Below are positions 1 to 64,000 of a stretch of DNA of 64,000 bases, piece after piece. This DNA is from Acidobacteriota bacterium (lineage in GTDB: Bacteria; Acidobacteriota; Terriglobia; Terriglobales; Acidobacteriaceae): NCBI GenBank assembly GCA_021792135.1, contig JAJYVF010000002.1, forward strand, positions 186,001-250,000. Reading direction: 5' to 3'. A model generated the notes under the pieces. That model was not told the DNA's origin and did no database searches. It was given only the letters and a program-made list of their open reading frames with translations. Numbering within the stretch: position 1 is the first letter of the stretch; every line of letters begins with the position of its first letter. The position numbers were made by a program, and so were the translations under genes.

Positions 1-705
1 GGCTGCTGGCTCGACATAGAGCAGTCTCAGCTTTCCCACTCCGGGATCGTCCGTCTTCATGAGAAACACTGAGCCCGCGACCTGATCGCCAATCTCCGCA
101 ACCCATGCATCTTCGCGCGTTGCATCGAATTGCGCGCAAAAGTTCCCCAGAATTTGCGACACAAGTCCTTCATACGTCCAATCCCAGCCGTATTCTCGAT
201 GATAGAGAATCGCCTGACGGTGCGTGATCCATCCCAAATCGCCCACCTTGAGCGGCCGGAATTGTACATCCTGCGCTGATGTTGGCTTTACCTTCAGCAC
301 GTCCTGTATCTCCTGCATATTCCTGGCGAGGCGCTGGCGGTTTTCAAGGGTGAGCGGCTCAACGAGTGCCTCAATCTGTGCCGCTGTTCCGGCGTTCAAT
401 TTCCTAAAGGCTCTCCTGCCCGCCACAGTGAGGGAAAGAAGCATCTGCTTGCCGTGCTCTGGGCTGACCCGGCTTTTGAGCAGCCCTGCGTTGCGAAATC
501 TGGCAACAATGCGGCTGACGTGCGCTTTATCCATGTTCAGAGTCCGAATGATGGCTGCCGCCGTCTGCTCTCTGGCTTGTGCAAGCTCATACAGCACTCG
601 CGCTTCAGCCAGGGTGAGATTGCTTTCCGGTAAATGTTTTGCCAAAAGGCCAATTTCGCGCGTGTAAAACCGATTGAAACTGCGCACTTGTTCTACGATG
701 GGCAT
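1..705 (-). CDS. MarR-family regulator fused to a GNAT acetyltransferase (partial, C-terminus off window)
   Basis: The reading frame is open from the ATG at 705 to the window edge (235 codons). Residues 1 to about 140 form a MarR-type winged helix: LTLAEARVLYEL, then MDKAHVSRIVARF as the recognition region, then a wing around HGKQMLLSLT. From about residue 165 the sequence turns into a GNAT N-acetyltransferase start (LGWITHRQAILYHREYG, later AGSVFLMK and LRLLYVEPAA), as in the known bifunctional MarR/GNAT proteins. MarR proteins usually bind DNA as dimers and are released by small ligands; the GNAT half would acetylate an unknown amine from acetyl-CoA. A GGAG ribosome site lies 5 bases before the ATG, and a perfect palindrome sits 14 bases upstream of the start, which suggests autorepression. 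The acceptor substrate cannot be told from sequence. Confidence 0.88.
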   Translation of the reverse strand, partial: MPIVEQVRSFNRFYTREIGLLAKHLPESNLTLAEARVLYELAQAREQTAAAIIRTLNMDKAHVSRIVARFRNAGLLKSRVSPEHGKQMLLSLTVAGRRAFRKLNAGTAAQIEALVEPLTLENRQRLARNMQEIQDVLKVKPTSAQDVQFRPLKVGDLGWITHRQAILYHREYGWDWTYEGLVSQILGNFCAQFDATREDAWVAEIGDQVAGSVFLMKTDDPGVGKLRLLYVEPAA

Positions 706-719
706 TGTGGCTCCAGGTG

Positions 720-736
720 TGTTGTCAGTGACAACA
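720..736. promoter_or_regulatory. 17-bp perfect palindrome, likely MarR operator
   Basis: The sequence reads TGTTGTCA, a central G, then TGACAACA, a perfect inverted repeat just upstream of the MarR-GNAT start codon. On the minus strand a weak promoter (TTGCGC, 18-base gap, TATGTT) would place the -10 box against the palindrome, so a bound dimer would block transcription. MarR operators are commonly TTG/CAA-flanked palindromes of this size. Binding by the adjacent protein is an inference. Confidence 0.6.
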
Positions 737-846
737 TAGAACATTTTAGTCGTCTCGCGCAAGACTCCAAATGAGTCCGCGCTTCGCGCAAGCGGAGCGC
801 AATCCTTCGGGCTGGTCCGAGGCAGTCGGAGACTGCCGTGACCTGA

Positions 847-1062
847 AACGTCAACTACCGGGAACAGGCCACCTGGGCGGTGCGGAACGCGCAGGATGCC
901 GCCTGGCTGGCGGAGCAGCTTTACCGCGGCGGCGTCGCCAGTTACCTGGAGGTGCTGAGCACCGAGCGGGATAGTCTGCGGGCACAACTGGATCTGGCGC
1001 GGGATCGCTACAGCGCCCTCGATGCCAGCGTGCAGCTCTGCCGGGCCCTCGGCGGGGCTGCC
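847..1062 (+). pseudogene. Remnant of the C-terminal end of an RND-efflux outer-membrane (NodT/TolC-type) gene
   Basis: Translating from 847 gives NVNYREQATWAVRNAQDAAW, then LAEQLYRGGVASYLEVLSTE and a segment ending LDASVQLCRALGG. This is the typical last helical repeat of NodT-family outer-membrane efflux proteins (usual form: YLEVLDAER...LVQLYKALGGGW). The frame is closed by a TGA at 844-846, and after about 1062 the protein loses all family resemblance and becomes low-complexity Arg/Pro/Ala sequence. Nothing upstream could supply the missing 400 or so residues, and no RND pump or adaptor gene is nearby. I read it as the decayed 3' end of a lost efflux operon. Confidence 0.65.
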
Positions 1063-1410
1063 AGTAAGGCTGGGAAGAATGCGCCTGCGCCGATCCGCGG
1101 GCGAAAACGAACCCCGCCCAGCAGGACTGCGATCCGCCTCTTCCGCCGCAGACCGCCGATTGCGCTGCCCTCCGCCCTCGCCTCAGTCGGACGGGTTGCT
1201 TTCCCGATCTCCGGCCGCATCCGGATCGCGGAGCCGAGCCTCTCAGAGCCTCCGCCTGATGCGGCGGCGCAGCCCCGCCCGGTCGAGCTCTCTCGCCGGA
1301 GAGCAGCTGCCGCATCGGCTGCGAATTCCATGAAGGGGCGAAGCGCTGGGCGCAGCCCGTCATGAAGGCCACCTATAATTCAGCAACGACGTGCCAGAAG
1401 GAGAGCCCGG
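1063..1410. other. Degenerate GC-rich stretch without a convincing gene
   Basis: Overlapping open frames exist on both strands, but their products are Arg/Ala/Pro-rich and resemble no family. An AGGAG ribosome site for the next gene lies just before 1411. I see no clear terminator or RNA structure here. Confidence 0.5.
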
Positions 1411-1833
1411 ATGACGCAAGATAACGCCACCACCGTCCGCCGCTTCACAGAGGAAGTGATTACTCAGGGAAACATCGACTCGGCTGCGCAGTTCGTGTGG
1501 GAAGATGTCGTCGAAGAAGTCCCCTTTCCCGGCCAGGGCCCTGGCCTGGAGGGCCTGAAGGACGTTCTTCGCGCGCTGCGGGCGGCTTTCCCCGATCTGA
1601 TTTTCTCGGTTCAGGAACAGATTGCCGAAGGCGATAAAGTTGCGAGCCGTTTCGAGTGGACCGGCACACACCAGGGAACCTTCCTCGGTGTCCCGGCAAC
1701 AGGGCGCTTTGTTCGAGTCTGGGGGATAGTCATTGATCGCCTGGAAGAAGGCCGCATCAGGACCACACGCATCATCATGGACACTCCTGGCCTGATGATT
1801 CAGCTTGGGGCTCTCGCTCCACCCAGCGCCTGA
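1411..1833 (+). CDS. SnoaL-like polyketide cyclase / NTF2-fold protein
   Basis: This 140-residue protein has the NTF2/SnoaL pattern: an N-terminal helix (TVRRFTEEVITQGNIDSAAQ), a short strand with the VWEDVVEE turn, LKDVLRALRAAFPDLIFSVQ, then the strands IAEGDKVASRFEWTGTHQGT and FVRVWGIVIDRLEEGRI. Length and order fit the SnoaL-like 'ester cyclase' group, which in secondary metabolism closes polyketide rings but in most genomes has no known substrate. An AGGAGAGCCCGG ribosome site precedes the ATG. It is a single gene with no biosynthetic neighbours, so a detoxification or housekeeping role is as likely as polyketide chemistry. Confidence 0.8.
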   Translation: MTQDNATTVRRFTEEVITQGNIDSAAQFVWEDVVEEVPFPGQGPGLEGLKDVLRALRAAFPDLIFSVQEQIAEGDKVASRFEWTGTHQGTFLGVPATGRFVRVWGIVIDRLEEGRIRTTRIIMDTPGLMIQLGALAPPSA

Positions 1834-1852
1834 TCTCAGCTCTCGTCAGCCC

Positions 1853-1883
1853 ATTCCGATCGGCCCACCGGGCGGATCGGAAT
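1853..1883. repeat. Inverted repeat between convergent genes
   Basis: ATTCCGATC (1853-1861) and GATCGGAAT (1875-1883) form a perfect 9-bp stem whose loop contains a further GCCC/GGGC pair. It lies 20 bases after the SnoaL-like stop. There is no T-run, so it is a weak candidate for termination at best. Confidence 0.4.
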
Positions 1884-2070
1884 CGCTGCGCGCCTGCAGC
1901 CTCGACAACTTCCGGTAACCCTTGTCTGCGCGTTCAGTTGGGACAGCCTGAGGCGCATTCCGAGATCTGTCTGAGGTATCGACGCAGTTCCCCCCAGGCC
2001 CGGAAGCCCCTCTTCCGTGTGGGAGCTGAGTATATGGCGACGACTTAAGCCGAAGTTCCCCCGCTCTCCC

Positions 2071-2448
2071 CTAAAGCGGCCTGCCGATGTCCCAGCGATG
2101 CCCCGCCGGATCGACGACCGAGCCATCCCGCCATCCATAGTCGTGGTCCTGCATGGGGAACCGAACCACGGCGCCGGCAGCCACCGCCTGATCGAACACC
2201 GCATCCGGCTCATCAACGATGAGCATCAGCCGCACCGCCGTCCGGCCCAGTTGTGGCGGCGGATTGTCGATCGCCTCGTCGGCGGGATGCACCCAGAACT
2301 CTGCCCCCTGTACCAGAAGCTGCGCCACCATGTCTTCGGCCGGAGGCGTGCTCCAGCCTACCGTAGCGCCAAACGCCCGCTGATAGAAGGCAATCGCGTC
2401 GCGGACATCGCCGGGAATGTGCAGCATCGCAGAAAAGCGGCAGCTCAT
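2071..2448 (-). CDS. VOC-superfamily (glyoxalase/bleomycin-resistance fold) protein
   Basis: From the ATG at 2448 the product has 125 residues: MSCRFSAMLHIPGDVRDAIA, then FYQRAFGATVGW, LLVQGAEFWVHPADEA and a C-terminal DPAGHRWDIGRPL. The paired beta-alpha-beta modules and the final PxGHRW motif are hallmarks of the VOC metal-binding fold, in the 'PhnB-like' subgroup of unknown substrate. The frame extends 12 codons further upstream to 2484, but the shorter start is the usual one for this family. It points the same way as nrdJ and ends about 110 bases before the nrdJ stop, so it has its own promoter or is read independently. Confidence 0.82.
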   Translation of the reverse strand: MSCRFSAMLHIPGDVRDAIAFYQRAFGATVGWSTPPAEDMVAQLLVQGAEFWVHPADEAIDNPPPQLGRTAVRLMLIVDEPDAVFDQAVAAGAVVRFPMQDHDYGWRDGSVVDPAGHRWDIGRPL

Positions 2449-2559
2449 AGTGCAAAGAATCCTACACCCTTGCGCCGATCCCACGGAGCGGGCGCCTCGA
2501 CACGCCAGGGCAGACGGGGCAGGAACTTCGGGAGAAGCCCAGGCCCCGTCCCGAAGGGC

Positions 2560-5500
2560 CTAGGAACAACCGCTTGTGCTGCCGCAGCTCATGCAGCGGT
2601 AGCAGCTTCCGTTGCGCACCATGATCGCCCCGCAGGTGTGGCAGCTCGGCGCGTCCCCCATGTCGTACATGCTGCGCATCGCGTCCGCCGCGTGGTAGAT
2701 GCCGCGGTCCTCCATGGAAGCGGGAGAAACGCTGTAGCGCGATCCGGCAGCTTCGGCTTCAGGAGCGATCCCGCCGCGGGGAGCGCTGGCTGCGCCCATG
2801 CCCCGCGTTGGAGAATGCTGCTCGGGCGCGAGCGGCCCTTCTTCGTCCGGCGCGGCAGCCGCTGCCGGCGCAGGCGCCAGGCCCGCGAAGAGCGAGAGCT
2901 GCTGGCCGGAGAGGAAGCGCAGCTGCAGCCAGCGGAAGATGTAATCCATGATGGATTTCGCGTAGCCGATCTGCTCGTTGCCGGTCCAGCCGGAGGGCTC
3001 GAAGCGGGAGTGCGCGAACTTCTCGCAGAGCACCCGCAGCGGGACTCCATGCTGCAGCGAGATCGAAGCCGCGGTGGCGAAGCTGTCCATCAGGCCCGAA
3101 ACCGTCGAGCCCTCCTTCGCCATGCGGATGAAGATTTCCCCCGGCTGGCCGTTGGGATAGAGACCCACCGTGATGTAGCCTTCGTGCCCCGCGATATTGA
3201 ATTTGTGGGTCAGCGAAGCACGCTCCTCGGGCAGACGGTGGCGCACGGCGCGCGGCGGACCCTCCGGATGCTCCGGAGCAGCCTCGCCCGCGGCCGCCTG
3301 AGCCAGCGCCGCCGTGAATGCCTGCGTTGCCGCCACCAGCGATCGGGCCGCGACTTCCACCTTCTCTGCCGGCTTCGCCTCCAGCAGCTTCAGGTCCGCT
3401 TCGCCGGCCTTATTCCCCAGGGCCGGCGCCGCCAGCACCCGTTCGGCCGCGGCCGTCAGCTCAACCGAAGCGGCGCTCTGCCGGATCTCCTTGGCCTTCG
3501 CGCCGTCGGAGACATTCAGCGGCTGCGCCCCCTTCGATCCATCGCGGTAGATGGCCACCGCCTTCAGCCCCAGCCGCCACGCCTGCAGATAAGCCTCGGC
3601 GATGTCGTCGAGGGTGCAGTCGTGGGGCAGGTTCACCGTCTTTGAAATGGCTCCGGAGAGGAAGGGCTGCGTCGCCGCCATCATGCGCACATGGCCCATG
3701 TAGTGGATGGAGCGGGTGCCCTTGGCTGGCTTAAAGGAGCAGTCGAAGACGGCCAGATGCTCGGGCTTGAGTCCAGGCGCGCCTTCGATGGTGCCGGTGG
3801 CGTCGACGTAGCTGACGATCGCATCCACCTGGGCGTTGTTGTAGCCCAGTTTGAAAAGCGCCGTCGGCACGGTGTTGTTCACGATCTTGATCATGCCGCC
3901 GCCCACCAGCTTCTTGTACTTCACCAGCGCCAGATCGGGCTCGATGCCCGTCGTGTCGCAGTCCATCATGAAGCCGATGGTGCCCGTCGGCGCCAGCACC
4001 GTCACCTGCGAATTCCGGTAGCCGTGCTTTTCCCCGTGCGCCAGCGCCTGGTCCCAGCACTCCTTGCTGGCCGCGATCAGCTCGTCGAGCTGCGGCGTCA
4101 CGAAGGGCTCCGCGGAGGTCTTCGACTTGCCGATCTTGTTGACCTCGGCGCGATGCATCCGGATCACGTCGAGAAACGGCTCGCGGTTGACATAGAAGCC
4201 CGGGCAGGCGCCGCCGTTTTCCGGATTGGCCCCGGCCGTTTGCGGCGTCGCCGAGGCCAGCGCCGGGCAGGCTTCGGCCACGCGCGCCGACTGCAGATAC
4301 GCCTCGCCGCACATGATGGCCGTCAGCGTCGCGGCAAAGTCCCGCCCCGCATCGGAGTCATACGGCAGGCCGAAGGCCATCAGCAGCGCGCCGAGGTTGG
4401 CGTAACCCAGCCCCAGCGGCCGGTAGTCGTGCGAGTTGCGCGCGATCGCCTCGGTGGGATAACCGGAGTTGTCCACCAGAATCTCCATCGCCGTGATCAT
4501 CACGTCGATCGCCGCGCGGTAGGCCGCGACATCAAATGTGCCGGCCGGAGATACAAATTTCAGCAGATTGAAGCTCGCCAGGTTGCAGGCGGAGTTGTCC
4601 AGGAACATGTACTCCGAGCAGGGATTGGAGGCATTAATGCGCGCCGTGTTCTTCGACGTGTGCCAGCGGTTGATCGTCGAGTCGTACTGCATGCCGGGAT
4701 CGCCGCACTGCCAGGTGGCCTCGGCGATTTTCTTCATGATCTCGCGAGCCTTGTAGGTCTTCACCGGCTTGCCGTCTTTGACCGTGCGGGTCGAGAACTC
4801 GCCGTCCTTCTCCACCGCGCGCATGAACTCATCGGTGACGCGCACGGAGTTGTTGGCGTTCTGGAAGAAGATGCTGCTGTACGCCTCGCTGTCCGGCCCC
4901 GAGGAGCCGTCGTAGCCCTCGCGCATCAGCGCCCACGCCTTGGCCTCTTCCTTCGCCTTGCACTCAATGAACTCAACGATGTCCGGATGATCGACGTTCA
5001 GGATCACCATCTTCGCCGCGCGCCGCGTCTTGCCCCCGGATTTGATCACCCCCGCAAACGCATCGAATCCCCGCATAAAGCTCAGCGGCCCCGAAGCCGT
5101 TCCGCCGCCCGACAGCGTCTCCATCGAGCCGCGAATGCTCGACAGATTCGTCCCCGTCCCCGAGCCCCACTTGAACAGCATGCCCTCGGTCTTGGCCAGG
5201 GTCAGAATCGAATCGAGCGAGTCTTCAACGGCATTAATGAAGCACGCCGAGCACTGCGGCTTGCGGTAACCCGTCACGGAGAACTCCACCCCGCAGATGT
5301 GCTGGTTCCAGTGCCAGTTCTGCGCGTCGGAGTTGGGCTCCAGCCGGTCGCAGCCCACGTTGAACCACACCGGCGAGTTGAAAGCCGCCTTCTGGGTGAT
5401 GAGCAGGTGCGCCAGCTCATCGTGAAAGACGGCCGCGTCTTCCGCCGTCGCGAAGTACCCGCCCGCCAAACCCCAGTCGCGGATCGTCTCCGCCACCCGG

Positions 5501-5835
5501 CCCACCAGCTGGCGAACCCCTGTCTCCCGCTCCGCCGTGCCGATCTGCCCGTGGAGATATTTGCTGGCCACGATGTTGGTCGCCGTCATCGACCAGTCCA
5601 CCGGCACCTCGACATCCTTCTGCTCGAAGATCGTCTTGCCGCCCGCATCGGTGATGGCCGCCGTGCGCCGCTCCCACTGCACCTCATCCCAGGGCGACAC
5701 GCCGGCCCGCGAGAAAACCCTTGGGAAGCGCAGCGCGCCTCCCTGTGCGGCAGCATGGCCGCTTCCCTCGGCTACGGTCTTTGCAGTCCTGTTCGGGGAC
5801 GCAACAGCAACGGATTGTTTTTGCGTGTCGGCCAT
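2560..5835 (-). CDS. nrdJ: Adenosylcobalamin-dependent (class II) ribonucleotide reductase
   Basis: This 1091-residue enzyme reduces ribonucleotides to deoxyribonucleotides using a radical made from adenosylcobalamin, so it works with or without oxygen. Visible signatures: NPCSEYMFLDNSACNLASFN near residue 405, the class II motif APTGTIGFMMDCDTTGIEPD near 617, a TSCPD-type domain around residue 890 (YITVGLYPNGQPGEIF), and a C-terminal zinc-ribbon-like tail CHTCG...CYRCMSCGSTSGCS. The tail contains the Cys residues that normally re-reduce the active site. Ala/Pro-rich linkers (residues about 800-850 and 990-1030) separate the domains. Length fits the long NrdJ form of many soil bacteria. No class I or III reductase appears in the window. 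I saw no NrdR box or cobalamin riboswitch upstream. Confidence 0.97.
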   Translation of the reverse strand: MADTQKQSVAVASPNRTAKTVAEGSGHAAAQGGALRFPRVFSRAGVSPWDEVQWERRTAAITDAGGKTIFEQKDVEVPVDWSMTATNIVASKYLHGQIGTAERETGVRQLVGRVAETIRDWGLAGGYFATAEDAAVFHDELAHLLITQKAAFNSPVWFNVGCDRLEPNSDAQNWHWNQHICGVEFSVTGYRKPQCSACFINAVEDSLDSILTLAKTEGMLFKWGSGTGTNLSSIRGSMETLSGGGTASGPLSFMRGFDAFAGVIKSGGKTRRAAKMVILNVDHPDIVEFIECKAKEEAKAWALMREGYDGSSGPDSEAYSSIFFQNANNSVRVTDEFMRAVEKDGEFSTRTVKDGKPVKTYKAREIMKKIAEATWQCGDPGMQYDSTINRWHTSKNTARINASNPCSEYMFLDNSACNLASFNLLKFVSPAGTFDVAAYRAAIDVMITAMEILVDNSGYPTEAIARNSHDYRPLGLGYANLGALLMAFGLPYDSDAGRDFAATLTAIMCGEAYLQSARVAEACPALASATPQTAGANPENGGACPGFYVNREPFLDVIRMHRAEVNKIGKSKTSAEPFVTPQLDELIAASKECWDQALAHGEKHGYRNSQVTVLAPTGTIGFMMDCDTTGIEPDLALVKYKKLVGGGMIKIVNNTVPTALFKLGYNNAQVDAIVSYVDATGTIEGAPGLKPEHLAVFDCSFKPAKGTRSIHYMGHVRMMAATQPFLSGAISKTVNLPHDCTLDDIAEAYLQAWRLGLKAVAIYRDGSKGAQPLNVSDGAKAKEIRQSAASVELTAAAERVLAAPALGNKAGEADLKLLEAKPAEKVEVAARSLVAATQAFTAALAQAAAGEAAPEHPEGPPRAVRHRLPEERASLTHKFNIAGHEGYITVGLYPNGQPGEIFIRMAKEGSTVSGLMDSFATAASISLQHGVPLRVLCEKFAHSRFEPSGWTGNEQIGYAKSIMDYIFRWLQLRFLSGQQLSLFAGLAPAPAAAAAPDEEGPLAPEQHSPTRGMGAASAPRGGIAPEAEAAGSRYSVSPASMEDRGIYHAADAMRSMYDMGDAPSCHTCGAIMVRNGSCYRCMSCGSTSGCS

Positions 5836-6053
5836 CGGTGTTCCTTCCTTCGGGGGAGATGTCGCTTACCTTGTCTTTCCTCGCCGGCTCCGCTGAACCG
5901 CCGGCCAGAGCCGCCAGCCGTGACCCGGGCGCATCACTGATCGCAGATACGCAAATCTTCAGCCTGGCGACGAATCCGGAACCGCCGAGGCGCCGGATGG
6001 GCTTTCGCTCCATCCTCCTTGAAAACCGGCGGATTTTTGGAGCCGCAGATCGG

Positions 6054-6082
6054 AAAGTACCTCTGTTAATGGTGTGTGTCAA
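6054..6082 (-). promoter_or_regulatory. Candidate nrdJ promoter
   Basis: Reading the minus strand, TTGACA (6082-6077) is followed after exactly 17 bases by TACTTT (6059-6054). The -35 box is perfect and the -10 box matches consensus at three positions. It would give a leader of about 210 bases for nrdJ. Confidence 0.45.
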
Positions 6083-6458
6083 GAGCCAGCCCCAATATCT
6101 TGTGCCTAAGTGCCACAAAAGTGGTAGCGCCCTCTGTTTCTCGGCATCCACCTGTGGAGAACTTCGGCAGGCCGCAATTTCGCCGGACTTTCACGCTGAC
6201 TGGCGGGGGCGATCCGCGGAATTTGGGCCTGCCTCCAGCCGGACTCTTCCGCCAACCGCCCCAAATCAAGAGCATAGGAGCCACCACCAGGAGCGACAAG
6301 GCGCGAAAACAGGGCAGTTTCGGTGGAGGGTTGTGGGAGCTGTGGAGAACCCGGTCCGAACACCGCTTTCTGTCCCATTCGGGAACTGCCCGGCCAGGCC
6401 ACTTTCACAGAATGAAAACGCGCTGGCGAGCTGCACCACGCTCCCTGGCGCACGAGAG
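6083..6458. other. Gene-free stretch between nrdJ and the suf operon, with a short hairpin
   Basis: No family-like protein is encoded here on either strand. The only structure I see is CCAC-AAAA-GTGG (6113-6124, inside TGCCACAAAAGTGGTA), a short inverted repeat upstream of the nrdJ promoter. Its function is unknown. Confidence 0.5.
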
Positions 6459-7043
6459 CTACCGCAGGATCGGAAACGGGCTCATCGAATTGCTGCCGTA
6501 ATCCAGATCGAAACCCAGCTGCAGCTTCGCGGCCTCCGACATGCGCCCCGGGTTCCAGGGCGGATCGAAGACCACCTGCACCCGCACCTCCCTGACCTCG
6601 GGCAGACGGCGCAGCTTGCTTTCCACGTCGGCTTTCAGCACCTCGGACATCCCGCAGCCGGGCGCCGTCAGCGACATCGCGATATCGATCGCCCTGCCCC
6701 CCTCGGGGTGCTCGCTGATCTCGCACGAGTAGATCAGCCCCAGATCGACGATGTTCACCGGAATCTCCGGATCGTACACCGTCTTCAGCTGATCCCAGAC
6801 CATCCTCTCGCTGAAGATCGGAGGCGCCTGCGCGGCAGCCGAAGGGCCGCTCAGCCCCAGCGCATCGGCATCCTTCTCCTCGATGCGGTAGAGCCTGCCG
6901 GTGGCGGAAACCGTATAGCTCCCTCCCATCGCCTGCGTCACGCGCACCGTCGTGCCCGCAGGCAGGAGCGTCCGCGTGCCCGCCGGAATCTCAGTCGCCG
7001 GGCAGTCGCGCTTCAGCGCAATGGTTTGGTTGGTAATAATCAT
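6459..7043 (-). CDS. sufT: Iron-sulfur assembly protein SufT (DUF59/MIP18 domain)
   Basis: From the ATG at 7043 (MIITNQTIALKRDCPATEIP) the product is 194 residues. The N-terminal half is the SufT-specific beta domain (GTRTLLPAGTTVRVTQAMGG, then YTVSATGRLYRI). The C-terminal half is the DUF59/MIP18 domain, with VWDQLKTVYDPEIPVNIVDLGLIY and the cysteine-containing MSLTAPGCGMSEVLKADVES loop. DUF59 proteins act late in Fe-S cluster transfer or maturation. It is the last gene of the sufBCDSUT run, 85 bases after sufU. A longer frame exists upstream but is Arg-rich and overlaps the intergenic gap, so the internal ATG is preferred. Confidence 0.9.
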   Translation of the reverse strand: MIITNQTIALKRDCPATEIPAGTRTLLPAGTTVRVTQAMGGSYTVSATGRLYRIEEKDADALGLSGPSAAAQAPPIFSERMVWDQLKTVYDPEIPVNIVDLGLIYSCEISEHPEGGRAIDIAMSLTAPGCGMSEVLKADVESKLRRLPEVREVRVQVVFDPPWNPGRMSEAAKLQLGFDLDYGSNSMSPFPILR

Positions 7044-7128
7044 CGATCTGTCATCCTGAGCGAAGGCTGTTCGCCCCGCGGAACAGCCGCAGCCGAAAGC
7101 CCCGGATCTCCTCGACTGCCGAGGCCGC

Positions 7129-7575
7129 CTATTCCGTCGAGACCTTCTCCTGCTTGCCCTCGAGCGCCGCTTCCAGCGTATGCCACGCCAGCGTCGCACA
7201 CTTCACCCGCATCGGAAACTCCGAAACGCCGGAGAAAACCGCCAGCTTCCCCAGCTCCGCCTCCTGCCCCTGCGAGTGTCCCGTCACCAGCTCGTGAAAC
7301 CGATGAAAGATCTTCTCCGCCTCGGCCTTTGTCTTGCCCTTCACGCTCTGCGTCATCATCGAGGCCGACGCCTTCGAAATCGCGCACCCCGCGCCCTGAA
7401 AACCGATATCGCGGATCGAGTCCCCGTCCATCTCCAGATACACCGTGAAGCGATCCCCGCACAGCGGGTTGTAGCCCTCGGCCTTGTGGTTGGTGCCCGC
7501 GGGCTCGCGATAATTCCGGGGAGCCTTGCTGTGCTCCAGAATCACTTCCTGATACAGATCGCGCAGCTCCGCCAT
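7129..7575 (-). CDS. sufU: SufU-type zinc sulfurtransferase / Fe-S scaffold
   Basis: This 148-residue IscU-fold protein carries the SufU residues in order: NPLCGDRFTVYLEMDGD (Cys and Asp), GFQGAGCAISKASASMM (Cys), and MRVKCATLAWHTLE (Cys). It also has the extra segment between the second and third cysteine that separates SufU from IscU. In Gram-positive bacteria SufU takes the persulfide from SufS at a zinc site and passes it on to SufB. Its ATG overlaps the sufS stop by one base (TGATG), so the two are translationally coupled and probably act as a pair. Confidence 0.95.
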   Translation of the reverse strand: MAELRDLYQEVILEHSKAPRNYREPAGTNHKAEGYNPLCGDRFTVYLEMDGDSIRDIGFQGAGCAISKASASMMTQSVKGKTKAEAEKIFHRFHELVTGHSQGQEAELGKLAVFSGVSEFPMRVKCATLAWHTLEAALEGKQEKVSTE

Positions 7576-8831
7576 CAGCCAAAAACCTCCAGCACCCTGC
7601 CGATACCACGCGCCAGCGCATCCACCTCCGCCCGCGTGTTGTACACCGCGAACGATGCCCGCACCGTCGCCGGAATGCCGAAGCGGTCCATCACCGGCTG
7701 CGCGCAGTGGTGGCCCGTACGCACCGCAATCCCCTGCTGGTCCAGAATCGTCCCGATGTCGTGAGGATGAACGTCCTCGAGCACGAAGGACAGGACGCCC
7801 GCCTTTTCCGCCGCCGTCCCCACCAGCCGCACGCCCGGCAGCGAGCCGACGACCCGGGTCGCGTACTCCAGCAGATCGTGCTCATGTGCGCCAATCTGCT
7901 CCACGCCGATGCCGTTCATGTACTCGATTGCCGCCTTCAACCCGGCAACTCCCGCCATATCCGGCGTGCCCGCCTCGAATTTGTACGGGATGCTGTTATA
8001 AATCGTCTTTTCCCACGTCACCGAGCGGATCATGTCTCCGCCGCCCTGGTACGGAGGCATCGCCTCCAGCAGCGCCGCCTTGCCGTACAGCACTCCGATG
8101 CCCGTCGGCCCATACATCTTGTGCCCGGAAAGGGCATAGAACTCGCAGTCGAGATCCTGCACGTCGATCTGCATGTGCGGCGCCGCCTGCGCGCCATCCA
8201 CCAGCACCGGCACGCCTCTGGCATGCGCCATGGCGATCATCCGCTTCACCGGATTGACCGTCCCCAGCGCATTCGATACATGCCCGATGGCGGCAAGCTT
8301 CGTCCGCGGTCCCAGCAGCTGTTCAAACTCGTCGAGCAGCAGCTCGCCCTGATCGTTGATGGGCGCCACGCGCAGCTTCGCGCCCTTTTCCTGACAGATC
8401 ATCTGCCACGGCACGATGTTGGAGTGGTGCTCCATCGCCGTGACCAGCACTTCGTCGCCAGCGCCCACCTGGGTTCGCCCGAAGGTCTGCGCCGCCAGGT
8501 TGATGGCCTCCGTCGTGCCGCGCACAAAGACGATCTCCTTCACATGGGCCGCGTTGATGAAGCGCTGCACGGCCCGCCGGCCCACCTCGAATTCCTCCGT
8601 GGCTTTTTCGGAGAGGTAATGCACGCCCCGATGGATGTTCGCATTGCCGCTCTCGTAGTACTGCACGATCGCGTCGATCACCGCCTGTGGCTTCTGCGAG
8701 GTGGCGGCGTTATCCAGATACACCAGATCGTGCCCGCGCGCCTTCATGCGCAGAATCGGGAAATCCTCGCGGATGCGGGCTAAATCGAAGGAACCTGCTT
8801 TGCGAATCGGCACTGCGGCTACGGCGCTCAT
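7575..8831 (-). CDS. sufS: Cysteine desulfurase SufS
   Basis: From the ATG at 8831 this is a 418-residue PLP enzyme that removes sulfur from cysteine for Fe-S assembly. Visible sites are YLDNAATSQKP near the N-terminus, TEAINLAAQTFG, TAMEHHSNIVPWQ, the PLP lysine in ALSGHKMYGPTGIGVLYG, and the active Cys in VRTGHHCAQPVM. The short active-site loop and overall length place it in group II (SufS/CsdA). It overlaps sufD by four bases (ATGA). The frame is open further upstream, but that extension lies inside sufD and is not protein-like. Confidence 0.96.
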   Translation of the reverse strand: MSAVAAVPIRKAGSFDLARIREDFPILRMKARGHDLVYLDNAATSQKPQAVIDAIVQYYESGNANIHRGVHYLSEKATEEFEVGRRAVQRFINAAHVKEIVFVRGTTEAINLAAQTFGRTQVGAGDEVLVTAMEHHSNIVPWQMICQEKGAKLRVAPINDQGELLLDEFEQLLGPRTKLAAIGHVSNALGTVNPVKRMIAMAHARGVPVLVDGAQAAPHMQIDVQDLDCEFYALSGHKMYGPTGIGVLYGKAALLEAMPPYQGGGDMIRSVTWEKTIYNSIPYKFEAGTPDMAGVAGLKAAIEYMNGIGVEQIGAHEHDLLEYATRVVGSLPGVRLVGTAAEKAGVLSFVLEDVHPHDIGTILDQQGIAVRTGHHCAQPVMDRFGIPATVRASFAVYNTRAEVDALARGIGRVLEVFG

Positions 8832-10204
8832 CCAACCTCCTCCACAGCCCTCTCTGTAATGCGCGGACCCGACGGCACCCGGGGCGCCTGCTCCAGAAAC
8901 AGCAGATGCTCGCGGATCAGCCGTTCCATCAGCTCCTTCGCCACGGCAGAATGCATCCGTTCCACACACTCCTCGGCAAAGGCCAGCAGCAGCAGCTTGC
9001 GGGCCTCCGCTTCGCTCAGGCCACGCGACCGCAGATAGAAGAGCGCATTCTCCTCGATCTGCCCGATGGTCGCGCCGTGCGTGCACTTCACGTCATCGGC
9101 ATAGATTTCCAGCTGCGGCTTGGTATCGATTTGCGCATCGTCGCTCAGCAGCAGGTTGCGGTTCGTCTGCTTGGCATCGGTCTTCTGCGCATCTTTATGG
9201 ACCACAATGCGTCCGTGAAATACCCCGTGCGCCTGCTGGTCCAGGATGCCGTTGTAAAACTGCCGGCTGCCGCAGTGCGGGCTGGCATGCTCCACGTGCA
9301 TGTAATTGTCCAGATGCTGCCGCCCCGTCCCGAGAAATAAGCCGTTGATGAGGCACTCGCCGCCTTCGCCCGCCAGCACCGGATGGACATTGTTGCGCAC
9401 CAGCCCGCCGCCGAGCAGCAGCGAGTGCGAAGCCACATTCGCGCTCCGCCCCTGCTGAATGCGAAGCGTTTGCACGTTGAACGCCTTCAGGTGCTCGCGC
9501 TCGATCAGGTAATGCTGCGCCGTCGCGCTCTCCCCCGCGATCAGTTCCGTCACGGCATTCGAGAGCACCACAGACTCTCTGCCCACCGAGGCATAATCCT
9601 CAATCACGCTGACCTGGCTCTCGTCGTCCGCGACAATCAGGTTGCGCGGATGCGTCATGGCCGGCGTGCTTTCCTCGGTGGAGAGATACAGCAGATAGAC
9701 CGGTGCCTCGACCACCACGCCGCGTGCCACATGCACATACGCTCCGTCGCTGAGGAACGCCGTATTCAGCGCGCAGAAGGGATCCCGCCGGATATCGGCA
9801 TAGCGCCCCAGGTGCTGCTCCAGTTCCTGCGGATGGCTCTCCATCCGCTCCCGCAGGCTGGCGACGGTCACACCCTTCGGCAGCCTGTTGAGCTGGGACA
9901 GCTCCGGCGCAAAGCGCCCATTGACGAACACAATCTGCGCCGCCACTCCGTCCACGCGATACGGCGCGATCTCCGCCGCTGTCACCTTCGCCGCACCCGC
10001 TGGCCGGAACGTCGTCCGGGCAATCGCCGAGACATTCGTGAACCGCCAGTCCTCATCGCGCGTGGTCGGAAATCCCGTCTCGCAGAAGCGCGCAAAGGCG
10101 TCTTCGCGCAGCCGCCGCAGCCATGGCAGATTGCCTGCGCCCTTTGCCGCTTCGGAAAAGCTGTCGAGCCAGCTTTCCACGTGTTCGACCGCTGTCTCTC
10201 TCAC
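8828..10204 (-). CDS. sufD: Fe-S cluster assembly protein SufD
   Basis: This 458-residue protein is the non-catalytic partner of SufB in the SufBC2D scaffold. The right-handed beta-helix core is recognisable from repeated short strands (DESQVSVIEDYASV, ATAQHYLIEREHLKAFNVQT, RNNVHPVLAGEGGECLINGL), and the C-terminal helical SufC-binding part starts at DDVKCTHGATIGQIEENALF, with YLRSRGLSEAEARKLLLLAF. In SufD the conserved Cys of SufB is not needed, and the conserved His of this core region is covered here by YMHVEHASPHCGSRQ. Four-base overlaps with sufC upstream and sufS downstream indicate one transcript. Confidence 0.94.
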   Translation of the reverse strand: MRETAVEHVESWLDSFSEAAKGAGNLPWLRRLREDAFARFCETGFPTTRDEDWRFTNVSAIARTTFRPAGAAKVTAAEIAPYRVDGVAAQIVFVNGRFAPELSQLNRLPKGVTVASLRERMESHPQELEQHLGRYADIRRDPFCALNTAFLSDGAYVHVARGVVVEAPVYLLYLSTEESTPAMTHPRNLIVADDESQVSVIEDYASVGRESVVLSNAVTELIAGESATAQHYLIEREHLKAFNVQTLRIQQGRSANVASHSLLLGGGLVRNNVHPVLAGEGGECLINGLFLGTGRQHLDNYMHVEHASPHCGSRQFYNGILDQQAHGVFHGRIVVHKDAQKTDAKQTNRNLLLSDDAQIDTKPQLEIYADDVKCTHGATIGQIEENALFYLRSRGLSEAEARKLLLLAFAEECVERMHSAVAKELMERLIREHLLFLEQAPRVPSGPRITERAVEEVG

Positions 10205-11007
10205 GCTCGCGCTCCATCACGCCGCAGCGCAGGCGCGGCGGAGGCCCCGACTCCTGCGGTTTCCGGCTCAGCCCAGCTGTAGCCCTTCTCTTCCAGTTCC
10301 AGCGCCAGCTCCTTGCCGCCCGAGCGCACGATGCGCCCATCCACCAGCACATGCACGAAGTCCGGCACGATGTAGTTCAGCAGCCGCTGATAGTGCGTCA
10401 CCACCAGCATGGCGCGCTCCGGGTTGCGCAGCGAATTGACGCCGTTGGCCACGATGCGCAGCGCATCGATATCCAGCCCCGAATCCGTCTCATCGAGGAT
10501 GGCCAGCTTCGGCTCCAGAATCGCCATCTGCAGAATCTCGTTGCGCTTCTTCTCGCCGCCGGAGAAGCCCTCGTTCAGCGAGCGGCTCATCAGCTTGTCG
10601 TCCATCTCCAGCAGCGCCAGCTTTTCGCGAAAGAGCGGCAGGAAGTCCATCGCGTCCATCTCCTCCTGGCCGCGATACTTGCGCTGCGCATTGAGCGCCG
10701 AGCGCAGGAAATAGGTATTCCCGATGCCGGGAATCTCCACCGGATACTGGAAGGCGAGAAACACGCCTTCGCAGGCGGCTTCTTCCGGCTTCATGGCCAG
10801 CAGATCTTTGCCGTCAAGCGTAACCGAGCCATCCGTGATCTCATACGCATCGCGGCGCGCCAGCACCTGGGCCAGCGTGCTCTTCCCCGAGCCATTCGGC
10901 CCCATGATGGAGTGAACCTCGCCCGCGTTCACCGTCAGGTCGATCCCCTTGAGGATCTCGTTTCCATCCACACGCACGTGCAGATTCTTAATCTCCAGCA
11001 AACTCAT
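10201..11007 (-). CDS. sufC: Fe-S cluster assembly ATPase SufC
   Basis: This 268-residue ABC-type ATPase drives the SufBC2D scaffold. Walker A is MGPNGSGKSTLAQ near residue 36, the signature is GFSGGEKKRNEILQMA, and Walker B is LAILDETDSGLDIDALRIVA, the SufC form with the DETDSGLD stretch. The last 20 residues (GVGASAAPALRRDGARA) look like a non-conserved tail. It starts 37 bases after sufB and overlaps sufD by four bases. Confidence 0.96.
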   Translation of the reverse strand: MSLLEIKNLHVRVDGNEILKGIDLTVNAGEVHSIMGPNGSGKSTLAQVLARRDAYEITDGSVTLDGKDLLAMKPEEAACEGVFLAFQYPVEIPGIGNTYFLRSALNAQRKYRGQEEMDAMDFLPLFREKLALLEMDDKLMSRSLNEGFSGGEKKRNEILQMAILEPKLAILDETDSGLDIDALRIVANGVNSLRNPERAMLVVTHYQRLLNYIVPDFVHVLVDGRIVRSGGKELALELEEKGYSWAEPETAGVGASAAPALRRDGARA

Positions 11008-11044
11008 CCGTCCCCTCTATTCGCTAATCGCTGTTGCCTGTCCT

Positions 11045-12502
11045 TCAGCCCACGCTGCCTTCGAGGCTCACGCTCAGCAGCTTCTGCGCTTCCACCGCAA
11101 ACTCCATCGGCAGCTCGCGAAAGACCTGCTTGCAGAAACCGTTCACGATCATCGAAACCGCGTCTTCCGTCTTCAGTCCGCGCTGTTGCAGATAGAAAAG
11201 CTGATCCTCGCCGATCTTCGAAGTCGCAGCCTCATGCTCCATCCGCGCCGAGGAGTTCTTCACCTCGATGTAGGGGAAGGTATGGGCGCCGCACTTGTCG
11301 CCGATGAGCAGCGAATCGCACTGCGTGTAGTTGCGCGCGCCCTCGGCGCCCTTCAGGATCTTCACCATGCCGCGGTAGGTGTTCTGTCCGTGCCCCGCGG
11401 AGATTCCCTTCGACACGATCGTGCTCTTCGTGTTCTTCCCCAGGTGGATCATCTTCGTCCCGGTATCCGCCTGCTGATAGTTGTTGGTCAGCGCCACCGA
11501 GTAGAACTCACCCACCGAGTTATCGCCCTGCAGAATGCAGCTGGGATACTTCCACGTAATCGCTGAGCCCGTCTCCACCTGGGTCCACGAAATCTTCGAA
11601 TTCCGCCCGAGGCACTTGCCGCGCTTGGTCACGAAGTTGTAGATTCCGCCCTTGCCGTTCTTATCGCCGGGGTACCAGTTCTGCACGGTCGAGTAGCGGA
11701 TCTGCGCATTATCCAGCGCCACCAGCTCCACCACCGCCGCATGCAGCTGGTTTTCGTCGCGAACCGGCGCTGTGCAGCCTTCGAGATAGCTCACGTAGGA
11801 GCCTTCGTCGGCGATGATCAGCGTGCGCTCAAACTGCCCCGTCTCCTGCGCGTTGATGCGGAAATAGGTCGAGAGCTCCAGCGGGCAACGCACTCCCTTC
11901 GGCACGTAGACAAACGATCCATCGCTGAAGACCGCCGCGTTCAGCGCTGCATAGAAGTTGTCCGTATGCGGCACGACGGAGCCGAGGTACTTCTTCACCA
12001 GCTCCGGATGCTTCTGCACCGCCTCCGAGAAGGAGCAGAAGATGACCCCGATCTCCGCCAGCTTCTCCTTAAAGGTGGTCGCGACGCTGACGGAATCAAA
12101 AACGGCGTCCACGGCGACATTGGCCAGCAGCTTCTGCTCGGCCAGCGGAATGCCCAGCTTCTCATAGGTCCGCAGAATCTCCGGATCCAGCTCGTCGAGG
12201 CTGCTCAGCTGCTTCTTCTGCTTCGGCGCCGAGTAGTACACGATGTCCTGGTAGTCGATGGGCGCGAATCTCACATTCGCCCACCGCGGCTCGGCCTGCT
12301 TCCGCTCCTGCTGCACCCAGTACCGGTAGGCGTTCAGTCGCCACTCCAGCATGAATCCCGGCTCCTGCTTCTTCGCCGAGATCATCCGGATCACATCCTC
12401 GTCCAGCCCCTTCCGGATCCGGTCTTCCTCAATCTCGGTCACGAAGCCCCACTCGTATTCCCGGCTGGCCAGCTCGTGGACCACATTCATATCCGTGCTC
12501 AT
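11045..12502 (-). CDS. sufB: Fe-S cluster assembly protein SufB
   Basis: This 485-residue beta-helix protein is the main scaffold subunit on which the cluster is built. Family landmarks are [20 protein letters not shown] at the N-terminus, [60 protein letters not shown], and the C-terminal cysteine region [20 protein letters not shown], whose first Cys matches the invariant sulfur-accepting SufB cysteine. It is the first gene of the operon. The promoter with an IscR-like operator lies about 70-95 bases upstream of the start, so this gene is the likely direct target of Fe-S-responsive control. No Rrf2/IscR gene is adjacent. Confidence 0.97.
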
Positions 12503-12570
12503 TCAGCTCTCCTGCGTATCTCTCAGACCGCCTCCGGACCCGCTCTCCGGCCCCGCTCCGCCACACCGGA

Positions 12571-12599
12571 AATATACGACTAAAGCAGTCCTATATCAG
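12571..12599 (-). promoter_or_regulatory. suf operon promoter
   Basis: On the minus strand, CTGATA (12599-12594, four of six matches) is followed after 17 bases by TATATT (12576-12571, five of six). The spacer is almost entirely filled by the IscR-like palindrome, a typical repressor arrangement. Transcription would start about 60 bases before the sufB ATG. Confidence 0.6.
12572..12596. promoter_or_regulatory. IscR/SufR-type (Rrf2 family) operator
   Basis: The 25-bp element has the form ATATA-N-GACT-N5-AGTC-N-TATAT, with all nine arm pairs matched. The spacing GACT-N5-AGTC flanked by AT-rich arms is that of the E. coli IscR type-1 site (ATA-N3-GACT-N5-AGTC-N3-TAT). It overlaps the spacer and -10 box of the suf promoter. 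The regulator is not encoded within this window. Confidence 0.72.
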
Positions 12600-13020
12600 A
12601 GTGTAACCCCGCGCCGCGCCGCTTTCAACCTCGGCACTCAGGAAAAATCCCTCCTTTCCCTTCGATGCCCCACCCTCCTCCACCGCTTCACCGGGCCGCA
12701 ATCCAGACCCCACCCCGTCTCCCAGGCGCCTTGCGCCCCTCCACGCCCCAAAAAGGTCGCTCGCCGTCTCCCTGGATCGCGGTTGCGGCGGTCACGCCCG
12801 AAATCGCACGAGGCAGCTATCCCCAACGGTGCCACGGTGATGGGGACGGTCCGGCGAGTACTCTGGTCTCCGCAGTCTTCATCTTGTGCCGCCTGTACCT
12901 TGTGCCCCCCGCACCTGCCTTCTCCCCGTTACCTCCGTTCCCCCGCCCCTGCCTCCCGCGTTCGCCATCACCGTAAAATCCTGCCCGCCACTGCTACACT
13001 GCCCCGCAGAATCCCTGCTC
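12600..13020. other. Divergent intergenic region between suf and comM
   Basis: Apart from the suf promoter and operator at its left edge I found no gene, strong promoter or hairpin in this C-rich stretch. The small frames present have no family features. Confidence 0.5.
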
Positions 13021-14583
13021 ATGCTCTTCAAGGCCCTCAGCGCCGCCGTCTATGGCATCGACGCCAACATCATCGACGTCGAGGTGGATTTCTCCAGCTT
13101 CAAGGCGGAACAAGAAAGCTTCTCCACCGTCGGCCTCCCCGACGCCGCTGTCCGCGAATCCCGGGATCGCGTCCGCGCCGCCATCCGCAACTCCGGCTTC
13201 GACCTCCCGCCAACCCACATCACCATCAATCTGGCCCCGGCCGACCTGAAGAAGGAAGGGTCCGGTTTCGACCTCCCCATCGCGGTCGGCATTCTCGGAG
13301 CTTACGGGGCCCTCCAGCTCCGCGATCTCACCGACTTCCTGCTCATGGGCGAACTGGGCCTCGACGGGGGGCTGCGGCCGGTTCCGGGCATGCTGCCGGT
13401 GGCCGTCGCCGCCCGGGAGCGCGGCATCAAAAACCTCCTCATCCCCAAAGCCAATGCGCGGGAGGCCGCCGTGGTCGAGGGGGTCAGCGTCTATCCCGTC
13501 AACACTCTGATCGAAGTGCGCGATCTCCTGAATCAGGCGGGCAACGGCGGCATTCACGCCCAGCCCTTCCGCGTGGAGGCCACGCAGGTGCTCGGCGAGC
13601 TGCAACACTTCGCGCTGGACTTCGCCGATGTCCGCGGCCAGCAGACCGCCAAGCGCGCCCTCGAAGTCGCCGCCGCCGGTGGCCACAACATATTAATGAT
13701 TGGCCCTCCCGGCTCGGGCAAAACCATGCTCGCCCGCCGTCTCCCGTCGATCCTCGCGCCGCTCACCTTCGACGAGGCTCTCGAAACCACCAAAATCCAC
13801 TCCGTCGCCGGCGTCCTCGATGCCGAAGCCGGCCTCGTCACCCAGCGTCCCTTCCGTGCTCCCCACCACACCATCTCCGACGCCGGCCTGATCGGAGGCG
13901 GCGTCATCCCCCGCCCCGGCGAAGTCTCGCTCGCCCACAATGGCGTCCTCTTCCTCGACGAGCTGCCCGAGTTCCCCCGCAACGTCCTCGAAGTCCTGCG
14001 CCAGCCCCTCGAAGACCGCCACGTCACCATCGCCCGCGCCTCCATGTCGCTGACCTTTCCTGCGGCTTTCATGCTGGCGGCGGCCATGAACCCCTGCCCC
14101 TGCGGCTATTTCAACGACCGCACCCGCGAGTGCCACTGCACCCCGCCACTCATCCAGCGCTACGTCGCAAAAATCTCCGGCCCCCTCCTCGACCGCATCG
14201 ACATTCACATCGAAGTCCCCGCCGTCCAGTACAAAGAACTGCGCGGAGCCGCCGCCATCGAGAATTCCGCCACCATCCGCGCCCGCGTGCTGGCCGCCCG
14301 CCAACGCCAGCGCCAGCGCTTTGCCGCCGCAAAGGAAAGGATCTTCTCCAATGCCCAGTTGGGCACCCGCCAGATCCGCGCTCACTGCGAACTGAGCGCG
14401 GACGCCGAAAAGCTCCTCGAACGCGCCATGGTTCAGCAGGGCCTCACCGCCCGCGCCCACGACCGCATCCTGAAGGTCGCTCGCACCATCGCCGACCTGG
14501 AAGGAGCCCAGCATCTCGCCGTCCCCCACATCGCCGAGGCCATCCAGTACCGCACCCTGGACCGCAGTTACTGGGCGGGATGA
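13021..14583 (+). CDS. comM: YifB/ComM family Mg-chelatase-like AAA+ ATPase
   Basis: From the ATG at 13021 ([20 protein letters not shown]) the product is 520 residues. It has the N-terminal Lon-S5-like ChlI domain ([40 protein letters not shown]), an AAA+ module with Walker [14 protein letters not shown] near residue 228 and Walker [11 protein letters not shown] near 310, a cysteine cluster [18 protein letters not shown] near 355-370, and a C-terminal ChlI helical domain ([20 protein letters not shown]). In Vibrio and Acinetobacter ComM is a hexameric helicase that drives branch migration of incoming DNA during transformation; elsewhere its role is assumed by homology. The frame is open to 12886, but that extension is Pro/Cys-rich and atypical, and this start is the family norm. 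Confidence 0.93.
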
Positions 14584-14944
14584 GATGCGCCTGCCCAACG
14601 CCTCTCGAATCGCGCGAGCCCTTGCTTTACTGACCTGCGGCTTCGAACAGCTTGAGGGCATCTACATCCGCGGTGGGATGGCGCTTCAGCCTGCCGCTCT
14701 GCTGGAGGTCTCACTCCAGGGGTTCTCCCCAAAAATTGTCAAGAGGAAGCCCCGCAACCCAAAGTAACGTCAGCTCATAACAAACCACTTACAAGCCAGC
14801 TTTCCCAAAGAAACCTGGCGGCTTTTCACTCAGCGCTTGGTATTCTGATTATAGAGAGCAGAAAAGAAAAAGCCGCCTCGCACGAGGCGGCTTTTCCATG
14901 TCTGCTCGAAGATCCGTTCTCACCCATCTTTCATGGAGATTCCC
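14584..14944. other. Intergenic region with a bidirectional terminator
   Basis: The stretch between comM and the next gene holds no convincing coding sequence. Its only clear element is the terminator at 14867-14895. Confidence 0.5.
14867..14895. terminator. Intrinsic terminator, bidirectional
   Basis: AGCCGCCTCG (14871-14880) pairs with CGAGGCGGCT (14883-14892), preceded by an A-run and followed by TTTT. The A/T flanks would let it work on both strands. It lies about 285 bases after comM. Confidence 0.8.
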
Positions 14945-15643
14945 ATGCCCGAGCAGCCCATCCCCGAACCCGTTCCGCTTTCTTCAGGCCCCTTCGATCC
15001 TGGCCGCGCCCAGCCCATGCCCCAGTCCAGGCCCTCTTGCCGCGCCCTCACCGTCGACGGCCACCGCTGCAAAAACAAAGTCCTCGGCGGACTCCATCTC
15101 TGCTTCTCCCACTACCGCAACCGCCGCCCTGCCCTGCCCGAGCCGCGCAGCGTCTCCGTTCCCCTCCTCGAGGACCGCTCCGCCATCCAGCTCCTCGCCA
15201 CCCAGATCCTCCACGGCCTCCTCTCCCACCGCCTCGATCCCCTCCGCGCCCGCGTAGCCCTCTCTGCCCTCCGCATCGCCGCCCTCACCGTCCCCGGTCT
15301 CGTCGTTCCGGCCCGCCCGCGGCAGAACGCCGCACCCGACGCCCCCGAGGATGCCGTCTGCCGCCTCGGCCGCGATCACGAAGACTTCATCAGTGCCGAC
15401 GGCGATCTCTCCCAGCCCTCCCTCAATCCCTCCTGCTCCGTCGCCGAGTCGGTCCACGCCGTCTGCGAGCTGCTCGATTCGCTCGCGCCCGCCAGCCGCT
15501 GCCACCCCGAATTCGAGCCCGCCGATCTGCCCACGCCCGACCCCGGCCACGATTGGGAGCGCTGTGCCTGCTTCAGCTGCAGCGACCTGCGCGAACGCAC
15601 CCGGCAGCGGGCCGACCAGCTCCGCGCCGCCACGGCGGGGTAA
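14945..15643 (+). CDS. Hypothetical protein with a short Cys/His (DUF5763-like) motif
   Basis: No function is recognised. The 232-residue product starts with a Pro-rich tail and then has SCRALTVDGHRCKNKVLGGL followed by HLCFSHYRNRRP, a C-x7-HRCKN-...-C-x2-H arrangement like the small zinc-binding DUF5763-type domains. The middle part is helical and Leu-rich (IQLLATQILHGLLSHRLDPL). A second Cys/His group, HDWERCACFSCSDLRERTRQ, is near the C-terminus. I chose the ATG at 14945 because a GGAG ribosome site sits 6 bases before it; the ATG at 14933 has none. A perfect inverted repeat covers the stop codon. The gene stands alone on its strand between a terminator and tdh. Confidence 0.72.
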   Translation: MPEQPIPEPVPLSSGPFDPGRAQPMPQSRPSCRALTVDGHRCKNKVLGGLHLCFSHYRNRRPALPEPRSVSVPLLEDRSAIQLLATQILHGLLSHRLDPLRARVALSALRIAALTVPGLVVPARPRQNAAPDAPEDAVCRLGRDHEDFISADGDLSQPSLNPSCSVAESVHAVCELLDSLAPASRCHPEFEPADLPTPDPGHDWERCACFSCSDLRERTRQRADQLRAATAG

Positions 15644-15663
15644 TACCCCCACGGTATTACCCC
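15637..15663. repeat. Perfect inverted repeat overlapping the stop codon
   Basis: GGGGTAATAC (15637-15646) and GTATTACCCC (15654-15663) form a 10-bp stem with a 7-base loop. The TAA stop at 15641-15643 is inside the left arm. It may act as an mRNA 3' hairpin or as a protein site; there is no T-run. Confidence 0.55.
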
Positions 15664-15728
15664 GCAAACCCTGCGGATGCAGGCACCTCCGTCCACCCCA
15701 CCCAAATTTTTTCCTGGGCCGCCCGGTG

Positions 15729-15767
15729 CCCACCCTCTTCGCCCGCGGTTTGTGCGGCCAGGGTGGG
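15729..15767. repeat. REP-like hairpin upstream of tdh
   Basis: CCCACCCT (15729-15736) and AGGGTGGG (15760-15767) are an 8-bp inverted repeat around a 23-base loop, and CCAGGGTGGG recurs just downstream. The composition is unlike the genes around it and looks like a dispersed intergenic palindrome. Whether it is repeated elsewhere in the genome cannot be seen here. Confidence 0.4.
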
Positions 15768-15827
15768 AAAGTCACCAGGGTGGGCGGCACGTTGCTGTAC
15801 CGTAGAACTGATACCTGAGGAGCTGCC

Positions 15828-16859
15828 ATGCAAGCACTCGTCAAGGCCCGCGCCGAGCGCGGCCTGTGGCTCGAGGATGTCCCCGAGCCCGCATACGGCA
15901 TCAACGACGTTCTCATCCGCGTCCGCAAAACCGGCATTTGCGGCACCGACGTGCACATTTATCAGTGGGACGAGTGGGCGCAGCAGACCATCCCCGTGCC
16001 CATGGCCATCGGCCACGAATTCGTGGGCGAGATCGCCGCTGTCGGCTCCAACGTCAGCGACTTCCGGGTGGGCGACCTGGTTTCCGGAGAAGGGCACGTG
16101 GTCTGCGGCCGCTGCCGCAACTGCCTTGCCGGCCGCCGCCATCTCTGTGCCCATACCTCCGGGGTGGGCGTGAACCGCCCCGGCGCCTTCGCCGAATACA
16201 TCGCCCTGCCCATAACCAACATCTGGCGCCACCACGAGGGCGTGCCGGAAGAGATCGCCGCCATCTTCGATCCCTTCGGCAACGCGGTGCACACGGCGCT
16301 GGCCTTCCCGGTGCTGGGCGAGGATGTGCTCATTACCGGAGCGGGGCCGATCGGGCTGATGGCGATCCCCATCGTTCGCCACGCCGGTGCCCGCTATGTG
16401 GTAATCACCGACCTGAATCCCTTCCGCCTGGAACTGGCGCGCAGGATGGGCGCGACGCTGGCCGTCGATCCGCGGGCAACGCCGCTCCGCGAAGTGCAGA
16501 AACAGCTGGGCATGCAGGAGGGCTTCGATGTGGGGCTGGAGATGTCGGGCAGCCAGCCGGCCTTCGTGGAGATGCTGGACAACATGTGCCACGGCGGGCG
16601 GATTGCCATGCTCGGAATTCCGGCGAAGCCCATGGAGATCGACTGGCGTAAGGTCATCTTTAATATGCTGACCATCCGCGGCATCTACGGCCGCGAGATG
16701 TACGAGACCTGGTACAAGATGTCGGTCTTCGTGACCTCGGGCGTCGATATCTCTCCCGTCATCACCCACCGCTACAGCTACCGGGACTTCCGGAAGGGAT
16801 TCGAGGCGATGATCAGCGGCCAGACGGGCAAGGTAATCCTGGACTGGACGGCGGCCTGA
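15828..16859 (+). CDS. tdh: L-threonine 3-dehydrogenase (zinc MDR family)
   Basis: This 343-residue enzyme oxidises threonine with NAD+ to 2-amino-3-ketobutyrate. Catalytic zinc ligands are visible in [17 protein letters not shown] (Cys) and [15 protein letters not shown] (His-Glu); the structural zinc site is the four-Cys lobe of [19 protein letters not shown]. The Rossmann motif is [20 protein letters not shown], followed by the NAD-selective acidic residue in [30 protein letters not shown] and [13 protein letters not shown] are specific to Tdh rather than to generic alcohol dehydrogenases. The usual partner, 2-amino-3-ketobutyrate CoA ligase (kbl), is not adjacent. A GAGGAG ribosome site precedes the ATG. 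The next gene starts 14 bases after the stop, so they may be co-transcribed. Confidence 0.92.
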
Positions 16860-16873
16860 GGAGGGCCCGGGAT

Positions 16874-17956
16874 ATGGGGAAGGCGGGAGGAACAACGACG
16901 CGGCGGGAGTTTGTCTCCGGATCCGCCCTGCTGACTGGCAGCCTCGGACTGGGGCTGAGTTCGGGCGGCAGCCAGGCGCAGACCGAACCGCAACCCGAAG
17001 CAGGCGACAGAACCGTCGAAGGCGGGTTCTCCACCTTTCAGCAGCGGCGCCGCGAGGCGCTGTGGAGCCTGCTGGGGGATCTTCCCTGGACGCATGAGCC
17101 TGCCCCGCCGCGGGTGGTGAGCACGGAAGAGCACGACGAGTACACGCTGGAGCGGCTGGTCCTCGACCTGAACGGGGTCGAGCCAGTTCCCGCTCTCCTG
17201 CTGATCCCGAAGCGGCTGCAGCACCCGGCGCCGGGGCTGCTGTTTATCCACTGGCACGCGGGGGAGTATGGCCTGGGGAAGGAACAACTGCTGCGCGGAA
17301 CGGAGGTGCAGCCCGCCTATGCTCCGGTTCTGGCCCGGATGGGCGTGGTCACCCTGGCCATCGACAGCTGGTGCTTTGGGGAACGGCAGCACGACGCGAA
17401 CGGACGGCGCGGCGAGGAAGACACCTTCAAGCTGATGCTGTGGCGCGGGCAGGTGCTGTGGGGCATGATGATGTTCGACGAGTATCGCGCTCTCTCCTTT
17501 CTGGCGAGCCGCCCGGAGGTGGATGCGAAGAGGCTCGGCGCGATGGGCATGTCCATGGGATCGACCAAGGCCTGGTGGCTGGCGGCGCTGGATCCGCGGG
17601 TGTACATGACCATCGACATCTGCTGCCTGACCGATTACGAATCGCTCATCGCGGAACACAACCTCAGCGGGCACGGCGTCTACTACTTTGTTCCTTCCCT
17701 GCTGAAGCAGTTCAGCACAACGGGGGTCAACGAGCTGATCGTGCCCCGGCCCCATCTCAGCGTCAACGGGCGCAAGGATCCCCTCACCCCGCCAGCCGGG
17801 GTCGAGAAGATTCGCTCGCGGCTGCTGCCGCTCTACCGGGAGTACGGGCGCGAAGAGGATTGCCGCATCGAGCTGTTCGACTGCGCCCACCAGGAACTTC
17901 CCGTCATGCGGAGTACGATTATCGACTGGATGCGGAGATATCTGGCCGTGGCGTAA
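16874..17956 (+). CDS. Tat-exported alpha/beta hydrolase (dienelactone hydrolase / acetyl xylan esterase-like)
   Basis: The 360-residue product begins with a twin-arginine signal: TTRREFVSGSALLTGSLGLG, with a possible cleavage around SQAQT. The mature part is an alpha/beta hydrolase: ALLLIPKRLQHPAPGLLFIH with the HWHAG oxyanion loop, an internal GMVTLAIDSW-type strand, the nucleophile elbow GAMGMSMGSTKAWW, an acid region near VNGRKDPLTPP, and a late His in FDCAHQELPVMR. The fold and length resemble secreted acetyl-esterase-like hydrolases common in plant-litter-degrading bacteria, but the substrate is unknown. It lies 14 bases after tdh, with no obvious metabolic link to threonine. Confidence 0.82.
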   Translation: MGKAGGTTTRREFVSGSALLTGSLGLGLSSGGSQAQTEPQPEAGDRTVEGGFSTFQQRRREALWSLLGDLPWTHEPAPPRVVSTEEHDEYTLERLVLDLNGVEPVPALLLIPKRLQHPAPGLLFIHWHAGEYGLGKEQLLRGTEVQPAYAPVLARMGVVTLAIDSWCFGERQHDANGRRGEEDTFKLMLWRGQVLWGMMMFDEYRALSFLASRPEVDAKRLGAMGMSMGSTKAWWLAALDPRVYMTIDICCLTDYESLIAEHNLSGHGVYYFVPSLLKQFSTTGVNELIVPRPHLSVNGRKDPLTPPAGVEKIRSRLLPLYREYGREEDCRIELFDCAHQELPVMRSTIIDWMRRYLAVA

Positions 17957-18136
17957 CCCGAATCCCCGGGACAGGGTGGTGCGGACCGGCGATTGAGTGC
18001 GGCTCTCGGCCTGCGTGGCCGCGGCCAAACCCCGCGCTCCTTCCAGAGCCGCTCCCACGCTGAAATGCAGCCAGCGGCGGGATTGCGGGGCTGCAGGTGG
18101 CGCCAGGGCCCGGAACCCCCACAGGCAGACGAAGCC

Positions 18137-18988
18137 TCATTCAGCTCCGGAAATCCCCGACAGAACCGGTCCCTTCCCTCGTCCCAGCGGCACAGCCGCC
18201 TCCAGAGCCCGTGTGACAAATGCCTTGGCCCCCCGTACGGCCTCAGCCTCACCTTCCCCTGCCAGCAACCGGCAGAGCAGCGCCGACGAGAAAGCGCACC
18301 CCGTCCCGTGCGTGGACGTGGTCTCGACCCGCTTTCCGGCAAACCACTCCTCCACGCCTGAGGCCGTCCGCAGAAAGTCGTCCGGTGCTTCCAGGTGCCC
18401 GCCCGTAACCACGACGTTCAGCCCCGGCGCCCGCATTGCCAGTCTCCGTGCCAGTCCGGGAATGGCCTCCCGCCCGCCCGCCGTCTCACCCACGAGAGCT
18501 GCCAGCTCCTCCACATTCGGAGTCACCCAGCCCACCGCCGGCAGCAGATCCTCCCGCAGGGTTCGGATGCCTTCCGCATCCAGCAACTCCGCGCCGGAGC
18601 TCGACCGCAGAACGGGATCGAGCACCACCCCCGCCCGCGGCAAGCCCGCTCTGCGCAGAAAGCCCGCAACCTCCCGCACCGCCTCTTCCCTGCCCAGCAT
18701 CCCGATCTTCACCCCGGCAATCTCCAGGTCGTCCGCCAGGCAATCCAGCGTCTCCCGGATCATCGGGCCCGAAACAGGACTCACTCGCCGCACTCCCTGA
18801 GTGGACTGCACCGTCAGTGCCGTGATCGCCGCAACGCCGTAAAGTCCGTGAGCAGCGAAGACCCGCAGGTCAGCGGTGATGCCGGCGCCGGAGGACGGAT
18901 CGAAGCCGGCGACGGTGAGGGCAACCGGACGATCTCGGCCATGGGCGATTACGCTGTTGACAAACGAGCACTCCGGGCGCAAGGTCAT
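18137..18988 (-). CDS. thiD: Hydroxymethylpyrimidine/phosphomethylpyrimidine kinase
   Basis: This is a ribokinase-fold enzyme of 283 residues from the ATG at 18988. Motifs: TVAGFDPSSGAGITADLRVF (HMP binding), YGVAAITALTVQSTQGVRRV, IKIGMLG, PRAGVVLDPVLRSSSGAELL, LPAVGWVTPNVEELAALVGE, and the catalytic GTGCAFSSALLCRLLAGEG. ThiD phosphorylates HMP and HMP-P in thiamine synthesis. The open frame reaches 19111, but the extra 41 residues are Arg/Ser-rich and not family-like. No other thi gene and no THI-box (CTGAGA) was seen near it. Confidence 0.94.
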   Translation of the reverse strand: MTLRPECSFVNSVIAHGRDRPVALTVAGFDPSSGAGITADLRVFAAHGLYGVAAITALTVQSTQGVRRVSPVSGPMIRETLDCLADDLEIAGVKIGMLGREEAVREVAGFLRRAGLPRAGVVLDPVLRSSSGAELLDAEGIRTLREDLLPAVGWVTPNVEELAALVGETAGGREAIPGLARRLAMRAPGLNVVVTGGHLEAPDDFLRTASGVEEWFAGKRVETTSTHGTGCAFSSALLCRLLAGEGEAEAVRGAKAFVTRALEAAVPLGRGKGPVLSGISGAE

Positions 18989-19180
18989 CTCCTGTGATTC
19001 TCGGGCAGCGCGGCCGCCTCTGCCTGCCATCGTAACCCTGCAGGTCTTCCGCTCCGAGCTGGGCGGTCCAGGCTGCGAGGGAGACCTGTTTCCTTTCTGG
19101 TAACCCTGCACGGTCGCCGACGGCTACCACAAAATGCCCGAATCCGCAAGGGGCGAAAGGAAATAAATCCAGATGATTGT

Positions 19181-19209
19181 TTGACTTAGCGCCTTGGCAT
19201 TTCTACAAT
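19181..19209 (+). promoter_or_regulatory. Strong promoter for rlpA
   Basis: TTGACT (19181-19186), a 17-base spacer and TACAAT (19204-19209) each match consensus at five of six positions. The start site would fall near 19216, inside or next to the AGGAGGA ribosome site, so the leader is only about 9 bases. Confidence 0.7.
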
Positions 19210-19224
19210 TTGAGGAGGAGGATC

Positions 19225-19740
19225 ATGAACGCTATCCGACGATCAGACAACGAGAGTCGTCCTCGCCGCAGGTTCGCTCTTCTCGGCACGGTGCTTGCCG
19301 TGGTGCTGGGCGTACTGGGCGCGCAGGCCGCCGCCCCCGGCGACCATGCCGCAGCGGCCCGCCCGCAGCGAGGCCATCATCACTGGTATCAGTTCGGAGT
19401 CGCATCCTGGTACGGCCGGTTCTTCCAGGGCCACACGACGGCCAGTGGCGAACCTTACAATGAAGACGCTCTTACCTGCGCGCACCGCACGCTTCCACTT
19501 GGCTCAGTGCTCCGCGTGACCAACCTGCGGAATCATCGTTCCGTTGTGGTTCGGGTCAATGACCGCGGTCCGCTGCCGCCAAACCGGGTTATCGATCTTT
19601 CCTGGGCGGCTGCTCACCTGCTGGGTTTCAGCCAGAAAGGCCTCGCTCCCGTCGAGATCCAGCTCATTGGCCCCAGCCCTGAAGTAGCCCAGCTGAATTC
19701 GCCCGCCCCTCAGTCCGACGCTCAGACCGCGGCGCGATAA
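19225..19740 (+). CDS. rlpA: RlpA-like septal ring lytic transglycosylase / DPBB protein
   Basis: This 171-residue exported protein has an N-terminal basic stretch, a hydrophobic segment (FALLGTVLAVVLGVLGAQAA) acting as signal peptide or anchor, and one double-psi beta-barrel domain. Family landmarks are FGVASWYGRFFQGHTTASGE, ALTCAHRTLPLGSVLRVTN and VVVRVNDRGPLPPNRVIDLS, including the Glu and Asp positions used by RlpA to cleave naked glycan strands at the septum. The short Pro/Gln tail lacks a SPOR domain, so it is the short form. A GAGGAGGAG ribosome site sits 4 bases before the ATG. The upstream TTG in frame has no such support. Confidence 0.88.
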   Translation: MNAIRRSDNESRPRRRFALLGTVLAVVLGVLGAQAAAPGDHAAAARPQRGHHHWYQFGVASWYGRFFQGHTTASGEPYNEDALTCAHRTLPLGSVLRVTNLRNHRSVVVRVNDRGPLPPNRVIDLSWAAAHLLGFSQKGLAPVEIQLIGPSPEVAQLNSPAPQSDAQTAAR

Positions 19741-19753
19741 TCCCCCAGTATCT

Positions 19754-19804
19754 GAACCCCGGCACAGCGCCCAGGGCGCTTCGCACTGCTTTTTGCCGGG
19801 GTTC
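19754..19804. repeat. Two-tier hairpin between rlpA and pyrF
   Basis: An outer 10-bp perfect stem (GAACCCCGGC 19754-19763 with GCCGGGGTTC 19795-19804) encloses an inner 7-bp stem (AGCGCCC 19766-19772 with GGGCGCT 19774-19780) and a short T-run at 19790-19794. It could end rlpA transcription, or act as a leader structure for pyrF, which starts about 100 bases later. Confidence 0.55.
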
Positions 19805-19900
19805 GCCGGGCCCCTGGGCCGCGATCGGAAGGTTGATGCAGCGCCCGGCCCTCATTCTGCCGATGAGCGGGAGGCACTGGTGTGCCACGATGGAAGGAAT

Positions 19901-20608
19901 ATGGATTCCCGTCTGATCGTAGCTCTGGATTACCCGCAGGCCGCGTCGGCTCTGGAACTGGCCGGACGTCTGGAAGGGCTCTGTTCCTGGTTGAAGGTGG
20001 GGCTGGAACTGTACCTTGCCGAGGGCAACTCGATTGTGCACGAGTTGCGGAGGCGGGGTTTCTCTGTCTTCCTGGACCTGAAATTTCACGATATCCCGAA
20101 TACTATTGCGGGAGCGGTACGCTCGGCGGCTGCCGCGGGAGCGGAAATGCTGACCGTCCACGCGGCCGGAGGACCTGCGATGCTGGCGGCCGCGGCCGCG
20201 GCGGCAGATTCGCTCCCCCACCCGCCCAGGCTGCTGGCAGTCACCGTTCTCACCAGCATGGATCACGAGCAGCTTGCGGCCGTCGGCGTGGCCGATTCCC
20301 CGGCTCGCCAGGTATTGCGGCTTGCCCATATGGCATCCGCCGCCGGCATTTCAGGTTTCGTGGCAAGCGCACAGGAGGTACGCGACCTGCGGCGGAGTTT
20401 TCCTGCCGCTGCGCTCGTGATTCCGGGAATCCGGCCGTCGGGCAGCCGAACCGAAGACCAGAAACGGATCGCGACTCCTGCCGCCGCTCTCGCCGACGGA
20501 GCAGATTTCCTGGTTGTCGGGCGTCCCATTACGCAGGCTGCTGATCCCGCGGCCGCTGCCAGCGCCATTTTGGAGGAAATGCGAAGCGCATCCGGAGTGG
20601 GCAGCTAA
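19901..20608 (+). CDS. pyrF: Orotidine 5'-phosphate decarboxylase
   Basis: This 235-residue TIM-barrel enzyme makes UMP, the last step of de novo pyrimidine synthesis. The catalytic block DLKFHDIPNTIAGAVRSAAA is clear, as are LIVALDYP at the start (substrate Asp), MLTVHAAGG, TVLTSMD, and the phosphate loop VIPGIRPSG with DFLVVGRPIT. The ATG at 19901 is preceded by GGAAGG; the longer open frame upstream is not family-like and overlaps the hairpin region. It is followed closely by mutM (40 bases), likely on the same transcript. Confidence 0.95.
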   Translation: MDSRLIVALDYPQAASALELAGRLEGLCSWLKVGLELYLAEGNSIVHELRRRGFSVFLDLKFHDIPNTIAGAVRSAAAAGAEMLTVHAAGGPAMLAAAAAAADSLPHPPRLLAVTVLTSMDHEQLAAVGVADSPARQVLRLAHMASAAGISGFVASAQEVRDLRRSFPAAALVIPGIRPSGSRTEDQKRIATPAAALADGADFLVVGRPITQAADPAAAASAILEEMRSASGVGS

Positions 20609-20648
20609 TCAGCCTGGCTGGGATTGCGCCCGCACTGAGAGATCCGTC

Positions 20649-21467
20649 ATGCCTGAACTGCCTGAAGTGGAGACGATCGCGAGCGGTGTCAACCGGCGCG
20701 TCCAGGGGGACTCGATTGTGTCCGCCTGGTTCTCCTTATATAGAGAGCCCTGCAGGACGCCGGCTGCAGAAATGGCTCCGGCGCTCGATGGGCGGCGGAT
20801 CGAACGGGTGCGACGGGTGGGTAAGCATATCGTCTTCGATCTTTCCTATCGGGGAGCGGCATCCGCCCAGTGGATTGTCCACCTGGGGATGACCGGGCGG
20901 TTGCTGGTGTCGGTGGCCGCAGTTCCGGTGCCGCCGCATACGCACGCGATACTGCGGCTCGCGTCAGGGCGGGAGCTGCGTTTTGTCGATGCGCGGCGCT
21001 TTGGGCGGCTGGCACTGCACACGGCGGAAGGGGGTGGTTTTGCCGGCCCCGGCCGGGAGCCCCTGACCATCTCCAAAGAGGAGTTTGCTGCCTTGTTCTG
21101 TGGCCGGAAGCTTTCAGTCAAGGCAGCTCTGCTGAATCAGCGGCTGCTGCATGGGATTGGCAATATTTATGCGGATGAGAGCCTGTTTCGCGCCGGAATC
21201 CGGCCGACCCGCGTTGCCGGCAGGCTGGCACGGGAACGCCTGGACCACCTGCACACGGAAATCCGCGCAGTGCTCACAGGGGCCATCCGGGCGGGCGGAT
21301 CGTCGGTCTCCGATTATGTAGACGCAGATGGGGTCCGCGGCTTTTTCCAGACAGAGCATCGGGTGTATGGGCGCGAGGGTGAGCCGTGTGCCGTATGCGG
21401 CACGCGAATTCGGAAGATGGTGGTCGCCGGACGCGGGACGCATTATTGTCCCCGCTGCCAGCGGTAG
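20649..21467 (+). CDS. mutM: Formamidopyrimidine-DNA glycosylase (Fpg)
   Basis: This 272-residue repair enzyme removes 8-oxoguanine and other oxidised purines. The catalytic N-terminus MPELPEVETI (Pro after Met cleavage, then Glu) fixes the start at 20649. Other parts: RRVGKHIVFDLSYR with the catalytic Lys, VDARRFGRLALH, the helix-two-turn-helix LNQRLLHGIGNIYADESLFR, and the C-terminal zinc finger CAVCGTRIRKMVVAGRGTHYC ending PRCQR. All key residues are present and the length is normal. Confidence 0.97.
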   Translation: MPELPEVETIASGVNRRVQGDSIVSAWFSLYREPCRTPAAEMAPALDGRRIERVRRVGKHIVFDLSYRGAASAQWIVHLGMTGRLLVSVAAVPVPPHTHAILRLASGRELRFVDARRFGRLALHTAEGGGFAGPGREPLTISKEEFAALFCGRKLSVKAALLNQRLLHGIGNIYADESLFRAGIRPTRVAGRLARERLDHLHTEIRAVLTGAIRAGGSSVSDYVDADGVRGFFQTEHRVYGREGEPCAVCGTRIRKMVVAGRGTHYCPRCQR

Positions 21468-22474
21468 TCGTTCCTGGGGCGGATGGGAGCGATGGGCCGG
21501 GATTGGATGGGTGAAAAATTCCATCTACGGGAGGCGCACGAGGAGACGGGAGCCGCAGGCTTATGGATTTACGGAACACTGGCACCATAGTTCTACGAGA
21601 ATCGGAAGGATGGCAAGCCGGGCGCTGCACTTAACCTGTTGATTTCATTAAGGAAGGGCAACGGCATGACAATTGCAATCCATGGAATTGCCAGCGACGC
21701 ACAGACCCTCCCAAAGACGAGAGGGTCATGCGACAGAGATTCCGGCCGAAGAGAGCAGATCTTATACAGATTTTGCCCCGGCCGGAAGATTACCGGTCCG
21801 ATTCCGCCACGAGGATGAAGGGCGACTTTCAGGGAGGCCAGTGACTGGCCATGAGTCGGAAGAGCCATCCGGGCGCCGGGTGGCTTTTCTGTTGCCGCAC
21901 GGGTTCCTGACAGGGTGCTGGGCGTCTCGGGACTGGTTTGCATCGGTCGGAAGGGTAACCGCATCAAACTACTTGTCAGGGAACGGCCTTGGGAGTACTA
22001 TTGTCTTTACCTGTCGAGCGGCTGATGCCATGCTGTTGATCTGTAAGGCTCGCTGCCACTCTCGAGAAGTCCAGGAATTCGACCCCGGAGTTTCCGCGCT
22101 GCTGCGTGCGTAGTTTGTGGAGAGCCGGTGGTGAGCAGCGAATCAGGGTTCAGACGGCGACTCTATTGCGTTCCGTTCATCGACGTGGCATTCGGTTGCG
22201 TTCCGTGACTCCACTCCCGAGCCTGCCAGAATGGGCGCTGCGGGAGCGGGAAGGCCACAGGGACGGCCAGGCACGCCACAACATCAACCTTTCGGCCATT
22301 GCCTTCTGGAGGCATCCAGATTGTTGAGGCCGGAGCCAGGCCGTTTCTACCGATCCTGAAGTCCGGATGAGGCGCAGCGGACGTGGCCGCTCGCGCCGCG
22401 GACAGAAATCGGGAGTGCAGTACGCGAAACCGGGCCAGGAAACCAGGAAGTTCAACGCACCAGGAAGTGCAAGC
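21468..22474. other. One-kilobase gene-free, hairpin-rich region
   Basis: Frames on both strands have no recognisable family, no good ribosome sites and no protein-like composition. Instead there are several inverted repeats: GGCCAG-TGA-CTGGCC (21837-21851) nested inside CGACT/AGTCG; a terminator-like stem at 21864-21885; and a long-range pair GTTCCTGACA (21903-21912) with TGTCAGGGAAC (21974-21984) enclosing GTC-TCGG-GAC and GTTTG...CAAAC stems, which looks like a three-way junction. An 11-bp direct repeat TTGCGTTCCGT lies at 22166-22176 and 22196-22206. It may be a structured RNA or a very long leader of the next gene. Confidence 0.55.
21864..21888 (+). terminator. Terminator-like hairpin inside the non-coding region
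   Basis: GCCATCCGG pairs with CCGGGTGGC (one G-T pair) around a short GCG loop and is followed by TTTTCTG. It would end a plus-strand RNA that contains the nested stem at 21824-21859. Confidence 0.55.
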
Positions 22475-23359
22475 ATGACAACAGAGCAGAACCAGCCTCA
22501 GGCTCCGGCGGAAGTCCCCGCCGTGGCTCAGGCATCGAATCAGGGCCAGGGGCAGAACCCCGGACAGGGTGGACATCGCCGTCGCCGTCGCAGAAGAAAG
22601 GGCAACAAGCAGGCCGCACAGGCGAATGGACAGGCGCAGCAGCAACAGCAACAGGCGCAGCCACCTGCACAGAAACAGAAACCCAGACCGCAGCAGCCCT
22701 CCAGCCAGAACCGGTTCTTCAAGAACAGCGGAAGCGGGCAGCCGCAGGGCCAGGGTGGCGGTCGACGCCGCAACAAACAACGGCGCCAGCAGGTATTTGT
22801 CGGCCCCATGGACCACAGCTACCGCGCTGTGAACGGTAACGTAGCCGATGCGCCGCCTTCGACGATTGAATTGCGCAACGGCAACGTGAACGGCAACGGC
22901 TTCTATGCCGAGCCGGCGGCATGGGAAGCTCCGCCGCCGATGCGCGAAGATGCTCCGACCCGGATCTACTGCTTCATCGAAGATCTGTTTTTTCTGGCGA
23001 AGATCAACGAGACCGCACGCAAGCTGGGCGTCAAGGTGGCCTTTGTCAAGAACGATAAGGAAGTGGTAGCGAAGCTGACTACAGGCCCGGAAGAAGAGCG
23101 GCCCTCGCTGGTGGTCTTCGATCTGAACAATACCGCCGCCAAACCGCTGACGCTGATCCCGCGGCTGAAGGCAAAGCTCAAGCGAGGCACGTCGGTCATC
23201 GGCTTCCTCTCCCATCTGCAGGGCGATCTGAAAGCCAAGGCGCTCGAAGCCGGCTGTGACATGGTGATGCCGCGCTCCGCCTTCTCGCAGAACCTGCCCA
23301 CGCTGCTGCGCCGGCACGGCCTCGACGAAGAACAGGAAGTGGAATACGCGCAGGCCTGA
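22475..23359 (+). CDS. Arg/Gln-rich disordered RNA-binding-like region fused to a receiver-like domain
   Basis: This is a 294-residue protein of no named family. Residues 1 to about 115 are low complexity: NPGQGGHRRRRRRRKGNKQA, a poly-Gln stretch, and QGGGRRRNKQRRQ, the kind of basic, Gly/Gln/Arg segment found in RNA-binding proteins. From about residue 168 it has a CheY-like alternation: TRIYCFIEDLFFLAKINETA (acidic pair retained), PSLVVFDLNN (possible phospho-Asp), GTSVIGFLSHL, and CDMVMPRSAF, where the usual receiver Lys is Arg. A linker with NGNVNGNG lies between. The ATG at 22475 opens the protein-like region. A strong terminator follows 22 bases after the stop. The kilobase before it is non-coding. 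Function not known. Confidence 0.75.
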   Translation: MTTEQNQPQAPAEVPAVAQASNQGQGQNPGQGGHRRRRRRRKGNKQAAQANGQAQQQQQQAQPPAQKQKPRPQQPSSQNRFFKNSGSGQPQGQGGGRRRNKQRRQQVFVGPMDHSYRAVNGNVADAPPSTIELRNGNVNGNGFYAEPAAWEAPPPMREDAPTRIYCFIEDLFFLAKINETARKLGVKVAFVKNDKEVVAKLTTGPEEERPSLVVFDLNNTAAKPLTLIPRLKAKLKRGTSVIGFLSHLQGDLKAKALEAGCDMVMPRSAFSQNLPTLLRRHGLDEEQEVEYAQA

Positions 23360-23380
23360 CGGGCCTGAGCGCAATGGCAG

Positions 23381-23413
23381 ACGAGCAGGCGCGGCCTGCT
23401 CGTTTTCTTTTTT
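23381..23413 (+). terminator. Strong intrinsic terminator
   Basis: ACGAGCAGGC (23381-23390) and GCCTGCTCGT (23394-23403) form a 10-bp stem with a GCG loop, followed by a run of ten T with one C. It ends the receiver-like gene. Confidence 0.92.
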
Positions 23414-23493
23414 GGGCACGGAGCTGGCCCGAAACTTCCGCGGCGTGGCTCTGATCGCGTTCCAGTCCCGGGGACCCGGAGGTTCCCGGGGAT

Positions 23494-23514
23494 ACTGAAG
23501 TAGTCACTTGACAA
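23494..23514. promoter_or_regulatory. Second, partial copy of the ArsR operator
   Basis: TACTGAAGTA at 23494-23503, followed by GTCACTTGACA, repeats the left half of the large palindrome exactly 50 bases upstream (about five helical turns) and overlaps the -35 box. It may allow cooperative binding. Confidence 0.5.
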
Positions 23515-23537
23515 TCCTGTCCGGGAGCGATACACCT
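23509..23537 (+). promoter_or_regulatory. Promoter of the SRPBCC-arsR operon
   Basis: A perfect TTGACA (23509-23514) is followed after 17 bases by TACACC (23532-23537, weak -10). The large palindrome starts immediately downstream, over the expected transcription start. Confidence 0.55.
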
Positions 23538-23571
23538 TTCAATACTGAAGTAATTACTTCAATATTGAAAG
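23538..23571. promoter_or_regulatory. 34-bp near-perfect palindrome, likely ArsR operator
   Basis: Sixteen of 17 pairs match around the centre AATT; the core arms are TGAAGTAAT and ATTACTTCA, extended by TTTCAATA and TATTGAAA. It lies between the promoter and the ribosome site of the SRPBCC gene. Winged-helix ArsR dimers bind AT-rich palindromes of this kind, and an ArsR gene is in the same operon. Confidence 0.75.
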
Positions 23572-23582
23572 GGAGCCTCGTC

Positions 23583-24065
23583 ATGCCGGAGCCCTCTGTG
23601 ATTCACAGCACCTTTGCGATTGAGCGCCGTTACCCTCATGAGCCGGAGCGGGTCTTCGCCGCTTTCGCCGACCCGGAGCTCAAGCGCCGCTGGTTCTCTC
23701 CTGGCGCGGATCAGGAGACGGAGCCATTCAGCCTGGACTTTCGCGTCGGCGGAACGGAGCGCGTGGCTTATCGTCTCGCGCCCGGGCTTCCTGTCTCCGG
23801 CGTGATCGCGAATGAGGGCGTGATCCAGGACATTGTTCCGAACCGGCGTGTGGTCACGGCATCCACGATGGCCCTGAACGGCAGGCGCTTCTCCTCGTCG
23901 CTGGTGACCATCGAGATACTGCCGGCGGAAGGGGGAACGGAGCTGATCTGCACGCATCAGGGAGCGTTTTTCGAAGGCGCGGACGGACCGCAGATTCGAG
24001 AGACGGGGTGGCGGCACCTGCTCGATCAGCTAGGGAAAGAGCTGGACAGAGCGGCGCAAGACTGA
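23583..24065 (+). CDS. SRPBCC (AHSA1-like) ligand-binding protein
   Basis: This 160-residue START/Bet v1-fold protein shows the AHSA1 subgroup pattern: FAIERRYPHEPERVFAAFAD, PELKRRWFSPGADQETEPFS, LDFRVGGTERVAY, then VTIEILPAEGGTELICTHQG, AFFEGADGPQIRETGWRHLL and a terminal amphipathic helix. Such proteins bind hydrophobic ligands in a deep cavity; the ligand here is unknown. It is followed after 5 bases by an ArsR gene, a very common pairing in which the ArsR regulator controls both. The GGGAG ribosome site lies just after the palindrome. Confidence 0.88.
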   Translation: MPEPSVIHSTFAIERRYPHEPERVFAAFADPELKRRWFSPGADQETEPFSLDFRVGGTERVAYRLAPGLPVSGVIANEGVIQDIVPNRRVVTASTMALNGRRFSSSLVTIEILPAEGGTELICTHQGAFFEGADGPQIRETGWRHLLDQLGKELDRAAQD

Positions 24066-24070
24066 ATCGG

Positions 24071-24412
24071 ATGAAACGGCCGAAACCGAACATCGATCCG
24101 ATCTTTCACGCACTGGGAGATCCGACGCGGCGGGCGATCCTCGACCGGCTCAGCCGGGGGCCTGTTTCGGTATCGCGGCTGGCGGAGCCGCTGGGAATCA
24201 CAGTAACGGCGGTCGCCCAGCATCTGCACATCCTGGAAGACGCGGGGCTGGCGCTGACGGAGAAGTCGGGCCGGGTGCGCAGCTGCCGCATCGAGCCGGC
24301 AGGATTCGCTGTGCTGGAGCAGTGGATTCGCGAGCACCGCACGATCTGGGAGCGCCGGCTCGACCGGCTCGACGACGTGCTGGCGAAGCGGTGGCCGGAC
24401 AAATCCAGGTGA
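24071..24412 (+). CDS. ArsR-family winged-helix repressor
   Basis: This 113-residue protein has the ArsR core: IDPIFHALGDPTRRAILDRL, then SRGPVSVSRLAEPLGITVTA, then VAQHLHILEDAGLALTEKSG and the wing RVRSCRIEPAGFAVLEQWIR. No metal-binding ELCVCDL box or other Cys cluster is present, so it belongs to the metal-independent group usually paired with SRPBCC genes. It starts 5 bases after the SRPBCC stop. The likely target is the palindrome at 23538-23571; autoregulation is inferred. Confidence 0.92.
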   Translation: MKRPKPNIDPIFHALGDPTRRAILDRLSRGPVSVSRLAEPLGITVTAVAQHLHILEDAGLALTEKSGRVRSCRIEPAGFAVLEQWIREHRTIWERRLDRLDDVLAKRWPDKSR

Positions 24413-24413
24413 A

Positions 24414-25034
24414 TCAGCAGCGCTCGAACGGGGATGCGTTCGCGGGACGCTCCCAGGGCTGGAGGATCTTGACGGAGGCCATTCCGGCGGCCGTGGCTGC
24501 CTGGATTCCCATTTCGGTGTCCTCGAAGACCAGGCAGGATTCCGGCGGAACGCCCAGGCACTGCGCGGCGAGCAGAAAGGCCTCGGGATCGGGCTTGCCC
24601 TTGCGGTAATCGCCCGCACAGACCATCACGTCGAATTTGTCGAGAAGACCGAGCGCCTTCAGCGAGGCGGTAACTGATTGGCGGGTGCTCCCCGAGACAA
24701 CGGCAAAGGGGATGCGGCCGTACCCGGCCTCAACCTGTTCCAACACCTCGGGCACGGCGGTGAGTTTCGGCAGCAGCTCGTAGTAGAGGCTCTCCTTGCG
24801 GTGGGCTATGGCCTCAACGGGCATGGCCAGTCCCTGCTGCTCATTCAGGCGAGAGATGATCTCCTTCACGGGCAGGCCGCCCCACTGGTAGAAGAGATCT
24901 TCAGGGAGTTCGCATCCCCACTCGGCAAGCACCTGCTTCCAGGCGATGTAGTGCAGCGGCATGGAGTCGGCGAGGGTGCCGTCACAGTCGAAGAGCCAGG
25001 CGCGGAAATTGCCTGCAGGCAGGGTCAGTTGCAT
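24414..25034 (-). CDS. HAD-superfamily phosphatase (beta-phosphoglucomutase-like)
   Basis: In this 206-residue protein the four HAD motifs are visible: motif I WLFDCDGTLADSMPLHYIAW (nucleophile Asp), motif II VVSGSTRQS, motif III Lys in GDYRKGKPDPEAFLLAAQ, and motif IV CLVFEDTEMGIQAATAAGM. The cap insertion after motif I (GGLPVKEIISRLNEQQGL) is the helical C1 type of beta-phosphoglucomutase and sugar-phosphate phosphatases. It converges with arsR, leaving only 1 base between the stops. Substrate unknown. Confidence 0.88.
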   Translation of the reverse strand: MQLTLPAGNFRAWLFDCDGTLADSMPLHYIAWKQVLAEWGCELPEDLFYQWGGLPVKEIISRLNEQQGLAMPVEAIAHRKESLYYELLPKLTAVPEVLEQVEAGYGRIPFAVVSGSTRQSVTASLKALGLLDKFDVMVCAGDYRKGKPDPEAFLLAAQCLGVPPESCLVFEDTEMGIQAATAAGMASVKILQPWERPANASPFERC

Positions 25035-25197
25035 AAGTTCTGGTTCGATTGTATCGGGGCGGCTCGGGGTTTCCGGGGCGCGCCTCCGCGCAGCGCGGCC
25101 GCGTGAAAGCTGCTCGCCCTGAGCCGCGGGCGATAACTCTCACGTCTCGGAAGAGCTCGTTCCCATTTTGGGAGCAAGCTGGCCGGAGAGCCAGACT

Positions 25198-26334
25198 TCA
25201 CCATTCCATCGCGTACTGCGGGGAAACGGCGGCCATCCCGGCGGGTTTGGGTTCGCTGGCGAGGTCGAGCACCAGGCGTTCGAGGACCAGGCGTTTGTCC
25301 GGGGGCTGGGAACGCAGCTCCAGATCGGCGCGGGCGATGAGGCGGAGGGCGCGCATCAGCTCGCGGCGGGATTTGTAGCGGCGGGCCTGGCGGATGACGT
25401 CTTCGGCGGCGAAGGGAGGCATGCGGAAGCCCTGCCAGAGCGCCTGCCAGATGGCCCTGGAATCGCGCACGTTCTTCTCGAGAATGACCAGCATCTGGCG
25501 GAAGGTACGGGCCAGCATGTAAAGGTGTCCGATGGCCGCGTCTTCTCCGCCGTCGGAGGCATTCAGCAGGCCGTGCAGCAGGCTCACCGCCCGGGCGCGA
25601 TCCTTCGCGGAAATGGCATCCGTCAGTTCGTAGAGCGACCGCTGCCTGGCGGCCAGCACCATCGTCTCCACATCGCCCAGCGAGACGCGGCGCCTCGCTC
25701 CGGCAAAGAGCACCAGCTTTTCGAACTCGCCGGCGATGAGCATCATATCCGCGCCGAGGGCGTCGGCCAGCTCGCGGGCGGCATCCTGATCGAACTGGAC
25801 CTCGCGGCGTTTGGCTTCCGCGCCGATCCACTTCAGGGCGTCGGCTTCACCCGCGCGAGCCAGTTCCACCAGCCCGCAGCAGTCGCCGAGAGTCTCGCGA
25901 ATGCGGTCGTAGCGGTTCCGGTCGTCCAGATCCATGCGGCGCGGGTCGGAAGGGATGCGGAGATGGTCGGCCACAAGGATGACAAGCGCCTGGGGATTCG
26001 GGGAACGGAAATAAGCCTCGATGGCTGCGAATTCGTCCTTCTTTGCGCCGCGGGTGTACAGAGTTTTGAGGTTACGGACGAAGATCACCTGAAACGGAGC
26101 CATCAGGGAGGGGGTACGCGCCCGGTCCAGTGCCTCAAAGATACTGGTTTCGGCCAGGTCGAGATCCGAAAGGCAGAACTCCCGGAGGTCGGCGGGAACG
26201 AGGGCCTCGATGATGGCGTGGCGGCAGCGCTCGTACAGGAAGAAATCGTCGCCAACGAGGACATAGCCCGGCCGCAGCCGGTTTTCCCGGAGTTCCGCCA
26301 AAAAACGATCCGTCGATGCGAAGCCGACACCCAC
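25198..26334 (-). CDS. holA: DNA polymerase III delta subunit
   Basis: This 378-residue clamp-loader subunit opens the beta clamp. The N-terminal RecA-like fold without Walker motifs appears as LRPGYVLVGDDFFLYERCRH, PSLMAPFQVIFVRNLKTLYT and PQALVILVADHLRIPSD; the middle lid is ALGADMMLIAGEFEKLVLFA; the C-terminal collar domain has VETMVLAARQRSLYELTDAI, ARAVSLLHGLLNASDG and MLARTFRQMLVI. The start is GTG at 26334 with GGAGAG just upstream. The gene is alone on its strand here. Confidence 0.9.
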   Translation of the reverse strand: MGVGFASTDRFLAELRENRLRPGYVLVGDDFFLYERCRHAIIEALVPADLREFCLSDLDLAETSIFEALDRARTPSLMAPFQVIFVRNLKTLYTRGAKKDEFAAIEAYFRSPNPQALVILVADHLRIPSDPRRMDLDDRNRYDRIRETLGDCCGLVELARAGEADALKWIGAEAKRREVQFDQDAARELADALGADMMLIAGEFEKLVLFAGARRRVSLGDVETMVLAARQRSLYELTDAISAKDRARAVSLLHGLLNASDGGEDAAIGHLYMLARTFRQMLVILEKNVRDSRAIWQALWQGFRMPPFAAEDVIRQARRYKSRRELMRALRLIARADLELRSQPPDKRLVLERLVLDLASEPKPAGMAAVSPQYAMEW

Positions 26335-26405
26335 CCGCTCTCCAGTCTACGATTTGCAGGCGATCGAGCCAAGGCGGAACTGGCGCGCTCGACTGCCGCT
26401 GGTTA

Positions 26406-27512
26406 TCAGTGCCGCGGGGGGAGCGTAAAGGTGACGGAGACTTCGCCCTCCACTTCGACCGGCTGACCGTGCTGGAGATATGGATGGAAGCGCCATCCGG
26501 CCACGGCCACCATGGCGGCGTGCTGGAGAGCCGGAGGCCCGCTGACGGCGTGCACGCTGGCCACCAGTCCATCGCGGCGAACCACGACCGCAACAAGCAC
26601 AGTGCCCTGAATTCCGAGGCGTCGGGCGTCGGGCGGGTAACTCGGCGGCAGGCCGCCGGGAATCCTGCGGGCCTGCAGCACGCTGACCGGGAGATGGACG
26701 CTGACCGGGACGGGAGCCGCTCCAGGCGGCGGCGTAAACTCCGCCTCGGCAACAGAACCGAGGGACTCGATTTGTTCGAGAGTCAGGTCGATTTCCGATC
26801 CGGGCTCCTGGAGGAATCGAATTTTGCGAGCCAGCCAGCGGCCCTCAAACTGCACGGGGGAGTCAAAAAGCGCTTCGATCCCGATGCCCTGTTCGAGACG
26901 CAGCACGGGAGGATTCCCTGAAAAGCACGCTTCATAGGCAGAAGCGAGGCGGCCGGACTGCGGTGCGAGCGCCAGATCGGGGCCGCGGGAGACACAGCGC
27001 AGCGAGACGCCGTTGCTGGTGGTTTGCGAGGCAGCCAGAGGCGAGCCGGCCTCGGAAGGCAGGGGCAGGCGAATGGCGTCATCCACCAGGTCCAGGATTC
27101 TGGTGGGAACATGGGCGGAGCCGGTAAAAGCCAGTCCCTGCGGCGTTCTGTAAAGCGTCTGCTGAAAGCCGGTATGCGATTGCTCGTAGCCTGAAAAGGT
27201 CTCCCGCATGTCCGAACCGGCCCAGATGATCCTGTATCGCCGGGGACTATCCCACCACTCCTCATAGGTGCCTTCGCTCAGGATGCGTGTCGGCGCCGCC
27301 AGGATCTGCCATCGGATGCGGGCGTGCCAGGGCGTGTCTCGGTCTGCATGCAGGCCGTTGATCTCAGAGGCGATCTGAAGCAGTGCCAGGGGATTCGCAG
27401 GTAGAGCCGCGCGGGGTTTCACGGCAGTGGCTGAGGGGGACTGAGCAGGTGCTTTTGGGAAAAGCAATGCCAGCGAGGCGATAATTGCGAAAAGGGAGGA
27501 AAGATTCATCAT
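26406..27512 (-). CDS. Exported protein with C-terminal TonB domain
   Basis: The 368-residue product from 27512 (or the ATG one codon later) starts with a signal peptide, MMNLSSLFAIIASLALLFPK. A beta-rich middle part has HARIRWQILAAPTRILSEGT and YEEWWDSPRRYRIIWAGSDM, resembling domains of unknown function that precede TonB in Acidobacteria. The last 90 residues are a TonB C-terminal domain: PSYPPDARRLGIQGTVLVAV, VVRRDGLVASVHAVSGPPAL, QHAAMVAVAGWRFHPYLQHG. There is no ExbB-ExbD pair and no classic membrane anchor with a Pro-rich spacer, so energy transduction is doubtful; the domain may act as a periplasmic binding module. Confidence 0.82.
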   Translation of the reverse strand: MMNLSSLFAIIASLALLFPKAPAQSPSATAVKPRAALPANPLALLQIASEINGLHADRDTPWHARIRWQILAAPTRILSEGTYEEWWDSPRRYRIIWAGSDMRETFSGYEQSHTGFQQTLYRTPQGLAFTGSAHVPTRILDLVDDAIRLPLPSEAGSPLAASQTTSNGVSLRCVSRGPDLALAPQSGRLASAYEACFSGNPPVLRLEQGIGIEALFDSPVQFEGRWLARKIRFLQEPGSEIDLTLEQIESLGSVAEAEFTPPPGAAPVPVSVHLPVSVLQARRIPGGLPPSYPPDARRLGIQGTVLVAVVVRRDGLVASVHAVSGPPALQHAAMVAVAGWRFHPYLQHGQPVEVEGEVSVTFTLPPRH

Positions 27513-27635
27513 TCTGCGGCAGGATACGGTCCCGCGGGTGGAAAGATGGCGATGGCAGCGCAATCCTTTGTCTATAGTGGTGAGAGGAAGCCCGGTCCGC
27601 GACGGCACCATACCGGGTCGGCCCCTCTCAGGGAC

Positions 27636-28004
27636 ATGATACGAAGACCTGCGCTCTCGCTGCTGCTCCTGGTCTCCGCTGCGGGGATCGCCCTTCTGTC
27701 CGGATGCGGTCCTTCACTGGGGCCCTCGAAGCCTGCCAGCCAGCTGACACCGCAGGAACAGAGCGGACACGCCATCTACGAGCGGGACTGCGCCGGCTGC
27801 CACTATGCCAATCACACCGGCGACCTGCACGGACCCAGCCTGTTCGGGGTCTTCCGGAAGAAATACCTGCCCAGCGGAGCTCCCGCCAACGATCAGCGCG
27901 CGATTCCTGTGATCCTGCGCGGGCGCAACATGATGCCGGGCTTCGGCAATCAGCTTGACGACCAGCAACTCCAGGATCTGCTGGCTTACCTGCACACACT
28001 ATGA
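27636..28004 (+). CDS. Small c-type cytochrome lipoprotein
   Basis: From the ATG at 27636 the 122-residue product has a signal peptide with the lipobox GIALLSGCGPSLGP, so it is probably lipid-anchored. One haem-binding site CAGCH is seen in YERDCAGCHYANHTGDLHGP, and RGRNMMPGFGNQL supplies the Met ligand. It is a class I mono-haem cytochrome c for periplasmic electron transfer; the partner oxidoreductase is not identified. It overlaps the next gene by four bases (ATGA). Confidence 0.9.
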   Translation: MIRRPALSLLLLVSAAGIALLSGCGPSLGPSKPASQLTPQEQSGHAIYERDCAGCHYANHTGDLHGPSLFGVFRKKYLPSGAPANDQRAIPVILRGRNMMPGFGNQLDDQQLQDLLAYLHTL

Positions 28005-28348
28005 GCGTAACAGGTGGACAGCAACGGCCTCGCATTCTGCCAGGCGCAGCCGCGATCGCGCTCTGGATGATGCTGCTGAGCCTTATTGGGTTAATTGGTG
28101 TCACCACGCACCGGCTGCCCCTGGTGGTTCTGTTGCTGTGCGTGGCCTTTGCAGCCGCCGGACAGGGATTGTTCCGCATGCGTCGATGGGGCTGGGCGCT
28201 GACGCTGGCTGCCGTTTTTCTCTCCGGCCTTTACGGCATGTGGGTGCTGGTGAAGTTTCATCAGCTCCCGATGATCGTGATGGTGACGATCAATCTGATT
28301 TTCTTCTTTTACCTGATTCGGCCAGAGGTCACCGGAAAGCTCCGATAA
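28001..28348 (+). CDS. Small integral membrane protein
   Basis: Unrecognised 115-residue protein with about three or four membrane segments: IALWMMLLSLIGLIGV, LPLVVLLLCVAFAAAG, WALTLAAVFLSGLYGMWVLV and IVMVTINLIFFFYLIRPEV. It is translationally coupled to the cytochrome c gene upstream, which suggests the two act together at the membrane, for example as an anchor or small subunit of an electron-transfer complex. That link is an inference from gene order only. Confidence 0.75.
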   Translation: MSVTGGQQRPRILPGAAAIALWMMLLSLIGLIGVTTHRLPLVVLLLCVAFAAAGQGLFRMRRWGWALTLAAVFLSGLYGMWVLVKFHQLPMIVMVTINLIFFFYLIRPEVTGKLR

Positions 28349-28449
28349 GGCGGGGTCTCACGTTCCGTGCCCGACAAGGCTCAGAGCCAGGGAGGTGAAA
28401 AGCCGGAAAACTCGACACAGAGCAATACGGCACGGGCCCGGACAGCCGG

Positions 28450-28662
28450 TCAGTTGAATGGAACGGAGACAGCCGGCTTATTTAAGCCCAGTTTTTCCGG
28501 GCAGATATGCCTGGTTTCCAGACGCAGGCGTTCGCCCGGGCTGGTGTACCCGCCAATCGTGGTCATGCAGAAACGGCAGACCAGAAGGGTAGAAACTTTT
28601 CCGGAGCGGGCCGGCGGAAGCTGCCTGGGAATGACATGAGTCGTTTTGACAGATGGGTTCAT
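28450..28662 (-). CDS. Small Cys-containing protein, unknown
   Basis: A 70-residue frame with a good ribosome site: GAGGAG lies 8 bases before the ATG on the minus strand. The product has a Cys pair in LLVCRFCMTTIGGYTSPGER and a later His-x-Cys in LRLETRHICPEKLGL, so it could bind one metal ion. No family is recognised. Support comes from the ribosome site and the ordered Cys/His spacing; it could still be chance. Confidence 0.5.
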   Translation of the reverse strand: MNPSVKTTHVIPRQLPPARSGKVSTLLVCRFCMTTIGGYTSPGERLRLETRHICPEKLGLNKPAVSVPFN

Positions 28663-28938
28663 CGCTTACTCTCCTCGACAGGAGTCGCGACGCGCGGATC
28701 CCTGAAGGCGGTGGATTGCTTTCGTCATTATTATCTCACGCGAAACCGTCGGATCGAATCCCACTAAAGATGCAGAGAACGATCCGCCCAATGGAGGAGC
28801 CGTCCGCAGGCATCGCACCCGCGCTCGACCGCTCCGGACGCAGCGGCTGGCTGTCGCCCGTCAAGCCGGCGAATTCTTAAAGTTTTCCCATCCAGGGCCG
28901 ATTCGTTGCAGCAGGGGAGGTTTTTCCCGGGAGATTTT
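28663..28938. other. Divergent intergenic region
   Basis: It lies between the small Cys protein and the REC-GGDEF gene. I found ribosome sites for both neighbours but no confident promoter, hairpin or coding sequence. Confidence 0.5.
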
Positions 28939-29922
28939 ATGACTGCGACAACCGTTTCTCTGGCTGCTGGTCCGTCTGTTCTGATCGCATGTCCGCAAAA
29001 GGAGACGAGGGAGTATTTCGCGGAGTCCCTCGAATCGTGGCGCTACCGCGTGGAGACGGTGGAGACGGGAGCGGAGGCACTGGAGCGGCTGCTGAGCACC
29101 GTTCCTCCGGCCATCGCTCTGCTCGATATGGACCTGGCCGGGGGGGTGGAGGTTCTGGGTGAAGCGCGGCGGCAGCAGGAACGGCGGAGAAGCTGGATCG
29201 TGTTGCTCAGCGAGCATGCGGGACGGGAGCGTGTGCGGGCAGCGCTGAACTCCGGCTGCGACGATTTTCTGAAAATCCCGGCGGAATCGACGGATCTGCG
29301 CGTCCGCATCCGCGTGGCGGAGCGGGTGATGGCGCTCACCGGCCAGGTGCAGAAGCAGTCGGCAGAGCTGCGCTTCCAGGCCACGCACGACGGGCTGACG
29401 GGAGTGTGGAACCGCGAGGCGCTGCTGAGCCTGATCTTTCAGGAAACGGACCGGGTGCGGCGGATGAGGACTTCCCTCTCCCTGATGCTCCTCGATCTGG
29501 ATGATTTTTCGAGGATTAATCACGACTATGGCTACCAGGACGGCGACCGGGTGCTGACGGAACTGGCCAACCGCTTCCGTCGTCAGCTGCGCAGCTATGA
29601 CCTGATCGGCCGCTGCGGCGAGGACGAGTTTCTTCTGGCGCTGCCCGGTTGCACAGAGGAGAATGCGATGGTTCTGGCCAACCGTATCCAGGAAACGATC
29701 CTGGCCAGGCCCTTCGCTCTCGAAACGGAAGCGACGACGCTCACCGCCAGCTTCGGGATCGGGAGCAGCCACGGGCGCTCGCCGCTGGTAGTGCTGCGCG
29801 AAGCCGAGAGGGCACTGGCAGAAGCCAAGGTGGCCGGCAAGAACTGCGCACGGTCCTACAGCCCGGTTCCCGGTCCTCTGCTGACCGACGGAATGGAAGG
29901 TCGCGAGCGGGAAGCGGGCTAG
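28939..29922 (+). CDS. Receiver-like + GGDEF protein with degenerate active sites
   Basis: This 327-residue protein starts at the ATG at 28939 behind GGGAG. The first 120 residues are a receiver-like fold (PSVLIACPQKETREYFAESL; PAIALLDMDLAGGVEVLGEA; CDDFLKIPAESTDL). It keeps a central Asp and the Lys but lacks the paired N-terminal acids. A helix links it to a GGDEF domain (ATHDGLTGVWNREALLSLIF; LSLMLLDLDDFSRINHDYGY; VLTELANRFRRQLRSYDLIG). The active-site loop reads RCGEDEFLLALPG instead of R-x-GG(D/E)EF, so the second Gly is Glu, while the RxxD inhibitory site (RSYD) five residues upstream is intact. It probably binds rather than makes cyclic-di-GMP, or has altered activity. Confidence 0.85.
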   Translation: MTATTVSLAAGPSVLIACPQKETREYFAESLESWRYRVETVETGAEALERLLSTVPPAIALLDMDLAGGVEVLGEARRQQERRRSWIVLLSEHAGRERVRAALNSGCDDFLKIPAESTDLRVRIRVAERVMALTGQVQKQSAELRFQATHDGLTGVWNREALLSLIFQETDRVRRMRTSLSLMLLDLDDFSRINHDYGYQDGDRVLTELANRFRRQLRSYDLIGRCGEDEFLLALPGCTEENAMVLANRIQETILARPFALETEATTLTASFGIGSSHGRSPLVVLREAERALAEAKVAGKNCARSYSPVPGPLLTDGMEGREREAG

Positions 29923-30079
29923 AGAGCCCCAACGCCAGAGCCATTGCCGGCCCTGGCACCACTATCGAATCCAGGCCCGCTTTGCGCGAGCCCCTGCCGG
30001 GGAACTGGCGAGTCAGGCGCGCCCTGATTTTATTCACGCGCTGTAAACTTGCCGCCGAAACCCCCGTCTATCTCGTTGC

Positions 30080-30658
30080 ATGCAGGAGATCGCGGGCACG
30101 GAGTTAGTGATCGGGAAAAACGAGCAGGCCATGCTGGAGCTGGCCGACTTCGACGAAGTGGTGCGTGTCTACCGGCCCCGCATTCTGCGCTTCCTGGTGT
30201 CGTCTCTTGCCGACAGAGATACGGCGGAAACGCTCACGCAGGAGTGTTTTCTGAAGGCGTGGAATGCGCGGCAGCAGTTCCGGGGCCAGTCGAGCCTGAG
30301 TACGTGGCTGACGCGGATCGCCGTGAACCTGATGCGGGACCATCTCCGCAGCCGAAGCCTTCGCTTCTGGCAGAAGACGCGCGGGGCACGGCTGGATGCA
30401 GTGGATATCAGCGACTGGGTGCCGGACGGGCGCGGTTCTCCGGAGAGTCTTGTGGTGGCGCGCAACACGGTTGCTGAGGTGTGGAAGGCCGTTGACCAGT
30501 TGTCGGCCCACCAGCGCTCGGTCTTCGTCCTGCGCTTTGTGGAGGAGATGGAACTGGAGGAGATTGCAGCGACGCTGGGGATGAATCTGAGCACGGTGAA
30601 ATCCCATTTGTATCGCGCGCTGGGGATTGTTCGGGAGCGCGTGGGAGGGAGAAGATGA
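30080..30658 (+). CDS. ECF-type RNA polymerase sigma factor
   Basis: This 192-residue sigma factor has region 2 in DFDEVVRVYRPRILRFLVSS, DTAETLTQECFLKAWNARQQ and FRGQSSLSTWLTRIAVNLMR, and region 4 in QRSVFVLRFVEEMELEEIAA with TLGMNLSTVKSHLYRALGIV as the -35 recognition helices. The linker (SLRFWQKTRGARLDAVDISD) is typical of group ECF. It overlaps the next gene by four bases. That gene encodes a membrane protein placed like an anti-sigma factor, and a Spy-like protein follows, so the unit probably senses envelope stress. Confidence 0.94.
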   Translation: MQEIAGTELVIGKNEQAMLELADFDEVVRVYRPRILRFLVSSLADRDTAETLTQECFLKAWNARQQFRGQSSLSTWLTRIAVNLMRDHLRSRSLRFWQKTRGARLDAVDISDWVPDGRGSPESLVVARNTVAEVWKAVDQLSAHQRSVFVLRFVEEMELEEIAATLGMNLSTVKSHLYRALGIVRERVGGRR

Positions 30659-31119
30659 AGGGCCACAACAAAGCCGGCGGAGATGCGAGGCTCGACGGGA
30701 GCCACGAGGAGATGCGGGAACTGGCGGAGTCACTCAGCCTCTTCCGGTCGGCCATGCACCACATCGCGGAGCGGGAGGCGGCCAGGCCATGGGCGATGGC
30801 GCGGCCTCCGGCGCACAGGATGCGGCTGCGATTACTGCTGGCGCCGGCCCTGGCGGCGGTTGTTGCAGCGGGGGTCCTGGTTCCGCTGTACACGCACGAT
30901 CATCGCCATCACGCCGAAGCTGCGGCGCGTACTGCCGCTGCGCAGCGGGCGCTGGCCGAGAACCTCGCCAGCATGGACGACACAATGTTGATGAATCACA
31001 TCTTCAACGCCGTTTCCGAGGACGTTCCCGATGCGCTTCAGCCGCTTGCGGATCTGAGTGCACAGGCGGCGGCTCAAAATACTTCTGTTTCGGAGAGAAG
31101 GAATGTTACGCAGGAATAG
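30655..31119 (+). CDS. Single-pass membrane protein, putative anti-sigma factor
   Basis: This 154-residue protein has a cytoplasmic N-terminal part (HEEMRELAESLSLFRSAMHH), one membrane segment near residues 59-78 (LLAPALAAVVAAGVLVPLY), and a periplasmic part starting with the His-rich THDHRHHAEAAARTA. It lacks the HxxxCxxC zinc anti-sigma motif, so identification rests on topology and coupling to the ECF gene (four-base overlap). The His cluster just outside the membrane could bind metal. It overlaps the Spy-like gene by 17 bases. Confidence 0.68.
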   Translation: MKGHNKAGGDARLDGSHEEMRELAESLSLFRSAMHHIAEREAARPWAMARPPAHRMRLRLLLAPALAAVVAAGVLVPLYTHDHRHHAEAAARTAAAQRALAENLASMDDTMLMNHIFNAVSEDVPDALQPLADLSAQAAAQNTSVSERRNVTQE

Positions 31120-31678
31120 CTTATTGGTGGTGATGCTTGCCTGCCTTGCGGGACCCTTGTTTGCACAGGGGCCGGGGGCACCGGACGGTGGTGGTTTCGG
31201 AGGTCCTTCAGGCAGGCCTCCCATGGAGCGGACATTTCATGACCGGGAATTCGGGCGGTGGTGGAATAATCCGCGCATTGCGCAGCAGCTGGGAATTACG
31301 GATCAGCAGAAGAAGGAGATGGATGATATTTTTCTGCAGCATCGGCTGAAGCTGATCGATCTGGACGCCAGCCTTGAGAAGCAGCAGACGCTGCTGCGGC
31401 CGATGATTGAAGCCGATCAGCCGAATGAGGGCAAAATCCTGGCGCAGATCGATGCGGTAGCCCAGGCAAGGGCCGATCTGGAGAAGGAGAATGCGCGGAT
31501 GCTTTTCGCTCTGCGCCGGACCCTCAGCACCGATCAGTGGAACAAGCTGAAGGCTCTGCGGGCGGAGCGGCACGTGTGGCGGCAGCGGCGACAGGATGGA
31601 GGGCCGCCACAGGGGCCACAGCCGAACGGCCCTCCTTCCGGGCAGCAGGCGCCCCCCCCGCCGCCTCAACAGCCCTGA
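31103..31678 (+). CDS. Spy/CpxP/ZraP-like periplasmic protein
   Basis: From the ATG at 31103 the product is 191 residues with the signal peptide MLRRNSLLVVMLACLAGPLF. The mature helical core includes WWNNPRIAQQLGITDQQKKE, MDDIFLQHRLKLIDLDASLE, KILAQIDAVAQARADLEKEN and FALRRTLSTDQWNKLKALRA, the LTxxQ-type repeats of CpxP/Spy proteins. A Pro/Gln-rich tail follows. Spy and CpxP act as periplasmic chaperones or stress modulators, ZraP as a zinc-binding sensor. Here it is the third gene of a sigma/anti-sigma operon and is likely its output or feedback arm. A strong terminator follows. Confidence 0.85.
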   Translation: MLRRNSLLVVMLACLAGPLFAQGPGAPDGGGFGGPSGRPPMERTFHDREFGRWWNNPRIAQQLGITDQQKKEMDDIFLQHRLKLIDLDASLEKQQTLLRPMIEADQPNEGKILAQIDAVAQARADLEKENARMLFALRRTLSTDQWNKLKALRAERHVWRQRRQDGGPPQGPQPNGPPSGQQAPPPPPQQP

Positions 31679-31708
31679 GGACGTGAAGCGGCCGGCGGAA
31701 TTTAAACA

Positions 31709-31741
31709 AGAAGGCGCGGCCAGGGCCGCTCCTTCTTTTTC
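31709..31741 (+). terminator. Intrinsic terminator of the sigma-factor operon
   Basis: GAAGG-C-GCGGCC and GGCCGC-T-CCTTC form an 11-bp stem with one C/T mismatch and a two-base loop (31710-31735), followed by five T. Confidence 0.9.
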
Positions 31742-31834
31742 TGTCCCAGTGGCCAATTGCGCGCGGATCATCTGCACATGGCGCGCCCATCACCGAAGTG
31801 CCGTGTAAAAGCCCGGTTTCCGACGAGGGCGCAA

Positions 31835-31863
31835 TTGACATGCCCATATAGCGGTTCTATAGT
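31835..31863 (+). promoter_or_regulatory. Strong rpsA promoter
   Basis: A perfect TTGACA (31835-31840), a 17-base spacer and TATAGT (31858-31863, five of six) fit a vegetative promoter. The leader to the rpsA ATG is about 305 bases, unusually long. Confidence 0.85.
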
Positions 31864-32174
31864 TTTCGCAGGGGGTTTGCGCGTGCGGGATTCGTTGCGC
31901 GGGCTCCTGAATCGCCACTCCTGCTCATCCCAGTCCTGCCGGGTGCTCCACTTTGGAGACCGAGTTCAGCGTCTCCTGCGGAGAGATTCCGTTCAGAATG
32001 GGAGAACGGGAACGACGATCCCCGAACTTCGCCGAGAACCGCGCTGGGCTCCAAAACCCCGCGCTGACGACGGAGAAAGCCACAGCAGGCGATCGGGCCG
32101 CGGCAGTACTGGCCAGATTCCCGGCTGCGGGGCGGAATCCGGGATCCGCCGCCAGAATCCCGGAGCAGTCAGCT
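31864..32174 (+). other. Long 5' leader of rpsA
   Basis: The frame of rpsA stays open back to 31953, but the upstream residues are not family-like and there is no good ribosome site there. The stretch is probably untranslated leader. In E. coli, S1 represses its own mRNA through its leader, so a similar role is possible here. Confidence 0.5.
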
Positions 32175-34025
32175 ATGGCACACGTCCTCAATCCTGAACA
32201 GACCGCGAGCAATCCTCTGAACACCGAACTTGAAACTCCAGCGCCCGAAGCTGTGGCGGAGCAGTCCGAGCCGTCCGTCGAATCCACCTCCAACCCGGAA
32301 GCGCAAACCGTCGAGAGCGCCGAGCACCACGAAGAGCCCGATCTGAGCATGGAAGACTTTGCCGCGGCGCTCGAGTCCTTCGACCGCGAGCAGGCCGCCG
32401 AGGCTGCGGCGCAGGCCTTCGACGACTCGGCCATCGTCTCCGGCACCGTCATCAAAATCACCGACAAGCATGTTGTGGTCGATGTGGGCATGAAGTCCGA
32501 AGGACTGATTCCCATCGAGCAGGTCGTGGACCACACCGGGCAGCCGAAGGTGCATCCGGGCAACGCCGTGGAAGTGGTGATCGAGCGCGAGGAGCCGGAA
32601 GGCGGCTACCTGCTGAGCTATGAGAAGGCGCAGCGGCTCCGAGTATGGGACACGGTAGAGAAGGCGCACACGGAGAAGACTCCGCTGACCGGGACGGCGG
32701 TGGGCCGGGTGAAGGGCGGTCTGACGGTCGACATCGGCATCAAGGCGTTCCTGCCCGGGTCGCAGCTGGAGCTGCGCCCGGTTCGCAATCTGGACGCCTA
32801 TATCGGGCAGCCGATCCAGGTTCGGGTGATTAAGCTCAACAAGAAGCGCGGCAACGTGGTGGTTTCGCGCAAGGAGATCCTCGAGGAGGAGCAGGCGGAG
32901 CGGCGCACGCATACCCTGGAGCATCTCGAAGAGGGCGCGGTGCTGACGGGCACGGTAAAGAACCTGACCGACTACGGCGCCTTTGTGGATCTGGGCGGAA
33001 TTGACGGTCTGCTCCACATCACCGACATGTCGTGGGGGCGGCTGACCCATCCGCGCGACCTGGTGAACGTGGGCGATGAGATCCAGGTGAAGGTGCTGAA
33101 ATTCGACAAAGAGAAGCAGCGCGTTTCGCTGGGCTTCAAACAGCTCACGCCGGATCCGTGGCTCGACGCCGCCGAGCGGTACCCGATCGGCGCCCGGGTG
33201 CGCGGCCGTGTGCTCAGCGTGACCGACTACGGGGCCTTCGTAGAGCTGGAACAGGGTATCGAGGGCTTGGTGCATGTCTCGGAAATGACGTGGTCAAAGC
33301 GGATGAAGCATCCGTCGAAGATCGTCAAGCCGGGGGATGAGGTGGATACCGTCATTCTCGCGGTGAACCCGACCGATCGGCGAATTTCGCTGGGCATGAA
33401 GCAGCTGCTGGAGAATCCGTGGGAGCACCTGGGGGACAAATATCCTACCGGGACCACCGTGGAAGGCCGGGTGCGGAACCTGACCGATTTCGGCGCGTTT
33501 ATCGAGATCGAGGACGGGATCGACGGTCTGGTCCATGTGAGCAACCTGAGCTGGACCAAGCGCGTGAAGCATCCCTCCGAAGTGCTGAAGAAGGGCGAAA
33601 AGGTGCGGGCCGTGGTGCTCGGAGTCGAGCCGGAGAATCGCCGGCTTTCGCTGGGGATCAAGCAGCTGCAGCCGGATGTCTGGGAGACATTCTTCGGGCA
33701 TCATCGCGTAGGCGATGTGGTACATGGCAAGGTGCTGCGCACCGCCCAGTTTGGAGCCTTCGTGGAGGTTGCGGAGGGCGTGGAAGGTCTGTGCCACGTC
33801 TCCGAAGCGACCGATGCCCACGGAGTGCCGGTGAAACTGGAGCAGGGCAGGGAGTTCGACTTCAAGATCATCCGGATGAACCCGGAGGAGAAGAAGGTCG
33901 CGCTCAGCCTGCGCGCGGTGAGCGGCGAAGAAGCCAGCCGCGCCGACGTGGAAGCGTACAAACAGCCCGTTTCCAGCTCAACCACGACCCTTGGCGACCT
34001 GGTGAACTGGAAGAGAGACCGCTGA
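32175..34025 (+). CDS. rpsA: 30S ribosomal protein S1, six S1 domains
   Basis: This is a 616-residue protein from the ATG at 32175. After an acidic, Glu/Pro-rich tail of about 85 residues come six OB-fold S1 repeats starting near residues 87, 170, 255, 340, 427 and 514. Repeats 3-6 carry the RNA-binding pattern TDYGAFVDL...GLLHITDMSW and TDFGAFIEI...GLVHVSNLSW. The first two (KITDKHVVVDVG, RVKGGLTVDIG) are the divergent ribosome-anchoring type. It unfolds mRNA at the 30S platform. The extended acidic N-terminus is longer than in E. coli (557 residues). It has its own strong promoter, a long leader and a terminator, so it is a single-gene unit. Confidence 0.95.
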   Translation: MAHVLNPEQTASNPLNTELETPAPEAVAEQSEPSVESTSNPEAQTVESAEHHEEPDLSMEDFAAALESFDREQAAEAAAQAFDDSAIVSGTVIKITDKHVVVDVGMKSEGLIPIEQVVDHTGQPKVHPGNAVEVVIEREEPEGGYLLSYEKAQRLRVWDTVEKAHTEKTPLTGTAVGRVKGGLTVDIGIKAFLPGSQLELRPVRNLDAYIGQPIQVRVIKLNKKRGNVVVSRKEILEEEQAERRTHTLEHLEEGAVLTGTVKNLTDYGAFVDLGGIDGLLHITDMSWGRLTHPRDLVNVGDEIQVKVLKFDKEKQRVSLGFKQLTPDPWLDAAERYPIGARVRGRVLSVTDYGAFVELEQGIEGLVHVSEMTWSKRMKHPSKIVKPGDEVDTVILAVNPTDRRISLGMKQLLENPWEHLGDKYPTGTTVEGRVRNLTDFGAFIEIEDGIDGLVHVSNLSWTKRVKHPSEVLKKGEKVRAVVLGVEPENRRLSLGIKQLQPDVWETFFGHHRVGDVVHGKVLRTAQFGAFVEVAEGVEGLCHVSEATDAHGVPVKLEQGREFDFKIIRMNPEEKKVALSLRAVSGEEASRADVEAYKQPVSSSTTTLGDLVNWKRDR

Positions 34026-34047
34026 CAAGGTTCTGCGAGCAACGAAG

Positions 34048-34072
34048 AACGCCACCCGCGGGTGGCGTTTTT
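34048..34072 (+). terminator. Intrinsic terminator after rpsA
   Basis: AACGCCACCC (34048-34057) and GGGTGGCGTT (34060-34069) pair perfectly and are followed by a T-run, 22 bases after the stop. Confidence 0.92.
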
Positions 34073-34118
34073 CATTGCCCTGGGAAGCGCGCTGAGCGGT
34101 GAACGCCGGGGCGCCGCC

Positions 34119-34502
34119 TTACTTGATATGCAGATCGATATACACCTGCTTGCGCGAGTCGAAGGAGCTGATGGTTTTCGACGAACTCTTCTTCCCCTTG
34201 TACGCAGCCCACAGGGTGTAATCAGTATCGGCTGCAAGGCCGGCAAACTGCCAGGAGCCGTCTTTGGTGGAGATGAAGGTCTTGATGTTGTTGTTGCGCG
34301 AATTCTGCAGGTAAACGATGGCACCGTTGATTGGAGCATCGCCGGCCCCGAGCACCTTGCCCTGCACGTTCTTGACGCCGAAATCCTGTCCCCTCGCAGC
34401 CGGCAGCAGAACGGCCAGGGCGACTACAACCGCGAAGACCACCCGCCGCGCCGGCCGTGAAACCGAAACCGACCCGGCCACAGCACGATCAGCAAGCATC
34501 AT
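34119..34502 (-). CDS. Exported carboxypeptidase-regulatory-like beta-sandwich protein
   Basis: This 127-residue protein has a long signal sequence (RRVVFAVVVALAVLLPAARG) and one CarboxypepD_reg-type domain: VQGKVLGAGDAPINGAIVYL, STKDGSWQFAGLAADTDYTL, then SSKTISSFDSRKQVYIDLHI. Domains of this kind are very frequent in Acidobacteria, often at the N-terminus of large TonB-linked receptors; here it stands alone. It overlaps the LysW-like gene upstream by four bases (ATGA), so the two are coupled. Confidence 0.8.
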   Translation of the reverse strand: MMLADRAVAGSVSVSRPARRVVFAVVVALAVLLPAARGQDFGVKNVQGKVLGAGDAPINGAIVYLQNSRNNNIKTFISTKDGSWQFAGLAADTDYTLWAAYKGKKSSSKTISSFDSRKQVYIDLHIK

Positions 34503-34687
34503 CCTTCTTCCTCTTCTCCGAGCTCTTCCTCGTCCTCGTAATCCTCTTCGACCTTACTCAGTTCGAGAGGATCAACAGCCACTATCTCGTATTCGGTACC
34601 GCACTCGTCGCAGACAACAACGTCACCTTCTTCGACGTCGTCTTCGTCGAAATCCAGAGCACTCTCGCATTCAGGGCAAATCGGCAT
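34499..34687 (-). CDS. LysW-like small acidic zinc-ribbon carrier protein
   Basis: This 62-residue protein starts at the ATG at 34687 (GGAGG lies 5 bases upstream). MPICPECESALDFDEDD and VVVCDECGTEYEIVAVDPLE form a C-x2-C...C-x2-C zinc ribbon with the LysW hallmark VxxDPLEL, then a very acidic tail. In LysW the C-terminal EDWGE glutamate carries the growing amino acid during lysine or arginine synthesis; here the tail ends in EEEEG, without Trp and with a terminal Gly. No LysX, LysZ, LysY, LysJ or LysK gene is nearby. It may be a carrier for another pathway or a relic. Coupled to the next gene by a four-base overlap. Confidence 0.75.
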   Translation of the reverse strand: MPICPECESALDFDEDDVEEGDVVVCDECGTEYEIVAVDPLELSKVEEDYEDEEELGEEEEG

Positions 34688-34913
34688 GAATCCCTCCACC
34701 AGCAGAAAAGAAATTCGAATCCATCAGGATGACGCACCCGCGTCGAAAAGGTTTGTCGGCAAGTCTCCGGATTGCGCCCCGGTGCAGCTTCGCGGACGTG
34801 CAGCCCAGGTTCCGGCGGTCGCCCGGAATTCCGCAGCCTTGGCTAGTGTTGAGGAGAACCGCCCCGCACGTCAAGAGTGAATCGCCTCGCCCGCCAGGGC
34901 ATACTCGATAATC

Positions 34914-36467
34914 ATGAAGATCCATGGTGTCTTCGTCTCTCTCACCGTGCTGGCCGCGCTCGCCTGCGCAGCCCGCGCTTCTTCCGGCGATGGGGCGCGG
35001 CGCGATCTGGATGCCATCGGCGCGCCCATCCAGCCGATGCCCGCAGATCCGGCGATCACTCGCGCGCTGGCGCGGATTTCCCCCGCCGACGTTCAGCACA
35101 CGATCGCCCGACTGGTGGCGTTTCATAATCGGAGCACCGTTTCCAGCATAGTAAAAGACCTTCCGCCCGGCACAGGCGTGAGCGCGGCTGCGAACTGGAT
35201 CGAGGCGCAGTTCCGGGGGATCTCGGCTGCATGCGGACAGTGTCTGGAGGTGCACCGTGACACCTTCATCCAGCAGCCGCAGACAGGACCGGGCGCTCGT
35301 GTTGTCGAACCTACACCGATCACCAATGTTTACGCGGTGCTGCGCGGCACCGGCTCGGCCCCGGAGCGAATGATTCTGGTTACCGGCCATTACGATTCCC
35401 GCAATTCCAGCGTCATGGACACGCACGGCGAAGCGCCCGGAGCCAATGACGATGCCAGCGGCGTGGCCGTGAGCCTCGAATGCGCGCGTGCGCTTTCGAA
35501 GATGCGATTCCCCGCCACGCTGGTTTTCGTCGCGGTGGCCGGCGAGGAACAAGGCCTCTTCGGCAGCAGGCACCTGGCGGAGATGGCCAGGCAGCAGAAC
35601 TGGCAACTCGAGGGCGTGCTGAACAACGACATCGTGGGCGGCAACCGCACGCCGGGGGACCCCTTCCAGGACGAGCATGCGGTGCGCGTCTTCTCGGAGA
35701 GCATTCCGGCGAGCGCCACGCCGGAAGAGATTCGCCGCGCCGTGATGCTCGGCTATGAGAGCGATTCTCCTTCCCGCGAACTGGCGCGCGCGATTGTGGA
35801 CGTGGCGCGGACCTACACCGGCGCTCCAGAGCCCTACAGCGACAAACGCATCGCCTCGGGGCTGGAACCGGTGCTCGAATTCCGCCGCGACCGCTTTCTG
35901 CGCGGTGGCGACCACTCCTCCTTCAATCAGGAAGGCTTCCCTGCCGTACGCTTCACGGAGTGGCGCGAGGACTTCAACCACCAGCACCAGGACATTCGCG
36001 TGGAAGACGGTGTGCAGTACGGCGACCTGCTGCGCTACGTCAACTTTGACTACGTCGCACGCGTTGCGCGCCTGAACGCCGCCACGATGGCCGTGCTGGC
36101 AGACGCACCGCCGGAACCGGTCAACGTGGTTTATCCACGCGAGAGAGTGTTCACGAACGCGCTCAACAACAGCACCATCGAATGGCAGGCGGGCCCTGGA
36201 ACCCCCGTGGGTACGCATTACGAGATTGTCTGGCGGGCAACGGCGGCGCCGGACTGGCAGCGGTCGATTCCAGCGGAGAAGGTTCCCGGTTTCGGCGTCC
36301 ACGCCGACAGCGCACCGTTGTCAGGGCAGCCCGCCCAGACGCCGCCTAACCCGGAATTCTACCGTGTGATCCTCCCCGTTTCTCGGGACAACGTCATCTT
36401 CGGCGTTCGCGGAGTCGATGCGCAGGGCCATCGCAGCCCGGCCGTGGTGCCGTGGCCGAGGAGGTAG
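34914..36467 (+). CDS. Secreted M28-family metallopeptidase
   Basis: This 517-residue protein has the signal peptide MKIHGVFVSLTVLAALACAA. The catalytic core has the M28 zinc ligands: VTGHYDSRNSSVMDTHGE (His, Asp), GANDDASGVAVSLE (bridging Asp), FVAVAGEEQGLFGSRHLAEM (catalytic Glu-Glu), LNNDIVGG (Asp), and a late His in GDHSSFNQEGFPAVRFTEWR. The last 100 residues (NSTIEWQAGPGTPVGTHYEI) look like a fibronectin-III-like domain. It is most like exported bacterial aminopeptidases of the M28 family and would cut N-terminal residues from peptides outside the cytoplasm. Confidence 0.92.
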   Translation: MKIHGVFVSLTVLAALACAARASSGDGARRDLDAIGAPIQPMPADPAITRALARISPADVQHTIARLVAFHNRSTVSSIVKDLPPGTGVSAAANWIEAQFRGISAACGQCLEVHRDTFIQQPQTGPGARVVEPTPITNVYAVLRGTGSAPERMILVTGHYDSRNSSVMDTHGEAPGANDDASGVAVSLECARALSKMRFPATLVFVAVAGEEQGLFGSRHLAEMARQQNWQLEGVLNNDIVGGNRTPGDPFQDEHAVRVFSESIPASATPEEIRRAVMLGYESDSPSRELARAIVDVARTYTGAPEPYSDKRIASGLEPVLEFRRDRFLRGGDHSSFNQEGFPAVRFTEWREDFNHQHQDIRVEDGVQYGDLLRYVNFDYVARVARLNAATMAVLADAPPEPVNVVYPRERVFTNALNNSTIEWQAGPGTPVGTHYEIVWRATAAPDWQRSIPAEKVPGFGVHADSAPLSGQPAQTPPNPEFYRVILPVSRDNVIFGVRGVDAQGHRSPAVVPWPRR

Positions 36468-36537
36468 GATCGAGGGGAAACAAGGCGCAGTTCCGCCTGC
36501 CTGTGGGCCCGGAGCGGGCCAATGAGACAATATCCCC

Positions 36538-37281
36538 GTGCCTCGTATCTCCTCTGGTGTTCTTGGATTTCCGGACTTCCGCGGGTTCACGCGCAGCCTC
36601 GTGCTCTGGAACCTCGCCGCCTATTTTCTTCTGCTGACTCTCGGCGTGGCATCGCGACCGGCGGCCGGCGAACTGACTGCCTTGCTCGCACTGCTGCCGG
36701 CAGCCGTGCTGCATGGATATATCTGGCAACTGCTCACCTACAGCCTCATCCATGCCGGGATTCTCGGCACGGCGTTTGAGCTGCTCTCCCTGTGGTTCCT
36801 GGGCAGCTTTCTGGAGGCGAACCACGGCGCGCGCTGGCTTGCCGAGATCTTCTTCGTGTCGGTTCTCGGCGCGGGCCTTGCAGCGGTGGCGCTCTACCTG
36901 GCCATGCCGGCGGGCGCAGGGCTGGTGCTGTACGGCTGCTACGGGGGAATTTTCGGTCTGCTGATCGCCTTCGGCGTGCTCTACGCCGACATGGATTTCA
37001 TGATGTTCCCACTGCCCATGAGCATTAAAGCGAAATACCTGGTGGGGGTCTATATGCTCATCGCGCTGGCCATGCTGTTTTCCGCCCAGCGGGCCTTTGC
37101 GTTTTCGCAGCTGGGTGGCGCGCTATTCGGGTACCTCTATCTCAAAATGGCGCCCCGTCGGGGCTTCGCCTTCGCCGGACGGGAGAGCCTGTATGGACTG
37201 CGGAACCGCTATTACCGCTGGAAACGGCGCCGTGCCGCCCGAAAGTTCGAAGTTTACATGCGCAAGCACCGCGACAACTGA
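36538..37281 (+). CDS. Rhomboid-fold membrane protein lacking catalytic residues
   Basis: The 247-residue product starts at GTG 36538. Six membrane segments are visible, among them LAAYFLLLTLGVA, AFELLSLWFLGSFLEANHGA, IFFVSVLGAGLAAVALYLAM and YLVGVYMLIALAMLFSAQRA. The order is rhomboid, including WQLLTYSLIHAGILGTAFEL and YGCYGGIFGLLIAF. Yet the GxSG serine is Tyr (GCYG), the dyad His before the last GxxxG is Gln (FSQLGGALFGYLYLK), and the H-x4-H-x3-N motif of helix 2 keeps only its first His. It is therefore probably an inactive rhomboid relative that binds rather than cuts membrane proteins. The C-terminus is a basic cytosolic tail. Confidence 0.82.
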   Translation: MPRISSGVLGFPDFRGFTRSLVLWNLAAYFLLLTLGVASRPAAGELTALLALLPAAVLHGYIWQLLTYSLIHAGILGTAFELLSLWFLGSFLEANHGARWLAEIFFVSVLGAGLAAVALYLAMPAGAGLVLYGCYGGIFGLLIAFGVLYADMDFMMFPLPMSIKAKYLVGVYMLIALAMLFSAQRAFAFSQLGGALFGYLYLKMAPRRGFAFAGRESLYGLRNRYYRWKRRRAARKFEVYMRKHRDN

Positions 37282-37345
37282 CACCCGGCGCATACAGTTC
37301 AGAACGGGAGATCCAGCCGATCGGGTGCAAGCCGGGCGGAATGTG

Positions 37346-37999
37346 CTATTTGCTCAGCGAGCCGATCCTGTAGACCAGTCCGATCGAGCCGGCAAATTCG
37401 TTCTGGAAGGAGAAGCCGTAATGGGTCGACAGCCAGTCGGGGATCACGCGCACCGACCAGCGGGGCGTCACGTTGTAATCGATGGAGGGACCGACGCCCA
37501 TGCCGAAGGCCAGCTTGGTGTTGTACATATCCACCATTTGCGGATAGGTATTGGGCGGGAAGCCCGATGAGAAATCGCCGTAAGCGGCGCCGATCAGGGC
37601 GTGGAATCCGACGGCGTACCTCACCGTCCGGACGACCCGAAAATCCGGCCCGAAGAGAACCAGGTGTTCCGACATGGGGGGACGCAGCGGTATCCCGAAC
37701 CGGTTTGGCGCAACCCTCAGGTTGCCGTAAACGCCGCGAACGCTTGCATCGATGCCCCACGACGGGTGCAGCCAGACCGTTGCCGTGGCGTTCCAGCCCA
37801 GCAGATTGTTAGCCGCGACCTGATTACCATGGCCGGTGCCGGGATTGAAATGCGCATACTGTGCACCGCCGTAGAGGTCCCAGCGCGGGGTATACTGCGT
37901 AGCCTCGGCTCCGGGAGCCGTTGCGGTGACCTGAGCATGGAGGCGCCCCTGCGCCAGCAGCAGAGCCCCAAAACACGTCAGGGCTGCAAGACGAGACAT
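37346..37999 (-). CDS. Outer-membrane beta-barrel protein
   Basis: From the ATG at 37999 (MSRLAALTCFGALLLAQGRL, a signal peptide) the product has 217 residues. Strands alternate polar and hydrophobic residues and end in aromatic girdles: WDLYGGAQYAHFNPG, LLGWNATATVWLHPSWGIDA, SEHLVLFGPDFRVVRTVRYA, VGFHALIGAAYGDFSSG, FGMGVGPSIDYNVTPRWSVR, GFSFQNEFAGSIGLVYRIGS. This is an OmpA/OmpW-like eight-stranded barrel, common in Acidobacteria and of unknown role. It has no OmpA peptidoglycan domain. Confidence 0.82.
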   Translation of the reverse strand: MSRLAALTCFGALLLAQGRLHAQVTATAPGAEATQYTPRWDLYGGAQYAHFNPGTGHGNQVAANNLLGWNATATVWLHPSWGIDASVRGVYGNLRVAPNRFGIPLRPPMSEHLVLFGPDFRVVRTVRYAVGFHALIGAAYGDFSSGFPPNTYPQMVDMYNTKLAFGMGVGPSIDYNVTPRWSVRVIPDWLSTHYGFSFQNEFAGSIGLVYRIGSLSK

Positions 38000-38084
38000 C
38001 ACGGATTTCACGCGATCCGAAACCTCAGGAATGGGGCTCTTAAAGATCAAGAGTATCACCTGGGCGGCACCATTCACTCGCGGC

Positions 38085-39920
38085 TCAGCTCCGCAGCACC
38101 GGCCGGATGTGCAGCTCCTTCAGCTGGGCGTCGCTGACTGGGGTGGGCGCGTTGACCATGAGATCAATGGCTTTGGCGGTCTTGGGGAAAGCGATCACCT
38201 CGCGCAGGCTGGAGGCACCGGCCAGAATCATCACCAGCCGGTCGAGGCCCAGCGCGATGCCGCCGTGCGGGGGCGTGCCGTACTGCAGGGCTTCGAGGAA
38301 GAAGCCGAAGCGATCCCTCGCTTCCTCATCCGACATGCCCAGCGCCCGGAAGATCTGCTGCTGCACATCCTGGCGGTGGATCCGGATGGAGCCGGAGCCC
38401 AGCTCGGTGCCGTTCAGAACGATGTCGTAAGCCAGCGCGCGGACGGCTTCGGGATCGGACTCCATGCGTCCGGCCTTCAGGTCGTCCTCGTGCGGCGAGG
38501 TGAAGGGGTGGTGGGCGAAGGTCCAGGTCCTGGTCTCCTCGTCCCACTCGAAGAAGGGGAAATCGGTGACCCAGAGGAATTTGTAATCGCCGGCGGTACC
38601 TTTCTTCGTGAAGGCACCATGCTCGTCCTGGAAGCGCTTTGCGAGATCGAGGCGGAGCTGGCCGGCCTTCTTGTAGAGCCAGAGGTGATCCCTGGCCGGC
38701 GCGGTGGTGCCGAGGCGGGGCGACAGAACGATGAGCCGGTTCTCCGGCTCGACGCCGGCAAGGCCGCAGTTCCTGGCGGCTGCGGCATCGATGCGCTGCG
38801 CCAGAGCTGCATACTGAGGGCTCTTTTCGAGGCGCCGCAGATCGAGGAAGGCGAGATCGGGACCGGCGGTCCGGTCGATTTCCTGGGCAAACGCCTTGCG
38901 CTGCGTGTTGCTCATCTCCACCTGACCGGGGATGACGATGGCGATGATGGGCAGGCCCGCTTCGATCTTCAGCGAGGACAGTTCCTCGGCGCTGAAGGCA
39001 TCGCGGACGTCGGTCATGGGCGGCAGGCGCAGGTCCGGCTTGTCGATGCCATAGAGGCGGATGGCTTCGTCGTAAGTCATGCGCGGGAAGGGGGTACTGA
39101 TCTTCTCGCCGGTGACTTCGAAGGCAGCCTTCAGAAAGCCCTCGACGACGCGGAAGATGTCTTCCTGCTGCGGGAAGGTCATCTCCAGATCGATCTGCGT
39201 GAACTCGGGCTGGCGATCGGCGCGCAGGTCTTCGTCGCGGAAGCAGCGCGCGATCTGGAAGTACTTGTCGAGGCCGGAGATCATCAGAATCTGCTTGAAA
39301 AGCTGCGGCGACTGCGGGAGTGCGTAGAAGTGGCCGGGATGCACACGGCTGGGCACGAGGTAATCGCGCGCGCCTTCGGGCGTGGAGCGCGTCATGAAGG
39401 GCGTCTCGATCTCGTAGAAGCCCTGGGAAGCCAGGTACTCGCGCACGGCGAGCGTGACCTTGTGGCGCACCTCGATATTGCGCTGCATCTCGGGGCGGCG
39501 CAGGTCGAGGTAGCGGTACCTGAGGCGAACCTCCTCGTTCTGGATGGCATCTTCGGCAGGCGAAAAGGGAGGAACCTTCGAGTCGTTGAGGATCAGCAGC
39601 TCGGTGGCGGCGATTTCGATTTCGCCCGTGGCCATCTTCGGATTGACCGACTCGGCACCGCGGAGCCGGATCTGGCCGGTGGCCGCAACCACATACTCGG
39701 GCCGCGCCTGTTCGGCTTTGGCGTGCGCCTCGGGCGAGAGTTCGCGGTCGAGGACGATCTGCGTGATGCCGTAGCGGTCGCGCACGTCCAGGAAGATGAG
39801 GTTGCCATGGTCGCGGCGGCGGTTCACCCATCCCATGAGGGTGACGGTGGTGCCGGCGTCGGCGGCGCGCAGCTCGCCGCAGGTATGAGTGCGTTGGCGT
39901 GTGCCTAAAAAATCCAGCAA
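38085..39920 (-). CDS. aspS: Aspartyl-tRNA synthetase
   Basis: This 611-residue class IIb synthetase has the N-terminal anticodon-binding OB fold (TVTLMGWVNRRRDHGNLIFL, DVRDRYGITQIV), motif 2 (YFQIARCFRDEDLRADRQPE), FTQIDLEMTF, the bacterial GAD insertion (about residues 290-420) and motif 3 (GIALGLDRLVMILAGASSLR). PFMTRSTPEGARDYLVPSRV and the flipping-loop region LPQSPQLFKQILMISGLDKY are typical. No AsnRS is seen in this window, so a non-discriminating role with GatCAB is possible but not shown. hisS lies 70 bases upstream on the same strand. Confidence 0.97.
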   Translation of the reverse strand: MLDFLGTRQRTHTCGELRAADAGTTVTLMGWVNRRRDHGNLIFLDVRDRYGITQIVLDRELSPEAHAKAEQARPEYVVAATGQIRLRGAESVNPKMATGEIEIAATELLILNDSKVPPFSPAEDAIQNEEVRLRYRYLDLRRPEMQRNIEVRHKVTLAVREYLASQGFYEIETPFMTRSTPEGARDYLVPSRVHPGHFYALPQSPQLFKQILMISGLDKYFQIARCFRDEDLRADRQPEFTQIDLEMTFPQQEDIFRVVEGFLKAAFEVTGEKISTPFPRMTYDEAIRLYGIDKPDLRLPPMTDVRDAFSAEELSSLKIEAGLPIIAIVIPGQVEMSNTQRKAFAQEIDRTAGPDLAFLDLRRLEKSPQYAALAQRIDAAAARNCGLAGVEPENRLIVLSPRLGTTAPARDHLWLYKKAGQLRLDLAKRFQDEHGAFTKKGTAGDYKFLWVTDFPFFEWDEETRTWTFAHHPFTSPHEDDLKAGRMESDPEAVRALAYDIVLNGTELGSGSIRIHRQDVQQQIFRALGMSDEEARDRFGFFLEALQYGTPPHGGIALGLDRLVMILAGASSLREVIAFPKTAKAIDLMVNAPTPVSDAQLKELHIRPVLRS

Positions 39921-39990
39921 AGTCGATTCGTCCTCAAACCGAAGGCGATGGCGTCGGGGCCGCGCGCCTCACGGATAGAAATCACGGGGC

Positions 39991-41274
39991 CTACGGCCGA
40001 AGGTGCCTGGCGACGTCCGCACGGGGCACCCTGACCTGCTCGCCCGCAGCAAAGTTCTTCACCGTCAGAATACCGGAGCGGTGTTCATCTTCACCGAGCA
40101 GAATGATGCTGCGCGCCAGCTTATTGCCGATTTCGAAGGACTTCTTCAGGCGAAACGCGCCGTCTCCCAATTCGATCCGCAGTCCCTCGCGGCGCAGTTC
40201 GCGGGCCAGAGTCAGGGCCGGAGCATTCATCGCCTCGCCCAGCGGAGCGATGAAAGCGTCGGCCAGATTCGGAGCGGCATCCGACTGCGAGGCCTGCAGG
40301 GTGAGGATGAGCCGGTCCAGACCCAGCGCGAAGCCGATCCCCGGAGCCCTGGGGCCGCCCAGCATCTCGGAGAGGCCGTCGTAGCGGCCGCCGCCGAGCA
40401 GGGCATTCTGGGCGCCGAGGCCGCCGTGGGTGAACTCGAAAGTGGTGCGGGTGTAGTAGTCGAGCCCGCGAACAAGACGGGGATTGATGGTGTAGGGAAC
40501 GCCGCAGGCATCGAGCGCGGCCAGCACGGCGGCGAAATGAGCTTTCGAATCCTCGTCGAGGTGGTCTGCGATCCGAGGCAGCGCTTCGATAATGGGTTGA
40601 TCCTCGGGCACTTTGCAGTCGAGCACGCGCAGCGGGTTCGTCTCCGCGCGGCGCTGGCAGTCCGCACACATCTGAGGAGCCTTGTCTTTGAGCGCCTCGC
40701 GCAGAGCGGCGATATAGCGCGGCCGATCCGTCGAAGAGCCGACGGAGTTGAGCACCAGCGTCCAGCCCGTGATTCCCAGCTCATCGAGAAAGCTGGCCAG
40801 CATTTCCAGCACCTCGGCATCGCGGAGAGGCGACTCCGATCCGGCCGAAGGTGGCCCGATGACCTCCGCGCCAATCTGCCAGAACTGGCGGTAGCGCCCC
40901 TTCTGCGGCCGTTCGCGGCGGAACTGGGGGCCGATGTAGAAGAGTTTCCGGAGGAGGCCGGCTTCGCCGAGTTTACGCTCGATGTAAGCGCGGACGACAC
41001 CGGCGGTATTCTCGGGGCGGAGGGTGAGGGATTGCGATTTCTCGCTCTGCGCCCGCGCCCGATCTTCCCACGTGTACATCTCCTTGGAGACGATGTCGGT
41101 TTCTTCGCCCACGCTGCGTGCGAAGAGTTGGGTGTCCTCAAAGATGGGGGTCCGGATCTCGCCGAAATTGTAGCGGGTGAAAACCCGCCGGGCGGTGGCC
41201 TCGACGCGGTTCCAGAGTTCAGTCTCAGGCGGTAGAAGGTCGCGCGTGCCGCGCACGGCTTTGAGCAGAGTCAT
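39991..41274 (-). CDS. hisS: Histidyl-tRNA synthetase
   Basis: This 427-residue class IIa synthetase starts with MTLLKAVRGTRDLLPPETEL. HisRS landmarks are IRTPIFEDTQLFARSVGEET, LTLRPENTAGVVRAYIERKL, LFYIGPQFRRERPQKGRYRQ (motif 2), VRGLDYYTRTTFEFTHGGLG (HisA motif) and GIGFALGLDRLILTL (motif 3). A C-terminal anticodon-binding domain follows (GILTVKNFAAGEQVRVPRAD). Length and all motifs are normal. It pairs with aspS downstream, as in many bacteria. Confidence 0.97.
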   Translation of the reverse strand: MTLLKAVRGTRDLLPPETELWNRVEATARRVFTRYNFGEIRTPIFEDTQLFARSVGEETDIVSKEMYTWEDRARAQSEKSQSLTLRPENTAGVVRAYIERKLGEAGLLRKLFYIGPQFRRERPQKGRYRQFWQIGAEVIGPPSAGSESPLRDAEVLEMLASFLDELGITGWTLVLNSVGSSTDRPRYIAALREALKDKAPQMCADCQRRAETNPLRVLDCKVPEDQPIIEALPRIADHLDEDSKAHFAAVLAALDACGVPYTINPRLVRGLDYYTRTTFEFTHGGLGAQNALLGGGRYDGLSEMLGGPRAPGIGFALGLDRLILTLQASQSDAAPNLADAFIAPLGEAMNAPALTLARELRREGLRIELGDGAFRLKKSFEIGNKLARSIILLGEDEHRSGILTVKNFAAGEQVRVPRADVARHLRP

Positions 41275-41508
41275 GCGATTTCGTGTACACAGGCAGTTTA
41301 CCGGAGAGGACAGGCAGCCTGCCGCGGACTCAGTAAGGCTGGTCGTGTGCAGATGGGACCTGCAGAAGGCGAACGCAGAGTTACCCAGTGATGGTGATTA
41401 TGACCCGCAGAGCGCATCACACCGCGACCGCGCTGCCGACTGGGGTCAAGTCAACGCCCGATCGAACGGCAGCGCTTCTCTGGCTCAGATCGCAGAGCGG
41501 AAACGAAG

Positions 41509-41540
41509 AGCGGCAGCATGGCTCACACCCTGCTGCCGCT
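41509..41540 (-). terminator. Hairpin after the VirB10-like gene, possible terminator
   Basis: AGCGGCAGCA (41509-41518) and TGCTGCCGCT (41531-41540) form a 10-bp stem, extended by GAAGA/TCTTC with a small bulge. On the minus strand it lies just after the stop codon and is followed by only a short T-run, so termination is plausible but not certain. Confidence 0.5.
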
Positions 41541-41554
41541 GGCTCTTCTGCAAG

Positions 41555-42535
41555 CTAATTCTTTGTCGGTGTCAATTCCATCGGCTCAGTGAGGCTGAAA
41601 ACCAGCACCGAACCCCGAGGCAGATCCGCTTCCTGGGGGTGCTGCAGGAATATGTGCGTGGTGACGAGGCCCGCACCCACCAGCGATCCGACGCCGGCGC
41701 CTGCCGGACCGGCGACCGCGCCGCCGGCAGCAGCGGCAACGCCCATTCCGGCGCCGTATTCGACGGCGTCTTTGGTGTAGTGGCTGTTGGCCTGAATGGC
41801 ACCTTCATCGTTACTGTGGGTCCCTGGGGCCTGCGACTCCACGACGGTGGCGTAGAGGTGATAGGCGGTGCCATCGGGCAGAATCACCACATCGGGACGC
41901 AGCCGGAGGGAGGCATGGGGTCCAAGGCGATGCCCCTCGGAGACGGCAGTGACGCGGCCGCGCATCTCCGAACCGGCCGGGATAATGATGCGGCCGTCCT
42001 TGTAGACGTTGCTGGTAACTGTACCCCGGAATGCCGCTCCCGCTGCGGTGTCGGTCGTGGACAGGTCCTGAGAGAGGCGGACGGTGATGTTGGTCGCGGC
42101 CGCCAGTTCGTTGGGATTGGAAGGCACGTAGTTGACAATGTCGTCGTCGGGATTCCAGGTACTGGCGTGCAGCTCCGCTTCCTTGTGCTGGGCATTCCAG
42201 GCGGCAATGGATTGCGCCGTGACGATGCCGTAATCGGGATCTTCAGACTGGGCTGCCGAAGCGGCCCTGGCTGAGGTCGTGGCCGGGGCTGCGGCCGGCT
42301 TCATCGGTATTGCGGCCGACGGCTTCGCCCTGGGAGCCGCCGGCGGAGGCGGTTCCGTATCGTCGTTGGCCAGGATCGTGGAGTCCGGCGGAGGGTGCGA
42401 AACCCCGGTGTACTGATCCTGATTGGGCTGGCTCTGGTTGTTTTGCGCGGTTTGCGAGGACTGGGCGAGGACCGCGGGGACGGAAATCGCGCCGGCAAGT
42501 GCGGCGGCGATCAGGATTCGGCCACTGGCGTTCAT
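41555..42535 (-). CDS. Exported protein with VirB10/TrbI-like C-terminal domain
   Basis: From the ATG at 42535 (MNASGRILIAAALAGAISVP, a signal peptide) it has 326 residues. A Gln/Pro/Ala-rich region is followed by a beta-rich domain: AGAAFRGTVTSNVYKDGRII, IPAGSEMRGRVTAVSEGHRL, PDVVILPDGTAYHLYATVVE, then a Gly/Ala-rich segment (AGMGVAAAAGGAVAGPAGAG, VGSLVGAGLV) and RGSVLVFSLTEPMEL. The 'IPAGSxxxGRV' strand, Gly-rich antenna-like region and final strand follow the VirB10/TrbI C-terminal pattern, but there is no N-terminal membrane anchor and no type IV secretion genes nearby. Such stand-alone proteins occur in Acidobacteria; the role is unknown. Confidence 0.65.
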   Translation of the reverse strand: MNASGRILIAAALAGAISVPAVLAQSSQTAQNNQSQPNQDQYTGVSHPPPDSTILANDDTEPPPPAAPRAKPSAAIPMKPAAAPATTSARAASAAQSEDPDYGIVTAQSIAAWNAQHKEAELHASTWNPDDDIVNYVPSNPNELAAATNITVRLSQDLSTTDTAAGAAFRGTVTSNVYKDGRIIIPAGSEMRGRVTAVSEGHRLGPHASLRLRPDVVILPDGTAYHLYATVVESQAPGTHSNDEGAIQANSHYTKDAVEYGAGMGVAAAAGGAVAGPAGAGVGSLVGAGLVTTHIFLQHPQEADLPRGSVLVFSLTEPMELTPTKN

Positions 42536-42636
42536 ATCGACACTTCTCCTGCTGCTGATGCCGGGCCCGAAAAGACAAACCCGAACCACCAAAGAGAGTC
42601 GCGGGGCAGCAGCTGCAATTTCAAGCGTAGCCTGGA

Positions 42637-42669
42637 GGGCAGCCCGCTGCCATGCGCGGCGGGCTGCCC
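42637..42669. repeat. 11-bp perfect inverted repeat
   Basis: GGGCAGCCCGC (42637-42647) and GCGGGCTGCCC (42659-42669) flank an 11-base loop, about 95 bases after the yqeY-like gene on the minus strand. It has no T-run; it could be a REP-like or 3'-end hairpin. Confidence 0.5.
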
Positions 42670-42762
42670 GAACCAGAGCGGTTACCTCAAGGAGTCCGGT
42701 GGAAGAGGAAAACTCGGGCGCTGCGTATACCCAGATTCGCATCGTATCTGCCGGGCGGTCTT

Positions 42763-43215
42763 CTACTGTGCCAGCCTGGCCTTCACGAGTTCGCTGACCA
42801 GACGCCCGTCCGCGCGCAGGCCGGAATGCTGGATACGGGCCTGCACGGCTTTCATGGCCGGCCCCATGTCTTTCGGTCCGAGGCCGGCTCCGGAGAGAGC
42901 CTCATCGACGATCTTTCTCAGCTCGTCTTCGCTGGCGGTTTTGGGGAGATAGCCTTCGATGAGGACAATTTCCCTTGCCTCTTTCGCGGCCAGCTCGGGG
43001 CGATTGCCCTTCTGGAACTGTTCGATGGAATCGCGGCGCTGTTTGATCATGGTGGTGAAGACCTGCTGCGCCTCGGGATCGCTGAGCGGGGCGCGCTTCT
43101 CGATCTCCCGGTTTTTCAGCGCGGCCTTGACCATCCGGAGGGTTGAAGTGCGTTCAGCGTCGTGGGCCTTCATGGCCGCGATCATATCCCGATCGATTTG
43201 CTTTACCAGATCCAT
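42763..43215 (-). CDS. GatB/YqeY-domain protein
   Basis: This 150-residue helical protein starts at the ATG at 43215 (MDLVKQIDRDMIAAMKAHDA). The core is ERTSTLRMVKAALKNREIEK, VFTTMIKQRRDSIEQFQKGN, REIVLIEGYLPKTASEDELR and DMGPAMKAVQARIQHSGLRA, which match YqeY proteins. These resemble the tail of GatB, the amidotransferase subunit that recognises tRNA, but YqeY itself has no proven biochemical role. The start at 43248 is less likely because the first 11 residues are not conserved in the family. Confidence 0.92.
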   Translation of the reverse strand: MDLVKQIDRDMIAAMKAHDAERTSTLRMVKAALKNREIEKRAPLSDPEAQQVFTTMIKQRRDSIEQFQKGNRPELAAKEAREIVLIEGYLPKTASEDELRKIVDEALSGAGLGPKDMGPAMKAVQARIQHSGLRADGRLVSELVKARLAQ

Positions 43216-43307
43216 GGGAGGGGGCTCTCCGATGCCCAAACCTTTCATTATAAGGACTCAGCTGCTGTCTGGCCGCCAGCTAGAATGGGAGGGAGGAAAC
43301 CGCCATC

Positions 43308-44528
43308 ATGATTCGTAAAACGCGACTGTTTACGCCTGGTCCGACGCCACTGCTGCCGGCAGCGCAGTTTGCCATGGCCGCCGCGGATATTCACCATCGC
43401 ACGCCTGAATTCCGCGCCCTGTATGAACGCGTGCTGGGCCAGCTGAAGACCTTTGTTGGCACGAAGAACGACGTGTTACTGCTGGCCTCGTCGGGAACCG
43501 GCGCCATGGAAGCCGCCGTTTCCAACCTGACCTCGCCCGGCGACCGCGTTCTTGTGCTTTCCGCCGGAAAATTCGGCGAGCGCTGGGAGGCGCTGACGAA
43601 GGCGTTTGGCTGCCAGGTGGACCTGGTCAGCGCGCCTTACGGCGAAACACTCGCGCCGAGCGAAGTGAAGAAGGCCCTGAGGCCGGAAACGAAGGCCGTG
43701 TTCGTGCAGGCAACCGAGTCCTCCACCGGCGTCCGGCATGACATCCAGGGAATTGGCCGGCTGCTGGGCGAGTCCGGCAGCGAAGCTCTGCTGATTGTCG
43801 ACGGAATCACCGGTCTGGGCACAACGAAGCTGGACGTGGACGGCTGGGGAGTGGATGTCATCATCGGCGGCTCGCAGAAGGCCGTGATGATCCCGCCAGG
43901 GCTGGCGTATCTGAGCCTGAGCGAGCGAGCGTGGAAGGCGGCCGAGACGTCGAAGAACCCGCGGTACTACTTCGACCTGAAGAAGGAACTGAAGAACGCG
44001 AAGAAGGGCGAATCTTCGTACACGCCGGCCGTGGCGCTGATTGCCGCGCTGGGCGCGGCGCTGGATTACATCGCCGTCCAGGGCGGAGGGGATCTGGCCG
44101 CCGGACGCGATGCGCTGGTGGAGAACGCCGAGACGTGTGCCGCCATGACACGGGCCGCCGTTGAAGCGCTGGGGCTGAAGCTGTTCGCACCGTCGGCTCC
44201 TTCGGCCGCGGCCACCGCCGTGCTGCCGCCGGCGGGCGTGGACTCGGGCGTGATCGTGAAAGAGCTGAAGAGCCGCTTCGCCGCCATCGTGACCAACGGC
44301 CAGGGAGAGATGAAGGGCAGGATCTTCCGCATTGCCCACATCGGCCTCTTCGATTACATGGACACCATCGCCATCATCGGCGCGCTCGAGCAGGTTGCCG
44401 CCGCAAATCTGAATCTGCCGGGATTTGCCTTCGGGCAGGCGCTGGCGGCGGCGCAGCAGGTCTTTGCTGAGCGGAGCGCCCCAGCGAAAACCGAGAAGGC
44501 ACCGGAGCCGGAGCTGGCGAAGGCGTAA
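43308..44528 (+). CDS. Class V aminotransferase (serine-pyruvate / alanine-glyoxylate type)
   Basis: In this 406-residue PLP enzyme, TRLFTPGPTPLLPAAQFAMA opens the family and HHRTPEFRALYERVLGQLK follows. LLASSGTGAMEAAVSNLTSP binds the cofactor phosphate, LLIVDGITGLGTTKLDVDGW holds the Asp, and VIIGGSQKAVMIPPGLAYLS carries the PLP Lys. A short Ala/Pro/Lys-rich C-terminal extension is not conserved. It lies 149 bases before serA in the same direction; in some organisms an enzyme of this family replaces SerC in serine synthesis, which would make these two genes one pathway. Substrate preference cannot be read from sequence. A GGGAGGAAA ribosome site precedes the ATG. Confidence 0.9.
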   Translation: MIRKTRLFTPGPTPLLPAAQFAMAAADIHHRTPEFRALYERVLGQLKTFVGTKNDVLLLASSGTGAMEAAVSNLTSPGDRVLVLSAGKFGERWEALTKAFGCQVDLVSAPYGETLAPSEVKKALRPETKAVFVQATESSTGVRHDIQGIGRLLGESGSEALLIVDGITGLGTTKLDVDGWGVDVIIGGSQKAVMIPPGLAYLSLSERAWKAAETSKNPRYYFDLKKELKNAKKGESSYTPAVALIAALGAALDYIAVQGGGDLAAGRDALVENAETCAAMTRAAVEALGLKLFAPSAPSAAATAVLPPAGVDSGVIVKELKSRFAAIVTNGQGEMKGRIFRIAHIGLFDYMDTIAIIGALEQVAAANLNLPGFAFGQALAAAQQVFAERSAPAKTEKAPEPELAKA

Positions 44529-44677
44529 CGGAACGAAGGCGGGGCAAACGGTCCCACCTTCCTTTAGCACAGCTGAAGCCGCGTCCCACAAACAGCGTTC
44601 GCGCCAGCAGCGTGCTCTTTTCAATCGGCAAAGATCGAGGAAACCAGGATTTTGCGGATCGCTCAGGAAAGGAAACG

Positions 44678-46255
44678 ATGAAAGTCGTACTTGCAGAAAA
44701 GGTTTCTCCGGCGACCCTGGCTGTGTTCCAGGCTGAGCCCGGATGGGAAGTGCTGACCCACGATCAGGTGAAGAATCTTCCCGAAGCGCTGAAGGATGCC
44801 GATGGGCTGGTGGTGCGCTCGGCGGTCCAGGTGGACGATACCCTGATCGCCGCAGCTCCGAGGCTGCGCGTGATCGGGCGCGCGGGCGTCGGGGTGGACA
44901 ACATCGACGCGGAGGCGGCGACGCGGCGTGGCATCGTGGTCATGAACACGCCGGGCGCGAATGCCATTGCCGTGGCCGAACTGACGATGGGGCTGATGAT
45001 CGCACTGGCCCGGCAGCTTCCGCGCGCCGACTCGACGATGCACGCCGGTAAATGGGAAAAGAAGTCGCTGCAGGGCGGCGAGCTGCGCGGCAAAAAGCTC
45101 GGCATTCTGGGCCTGGGCCGCGTCGGTCTCGAGGTGGCTCGCCGCGCGCGCAGCTTCGGCATGGAGCTGCTGGGACACGATCCCTTCGTTTCGGCATCGA
45201 TTGCGCGCGAGAACGCGATCCGTCTGGTTTCCGCGGAGGAGTTGTTCGCGCAGTCGGATTATCTGACCCTGCACGTGGGTCTGACACCGCAGACCGCGGG
45301 CATCATCAATGCGACGACTCTGGCAACGATGAAGAGGGGAGTGCGCATCATCAACTGCGCGCGGGGCGAGCTGATCGAGGAGAGCGCGCTGGCCGAGGCA
45401 CTGAAGAGCGGGCAGGTGGGAGGCGCGGCGCTGGATGTCTTCCACCAGGAGCCCCTGAAGAACTCGCCCTTTGCCGAGATGGACAATGTGATCCTGACGC
45501 CGCACATAGCCGGCTCGACGGCCGAGGCGCAGGAGGCTGTAGGCGTGCAGATCGCGCTTCAGGTACGCGAGTATCTGAAGTCCGGTGTGGTGCAGAATGC
45601 GGTCAATCTGCCTTCGCTGACGCATGAGGAATACGAGGAGCTGGCTCCCTACATGACCCTGGCAGAGCGGCTGGGGACGTTTCTGGCGCAGTTCCCGAAG
45701 GGCGCCATCGACAGCATCCAGGTCACGTATCACGGCAGGCTGGCCGAGACCAAGACGGAGCTGCTGCGCAACTGCGCCATCGCCGGGGTGCTCGGGCATC
45801 TGGAGCAGGTGAATCGGATCAATGCCGCCTCCGTGGCCGCTGAGCGCGGAATCCGCGTGCACGAGGAGAAGAAGGAAGCACCTCTGGGCGGAGCAGGCAC
45901 TGTGCTGCAGCTTTCCCTGCACACCTCCAGCGCGGAGATTACGGCCAGCGGGGCGGTTCTGCATGGCGACTCGCCGCGGCTGCTGCATCTGGACGGCATC
46001 GACATCGAGGCGCCGCTGCAGGGGACACTGCTGGCGATCCGGAACAAGGACGTACCGGGTGTGATCGGCCGGATCGGAACGATCCTGGGCGAGCACCAGA
46101 TCAACATCGCGAATTTCGCGCTGGGCCGGTCGAACGGAGGCATCGGGTCGACGGCTTTGGCCGTGCTCCAGATCGACGGCCAGGTAACGGACGCGGTGCT
46201 GCAGGAGCTGCGGTCGGTGCCGGCCATCACCGGGGTGCGTCAGGTTGCGCTGTAG
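44678..46255 (+). CDS. serA: D-3-phosphoglycerate dehydrogenase with ASB and ACT domains
   Basis: This is a 525-residue protein from the ATG at 44678 behind AGGAAAGGAAA. It catalyses the first step of serine synthesis. The substrate domain includes VVRSAVQVDDTLIAAAPRLR; the NAD-binding motif is LGILGLGRVGLEVARRARSF; catalytic sites appear in INCARGELIEESAL (Arg), the Glu of FHQEPLKNSPFAEMDNVILT and the His of PHIAGSTAEAQ. Residues about 320-450 are the allosteric substrate-binding (ASB) domain, and the C-terminus is an ACT domain (NKDVPGVIGRIGTILGEHQI, NIANFALGRSNGG). This is the long, type-I form, usually serine-inhibited. Confidence 0.95.
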   Translation: MKVVLAEKVSPATLAVFQAEPGWEVLTHDQVKNLPEALKDADGLVVRSAVQVDDTLIAAAPRLRVIGRAGVGVDNIDAEAATRRGIVVMNTPGANAIAVAELTMGLMIALARQLPRADSTMHAGKWEKKSLQGGELRGKKLGILGLGRVGLEVARRARSFGMELLGHDPFVSASIARENAIRLVSAEELFAQSDYLTLHVGLTPQTAGIINATTLATMKRGVRIINCARGELIEESALAEALKSGQVGGAALDVFHQEPLKNSPFAEMDNVILTPHIAGSTAEAQEAVGVQIALQVREYLKSGVVQNAVNLPSLTHEEYEELAPYMTLAERLGTFLAQFPKGAIDSIQVTYHGRLAETKTELLRNCAIAGVLGHLEQVNRINAASVAAERGIRVHEEKKEAPLGGAGTVLQLSLHTSSAEITASGAVLHGDSPRLLHLDGIDIEAPLQGTLLAIRNKDVPGVIGRIGTILGEHQINIANFALGRSNGGIGSTALAVLQIDGQVTDAVLQELRSVPAITGVRQVAL

Positions 46256-46350
46256 CTTCCCGGTAGAATGGATGTGTCGGGGTCGGGCGCTCAGGTGCCT
46301 GAGTGCCGCCAACCCCGAAAGAGCATTCAATCAATCGAGGAACACGGCAC

Positions 46351-46671
46351 GTGCCGCTTTACGAATATCGCTGCAAAAACTGCGCTCACCAGTTTGAAAA
46401 GATCCAGAGCTTCAGCGCTCCGGAAGAGAAAGAATGCCCGGTCTGCCAGGGACCGGTCGAACGTCTGATCTCGGCTCCGGCCGTGCAGTTCAAAGGCTCG
46501 GGCTGGTATGTAACGGATTACGCCGGCAAGGGTGCGTCGAAGCGGTCCGCCAGCGCAGATGGCGCGAAAAGCACGGACGGAAGCTCCGGGGAAAAATCCG
46601 CGCCTGCTTCTTCCGGCGGAAGCGGCAGCTCGTCGGCTCCTTCCGGGGCCAGGAGCGAATCGGGCAGCTAA
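46351..46671 (+). CDS. FmdB-family zinc-ribbon protein
   Basis: The GTG at 46351 gives the usual start (M)PLYEYRCKNCAHQFEKIQS, followed by FSAPEEKECPVCQGPVERLI, the two C-x2-C pairs of the FmdB/CxxC_CXXC_SSSS zinc ribbon, then VQFKGSGWYVTDYAGKG. The 45-residue tail is Ser/Gly/Ala-rich and probably disordered. 'FmdB' was named for a possible regulator of formamidase, but the family's function is unproven. The GTG start is chosen because the tyrosine-containing PLYEYRC motif begins directly after it. It is 95 bases after serA. Confidence 0.88.
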   Translation: MPLYEYRCKNCAHQFEKIQSFSAPEEKECPVCQGPVERLISAPAVQFKGSGWYVTDYAGKGASKRSASADGAKSTDGSSGEKSAPASSGGSGSSSAPSGARSESGS

Positions 46672-46948
46672 CCGATCCTGGCCCGCGACGGCGTCAGGGC
46701 TGCGCTCTGAAGACTCTCCTCATGTGGGCGATCGCGCCGGCTCAACCCCGCTTCCGGCCCGTAAGAAGTGCGCCCCGGGCTTCCTGCAATTTTTCTGTCC
46801 GAGGCTCGTCCTGACGTCGTATTATTCCCCTTCCTGAGATTTCCACACAGAGCACGCCCCTTACGAGGCTGCCAATTACGGGTTTGCGGGGACGCGTCAC
46901 AAAGGGAATGCCGCGGAGTGACCCCTGCACTTTTGGAGGTACCCAGAT

Positions 46949-48622
46949 TTGCGTACGCAGGTGACGAACCAGCCAAAGGATTCAGATACGCTTCGTAACC
47001 GATTCGGAGAGTGGAAGACCAGCACCATCCCTCAAACCCGTCCCCGATCCCGCATCCCGGCTGGTAATCGTCTGTCCTCTTCCTGCTCCGGCTTCATCAT
47101 CGCCGGACTGGCGTTCCTGACATTGTGCGCGGGTTGCGGTAATCCCGTCGTCCGCGGAACTGTGACGCCTACCGGCAACCCCCAGGTTGCTCTCTACACG
47201 ATCAACCCCCAGGCGCCCGCCACCGTGCGTGTTGTGTTCGGAACGACTACCGCTTACGGCTTGCGTACCTCGAGCCGGGCAACCCCCGTGTCCGGAGTCC
47301 CTGTCGGGATCTACGTCGCCGGCATGCTGGCCAACACCACATACCACATGCAGGCGGTGGTGCAGTACAACGACGGCACGACGGTCAAAGATACCGACCA
47401 TACATTTCAGACCGGAAGTTACCCGGCAGGCACCGTTCCATCAGTTACAGCCACGACAACGCCTGGTCAAACCCCGCAGCCAGGAATCGAGATCGTGAAC
47501 ACCACTCAATCCCCGGCGGGCATGTTTGCTGTCGATCTGTCCGGCAATGTGATCTGGGCGTATGAGGATAAACAGCCTGTCGGCCCCGACTGGCTGGCCC
47601 CCAAACTCCTGCCGAATGGTGACTTTGTTGCCCTCCGATCGCCTGCGTCATCCAGCGCCCTTAAGACGCCCTTCAATCCGTCAGAACCCAACGTCGTCCG
47701 CGAGTTCAATCTCGCGGGTGACACAGTGAAGCAGATCACCATGGCGCAACTCAACGCCGAGCTGGCAGCCAGGGGATACAGCCTGAACCTTCTGTATTTC
47801 TCCCATGACGTCACTCCCCTGCCCAACGGGCACTGGATCGTGATTGCGAACATGTTTAAGAACGTTGTGCTGAACGGGCAAACCACGCCCACCCAGGTCC
47901 TGGGCGACGTCATCATCGATCTGGATCAGGATCTCCAGCCAGTCTGGGTATGGAACGAGTTCGATCACCTGGACGTAAACCGCCACCCGTGGAACTTCCC
48001 GGACTGGACGCACACCAACGCCGTCATCTACTCCCCCGACGACGGCGATCTGATCGTTTCGATCCGTCATCAGAACTGGATCGTGAAGGTGAACTACAGC
48101 AACGGCGCCGGGAACGGTGCCATCGTATGGCGGTTAGGAGAAGGTGGTGACTTCAAACTCATCGGCGGCGTCGACCCCACAGACTGGAGTTATGCTCAGC
48201 ATGGCATCAATCTGACCACCCCTTATTCCGCGGGGATCTTTAGCCTGGCTGTGATGGACAACGGAGACGACAGGATGTATCCGGGCGATACGACAGCGGA
48301 AACCTGCGGAGTCAACGGAGCACCGGCCTGCTACAGTACCGTCCCGATCTATCAGATCGACGAAAGCGCGAAGACTGCGACGCTTGAGTTCCACCAGATC
48401 GCTCCAGCGGCCCTCTATAACGCCTGGGGCGGCGATGCCCTGACGCTTCCCAATGGCGATGTCGAGTACGATCTTTGCGGCCTGGTCGGCAACCCAGGCT
48501 CCCAAATTTTCGAAGTGACCGATCAGCCGGACCCGCAGACCGTCTGGAACCTCACCATTAACAATCGCCATGCCTATCGCTCCTATCGGCTGCCCAGTCT
48601 GTATCCGGGCGTGCAATGGTGA
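46949..48622 (+). CDS. Arylsulfotransferase (ASST)-like lipoprotein
   Basis: The TTG at 46949 has a GGAGGT ribosome site 8 bases upstream. The 557-residue product has a basic N-terminus, a membrane segment FIIAGLAFLTLCAGCGNPVV with a lipobox Cys, an Ig-like N-domain (VRVVFGTTTAYGLRTSSRAT, GMLANTTYHMQAVVQYNDGT) and a beta-propeller. Propeller motifs match ASST: NPSEPNVVREFNLAGDTVKQ, SHDVTPLPNGHWIVIAN, WTHTNAVIYSPDDGDLIVSI, RHQNWIVKVNY and SYAQHGINL, which places the conserved histidines. ASSTs move sulfate between phenols; substrates here are unknown. It stands alone, so a role in sulfated aromatic or glycan turnover is a guess. Confidence 0.85.
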   Translation: MRTQVTNQPKDSDTLRNRFGEWKTSTIPQTRPRSRIPAGNRLSSSCSGFIIAGLAFLTLCAGCGNPVVRGTVTPTGNPQVALYTINPQAPATVRVVFGTTTAYGLRTSSRATPVSGVPVGIYVAGMLANTTYHMQAVVQYNDGTTVKDTDHTFQTGSYPAGTVPSVTATTTPGQTPQPGIEIVNTTQSPAGMFAVDLSGNVIWAYEDKQPVGPDWLAPKLLPNGDFVALRSPASSSALKTPFNPSEPNVVREFNLAGDTVKQITMAQLNAELAARGYSLNLLYFSHDVTPLPNGHWIVIANMFKNVVLNGQTTPTQVLGDVIIDLDQDLQPVWVWNEFDHLDVNRHPWNFPDWTHTNAVIYSPDDGDLIVSIRHQNWIVKVNYSNGAGNGAIVWRLGEGGDFKLIGGVDPTDWSYAQHGINLTTPYSAGIFSLAVMDNGDDRMYPGDTTAETCGVNGAPACYSTVPIYQIDESAKTATLEFHQIAPAALYNAWGGDALTLPNGDVEYDLCGLVGNPGSQIFEVTDQPDPQTVWNLTINNRHAYRSYRLPSLYPGVQW

Positions 48623-48640
48623 TGGTCGGCCCTGCAGTGG

Positions 48641-48684
48641 TCGACCGTTCTGCGCTCTCGCACACATCTGCGGAGAACGGTCGA
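48641..48684. repeat. 11-bp perfect inverted repeat after the ASST-like gene
   Basis: TCGACCGTTCT (48641-48651) and AGAACGGTCGA (48674-48684) are separated by 22 bases, 19 bases after the stop. It may act as a 3'-end stem-loop between these convergent genes. No T-run. Confidence 0.5.
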
Positions 48685-48745
48685 TGACAGCGAGCCGCGC
48701 CGGAAACCAACGGAGGGGCGTGCGTCCCGGCATCAGAACACGGGC

Positions 48746-50722
48746 TTAACCGCCCGTGACCGCAGTCTGCTCCTCGATCTGCATCGACAGTTCTTCCCAT
48801 TCGCTGGTCAGCAGCGCCTGTTGCTGCCGCAGCGCGGATAGCTCATCCGACAGGCGCTGTGTTTCTTCGGCGCTGACATAAACCCCCAGCGCCTCCTCGG
48901 TCCTGGCGAGCGAAGTTTCCACGCGGGGAATTTCCGCCTCGACGAGGGCCAGGCGATCCTGCATCTGGCGCAGCCGGATGGGGTTCAGGCGTTTCGCCGG
49001 CGCAGCGGGCTGAACAGCAGGCGCAGGGGCGACAGGGAGAGGCGCTTCGACAACCGGCGGGGCGGCGGCGGCTGTCTGCGCGGCGAGGGCTGCTGCGCCG
49101 CCTTCTTTCCGCCAGAGATAGTCCTCGTAATTGCCGGGGAAGACGTGAACCGCCGAACCCCGCGCAGGGTCTTCGGCTTTGGCTACCTCGAAGACCTTCT
49201 GGGCCAGGCCGTCGATGAAGTAGCGGTCGTGCGAGACGAAGATCACCGTCCCGTTGAATTTGCCGATGGCTTCCAGCAGGACGTCCTTTGCCCGCAGATC
49301 CAGGTGATTCGTCGGCTCGTCGAGGAGGAGAAAATTCGCAGGGCTGACGAGGATTCGTGCCAGGGCATAGCGGTTGCGCTCGCCGCCGCTGAGCACACCC
49401 AGCGGCTTGAAGACGTCTTCGCCTGAGAAGAGAAAGCAGCCCAAGAGGCTGCGCAGGTCCTTCTCCGGAACTTTGGGGGCGGCGCGGCCGATGTCATCGA
49501 GCATGCGCGCGGCGGGATCGAGCACCTTGTACTGGTCCTGGGCGAAGTATTCGGCCAGCACGTTGTGGCCGAGTTTCAGCGTTCCATGAGTCGGCGATTC
49601 CTGGCCGGAAAGCAGGCGGATGAGAGTGGATTTCCCCGCCCCATTGACGCCGACCAGGGCAATGCGGTCGCCGCGGTCGATGGTGAAGTTCACATCTTCG
49701 AGGACGCGTTTCTTCCCGTACCGCATGGAGAGGCCGGAGACTTCGACCACGGTGCGCCCCGAGGGGGGCGGCTGCGGGAATGTGAAGTGCGGCGTCGGCT
49801 CTTCGAGCGGGATCTCGATGCGCTCGATCTTCTCGAGTTCCTTGATGCGGCTCTGCACCTGCTTCGCCTTGGTCGCCTGGTAACGGAAGCGGCTGATGAA
49901 GGCTTCGAGGTGCTCGATGTGTTCGCGCTGATTGCGATAGGCCGATTCGAGCTGGGCGCGGCGTTCCGTCTTCTGCTGCAGGTATTTCTCGTAGTTGCCG
50001 TGGTAGAAGTGGAGGCCCTTGTTCCAGATCTCGACGATCTTGTTCACCGTCACGTCCAGGAAATACCGGTCGTGCGAGATGAGGATGTAGCCGTTGGGCC
50101 AGGTGGAGAGGTAATTTTCCAGCCAGTTACGGGTCTCGAGATCGAGGTGGTTGGTGGGCTCGTCGAGCAGAAGGAGATCCGGCTGCTCCAGCAGCAGCTT
50201 GGCGAGGGCGATGCGCATTTGCCAGCCGCCGGAGAACTCCTCGGTCCGCCGCGTCCAGTCTTCCTTTGAGAAGCCGAGGCCGGTGAGTACCGCGCCGACC
50301 TCCGCATCGAGAGCGTAGACGTTGTGGTGGCGCAGGCGCGACTCGACATGAGAAAAACGATCCGCGACGGCTGCATATTCCGGGCTCTCCGGGTCGAGTT
50401 CGGACAGCGCGGTGGAAAGGGCCTCAAATTCACGCTCCATGGCGCGCAACTCGTCGAAAACGCTGAGGCACTCCTCGAAGACCGTGCGACCGGAGAGGGT
50501 GAGACCGTCCTGGGGCAGATAGCCGATGCTCATGCCGCGCATCCGCTGGGTGCTGCCGTAGTCAAGGGAGTCCATGCCGCCGAGGATCTTCATCAGCGTG
50601 GATTTGCCGGCGCCGTTGGCTCCCACGAGCGCGGTTTTCTCGTTGGGAGTGATGAGCCAGTCTGCGTTTTCAAAAAGGAGCCGGGGGCCAAAACGCTTCC
50701 CCGCGCCGGAAAGCTGCAGCAT
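48746..50722 (-). CDS. ABC-F family ATPase (Uup-like, with C-terminal coiled coil)
   Basis: This is a 658-residue protein with two ABC domains and no membrane segment. The first Walker A is ALVGANGAGKSTLMKILGGM with signature EFSGGWQMRIALAKLLLEQP; the second is GVNGAGKSTLIRLLSGQESP with signature VLSGGERNRYALARILVSPA. Both Walker B segments end LLLDEPTNHLDL. The 80-residue linker between them (QLESAYRNQREHIEHLEAFI) is the P-site-tRNA-interacting motif of ABC-F proteins. After an Ala/Pro-rich hinge, the last 85 residues form a coiled coil (LRQMQDRLALVEAEIPRVET) like that of Uup. ABC-F proteins act on the ribosome as translation or antibiotic-relief factors. Confidence 0.93.
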   Translation of the reverse strand: MLQLSGAGKRFGPRLLFENADWLITPNEKTALVGANGAGKSTLMKILGGMDSLDYGSTQRMRGMSIGYLPQDGLTLSGRTVFEECLSVFDELRAMEREFEALSTALSELDPESPEYAAVADRFSHVESRLRHHNVYALDAEVGAVLTGLGFSKEDWTRRTEEFSGGWQMRIALAKLLLEQPDLLLLDEPTNHLDLETRNWLENYLSTWPNGYILISHDRYFLDVTVNKIVEIWNKGLHFYHGNYEKYLQQKTERRAQLESAYRNQREHIEHLEAFISRFRYQATKAKQVQSRIKELEKIERIEIPLEEPTPHFTFPQPPPSGRTVVEVSGLSMRYGKKRVLEDVNFTIDRGDRIALVGVNGAGKSTLIRLLSGQESPTHGTLKLGHNVLAEYFAQDQYKVLDPAARMLDDIGRAAPKVPEKDLRSLLGCFLFSGEDVFKPLGVLSGGERNRYALARILVSPANFLLLDEPTNHLDLRAKDVLLEAIGKFNGTVIFVSHDRYFIDGLAQKVFEVAKAEDPARGSAVHVFPGNYEDYLWRKEGGAAALAAQTAAAAPPVVEAPLPVAPAPAVQPAAPAKRLNPIRLRQMQDRLALVEAEIPRVETSLARTEEALGVYVSAEETQRLSDELSALRQQQALLTSEWEELSMQIEEQTAVTGG

Positions 50723-50814
50723 AAGCCTATTTTATCGGAGCGGTCGAGGCGGCCGAGCAGCGGCTGGAGCGCACTCGGTTGCTTCCTTCCGTGCCGGCAA
50801 GCATCCTTAGAAGT

Positions 50815-51801
50815 ATGGCCGAATCGCAGGTTGCGCTGTCAGAGCCCACCCAACGACCAAAAATCGCCGAGCATTTCCGCGAAGGACGCTTCTTCAATCC
50901 GGAGGCGCCGGAGCACGGATTTTCGGCGTTCCTGCGCTGGATCACCACGCGGAAGATTGGCTTCTGGAGGCGGTGGATTCCCTCAGAGCCCGGTCCGCCG
51001 CCTCCTGGCGCAGTGGAGGGAACCGCGCTCCGCGTCACGTTTGTGAATCATTCGACGGTGCTGCTGCAGACCGAGGGCCTCAATATTCTCAGCGACCCGG
51101 TATGGTCGGAGCGGGTGAGCCCGGTCCGGTTCGCAGGGCCGCGCCGCCATCGCGCTCCGGGCATTCGCTTCGAGGATCTGCCTCCCATCGACCTGGTTCT
51201 CATCAGCCACAATCACTACGATCACCTGGACCGGCCCACTATGCGGCAGCTCGCAGAGACACACCGGCCGGCCGTCTTCTGCCCGCTGGGCGTGGCGGAT
51301 CTGGTTCGCGGGACCGGGATCCGCGAGGTTCACGAACTGGACTGGGGGCAGATGGAGGAATGGAGAGAGCTGCCGATCCACTGCGTGCCGGCGCAACACT
51401 TCTCCTCGCGCACGCCCTTCGATCGGAACCGGACGCTCTGGTGCGGATGGGTTCTGGAGGCGCAGGGCGGGAACATCTATTACGCCGGCGATACCGGCTT
51501 CGGGGCGCTCTTTGCCGGCCTGCAGCGGCAATTCGCGCCGATGCGCCTCGCTTTGCTGCCGATCGGCGCCCATGAGCCGGAATGGTTCATGGGGCCGGTG
51601 CACATGACCCCGGAGCAGGCGGTCACCGCCAGGGCGATTCTGGACGCGGCGGTCGCCATTCCCATCCACTTTGGGACGTTTGCGCTCGCAGACGACGCGG
51701 AGACGGCTCCGGTCGAGCGCCTGCAGAGCGCGCTGCGGGCAACCGGAGATGCAGATCGCTTCTGGCTGCTGGAGGAAGGCGAGGGCCGGCTGATTCCATA
51801 A
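50815..51801 (+). CDS. Metallo-beta-lactamase-fold hydrolase (NAPE-PLD/UlaG-like)
   Basis: This 328-residue protein has MBL zinc motif LVLISHNHYDHLDRPTMRQL near residue 131 (H-x-H-x-D-H), then CVPAQHFSSRTPFDRNRTLW, IYYAGDTGFGALFAGLQRQF (third zinc ligand Asp) and IPIHFGTFALADDAETAPVE (final His). The order and the AxHFSxR element match the NAPE-hydrolysing phospholipase D-like group rather than true beta-lactamases. No signal peptide is present, so it is cytoplasmic. It probably hydrolyses a phosphodiester or lipid amide; the substrate is unknown. The start could be at 50779, but the ATG at 50815 is the better family start. Confidence 0.88.
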   Translation: MAESQVALSEPTQRPKIAEHFREGRFFNPEAPEHGFSAFLRWITTRKIGFWRRWIPSEPGPPPPGAVEGTALRVTFVNHSTVLLQTEGLNILSDPVWSERVSPVRFAGPRRHRAPGIRFEDLPPIDLVLISHNHYDHLDRPTMRQLAETHRPAVFCPLGVADLVRGTGIREVHELDWGQMEEWRELPIHCVPAQHFSSRTPFDRNRTLWCGWVLEAQGGNIYYAGDTGFGALFAGLQRQFAPMRLALLPIGAHEPEWFMGPVHMTPEQAVTARAILDAAVAIPIHFGTFALADDAETAPVERLQSALRATGDADRFWLLEEGEGRLIP

Positions 51802-51842
51802 CCTCTCGGGGCGTAGAATGGGCGGCAGCAGGGCCCCCAGCC

Positions 51843-52658
51843 ATGCACCGCCTCCACACTCCCGCGCCGCCGCTGGACGCCTTCGTCCGCTGTTTCTGGT
51901 ACTGGGAAGGCGCGCCGCAGCTGCACGCGCATGAACGCCTCATGCCCAACGGCGAGGCGGCGATCATCTTCAATTTGCGCGACGAGGAGATGCGCACCTA
52001 CGATCCGGAGAACCTCGACCGCTATGTCTGCTGCGGGCTGGTGACCTTTTCCGGACCGCGCATGGACTGCTTCGCCATCGAGACGACGAGCGAGGACCGC
52101 GTGGTCGGGATCGAGTTCCAGCCCGGGGGGACATTCCCGTTTTTTCGCGCGCCGGCTTCGGAGATGGCGAATCAATCGCTGCCGCTGGAGTGCCTGTGGC
52201 GCGCAGCGACGGGCGAAATCCGCGAGCAGTTGCTGGCCGCCGGTTCCGTCGATGCGATGTTCGCCGTGCTGGAACACAGCCTGATGGTTCAGCTGGCGCG
52301 GCCGCTGGGGCTGCATCCCGCCGTCGACTATGCCCGCGCACACATCTACCGCGCGCCCCACGTCGCCACCGTTTCCGGGCTGATGGAGCGCATCGGGATC
52401 AGCCACCGGCGCTTTATCGATGTCTTCCATGATCAGGTGGGCCTGACGCCGAAGGTATTCTGCCGCGTGCGCCGTTTCCAGCGCGTGCTCCAGGGGGTGC
52501 ACAGGAAGGCCGCCGTGGACTGGGCTCAGGTGGCGCTGGATGGCGGCTACTACGATCAGGCGCACTTCATTCATGATTTCCAGCGCTTTTCGGGAATGAC
52601 GCCCGCTGCCTACCTGGCACGCGCGACCGAACACCTGAACCACGTTCCGATCGCCTGA
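51843..52658 (+). CDS. AraC-family transcriptional regulator
   Basis: From the ATG at 51843 it has 271 residues: MHRLHTPAPPLDAFVRCFWY, an N-terminal DUF6597-like sensing domain (LMPNGEAAIIFNLRD; VVGIEFQPGGTFPFFRAPAS) and a C-terminal double-HTH AraC domain (HVATVSGLMERIGISHRRFI; GLTPKVFCRVRRFQRVLQGV; DWAQVALDGGYYDQAHFIHD; FQRFSGMTPAAYLARATEHL). It likely activates or represses the VOC/MmcQ pair that starts 72 bases downstream, by position. Ligand unknown. The frame is open upstream inside the MBL gene but is not regulator-like there. Confidence 0.92.
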   Translation: MHRLHTPAPPLDAFVRCFWYWEGAPQLHAHERLMPNGEAAIIFNLRDEEMRTYDPENLDRYVCCGLVTFSGPRMDCFAIETTSEDRVVGIEFQPGGTFPFFRAPASEMANQSLPLECLWRAATGEIREQLLAAGSVDAMFAVLEHSLMVQLARPLGLHPAVDYARAHIYRAPHVATVSGLMERIGISHRRFIDVFHDQVGLTPKVFCRVRRFQRVLQGVHRKAAVDWAQVALDGGYYDQAHFIHDFQRFSGMTPAAYLARATEHLNHVPIA

Positions 52659-52730
52659 CCGCCTTCAAATTTTTCCAATCGTCGTCCGTCCCTCCAGCCC
52701 GAGAATGGTCTTCATTGCAAGGAGGAGAGC

Positions 52731-53192
52731 ATGTCCCCTGTCAAAGCAATTCCCGAGGGCTACCACAGTATTCAGCCCTACCTGTACATTCGCGGAGCGG
52801 CTGAGGCCATCAAGTTTTACAAGCGCGCGTTTGGCGCAGCCGAGCGGTTCCGCATGGCTCGCCCCGACGGACGCGTCGGACACGCAGAGCTGTCGATCGG
52901 CGATTCCGTCGTCATGCTCGCTGATGAGGATCCGGAACGAGGCATTCGCGGGCCGGCACACTACGGCGGCTCGCCGTTCAGCCTCATGTTCTATGTCGAG
53001 GACTGCGATGCGGTGTACCGGCAGGCGCTCGCGGCCGGGGCAAAGAGCCTGCGCGAACCCGCGGATCAGTTCTACGGCGACCGCTCGGCCGGGGTCGAGG
53101 ACCCGTTCGGATTTCAGTGGTGGCTCGGCACACACATCAAAGACGTTTCCCCCGAGGAACTGGAGGCAGCGGCCGCGGAGCAGCAGTCGTGA
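52731..53192 (+). CDS. VOC-superfamily (PhnB-like glyoxalase-fold) protein
   Basis: This 153-residue protein has GYHSIQPYLYIRGAAEAIKF, YKRAFGAAERFRMARPDG, HAELSIGDSVVMLADEDPER, FYVEDCDAVYRQALAAGAKS and FYGDRSAGVEDPFGFQWWLG, the standard order of the 'PhnB-like' VOC group, including the GDRSAGVxDPFGxxW metal-site block. Metal-dependent dioxygenase, isomerase or resistance functions are all known in the fold, so none is assigned. An AAGGAGGAG ribosome site is ideal. It overlaps the MmcQ gene by four bases (GTGA). Confidence 0.9.
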   Translation: MSPVKAIPEGYHSIQPYLYIRGAAEAIKFYKRAFGAAERFRMARPDGRVGHAELSIGDSVVMLADEDPERGIRGPAHYGGSPFSLMFYVEDCDAVYRQALAAGAKSLREPADQFYGDRSAGVEDPFGFQWWLGTHIKDVSPEELEAAAAEQQS

Positions 53193-53551
53193 CGGGCGCC
53201 GATTTTCGGCGCCTCGCTCTGAGCCTGCCCGAGACGGAGGAGCGGGAGCACATGCATCATCCGGATTTTCGGGTGGGCGGGAAGATCTTCGCCACGCTCG
53301 GTTATCCGCATGAAGCCTGGGGGATGGTGAAGCTGATTCCAGACCAGCAGCAGGAGTTCGTCGCAGCCGCCCCTGGGATTTTCAAGCCGGTCAAGGGCGG
53401 TTGGGGCGAAAAGGGCTGCACGAATGTTCTGTTGCAGGCCGCGGGGATGGACAGGGTGCGGCAGGCGCTCTCGACCGCCTGGGAGAATGCCGCGTCGAAG
53501 AAACCGAAGCGTTCACCGGGGAAGGCCAGGCCGCAACCAAAGACGCGATGA
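53189..53551 (+). CDS. MmcQ/YjbR-family DNA-binding-like protein
   Basis: The 120-residue product from GTG 53189 has (M)TGADFRRLALSLPETEERE, HMHHPDFRVGGKIFATLGYP, WGMVKLIPDQQQEFVAAAPG and GGWGEKGCTNVLLQAAGMDR, the complete MmcQ/YjbR pattern. YjbR has a CyaY-like double-wing fold that suggests DNA binding, but no function has been shown. The basic Lys/Pro tail is extra. Its start overlaps the VOC stop by four bases, so the two are translated together, which supports a shared, unknown role. Confidence 0.88.
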   Translation: MTGADFRRLALSLPETEEREHMHHPDFRVGGKIFATLGYPHEAWGMVKLIPDQQQEFVAAAPGIFKPVKGGWGEKGCTNVLLQAAGMDRVRQALSTAWENAASKKPKRSPGKARPQPKTR

Positions 53552-53564
53552 GAGCGGCTGCTTC

Positions 53565-54458
53565 TCAAAGCGCGATGGCAATGCGTGTGCGTGGATCGAG
53601 ATAGTCGCGCAGTGCATCGCCCAGGAAATTGAACGAGAGCACGCACAGCATCACCGCGATGGCCGGAAAGACGACCAGGTGCGGCGCGTCGAAAAGGAAC
53701 GGACGCGCGTCATTGAGCATCGTTCCCCAGCTTGCGGCCGGCGGAGGAACTCCGAGGCCAAGAAAGCTGAGCGTGGCTTCTGCCAGCACCGCGCCGGCCA
53801 TGCCGATGGCCGCCTGCACGATGAGCGGCTGCAGGATGTTGGGCAGGATATGGCGAACGAAGATGCGCAGATCGCCGGCACCGATGGCACGCGCCGCCTC
53901 CACAAACTCCCGTTCGCGCACGGCCAGCACCTGCGCGCGCACCAGGCGCGCATAGCCCACCCAGCCACCGATGGAAAGCGCCAGGATCAGGTTGAGCAGC
54001 CCCGGCCCAAGAAAGGCCACGAAGGCGATCGCCAGCAGAATGCCAGGGAGGGAAAGAAACGCGTTCATCAGAAAGGTATTCACCGTCACGTCGATCCAGC
54101 CCCCGTAATAACCGGCAAGTCCGCCCAGGATCAGGCCCAGTACAAACGACAGCGCCACGACGGAGACTGCCACCGTCAGCGACAGGCGCGCGCCCCAGAC
54201 AACGCGAGAGAGAATGTCACGGCCCAGTTCATCCGTGCCGAGCCAGTGCGCGAAACTCGGAGGCGCGAGGCGGTGGGCGAGATCCAGAGCCGAAGGATCA
54301 GCGGGTGCGAGCAGCGGCGCAAACACTGCCATTACGGAAAAAAGAATCAGCAGAGCCAGGCCGATGACGGCCAGGGGCTGACGCCGCAGCACGGGGAGAA
54401 TGCGCCACCCCAGACCTGCAGCGCGAACCTCGGACGGACTGGAAGACTCAGAGAACAA
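53565..54458 (-). CDS. Peptide/nickel-type ABC transporter permease (DppC-like)
   Basis: This 297-residue membrane protein has an N-terminal DppC segment (QPLAVIGLALLILFSVMAVF, APLLAPADPSALDLAHRLAP), LGTDELGRDILSRVVWGARL, five further membrane helices, and the EAA loop EFVEAARAIGAGDLRIFVRH followed by ILPNILQPLIV, where the ATPase docks. ATLSFLGLGVPPPAASWGTM and LSFNFLGDALRDYLDPRTRI are diagnostic of the Dpp/Opp/Nik C-subunit. Normally it works with DppB, two ATPases and a binding protein; none of these is adjacent, so it is either an orphan or works with partners elsewhere. It converges with the MmcQ gene. Confidence 0.9.
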   Translation of the reverse strand: MFSESSSPSEVRAAGLGWRILPVLRRQPLAVIGLALLILFSVMAVFAPLLAPADPSALDLAHRLAPPSFAHWLGTDELGRDILSRVVWGARLSLTVAVSVVALSFVLGLILGGLAGYYGGWIDVTVNTFLMNAFLSLPGILLAIAFVAFLGPGLLNLILALSIGGWVGYARLVRAQVLAVREREFVEAARAIGAGDLRIFVRHILPNILQPLIVQAAIGMAGAVLAEATLSFLGLGVPPPAASWGTMLNDARPFLFDAPHLVVFPAIAVMLCVLSFNFLGDALRDYLDPRTRIAIAL

Positions 54459-54726
54459 AAGCTCGCCGCCGGTGTATTAGAAGAGAAAAATTCTCTGCGA
54501 CAGAATCAGGCTGCTTCCGCAGGCTTACCCCGTTCTGCTTGACTTTTATGGTACACACCGGGAGAATGAACTCACGCGCATCAGCTCGTTAAGTCCTCAA
54601 TATCCGGCGAATCGCTTTCGGTAGCAGTGAGAGCAGGTATCGGCGGTTCGCACTGGGCGGGTCGCAGCCAGCAGGGGTTAACCAGGCGGCTGCCAGCGCC
54701 AGCCAACGCGGGAGCACACATAGCAT
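54459..54726. other. Divergent intergenic region with a candidate promoter
   Basis: A plus-strand promoter candidate is TTGACT (54540-54545), 17 bases, GAGAAT (54563-54568), which would serve the epimerase gene with a leader of about 155 bases. AGAGAA-AAA-TTCTCT (54483-54497) is a small palindrome of unknown meaning. No gene is seen. Confidence 0.4.
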
Positions 54727-55716
54727 ATGAACCTGAAGGGTGAGAAAGTCGCAGTCTGCGGCGCAGGCGGGTTTATCGGCGGCCATCTCGTAAAGTATCT
54801 GCTGGCTGATGGCGTCGATGTGGTGCGCGCCGTGGACGTGAAGCCCCTCGACGAGTGGTATCAGGTATCGCAGGATGTCGAAAATCTCGTACTGGACCTG
54901 AAGGACAAGGAGAACTGCTACACAGCTGCGAAGGGTGTTAAGGGCATCTTTCAGCTGGCCGCCGATATGGGCGGCATGGGCTTCATCGAGAACAACAAGG
55001 CCCTGTGCATGCTGAGTGTGCTGACCAACACCCACATGCTCATGGCGGCCCGCGACTCGGGCGTGGAGCGCTTCTTCTACTCCTCCTCGGCGTGCGTCTA
55101 CAACGGCGAGAAGCAAAGGAATGCCGACGTCGTTCCGCTGAAGGAAGAGGACGCCTACCCGGCGCTCCCCGAAGACGGCTATGGCTGGGAGAAGCTGTTC
55201 AGTGAGCGCATGTGCCGCCACTTCGAAGAGGACTTCGGGTTGATCTGCAGGGTCGCACGCTATCACAACGTCTACGGGCCGTTTGGCACCTGGACCGGCG
55301 GCCGCGAGAAGGCTCCGGCGGCGATCTGCCGGAAGGTGATCGAGGCCAAAGCCTCAGGCAGGCACGATATCGAAATATGGGGCGACGGGAAACAGACGCG
55401 CAGCTTCATGTACATCGACGACTGCACCAGGGGCACCCTGGCAATTACTGAGAGCGATATTGATGAACCCATCAACCTCGGCTCCAGCGAGCTGGTTACG
55501 ATCAATCAGCTTGTGGACATCGTCGAGGAGATTGCCGGAGTCACGCTGAAGCGCAATTACAAGCTCGATGCGCCCCGCGGCGTCAACGGCCGCAACAGCG
55601 ACAACACAAAAATCCTGAAGTATCTGGGATGGGAACCTTCCATTCGTCTGAAGGATGGCATGAGAAGGACCTATGAATGGATCGAGAGCCAGATGCTGGT
55701 GGGGGCCCCTTCGTAA
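54727..55716 (+). CDS. GDP-mannose 3,5-epimerase-like SDR enzyme
   Basis: This is a 329-residue extended short-chain dehydrogenase. NAD motif: KVAVCGAGGFIGGHLVKYLL. Very close to plant GDP-D-mannose 3,5-epimerase: FQLAADMGGMGFIENNKA, YSSSACVYNGEKQRNADVVP (Ser plus the epimerase Cys), EDGYGWEKLFSERMCRHFEE (Tyr-x3-Lys), ARYHNVYGPFGTWTGGREKA (second acid/base Lys) and IWGDGKQTRSFMYIDDCTRG. Plant GME converts GDP-mannose to GDP-L-galactose for vitamin C and cell wall; in bacteria such enzymes feed surface polysaccharides. The glycosyltransferase and second SDR gene that follow support a polysaccharide role here. Confidence 0.88.
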   Translation: MNLKGEKVAVCGAGGFIGGHLVKYLLADGVDVVRAVDVKPLDEWYQVSQDVENLVLDLKDKENCYTAAKGVKGIFQLAADMGGMGFIENNKALCMLSVLTNTHMLMAARDSGVERFFYSSSACVYNGEKQRNADVVPLKEEDAYPALPEDGYGWEKLFSERMCRHFEEDFGLICRVARYHNVYGPFGTWTGGREKAPAAICRKVIEAKASGRHDIEIWGDGKQTRSFMYIDDCTRGTLAITESDIDEPINLGSSELVTINQLVDIVEEIAGVTLKRNYKLDAPRGVNGRNSDNTKILKYLGWEPSIRLKDGMRRTYEWIESQMLVGAPS

Positions 55717-55874
55717 GGCTCCCGGCTTCGGAACGGTAATGGCCGTCCGAGGACAGGCATGGGCTTTCGACACAGCTTCTGGGTCCGCTGACTTCCTGTG
55801 ATTCCCCATCTGTGACTTTCGAGCTGGTAGCCGCCTTCGGCCTACCCCAGGAAAGGCTTGTCGATCGATACTCT

Positions 55875-57140
55875 ATGCGAATATTCGTCAACGAGTTCTG
55901 CGGCCACGCCTTTCAGATGGAGCTGAGCAGAGAACTGGCCAGGATGGGCCATGAGGTCTGCCACGTCTATTTCGCAGACAACAAGTCCACACCCAAGGGG
56001 CAGACTCAGATCCGGCCGGGAGACGCCGAGAGTCTGATCATCGAAGGTCTGCACATCCGCAGGGAATTCTCCAAGCACTCTGTGCTGACGCGTCGCCAGG
56101 CCGACATTGAGTACGGGCAGGTGGTCGCCGCCAGGGTTGACGGCTTTCGTCCCGACGTCGTGATCTCGGCCAACATGCCGCTCGACGCGCAGAGGATCCT
56201 CGAGCACGCGGCGCGTCGTCACAGCGCGCGGTTCGTCTTCTGGCTCCAGGATGTGTACAGCGTCGCGGCGAAGTTTGTGCTGCGGAAGAAGTCGAAGGTC
56301 CTGGCGTGGGCCGGTGGCATGTATTTCGAGCGGCTGGAAAAGAAGCTCCTGCGGTCCTCCGACGCGATCATCTGCATTGCCGACGGCTTTGCGGAGTTCG
56401 TGAAGAGCTGGGGCATACCCGATTCGCGAATTGTGGTTATCGAAAACTGGGCGCCCCTCGATGAAGTTGTGCCCACGCCGCGCGATAACGCGTGGGCAAT
56501 GGAAATCGGCGTCGCCGACAGGTTCTGCTTCATGTATTCCGGCACGCTGGGCATGAAGCACCGGCCCGAGCTACTGCTGGATTTGGCAAAGCATCTCGAA
56601 AAGCGGGGCGACGCGCGTCTGGTCGTGATCGCCGGCGGCGCGGGCGCGGACTGGCTGGCGCAGCACGCCCACGAGGTGAGTCGCGACGTGCTCCGACTGC
56701 GGCCGTTCCAACCCTATGAGCGGCTCTCGGAAGTGATGGGCTCGGCCGACGTGCTCATCACCCTGCTTGATTCGGAGGCCGGCGCCTTCGCGGTGCCGTC
56801 GAAGACGCTTTCCTATCTCTGTGCCGGGCGCGCCCTGCTGGTCGCGGCGCCTCCGACCAACGAAGCGGCCCGCGTGGTGGAGCGCGCCCGGGCCGGGCTG
56901 GTGGTCTCTCCGGACCATGCCGGGGGCATTCTGGAAGCCGCCAACCGCTACCTCGCGGATCCTGCCCTGTGCGCCAGGCTCGGCAGCAACGGACGCCGGT
57001 ACGCCGAGCAGACATTCTCCATCGACACCATTGTCGAGCGCTTCCTCACTGTCTTCGAAGGGGGCGCGCCTGCCGTGGCCGCGGCCAATCTCGGCACTCC
57101 CGACGTCCTGCTGGCCGCAGGCGATGCCGGACAGAGCTAG
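55875..57140 (+). CDS. Glycosyltransferase family 4 (WcaI-like)
   Basis: This 421-residue GT-B enzyme starts at the ATG at 55875 (MRIFVNEFCGHAFQMELSRE). The N-terminal domain includes GHEVCHVYFADNKSTPKGQT, FRPDVVISANMPLDAQRILE and FVFWLQDVYSVAAKFVLRKK; the C-terminal nucleotide-sugar domain includes FCFMYSGTLGMKHRPELLLD, LVVIAGGAGADWLAQHA, LRLRPFQPYERLSEVMGSAD and EAGAFAVPSKTLSYLCAGRA, the GT4 donor-binding E-x7-E region in the relaxed WcaI form. WcaI-type enzymes add sugars such as fucose to lipid-linked exopolysaccharide units. Donor and acceptor are not known here, but GDP-linked sugars from the preceding epimerase fit. Confidence 0.85.
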   Translation: MRIFVNEFCGHAFQMELSRELARMGHEVCHVYFADNKSTPKGQTQIRPGDAESLIIEGLHIRREFSKHSVLTRRQADIEYGQVVAARVDGFRPDVVISANMPLDAQRILEHAARRHSARFVFWLQDVYSVAAKFVLRKKSKVLAWAGGMYFERLEKKLLRSSDAIICIADGFAEFVKSWGIPDSRIVVIENWAPLDEVVPTPRDNAWAMEIGVADRFCFMYSGTLGMKHRPELLLDLAKHLEKRGDARLVVIAGGAGADWLAQHAHEVSRDVLRLRPFQPYERLSEVMGSADVLITLLDSEAGAFAVPSKTLSYLCAGRALLVAAPPTNEAARVVERARAGLVVSPDHAGGILEAANRYLADPALCARLGSNGRRYAEQTFSIDTIVERFLTVFEGGAPAVAAANLGTPDVLLAAGDAGQS

Positions 57141-57169
57141 TGGGAATCCAGGAGCTGCGCAGCCAAAGC

Positions 57170-58204
57170 ATGGCGAATCAGATTGGAGTTGTAGTCATCT
57201 TTGGTGGCACCGGCTTCATCGGGACCCACCTGACGCAGCACTGGCTGCGCGAAGGACTGGCCGCCAAATTCGTTCTCGTGGATCTGGCGGCGCCGCGCAC
57301 GGATTCCTACGCGGCGATTCTGCAGCAGGGCCTTGGATCGGGGCAGGTGGAGTTCGTCCGATGGGACGTCCGCGATCCTGTTCCGCTGTCGCTTCTGCCG
57401 CCTCAGGCGGATCTGATCTTCAATCTCGCGGCTGTGCACCGCGAGCCAGGGCACAAGCCGCACGAGTATTTCGAAACCAATCTCTATGGCGCGGAGAACG
57501 TCTGCGCCTGGGCATCGGCGGTGGGCTGTTCGCGGATCGTTTTCACCAGCAGCATCTCGCCGTATGGGCCTTCGGAAGATCTGAAGAGCGAAGATTCTCT
57601 TCCCGTTCCTGAGACGCCCTATGGCAGCTCGAAGCTCGCCGCGGAGAAAATTCATGCTGGCTGGCAGGCCGGATGCAAATGCCGCAGGCTGCTGATTCTG
57701 CGTCCCGGCGTGGTCTTCGGGCCGGGCGAGGGCGGCAACGTCACGCGTCTGGTGCGGAGCCTGGTGAGGGGCTACTTCGTCTACATGGGCAACCGGCAGA
57801 CGCGCAAGGCAGGCGGCTACGTCAAGGAGCTGTGCAGGGTGGCGGAGTTCGGCCTCGATCACCAGGATCGATCGGGGGAGACCCTCACGCTGTTGAATTT
57901 TTCCATGAACCCGCCGCCGGCTCTCGAGAACTTTGTCGCAGCGATCCGGTCGGCTGCCGGCATTCGCCGTCCCCCGCTCAGCGTGCCGCGTTCACTGCTG
58001 CTGGGCGCCTCGTATCCTATCGATGCCGTGGCACGCACCTTTGGAATCCGGCAGCCGATCAGCCCGGTGCGCGTGCGCAAGCTTTTTCGGTCTACCTCCA
58101 TCGATCCCAAAGGGCTGCGCGAGCTGGGCTACAGCTGGAAGTACAGCCTGGAAGAAGCGTTCCTGGACTGGAAGCGCGACTGCCCCGCAGATTTTTCGGC
58201 GTAG
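57170..58204 (+). CDS. NAD-dependent epimerase/dehydratase (extended SDR)
   Basis: The product of 344 residues from the ATG at 57170 has IGVVVIFGGTGFIGTHLTQH (Rossmann motif), VLVDLAAPRTDS, ADLIFNLAAVHREPGHKPHE, YFETNLYGAENVCAWA, IVFTSSISPYGPSEDL (Ser), VPETPYGSSKLAAEKIHAGW (Tyr-x3-Lys) and RLLILRPGVVFGPGEGGNVT. The last 90 residues are less typical and include RKLFRSTSIDPKGLRELGYS. It resembles the epimerases of nucleotide-sugar pathways; substrate unknown. A GTG start at 57140, overlapping the stop of the glycosyltransferase gene, is also possible. Third gene of the polysaccharide cluster. Confidence 0.85.
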   Translation: MANQIGVVVIFGGTGFIGTHLTQHWLREGLAAKFVLVDLAAPRTDSYAAILQQGLGSGQVEFVRWDVRDPVPLSLLPPQADLIFNLAAVHREPGHKPHEYFETNLYGAENVCAWASAVGCSRIVFTSSISPYGPSEDLKSEDSLPVPETPYGSSKLAAEKIHAGWQAGCKCRRLLILRPGVVFGPGEGGNVTRLVRSLVRGYFVYMGNRQTRKAGGYVKELCRVAEFGLDHQDRSGETLTLLNFSMNPPPALENFVAAIRSAAGIRRPPLSVPRSLLLGASYPIDAVARTFGIRQPISPVRVRKLFRSTSIDPKGLRELGYSWKYSLEEAFLDWKRDCPADFSA

Positions 58205-58248
58205 ATGCAGGCCTGGCCTGCGGCGAACCCATGTGCTAATTCTGGACG

Positions 58249-59010
58249 ATGAGGGTTCGTATGCGATCGTTCATTCTGCTGACGCTGGCTGTGCTGAGCC
58301 TGGTATGTGTGCCAGCCCTGCGAGCGCAGCCGGATGAGAATATTCAGCGTCGCATCTTTGAGCTGACGAATCAGGATCGCGTCGCGCGTGGTCTGCAGCC
58401 GCTGCACTGGGATGCCGCGCTGGCTGCTGCCGCGCTGGCCCATGCGGACATCATGGCACGCGAACCGGTGCTTTCGCACCAGTATCCGGGCGAGCCCGAT
58501 CTGACGACCCGCGCTGCGAAGGCAGGCGCTCATTTCCAGGCGATTGCCGAGAATGTCGCCCTCGGCCCCACGGCTGCAGCCGTTGAAAATGCGTGGATGC
58601 ATTCCACGCCGCATCGCACCAATATTCTCAACCCCAGGATGAATGCCCTCGGCGTGGGCGTGGCGGAGCGGGACGGCTCCATCTATGCGGCGGAGGACTT
58701 TGCCGAGGCTTCCGAGGCACTCAGCCAGCAGCAGATCGAGCAGCGCGTGCGGGAACTGCTGCGCGCGCAGAATATCAAACCGTTGGAGCCCGCCGCAGCG
58801 GCCGAGCAGGAATGCATGCCGGGGCGTCCTGTTCCCCCGGCTGTCAGGTCCATCGTGCGCTTCCAGACGCCCGATCTGACACAACTGCCCGCCCAGGTCG
58901 TACAGCAAATTCGCAGCGGCCATTTCACCTGCGCTGCCGTGGGCGCCTGCGCGCCTGATGGCAGTCAGGGCGAGTTCACCGTCTATCGCGTCGTCATCCT
59001 CTTCTACTGA
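58249..59010 (+). CDS. Secreted CAP-domain (SCP/PR-1-like) protein
   Basis: This 253-residue protein has the signal peptide RMRSFILLTLAVLSLVCVPA. The CAP domain spans roughly residues 25-150: RRIFELTNQDRVARGLQPLH, WDAALAAAALAHADIMAR, SHQYPGEPDLTTRAAKAGAH, FQAIAENVALGP and WMHSTPHRTNILNPRMNALG, with the His/Glu cavity residues. The remaining 100 residues have a Cys pair (ECMPGRPVPP and HFTCAAVGACAPDG) and no known domain. Bacterial CAP proteins are exported, with roles ranging from lipid binding to proteolysis; none can be chosen here. An ATG at 58261 is an equally good start. Confidence 0.88.
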   Translation: MRVRMRSFILLTLAVLSLVCVPALRAQPDENIQRRIFELTNQDRVARGLQPLHWDAALAAAALAHADIMAREPVLSHQYPGEPDLTTRAAKAGAHFQAIAENVALGPTAAAVENAWMHSTPHRTNILNPRMNALGVGVAERDGSIYAAEDFAEASEALSQQQIEQRVRELLRAQNIKPLEPAAAAEQECMPGRPVPPAVRSIVRFQTPDLTQLPAQVVQQIRSGHFTCAAVGACAPDGSQGEFTVYRVVILFY

Positions 59011-59016
59011 TCGCGC

Positions 59017-59574
59017 TCACTCAGCTCCTTCTCCGGGCCTGGTCGGCTCCATCTGGAGCGCGTTGTTGAAGCGGTTGAAGTAATTGAACAGCCCGATGGC
59101 TGCCATCAGCTCGACAATCTCACCCTCACTGAAGTGCGTGCACAGGACCTCGAAATCCTCATCGGGAATCCGGTTCGCATCGAGTGTCATCTGTTCGGCC
59201 AGGCGGAGCGCGGCCTTCTCGGCAGCCGTAAAGTCGTCGCTATCCGGATAATTCTCGAGATGGTCGATCTGTTCCTGCGACCAGCCGAGGCGCAGGCAGA
59301 TCTTCGTGTGCGCTGCCAGGCAATACTCACACCGATTGAGCTGCGATGTACGCGCGATCACGAGTTCCTTCAGGCGAAGGGGCACGGTCCCGGTCTGCAG
59401 GATGGCCTCGAAGTGGGCGATCATGGTTTCGAAGATCTCCGGCCGATGCGCCATGGTGCGGAACATGTTGGGTACATTCCCGCGGGTGCGCATGTAGCGG
59501 TCGTAGATCTCAGCGACGGCCGGCGTGGCCTGGCTGCGGGGGACGCGCGAAAGACGGGGAGCGGTTTTGAGCAT
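59017..59574 (-). CDS. Carboxymuconolactone decarboxylase-family (AhpD-like) peroxidase-related protein
   Basis: This 185-residue helical protein has the ATG at 59574 behind AGGAGA. The redox motif is RCEYCLAAHTKICLRLGWSQ (C-x2-C with the following His, as in AhpD). RTMAHRPEIFETMIAHFEAI, LRLKELVIARTSQLNR and EGEIVELMAAIGLFNYFNRF fit the 'peroxidase-related enzyme' subgroup. Such proteins reduce peroxides or hydroperoxides with a thiol pair; the electron donor is not visible. It converges with the CAP gene, leaving 6 bases between stops. Confidence 0.88.
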   Translation of the reverse strand: MLKTAPRLSRVPRSQATPAVAEIYDRYMRTRGNVPNMFRTMAHRPEIFETMIAHFEAILQTGTVPLRLKELVIARTSQLNRCEYCLAAHTKICLRLGWSQEQIDHLENYPDSDDFTAAEKAALRLAEQMTLDANRIPDEDFEVLCTHFSEGEIVELMAAIGLFNYFNRFNNALQMEPTRPGEGAE

Positions 59575-59651
59575 AATCTCTCCTGACGTGACCAGCGTAA
59601 CGCAGGTGCTTGAGGCTTTGTCATCACCCGCCTCAGAGACCCGGATTGCGA

Positions 59652-59680
59652 GCCTGCCGGGCCGCAGGCTTTGCTATAAT
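59652..59680 (+). promoter_or_regulatory. tRNA-Asn promoter (extended -10)
   Basis: A perfect TATAAT (59675-59680) with an extended TG-C just before it lies about 30 bases before the tRNA. The -35 region is poor, as allowed with an extended -10. Confidence 0.65.
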
Positions 59681-59708
59681 TCCGAGAGACACGCGGGAAG
59701 CCAAGATA

Positions 59709-60049
<341 letters not shown>

Positions 60050-61168
60050 ATGGCAGTTTTCAAACGAGGCGGAGTGTGGTGGTACAAGTTCTACTTCGCC
60101 GGCCAGTTCATCCGCGAGTCGTCCAAATCAACCTCGAAAACCGTTGCCAAGGACGCCGAAAACCAAAGACGGCGTGAACTCGAACAGGGCTATCACAATC
60201 TTCGTCAGAAGCGAGAGATTCGCATCCGTCTGTTGCGGGACATAGCGGATGAATATCTGGCGGATTACAAACTGCGGTTTCGCGGAGTCACCTTCGCCGA
60301 ATATGCGATCGGCCACGTTGTACGGCACCTCGGGGACAAACTGCTGGTCGATATCGGGGAAGCCGAGGTTCTGGGCTACCAAACCGCACGTCTCAAAGAA
60401 TCTGCTTCGGCAAAATCCATTAACGAGGAGGTCCGGTTCCTTCTGACAATGATGGGGGAGCCCGGCGAAGTGATTCGAGTTCGGCTGCGCAAGAAGAAGA
60501 AACTCAAGTTGCCGGTGCGCCGGAAGATCGGTAAGGCATATGAGCCGGAAGAGACCGAGAAAATGGGGCAACTCTCGCGCCATTCGCGTTCTCCGCATAT
60601 TCACCTCGCCCTCACCATGGCCCTGAACGCCGGCATGCGCGATGCGGAGATCAAGTCGCTCACCTGGAGCCAGATTCATCTGGACAAAGGCTACCTGCAG
60701 GTTGGAAGAAGCAAGACGGCTGCGGGCGAAGGGCGGACGATTCCTATCAACTCGCTGCTCCGACAGGCCATCGTCGAATATCGCGCGACCTACCAGAAGA
60801 AGTTCAAGGAGATTCGAGAGGACTGGTATGTCTTTCCGTTCGGGAGACCACGGCCCTGGGACCCCACGCGACATGTGACCACTCTCAAAACGGCATGGAA
60901 AAACATTCGAAAGAATGCCAACGTCACAGGCAGGTGGCACGATCATCGCCACACGCTGATCACGCAGTTGGCCGAGAGCGGAGCCGGGGAGGAGACGATA
61001 CGGCAGATCGTCGGCCACGTCTCCAAAGAGGTCCTCAGAGATTACCTCCATGTACGTATGAAGGCGAAGCGGGAGGCACTTGAGGGCATCGTGCCGCTGC
61101 CTGGCGGGATCGAAGCGGCGAGGAACGGCAATTTCGAAGCGGCGCATCGGGATTTGACCGAAACGTAA
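60050..61168 (+). CDS. int: Tyrosine-family site-specific integrase
   Basis: This is a 372-residue recombinase from the ATG at 60050 (MAVFKRGGVWWYKFYFAGQF, an N-terminal arm-binding-like domain). After a core-binding SAM-like domain the catalytic residues appear in order: Arg in MALNAGMRDAEIKSLTWSQI (near residue 196), Lys in VGRSKTAAGEGRTIPI, HxxR in GRWHDHRHTLITQLAESG (near 297), the second His in IRQIVGHVSKEVLRDYLHVR, and the nucleophile Tyr in the same segment (near 331). All five are present, so it is probably active. It lies next to tRNA-Asn in the arrangement typical of genomic islands. A strong terminator follows the stop. Confidence 0.95.
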   Translation: MAVFKRGGVWWYKFYFAGQFIRESSKSTSKTVAKDAENQRRRELEQGYHNLRQKREIRIRLLRDIADEYLADYKLRFRGVTFAEYAIGHVVRHLGDKLLVDIGEAEVLGYQTARLKESASAKSINEEVRFLLTMMGEPGEVIRVRLRKKKKLKLPVRRKIGKAYEPEETEKMGQLSRHSRSPHIHLALTMALNAGMRDAEIKSLTWSQIHLDKGYLQVGRSKTAAGEGRTIPINSLLRQAIVEYRATYQKKFKEIREDWYVFPFGRPRPWDPTRHVTTLKTAWKNIRKNANVTGRWHDHRHTLITQLAESGAGEETIRQIVGHVSKEVLRDYLHVRMKAKREALEGIVPLPGGIEAARNGNFEAAHRDLTET

Positions 61169-61186
61169 GACCAAACTATGTTCAGC

Positions 61187-61235
61187 GCCTGCGTGCTTCC
61201 ATCGCCTACGCGATGGAAGCAGCAGGCATTTTTCT
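61187..61235 (+). terminator. Strong intrinsic terminator between integrase and Xis-like gene
   Basis: The outer stem GCCTGC (61187-61192) with GCAGGC (61222-61227) and the inner stem GCTTCCATCG (61195-61204) with CGATGGAAGC (61211-61220) enclose a six-base loop; a T-rich run follows. It ends only 18 bases before the next ATG, so any transcript from upstream must pass it to reach the Xis-like gene. Confidence 0.88.
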
Positions 61236-61252
61236 TAAACTGCGAGGTGTAT

Positions 61253-61486
61253 ATGGAATCCCTTCTTACGGAAAACGAAGTCTCGGCGAGCCTTAAGGTA
61301 AGCCTGGCTTGCCTCCGCCGCTGGAGACTCCAGGGCGCAGGACCGCAATACGTGAAAGTCAACAATATGGTCCGCTATCGCGAGGCGGATGTCTCAGCAT
61401 GGTTAAGAGAGTTGCCAACGGCGGGGAACGGCCGGCGACTCGGTCCAAAGAGCGTTATCAGAACCAAGCTGGCGGTTAGCGCCTGA
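61253..61486 (+). CDS. AlpA/excisionase-like helix-turn-helix protein
   Basis: This 77-residue protein starts at the ATG at 61253 with a GAGGTG ribosome site. MESLLTENEVSASLKVSLAC, then LRRWRLQGAGPQYVKVNNMV, then RYREADVSAWLRELP is the MerR-like winged-HTH of the HTH_17/AlpA group, which acts as excisionase or as activator of excision in integrative elements. The position directly after the integrase fits. The basic tail (GNGRRLGPKSVIRTK) may aid DNA binding. The terminator just upstream suggests its expression is held low until antitermination or an unseen promoter acts. Confidence 0.85.
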   Translation: MESLLTENEVSASLKVSLACLRRWRLQGAGPQYVKVNNMVRYREADVSAWLRELPTAGNGRRLGPKSVIRTKLAVSA

Positions 61487-61593
61487 TCTGGCGACCGCCC
61501 TGGATTCGCGAACCGCGGCGACTCACTCAACTCGCCTTGTCGAGCGACATGCTGGTTGGGCTTTCTGAAATCCAGTCGGTTTTGCCACGAGCA

Positions 61594-61621
61594 TTGACAC
61601 CCGAAGATTACAGGTGAAAAT
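61594..61621 (+). promoter_or_regulatory. Candidate promoter of the element's accessory operon
   Basis: TTGACA (61594-61599, perfect), a 16-base spacer and GAAAAT (61616-61621, four of six) precede the four-gene run that starts at 61678. Confidence 0.45.
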
Positions 61622-61677
61622 GGTGATACGAAGAGCTGCGCGTGATTCTGTTCTTTGTTTCCTCTTCGCTCGGGTGA

Positions 61678-61980
61678 ATGATGAGCAACGAGTTCGACAT
61701 GGAATCCGAATGGATCACCGAGCTGGGAAAGGCGCGCAGCGACGAATATACGGAGAAGATTCTTGCCTTCGTTCAGGAACTGGAGAAATCGGCGCCTGAA
61801 CCTTTCCTGCCGTTGTTGACGGATCTTGCTTTGGCTCGCGCTCTGATCGTGCACCTGGTCATCCGCTACGGACCGGAACGAGGGATGACCGAGGCACAGG
61901 ACGCTTTCGAAAGCACGCTCGAACAGATGAAGCCCTTGCTCGAAAGAATGAAATCTCGCAAAGGACCTCCCCCGCAATGA
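61678..61980 (+). CDS. Small helical protein of unknown function
   Basis: Not recognised. The 100-residue product is largely helical and charged: SEWITELGKARSDEYTEKIL, AFVQELEKSAPEPFLPLLTD, ARALIVHLVIRYGPERGMTE and STLEQMKPLLERMKS. No signal peptide or membrane segment is seen, so it should be cytoplasmic. The start may be either of two consecutive ATGs. Its stop overlaps the lipoprotein start by four bases, and it is the first gene of a coupled operon in the integrative element. Confidence 0.7.
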   Translation: MMSNEFDMESEWITELGKARSDEYTEKILAFVQELEKSAPEPFLPLLTDLALARALIVHLVIRYGPERGMTEAQDAFESTLEQMKPLLERMKSRKGPPPQ

Positions 61981-62339
61981 AGAGACTCATTCCCTCACTT
62001 CTCCTCCTCGCAGCCTTTGGCTTGTTTGCATGGCAACTAACTGCCTGCAAACGCACGCCGGCACCGCCAACTGCTCAGGATGCGATCACAGTATGGAAGG
62101 ATATTCACAAGAACCTGCATACACAGGATTTGCTCACACTAACGAAGACAAACGGGCAAATGCAGAGGATCGACGGAAACGATGTCTACACCCTCTACTA
62201 CGAGGCGAAGGTGAAGGACATTGTTCAGTTGGGAAACAGGACCCCCGGCACCATCGAGACGTACCAGAGCAACTACGCCTTTCATTGGACCGAAAAAGGA
62301 TGGATGGGGCCCGACAACCAGGTTTACCCGGCTCAATAG
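61977..62339 (+). CDS. Small lipoprotein of the integrative element
   Basis: This 120-residue protein has the signal MKRLIPSLLLLAAFGLFAWQ ending in the lipobox LTAC, so Cys is lipidated after export. The mature part (DAITVWKDIHKNLHTQDLLT, DVYTLYYEAKVKDIVQLGNR, TYQSNYAFHWTEKGWMGPDN) is beta-rich and matches no family I know. In conjugative elements a small lipoprotein often acts as the VirB7-like stabiliser or as an entry-exclusion protein; either is speculation. Confidence 0.75.
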   Translation: MKRLIPSLLLLAAFGLFAWQLTACKRTPAPPTAQDAITVWKDIHKNLHTQDLLTLTKTNGQMQRIDGNDVYTLYYEAKVKDIVQLGNRTPGTIETYQSNYAFHWTEKGWMGPDNQVYPAQ

Positions 62340-62421
62340 AGTGCCTCTCCGAATGATTTGACCCAAACTCAGTTCCATCCTAGGCTCTCCCCACGCTAAA
62401 CGCGTTGGAGGGGTCAACGGG

Positions 62422-63381
62422 ATGTTTGCTTCACCCGCGGAAACGCTAGCCGGACTTCAAAGCTCAGGCTACTTCACCGACATCAAAGTAGCGACCGCCG
62501 TTTTCCTGGCCGGAAGCGTCCACCGTCCCATATTGCTGGAAGGTCCTGCCGGTGCAGGCAAAACGGAGCTCGCGCAGTCGGTTGCGCGCGCATCTGCTGT
62601 GCCGCTGCTGCGCCTGCAGTGCTACCAGGGAATCGACGAAGAAAAGGCCATTGGGCAGTACGACCGGAGTTTGCAGGAACTCTATGTCCTGCTGATGAGC
62701 AGAAGCATCCAGACTCCAGACTGGGCGCAGATCAAGCGCGAAATCACGAGCCGAGCCTACTTCATGGCTGGTCCGCTGCTCGACGCCATTGAGCAGGAAG
62801 AACCCTGCGTTCTGCTCATCGACGAAATCGACAAAGTCGACTACGCCTTCGAGGCCATGCTGCTGGAGCTCCTTTCCGTGTGGACGTTGTCGATTCCGAG
62901 GATGGGCACCGTCCGCGCAACTTCCATTCCTCTAGTTTTTCTCACCTCGAATCAGGAACGCAGGCTCGGTGATCCGCTGCGCCGGCGATGCTTTTATCTG
63001 GTTGTTGAGCATCCGAACGCGGAACGGGAAGCCGCGATCGTGGCAAGACGCACGCCCCACGTGGACCCGGCGACGCACCGGTTCATCGCTGGATTGGCCA
63101 GGAGCCTGCGGGCTTACACGCTCGAGAAGCCACCGTCGATCTCCGAGATGAACGACGTGGCGATGGCGATGGAATTACTGGACCTCGACCGGATCCTGCC
63201 TGCGCACAAGGAGATCATGTTGCCCCTGATCGCCAAGACAGAGGGCGACCGGAAGCGCCTGCTCATGAAGGAGGTTTTCGAGTCCATTGTTCGCATGGCC
63301 GCGAAGTATGCCGAACAGATCACGCAAGACTCTCCGGATGAGGATGTGAGGGTTCTTGCGGGAAGCGAGATCGGCCAATGA
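62422..63381 (+). CDS. MoxR-type AAA+ ATPase
   Basis: In this 319-residue protein Walker A is ILLEGPAGAGKTELAQSVAR near residue 42; Walker B is CVLLIDEIDKVDYAFEAMLL; sensor 1 and arginine finger lie in LVFLTSNQERRLGDPLRRRC. An insert after Walker A (RLQCYQGIDEEKAIGQYDRS) is the MoxR/CbbQ-type helix insertion. MoxR ATPases insert cofactors or mature partner proteins, usually together with a von Willebrand A protein, which is not in the visible part. Within a mobile element next to a lytic transglycosylase this is unusual. It overlaps the next gene by four bases. Confidence 0.9.
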   Translation: MFASPAETLAGLQSSGYFTDIKVATAVFLAGSVHRPILLEGPAGAGKTELAQSVARASAVPLLRLQCYQGIDEEKAIGQYDRSLQELYVLLMSRSIQTPDWAQIKREITSRAYFMAGPLLDAIEQEEPCVLLIDEIDKVDYAFEAMLLELLSVWTLSIPRMGTVRATSIPLVFLTSNQERRLGDPLRRRCFYLVVEHPNAEREAAIVARRTPHVDPATHRFIAGLARSLRAYTLEKPPSISEMNDVAMAMELLDLDRILPAHKEIMLPLIAKTEGDRKRLLMKEVFESIVRMAAKYAEQITQDSPDEDVRVLAGSEIGQ

Positions 63382-63884
63382 TCAAAGCATCGCTTCTCTA
63401 CCTCTTTGCGGCGGTCTCTTTCGCTGTCGTAATGCACCCCGCCGCGTACGCACAAGATCGGGTAACGATGTACTACGCAAACGCCTATGCGGACCATTAC
63501 GGCGTTCCCCGCGCACTCGTTGACGCCATCATCGAGCAGGAATCGGCCTGGAATCCCCTTGCGCAGTCAGTGAAAGATGCCGAGGGCCTGATGCAGCTAA
63601 TGCCGGCCACCGCCGCCATGTACGGCGTTCACAATCGGTACGACATCTTGGAAAACCTGAGCGGCGGAGTTCGGTATCTGGCCGATCTACTCAGCGAATT
63701 CCATGGCGATATGCGGCTCGCCGTCGCAGCCTACTACTGCGGTTCCCGGCACATTCTTCAACGAGGCTTCTCTTACAACAATCCCGATGTGGTGCGATAC
63801 GTGGAATCTGTTCGTCGCCGCTACCAGAGCGATCTTCGCAGCCAGGCGGGCCGTATTGCTTATGGGCCGAATGGAGGAAACTGA
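63378..63884 (+). CDS. Exported lytic transglycosylase (VirB1-like)
   Basis: This 168-residue protein has the signal peptide SLLYLFAAVSFAVVMHPAAY before AQDR. The soluble lytic transglycosylase core is complete: VPRALVDAIIEQESAWNPLA (catalytic Glu), VKDAEGLMQLMPATAAMYGV, SGGVRYLADLLSEFHGDMRL and AVAAYYCGSRHILQRGFSYN. It cuts peptidoglycan glycan strands. In conjugative and type IV secretion systems such small enzymes open the wall for the transfer channel, the likely role here. It overlaps the MoxR gene by four bases and is followed almost at once by another exported protein. Confidence 0.92.
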   Translation: MIKASLLYLFAAVSFAVVMHPAAYAQDRVTMYYANAYADHYGVPRALVDAIIEQESAWNPLAQSVKDAEGLMQLMPATAAMYGVHNRYDILENLSGGVRYLADLLSEFHGDMRLAVAAYYCGSRHILQRGFSYNNPDVVRYVESVRRRYQSDLRSQAGRIAYGPNGGN

Positions 63885-63885
63885 T

Positions 63886-64000
63886 ATGAAATATCAACGA
63901 ATTGTCATCGCCAGTCTCATCTTTATCGCAGCAGCGGCGGGCTCTTCCTGTGCACAGCAGACAAGCCCGAATGAGGGCGGCCCACAGCAGGTGGATCCAG
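63886..64000 (+). CDS. Exported protein of the element, truncated by the window end
   Basis: The ATG at 63886 follows a GGAGG ribosome site inside the previous gene's last codons. Only 38 residues are visible: the signal peptide KYQRIVIASLIFIAAAAGSS, then CAQQTSPNEGGPQ. The position after a VirB1-like gene would suit a pilin or channel component, but the visible part is not enough to say. Confidence 0.6.
   Translation, partial: MKYQRIVIASLIFIAAAAGSSCAQQTSPNEGGPQQVDP

Follow-up and report, generated by a model that had tools for sequence, protein, structure and literature searches.

A predicted operator upstream of sufBCDSUT for an unlinked, ISC-associated Rrf2 repressor in an acidobacterium

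The window analyzed here, a stretch of 64,000 nucleotides from an Acidobacteriota genome, carries a sufBCDSUT operon on its minus strand. The gene order had been read from the sequence, and all six genes are confirmed by curated family models above cut-off: sufB (11045-12502; TIGR01980 and PRK11814), sufC (10201-11007; TIGR01978), sufD (8828-10204; TIGR01981), sufS (7575-8831; TIGR01979), sufU (7129-7575; TIGR01994), and sufT (6459-7043; TIGR03406). The start of sufS is an ATG overlapping the end of sufD, the model match being that of the longer frame 7575-9086, and the start of sufT is an ATG inside the longer frame 6459-7199. The window also contains a frame resembling a ComM/Mg-chelatase-type ATPase (12886-14583) and another resembling a B12-type ribonucleotide reductase (2560-5835), both judged from the translation only.

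The operon is preceded by a conserved promoter, TTGAAA-17-TACACT, which runs from 12628 to 12600 on the minus strand. The -35 hexamer (TTGAAA, 12623-12628) and the -10 hexamer (TACACT, 12600-12605) were assigned by consensus match and conservation, and the promoter ends three bases ahead of a palindrome. When the leaders of the genus were compared by eye, TACACT with TTG 17-18 bases ahead was kept in all 11, and the conserved unit consisted of TTG-N17/18-TACACT, a few bases, and then the palindrome. The center of the site lies 75-135 bases ahead of the sufB start codon in these 11 genomes. The nine leaders that were aligned share little else beyond the promoter and the gene start, and the leader is largely unalignable; therefore, the palindrome stands out as a footprint. 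The sequence-only reading had placed the palindrome in the -35/-10 spacer of a good promoter. Instead, it lies just downstream of the conserved promoter, at the expected transcript start. The promoter proposed in that reading, CTGATA-17-TATATT (12571-12599, minus strand), is present, but it was set aside because its TATATT -10 is intact in only five of the 11 genus leaders, compared with 11 of 11 for TACACT.

The palindrome occupies 25 bp at 12572-12596 (no strand assigned) and reads ATATA-C-GACT-AAAGC-AGTC-C-TATAT, so that the GACT-N5-AGTC spacing reported earlier can be read directly. It had been described as perfect, which holds for all nine pairs of the ATATA/TATAT and GACT/AGTC arms but not for positions 6 and 20 (C and C) or the five center bases, which are unpaired. 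Its sequence, uniqueness, matrix score, and conservation make it a predicted operator with a GAC-N7-GTC core and TATAT/ATATA flanks. The core alone is unremarkable, since bare GACT-N5-AGTC occurs once in the window and 0.68 times on average in shuffled windows. The 5.1-Mb genome has a single match to the extended pattern TA-N3-GACT-N5-AGTC-N3-TA and none to its reversed control. A weight matrix was trained on 24 iscR-promoter sites of other genera, with no sequence of the own genus included. This matrix gives the palindrome 32.1 bits and the runner-up in the window 5.7, and its maximum was 22.0 in 20.4 million positions of simulated DNA with the dinucleotide make-up of the window. The palindrome is real, and chance falls far short of explaining it.

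Of the 61 relatives searched, 36 gave a SufB match, a few of these being a fragment or a weak match only. As the sequence-only reading had expected of close relatives, the palindrome is conserved upstream of sufB: it is present in all 11 genus genomes that have the gene. In the twelfth genus genome, G001, neither sufB nor the palindrome was found. More generally, the site is present at sufB (25.2-37.8 bits) in all 16 of the family genomes examined that lack an rrf2 next to suf, namely the 11 of the genus and five others (G028, G122, G298, G304, and G316). The Rrf2 genes of G122, G298, G304, and G316 lie on contigs other than that of suf, and that of G028 lies about 170 kb from suf; G304 and G316 each encode a second Rrf2 protein above cut-off. 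The same promoter-palindrome block precedes sufB on the MAG contig L009, where no rrf2 was found in about 600 bases upstream.

The other suf operons examined in the family have rrf2 upstream of sufB, adjoining in all copies but L264, where it is about 0.4-0.5 kb off. The matrix was also run within 1200 bases of sufB on ten loci that have rrf2 upstream, the MAG locus L008 and nine from the family; it gave at most 19.1 (L263), the rest ranging from 2.8 to 15.4. Several of these leaders contain TAC-N7-GTA-like palindromes that the matrix scores weakly. Among 12 relatives from the order or class, mostly with rrf2 downstream of suf, the best score was 5.3. G123 has two SufB copies (L262 and L264), one with the usual adjacent rrf2 and the other with an Rrf2-like gene farther upstream. 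The Rrf2 gene of L161-L166, which are loci of order or class relatives, lies downstream, not upstream, of suf and belongs to a different clade (MKLTSQEEYGL type).

The regulator gene had been thought to be unlinked to suf, and indeed no Rrf2 gene was found on the suf contig. Genome-wide, there are two Rrf2 genes above cut-off (contigs 17 and 69) and two sub-threshold matches (contigs 57 and 48). The search for an Rrf2 protein with three cysteines, suggested in the sequence-only reading, returned P0002, so the genome does not lack an Rrf2 protein. The P0002 gene lies on another contig and ends 21 bases ahead of iscS, which encodes an IscS-type desulfurase according to its family model. P0002 belongs to the Rrf2 superfamily (PF02082, 113.4 bits against a cut-off of 30; TIGR00738, 114.1 against 73.3) and carries C93, C100, and C106 in the cluster loop. 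A cysteine triplet of the same kind is found in the listed iscR-linked orthologues. P0002 falls below the IscR cut-offs (TIGR02010, 67.0 against 207.55 bits; PRK10857, 48.4 against 275) and below that of the SUF-regulator family TIGR02944 (96.5 against 110.65). The other Rrf2 protein above cut-off, P0003, has no cluster cysteine triplet; among named families it comes nearest to HypR, with 45.7 bits where 180 are required.

Outside the genus, the P0002 orthologue is mostly the first gene of a more complete isc operon. The GAC-N7-GTC motif lies within 220 bases upstream in all 18 P0002-type iscR-iscS loci first found there, 16 of the family and two of the class. By consensus reading, the motif in iscR promoters is located between the -35 and -10 hexamers or directly after the -10. 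An earlier count gave a site in 42 of 44 distinct iscR loci (46 rows, G150 and G218 being doubled), 18 of which were training loci of the matrix. In a wider set, with a site defined as at least 10 bits within 260 bases, this dropped to 32 of 38 loci of other genera, G129, G150, G210, G218, G223, and G294 being without one. By contrast, none of nine iscR promoters of the own genus has a site, the best matrix score being 2.7. Since the iscR promoter of the genome itself has no site, nothing within this genome ties P0002 to the motif.

The presence of the site can be compared with the state of isc. In the stretch around iscR, both iscS and iscU are found in 34 of the 38 loci of other genera; G298 and G304 combine iscR with iscA and lack both iscS and iscU, and G218 and G294 have iscR and iscS only. 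In the nine genus loci, too, iscR and iscS are the only isc genes over 5.8-7.1 kb counted from the start of iscR. The site is missing at all 11 iscRS-only loci, which come from three groups of relatives, and at four of the 34 fuller loci, G129, G150, G210, and G223 having full isc operons. Loss of the iscR site thus goes with erosion to iscRS, though it is not confined to iscRS-only loci. In three genus genomes (G002, G009, and G010), a P0002 orthologue was not found, though their sufB carries the site. The matching iscS lies at the contig start or is cut by it in G010 and G002 (bases 167 and 3), so the absence of iscR there may be an assembly artifact. In G009, which is 96% complete, both iscR and iscS are missing.

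We consider it likely that the palindrome is an operator for P0002, a predicted cluster-type Rrf2 repressor that would control sufBCDSUT in trans. A trans-acting Fe-S sensor over suf, as envisaged in the sequence-only reading, is retained as the best reading: the three-cysteine Rrf2 protein is encoded elsewhere, and the site matches those in the promoters of its orthologues. When Fe-S clusters are sufficient, holo-P0002 would bind the palindrome as a dimer. Since the palindrome begins three bases past the -10, a dimer bound there would lie over the transcription start, immediately after TTGAAA-17-TACACT, and would block RNA polymerase. Under iron shortage or oxidative stress, P0002 would lose its cluster and suf would be derepressed. 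The direction of this response is expected by analogy with RisR of Myxococcus xanthus, which represses both isc and suf as the holo-protein (PMC9973013). Three observations weigh against P0002 as the regulator: its orthologue was not found in G002, G009, and G010; the iscR promoter of the own genome carries no site; and P0002 probably lacks the wing arginine of most Rrf2 proteins.

Other proteins or mechanisms could account for the palindrome. If P0003, which has no cluster cysteines, were the binding protein, suf would answer a different signal. P0003-type genes are present in G002, G009, and G010, where a P0002 orthologue was not found. However, the motif is the one at the P0002 orthologues' own promoters, and the sole GAC-N7-GTC upstream of P0003-type genes (L153 and L167) sits in G+C-rich surroundings with the AT flanks absent. 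We regard control by P0003 as unlikely. The label given in the sequence-only reading, a true E. coli-like type-1 site of a dual-mode IscR, would fit the GACT-N5-AGTC spacing of the type-1 consensus and the three cysteines of P0002, an Rrf2 protein. This label has been dropped and we hold it to be quite improbable: the palindrome differs from that consensus at 6 of 25 positions by hand count, with no match at up to three mismatches; its GAC-N7-GTC core is RisR-like; and P0002 lies under the TIGR02010 and PRK10857 cut-offs. Furthermore, as aligned to E. coli IscR, P0002 presumably keeps neither the major-groove residues of IscR nor the wing arginine. Most Rrf2 proteins are reported to keep this arginine (PMC9973013).

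The idea that the element folds as a hairpin in the 5' leader RNA was also set aside, on promoter position and on poor pairing over 65 sites. The site is expected in the transcript start, and its arms could pair save for one G-G mismatch. In the iscR promoters of sister genera, however, the motif either lies ahead of the -10 hexamer or ends inside it and is thus untranscribed, and the innermost arm position is Watson-Crick in only 17 of 65 sites (28 of 65 with G-U). Such a hairpin is very improbable. Chance is scarcely credible. It could draw on the expectation of 0.68 cores per window and on the genus-wide pattern, which gives 21 matches against 22 in the reversed control; but 11 of these matches are accounted for by the sufB leaders of 11 genomes, the sequence flanking the palindrome is otherwise largely unalignable, and the matrix score is far above that of simulated DNA.

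The same scans bear on further targets of P0002. No second site was found in the own genome by the genus-wide pattern or the matrix. A loose scan gave seven sites there against six in the control, and the genus-wide pattern gave its 21 in 12 genomes. Since these counts barely differ from those of the controls, no second target is claimed in the own genome. Some of the remaining genus sites, at 23-34 bits, precede TonB-receptor-like outer membrane proteins or a Fur-family gene (G003). In other species of the genus (L193, L197, L199, L200, and L211-L227), the motif precedes CarboxypepD_reg/outer-membrane-barrel proteins resembling TonB-dependent receptors; a site of at least 23 bits is present in 12 of 17 loci examined, the one in L224 being that of the fur gene. 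The two loci of the own genome have no such site. In G003 (L195, 1499-1552; L210; L224), two adjacent sites of 27 bits each precede the Fur-family gene, which was found in only one of 12 genus genomes. In G011 (L189, 1499-1525), a 34-bit site lies ahead of a gene for a secreted-looking protein of 303 residues without a Pfam match.

The distribution of sites suggests how such control may have arisen. P0002 may once have been the autoregulator of a full isc operon, and a suf operon without its own regulator may have come under its control. In the own genus, isc would then have shrunk to iscRS and lost its own operator. The palindrome looks like the binding site of a repressor whose gene stands apart from suf, next to what is left of a second assembly system, and the regulator therefore seems to have outlived its own operon. 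In the SufB tree, orphan suf operons stand in three places, and well supported branches force at least three changes. Three separate takeovers of suf are favored by this tree; they are not claimed, because the AU test does not reject a single origin (p = 0.157). As a joint reading, which we offer tentatively and hold to be somewhat short of probable, SUF and ISC met in the family, SUF lost its own Rrf2 repressor, and that of ISC gained control of suf in trans, possibly in as many as three lineages. ISC then would have eroded in some lineages to iscRS or iscR-iscA, the regulator outliving the machine, and an autoregulated ISC circuit would have become a one-way SUF sensor with a single recognizable target in this genome.

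The general theme is already known, as PMC9973013 states that Rrf2 proteins have probably moved between ISC and SUF gene clusters on several occasions. Among the openly accessible papers searched, none was found that by title or start of abstract concerns Rrf2 control of suf in Acidobacteria. What is apparently new is an ISC-linked Rrf2 repressor that seems to have been re-aimed at suf. P0002 and suf make up a specific pair of regulator and target through which control of Fe-S supply in Acidobacteria can be tested. The genomes can be arranged as a natural series: some have ISC only, some have both systems with either two regulators or one, and some have SUF beside an ISC remnant. The series shows how a regulator can change hands as one essential machine replaces another.

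E. coli IscR has the Rrf2 fold and three cysteines, and its type-1 sites have the GACT-N5-AGTC spacing. P0002 shares the family and the number of cysteines, and the suf palindrome shares the spacing. They part where the palindrome departs from the type-1 consensus and P0002 from the IscR models, as described above. The E. coli protein represses isc in its holo form and activates suf in its apo form (PMC9973013). The suf-adjacent Rrf2 regulators of the TIGR02944 type, such as that of L008, resemble the predicted system in placing suf under Rrf2 control, and the rrf2-sufB layout is found in many relatives. Unlike P0002, they are encoded in cis. Within the family, these suf-adjacent proteins form a clade that is separate from P0002 and well supported, and palindromes with a TAC-N7-GTA-like core lie upstream at several of their loci; some suf-adjacent Rrf2 loci of other phyla have GGACY-N5-RGTCC upstream.

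A further comparison is with RisR and with Rrf2 group IS6, which includes Acidobacteria among its phyla (PMC9973013). RisR footprints on GAC-N7-GTC at the isc and suf promoters, and the repressing form probably carries [4Fe-4S]. P0002 is likewise an Rrf2 protein with three cysteines, and the suf palindrome has the GAC-N7-GTC core and AT-rich flanks of the RisR/IS6 operator. The RisR footprint covers promoter elements, as the predicted position of the site here would, and in both cases one regulator is linked to suf and a second assembly operon, a link that is predicted for P0002. The cysteine spacing differs, being C-x9-C-x5-C in RisR (C92, C102, and C108) and C-x6-C-x5-C in P0002. The layout is also reversed: the RisR gene accompanies suf, and its product acts on isc in trans, whereas the P0002 gene lies beside iscS, and its product would act on suf in trans.
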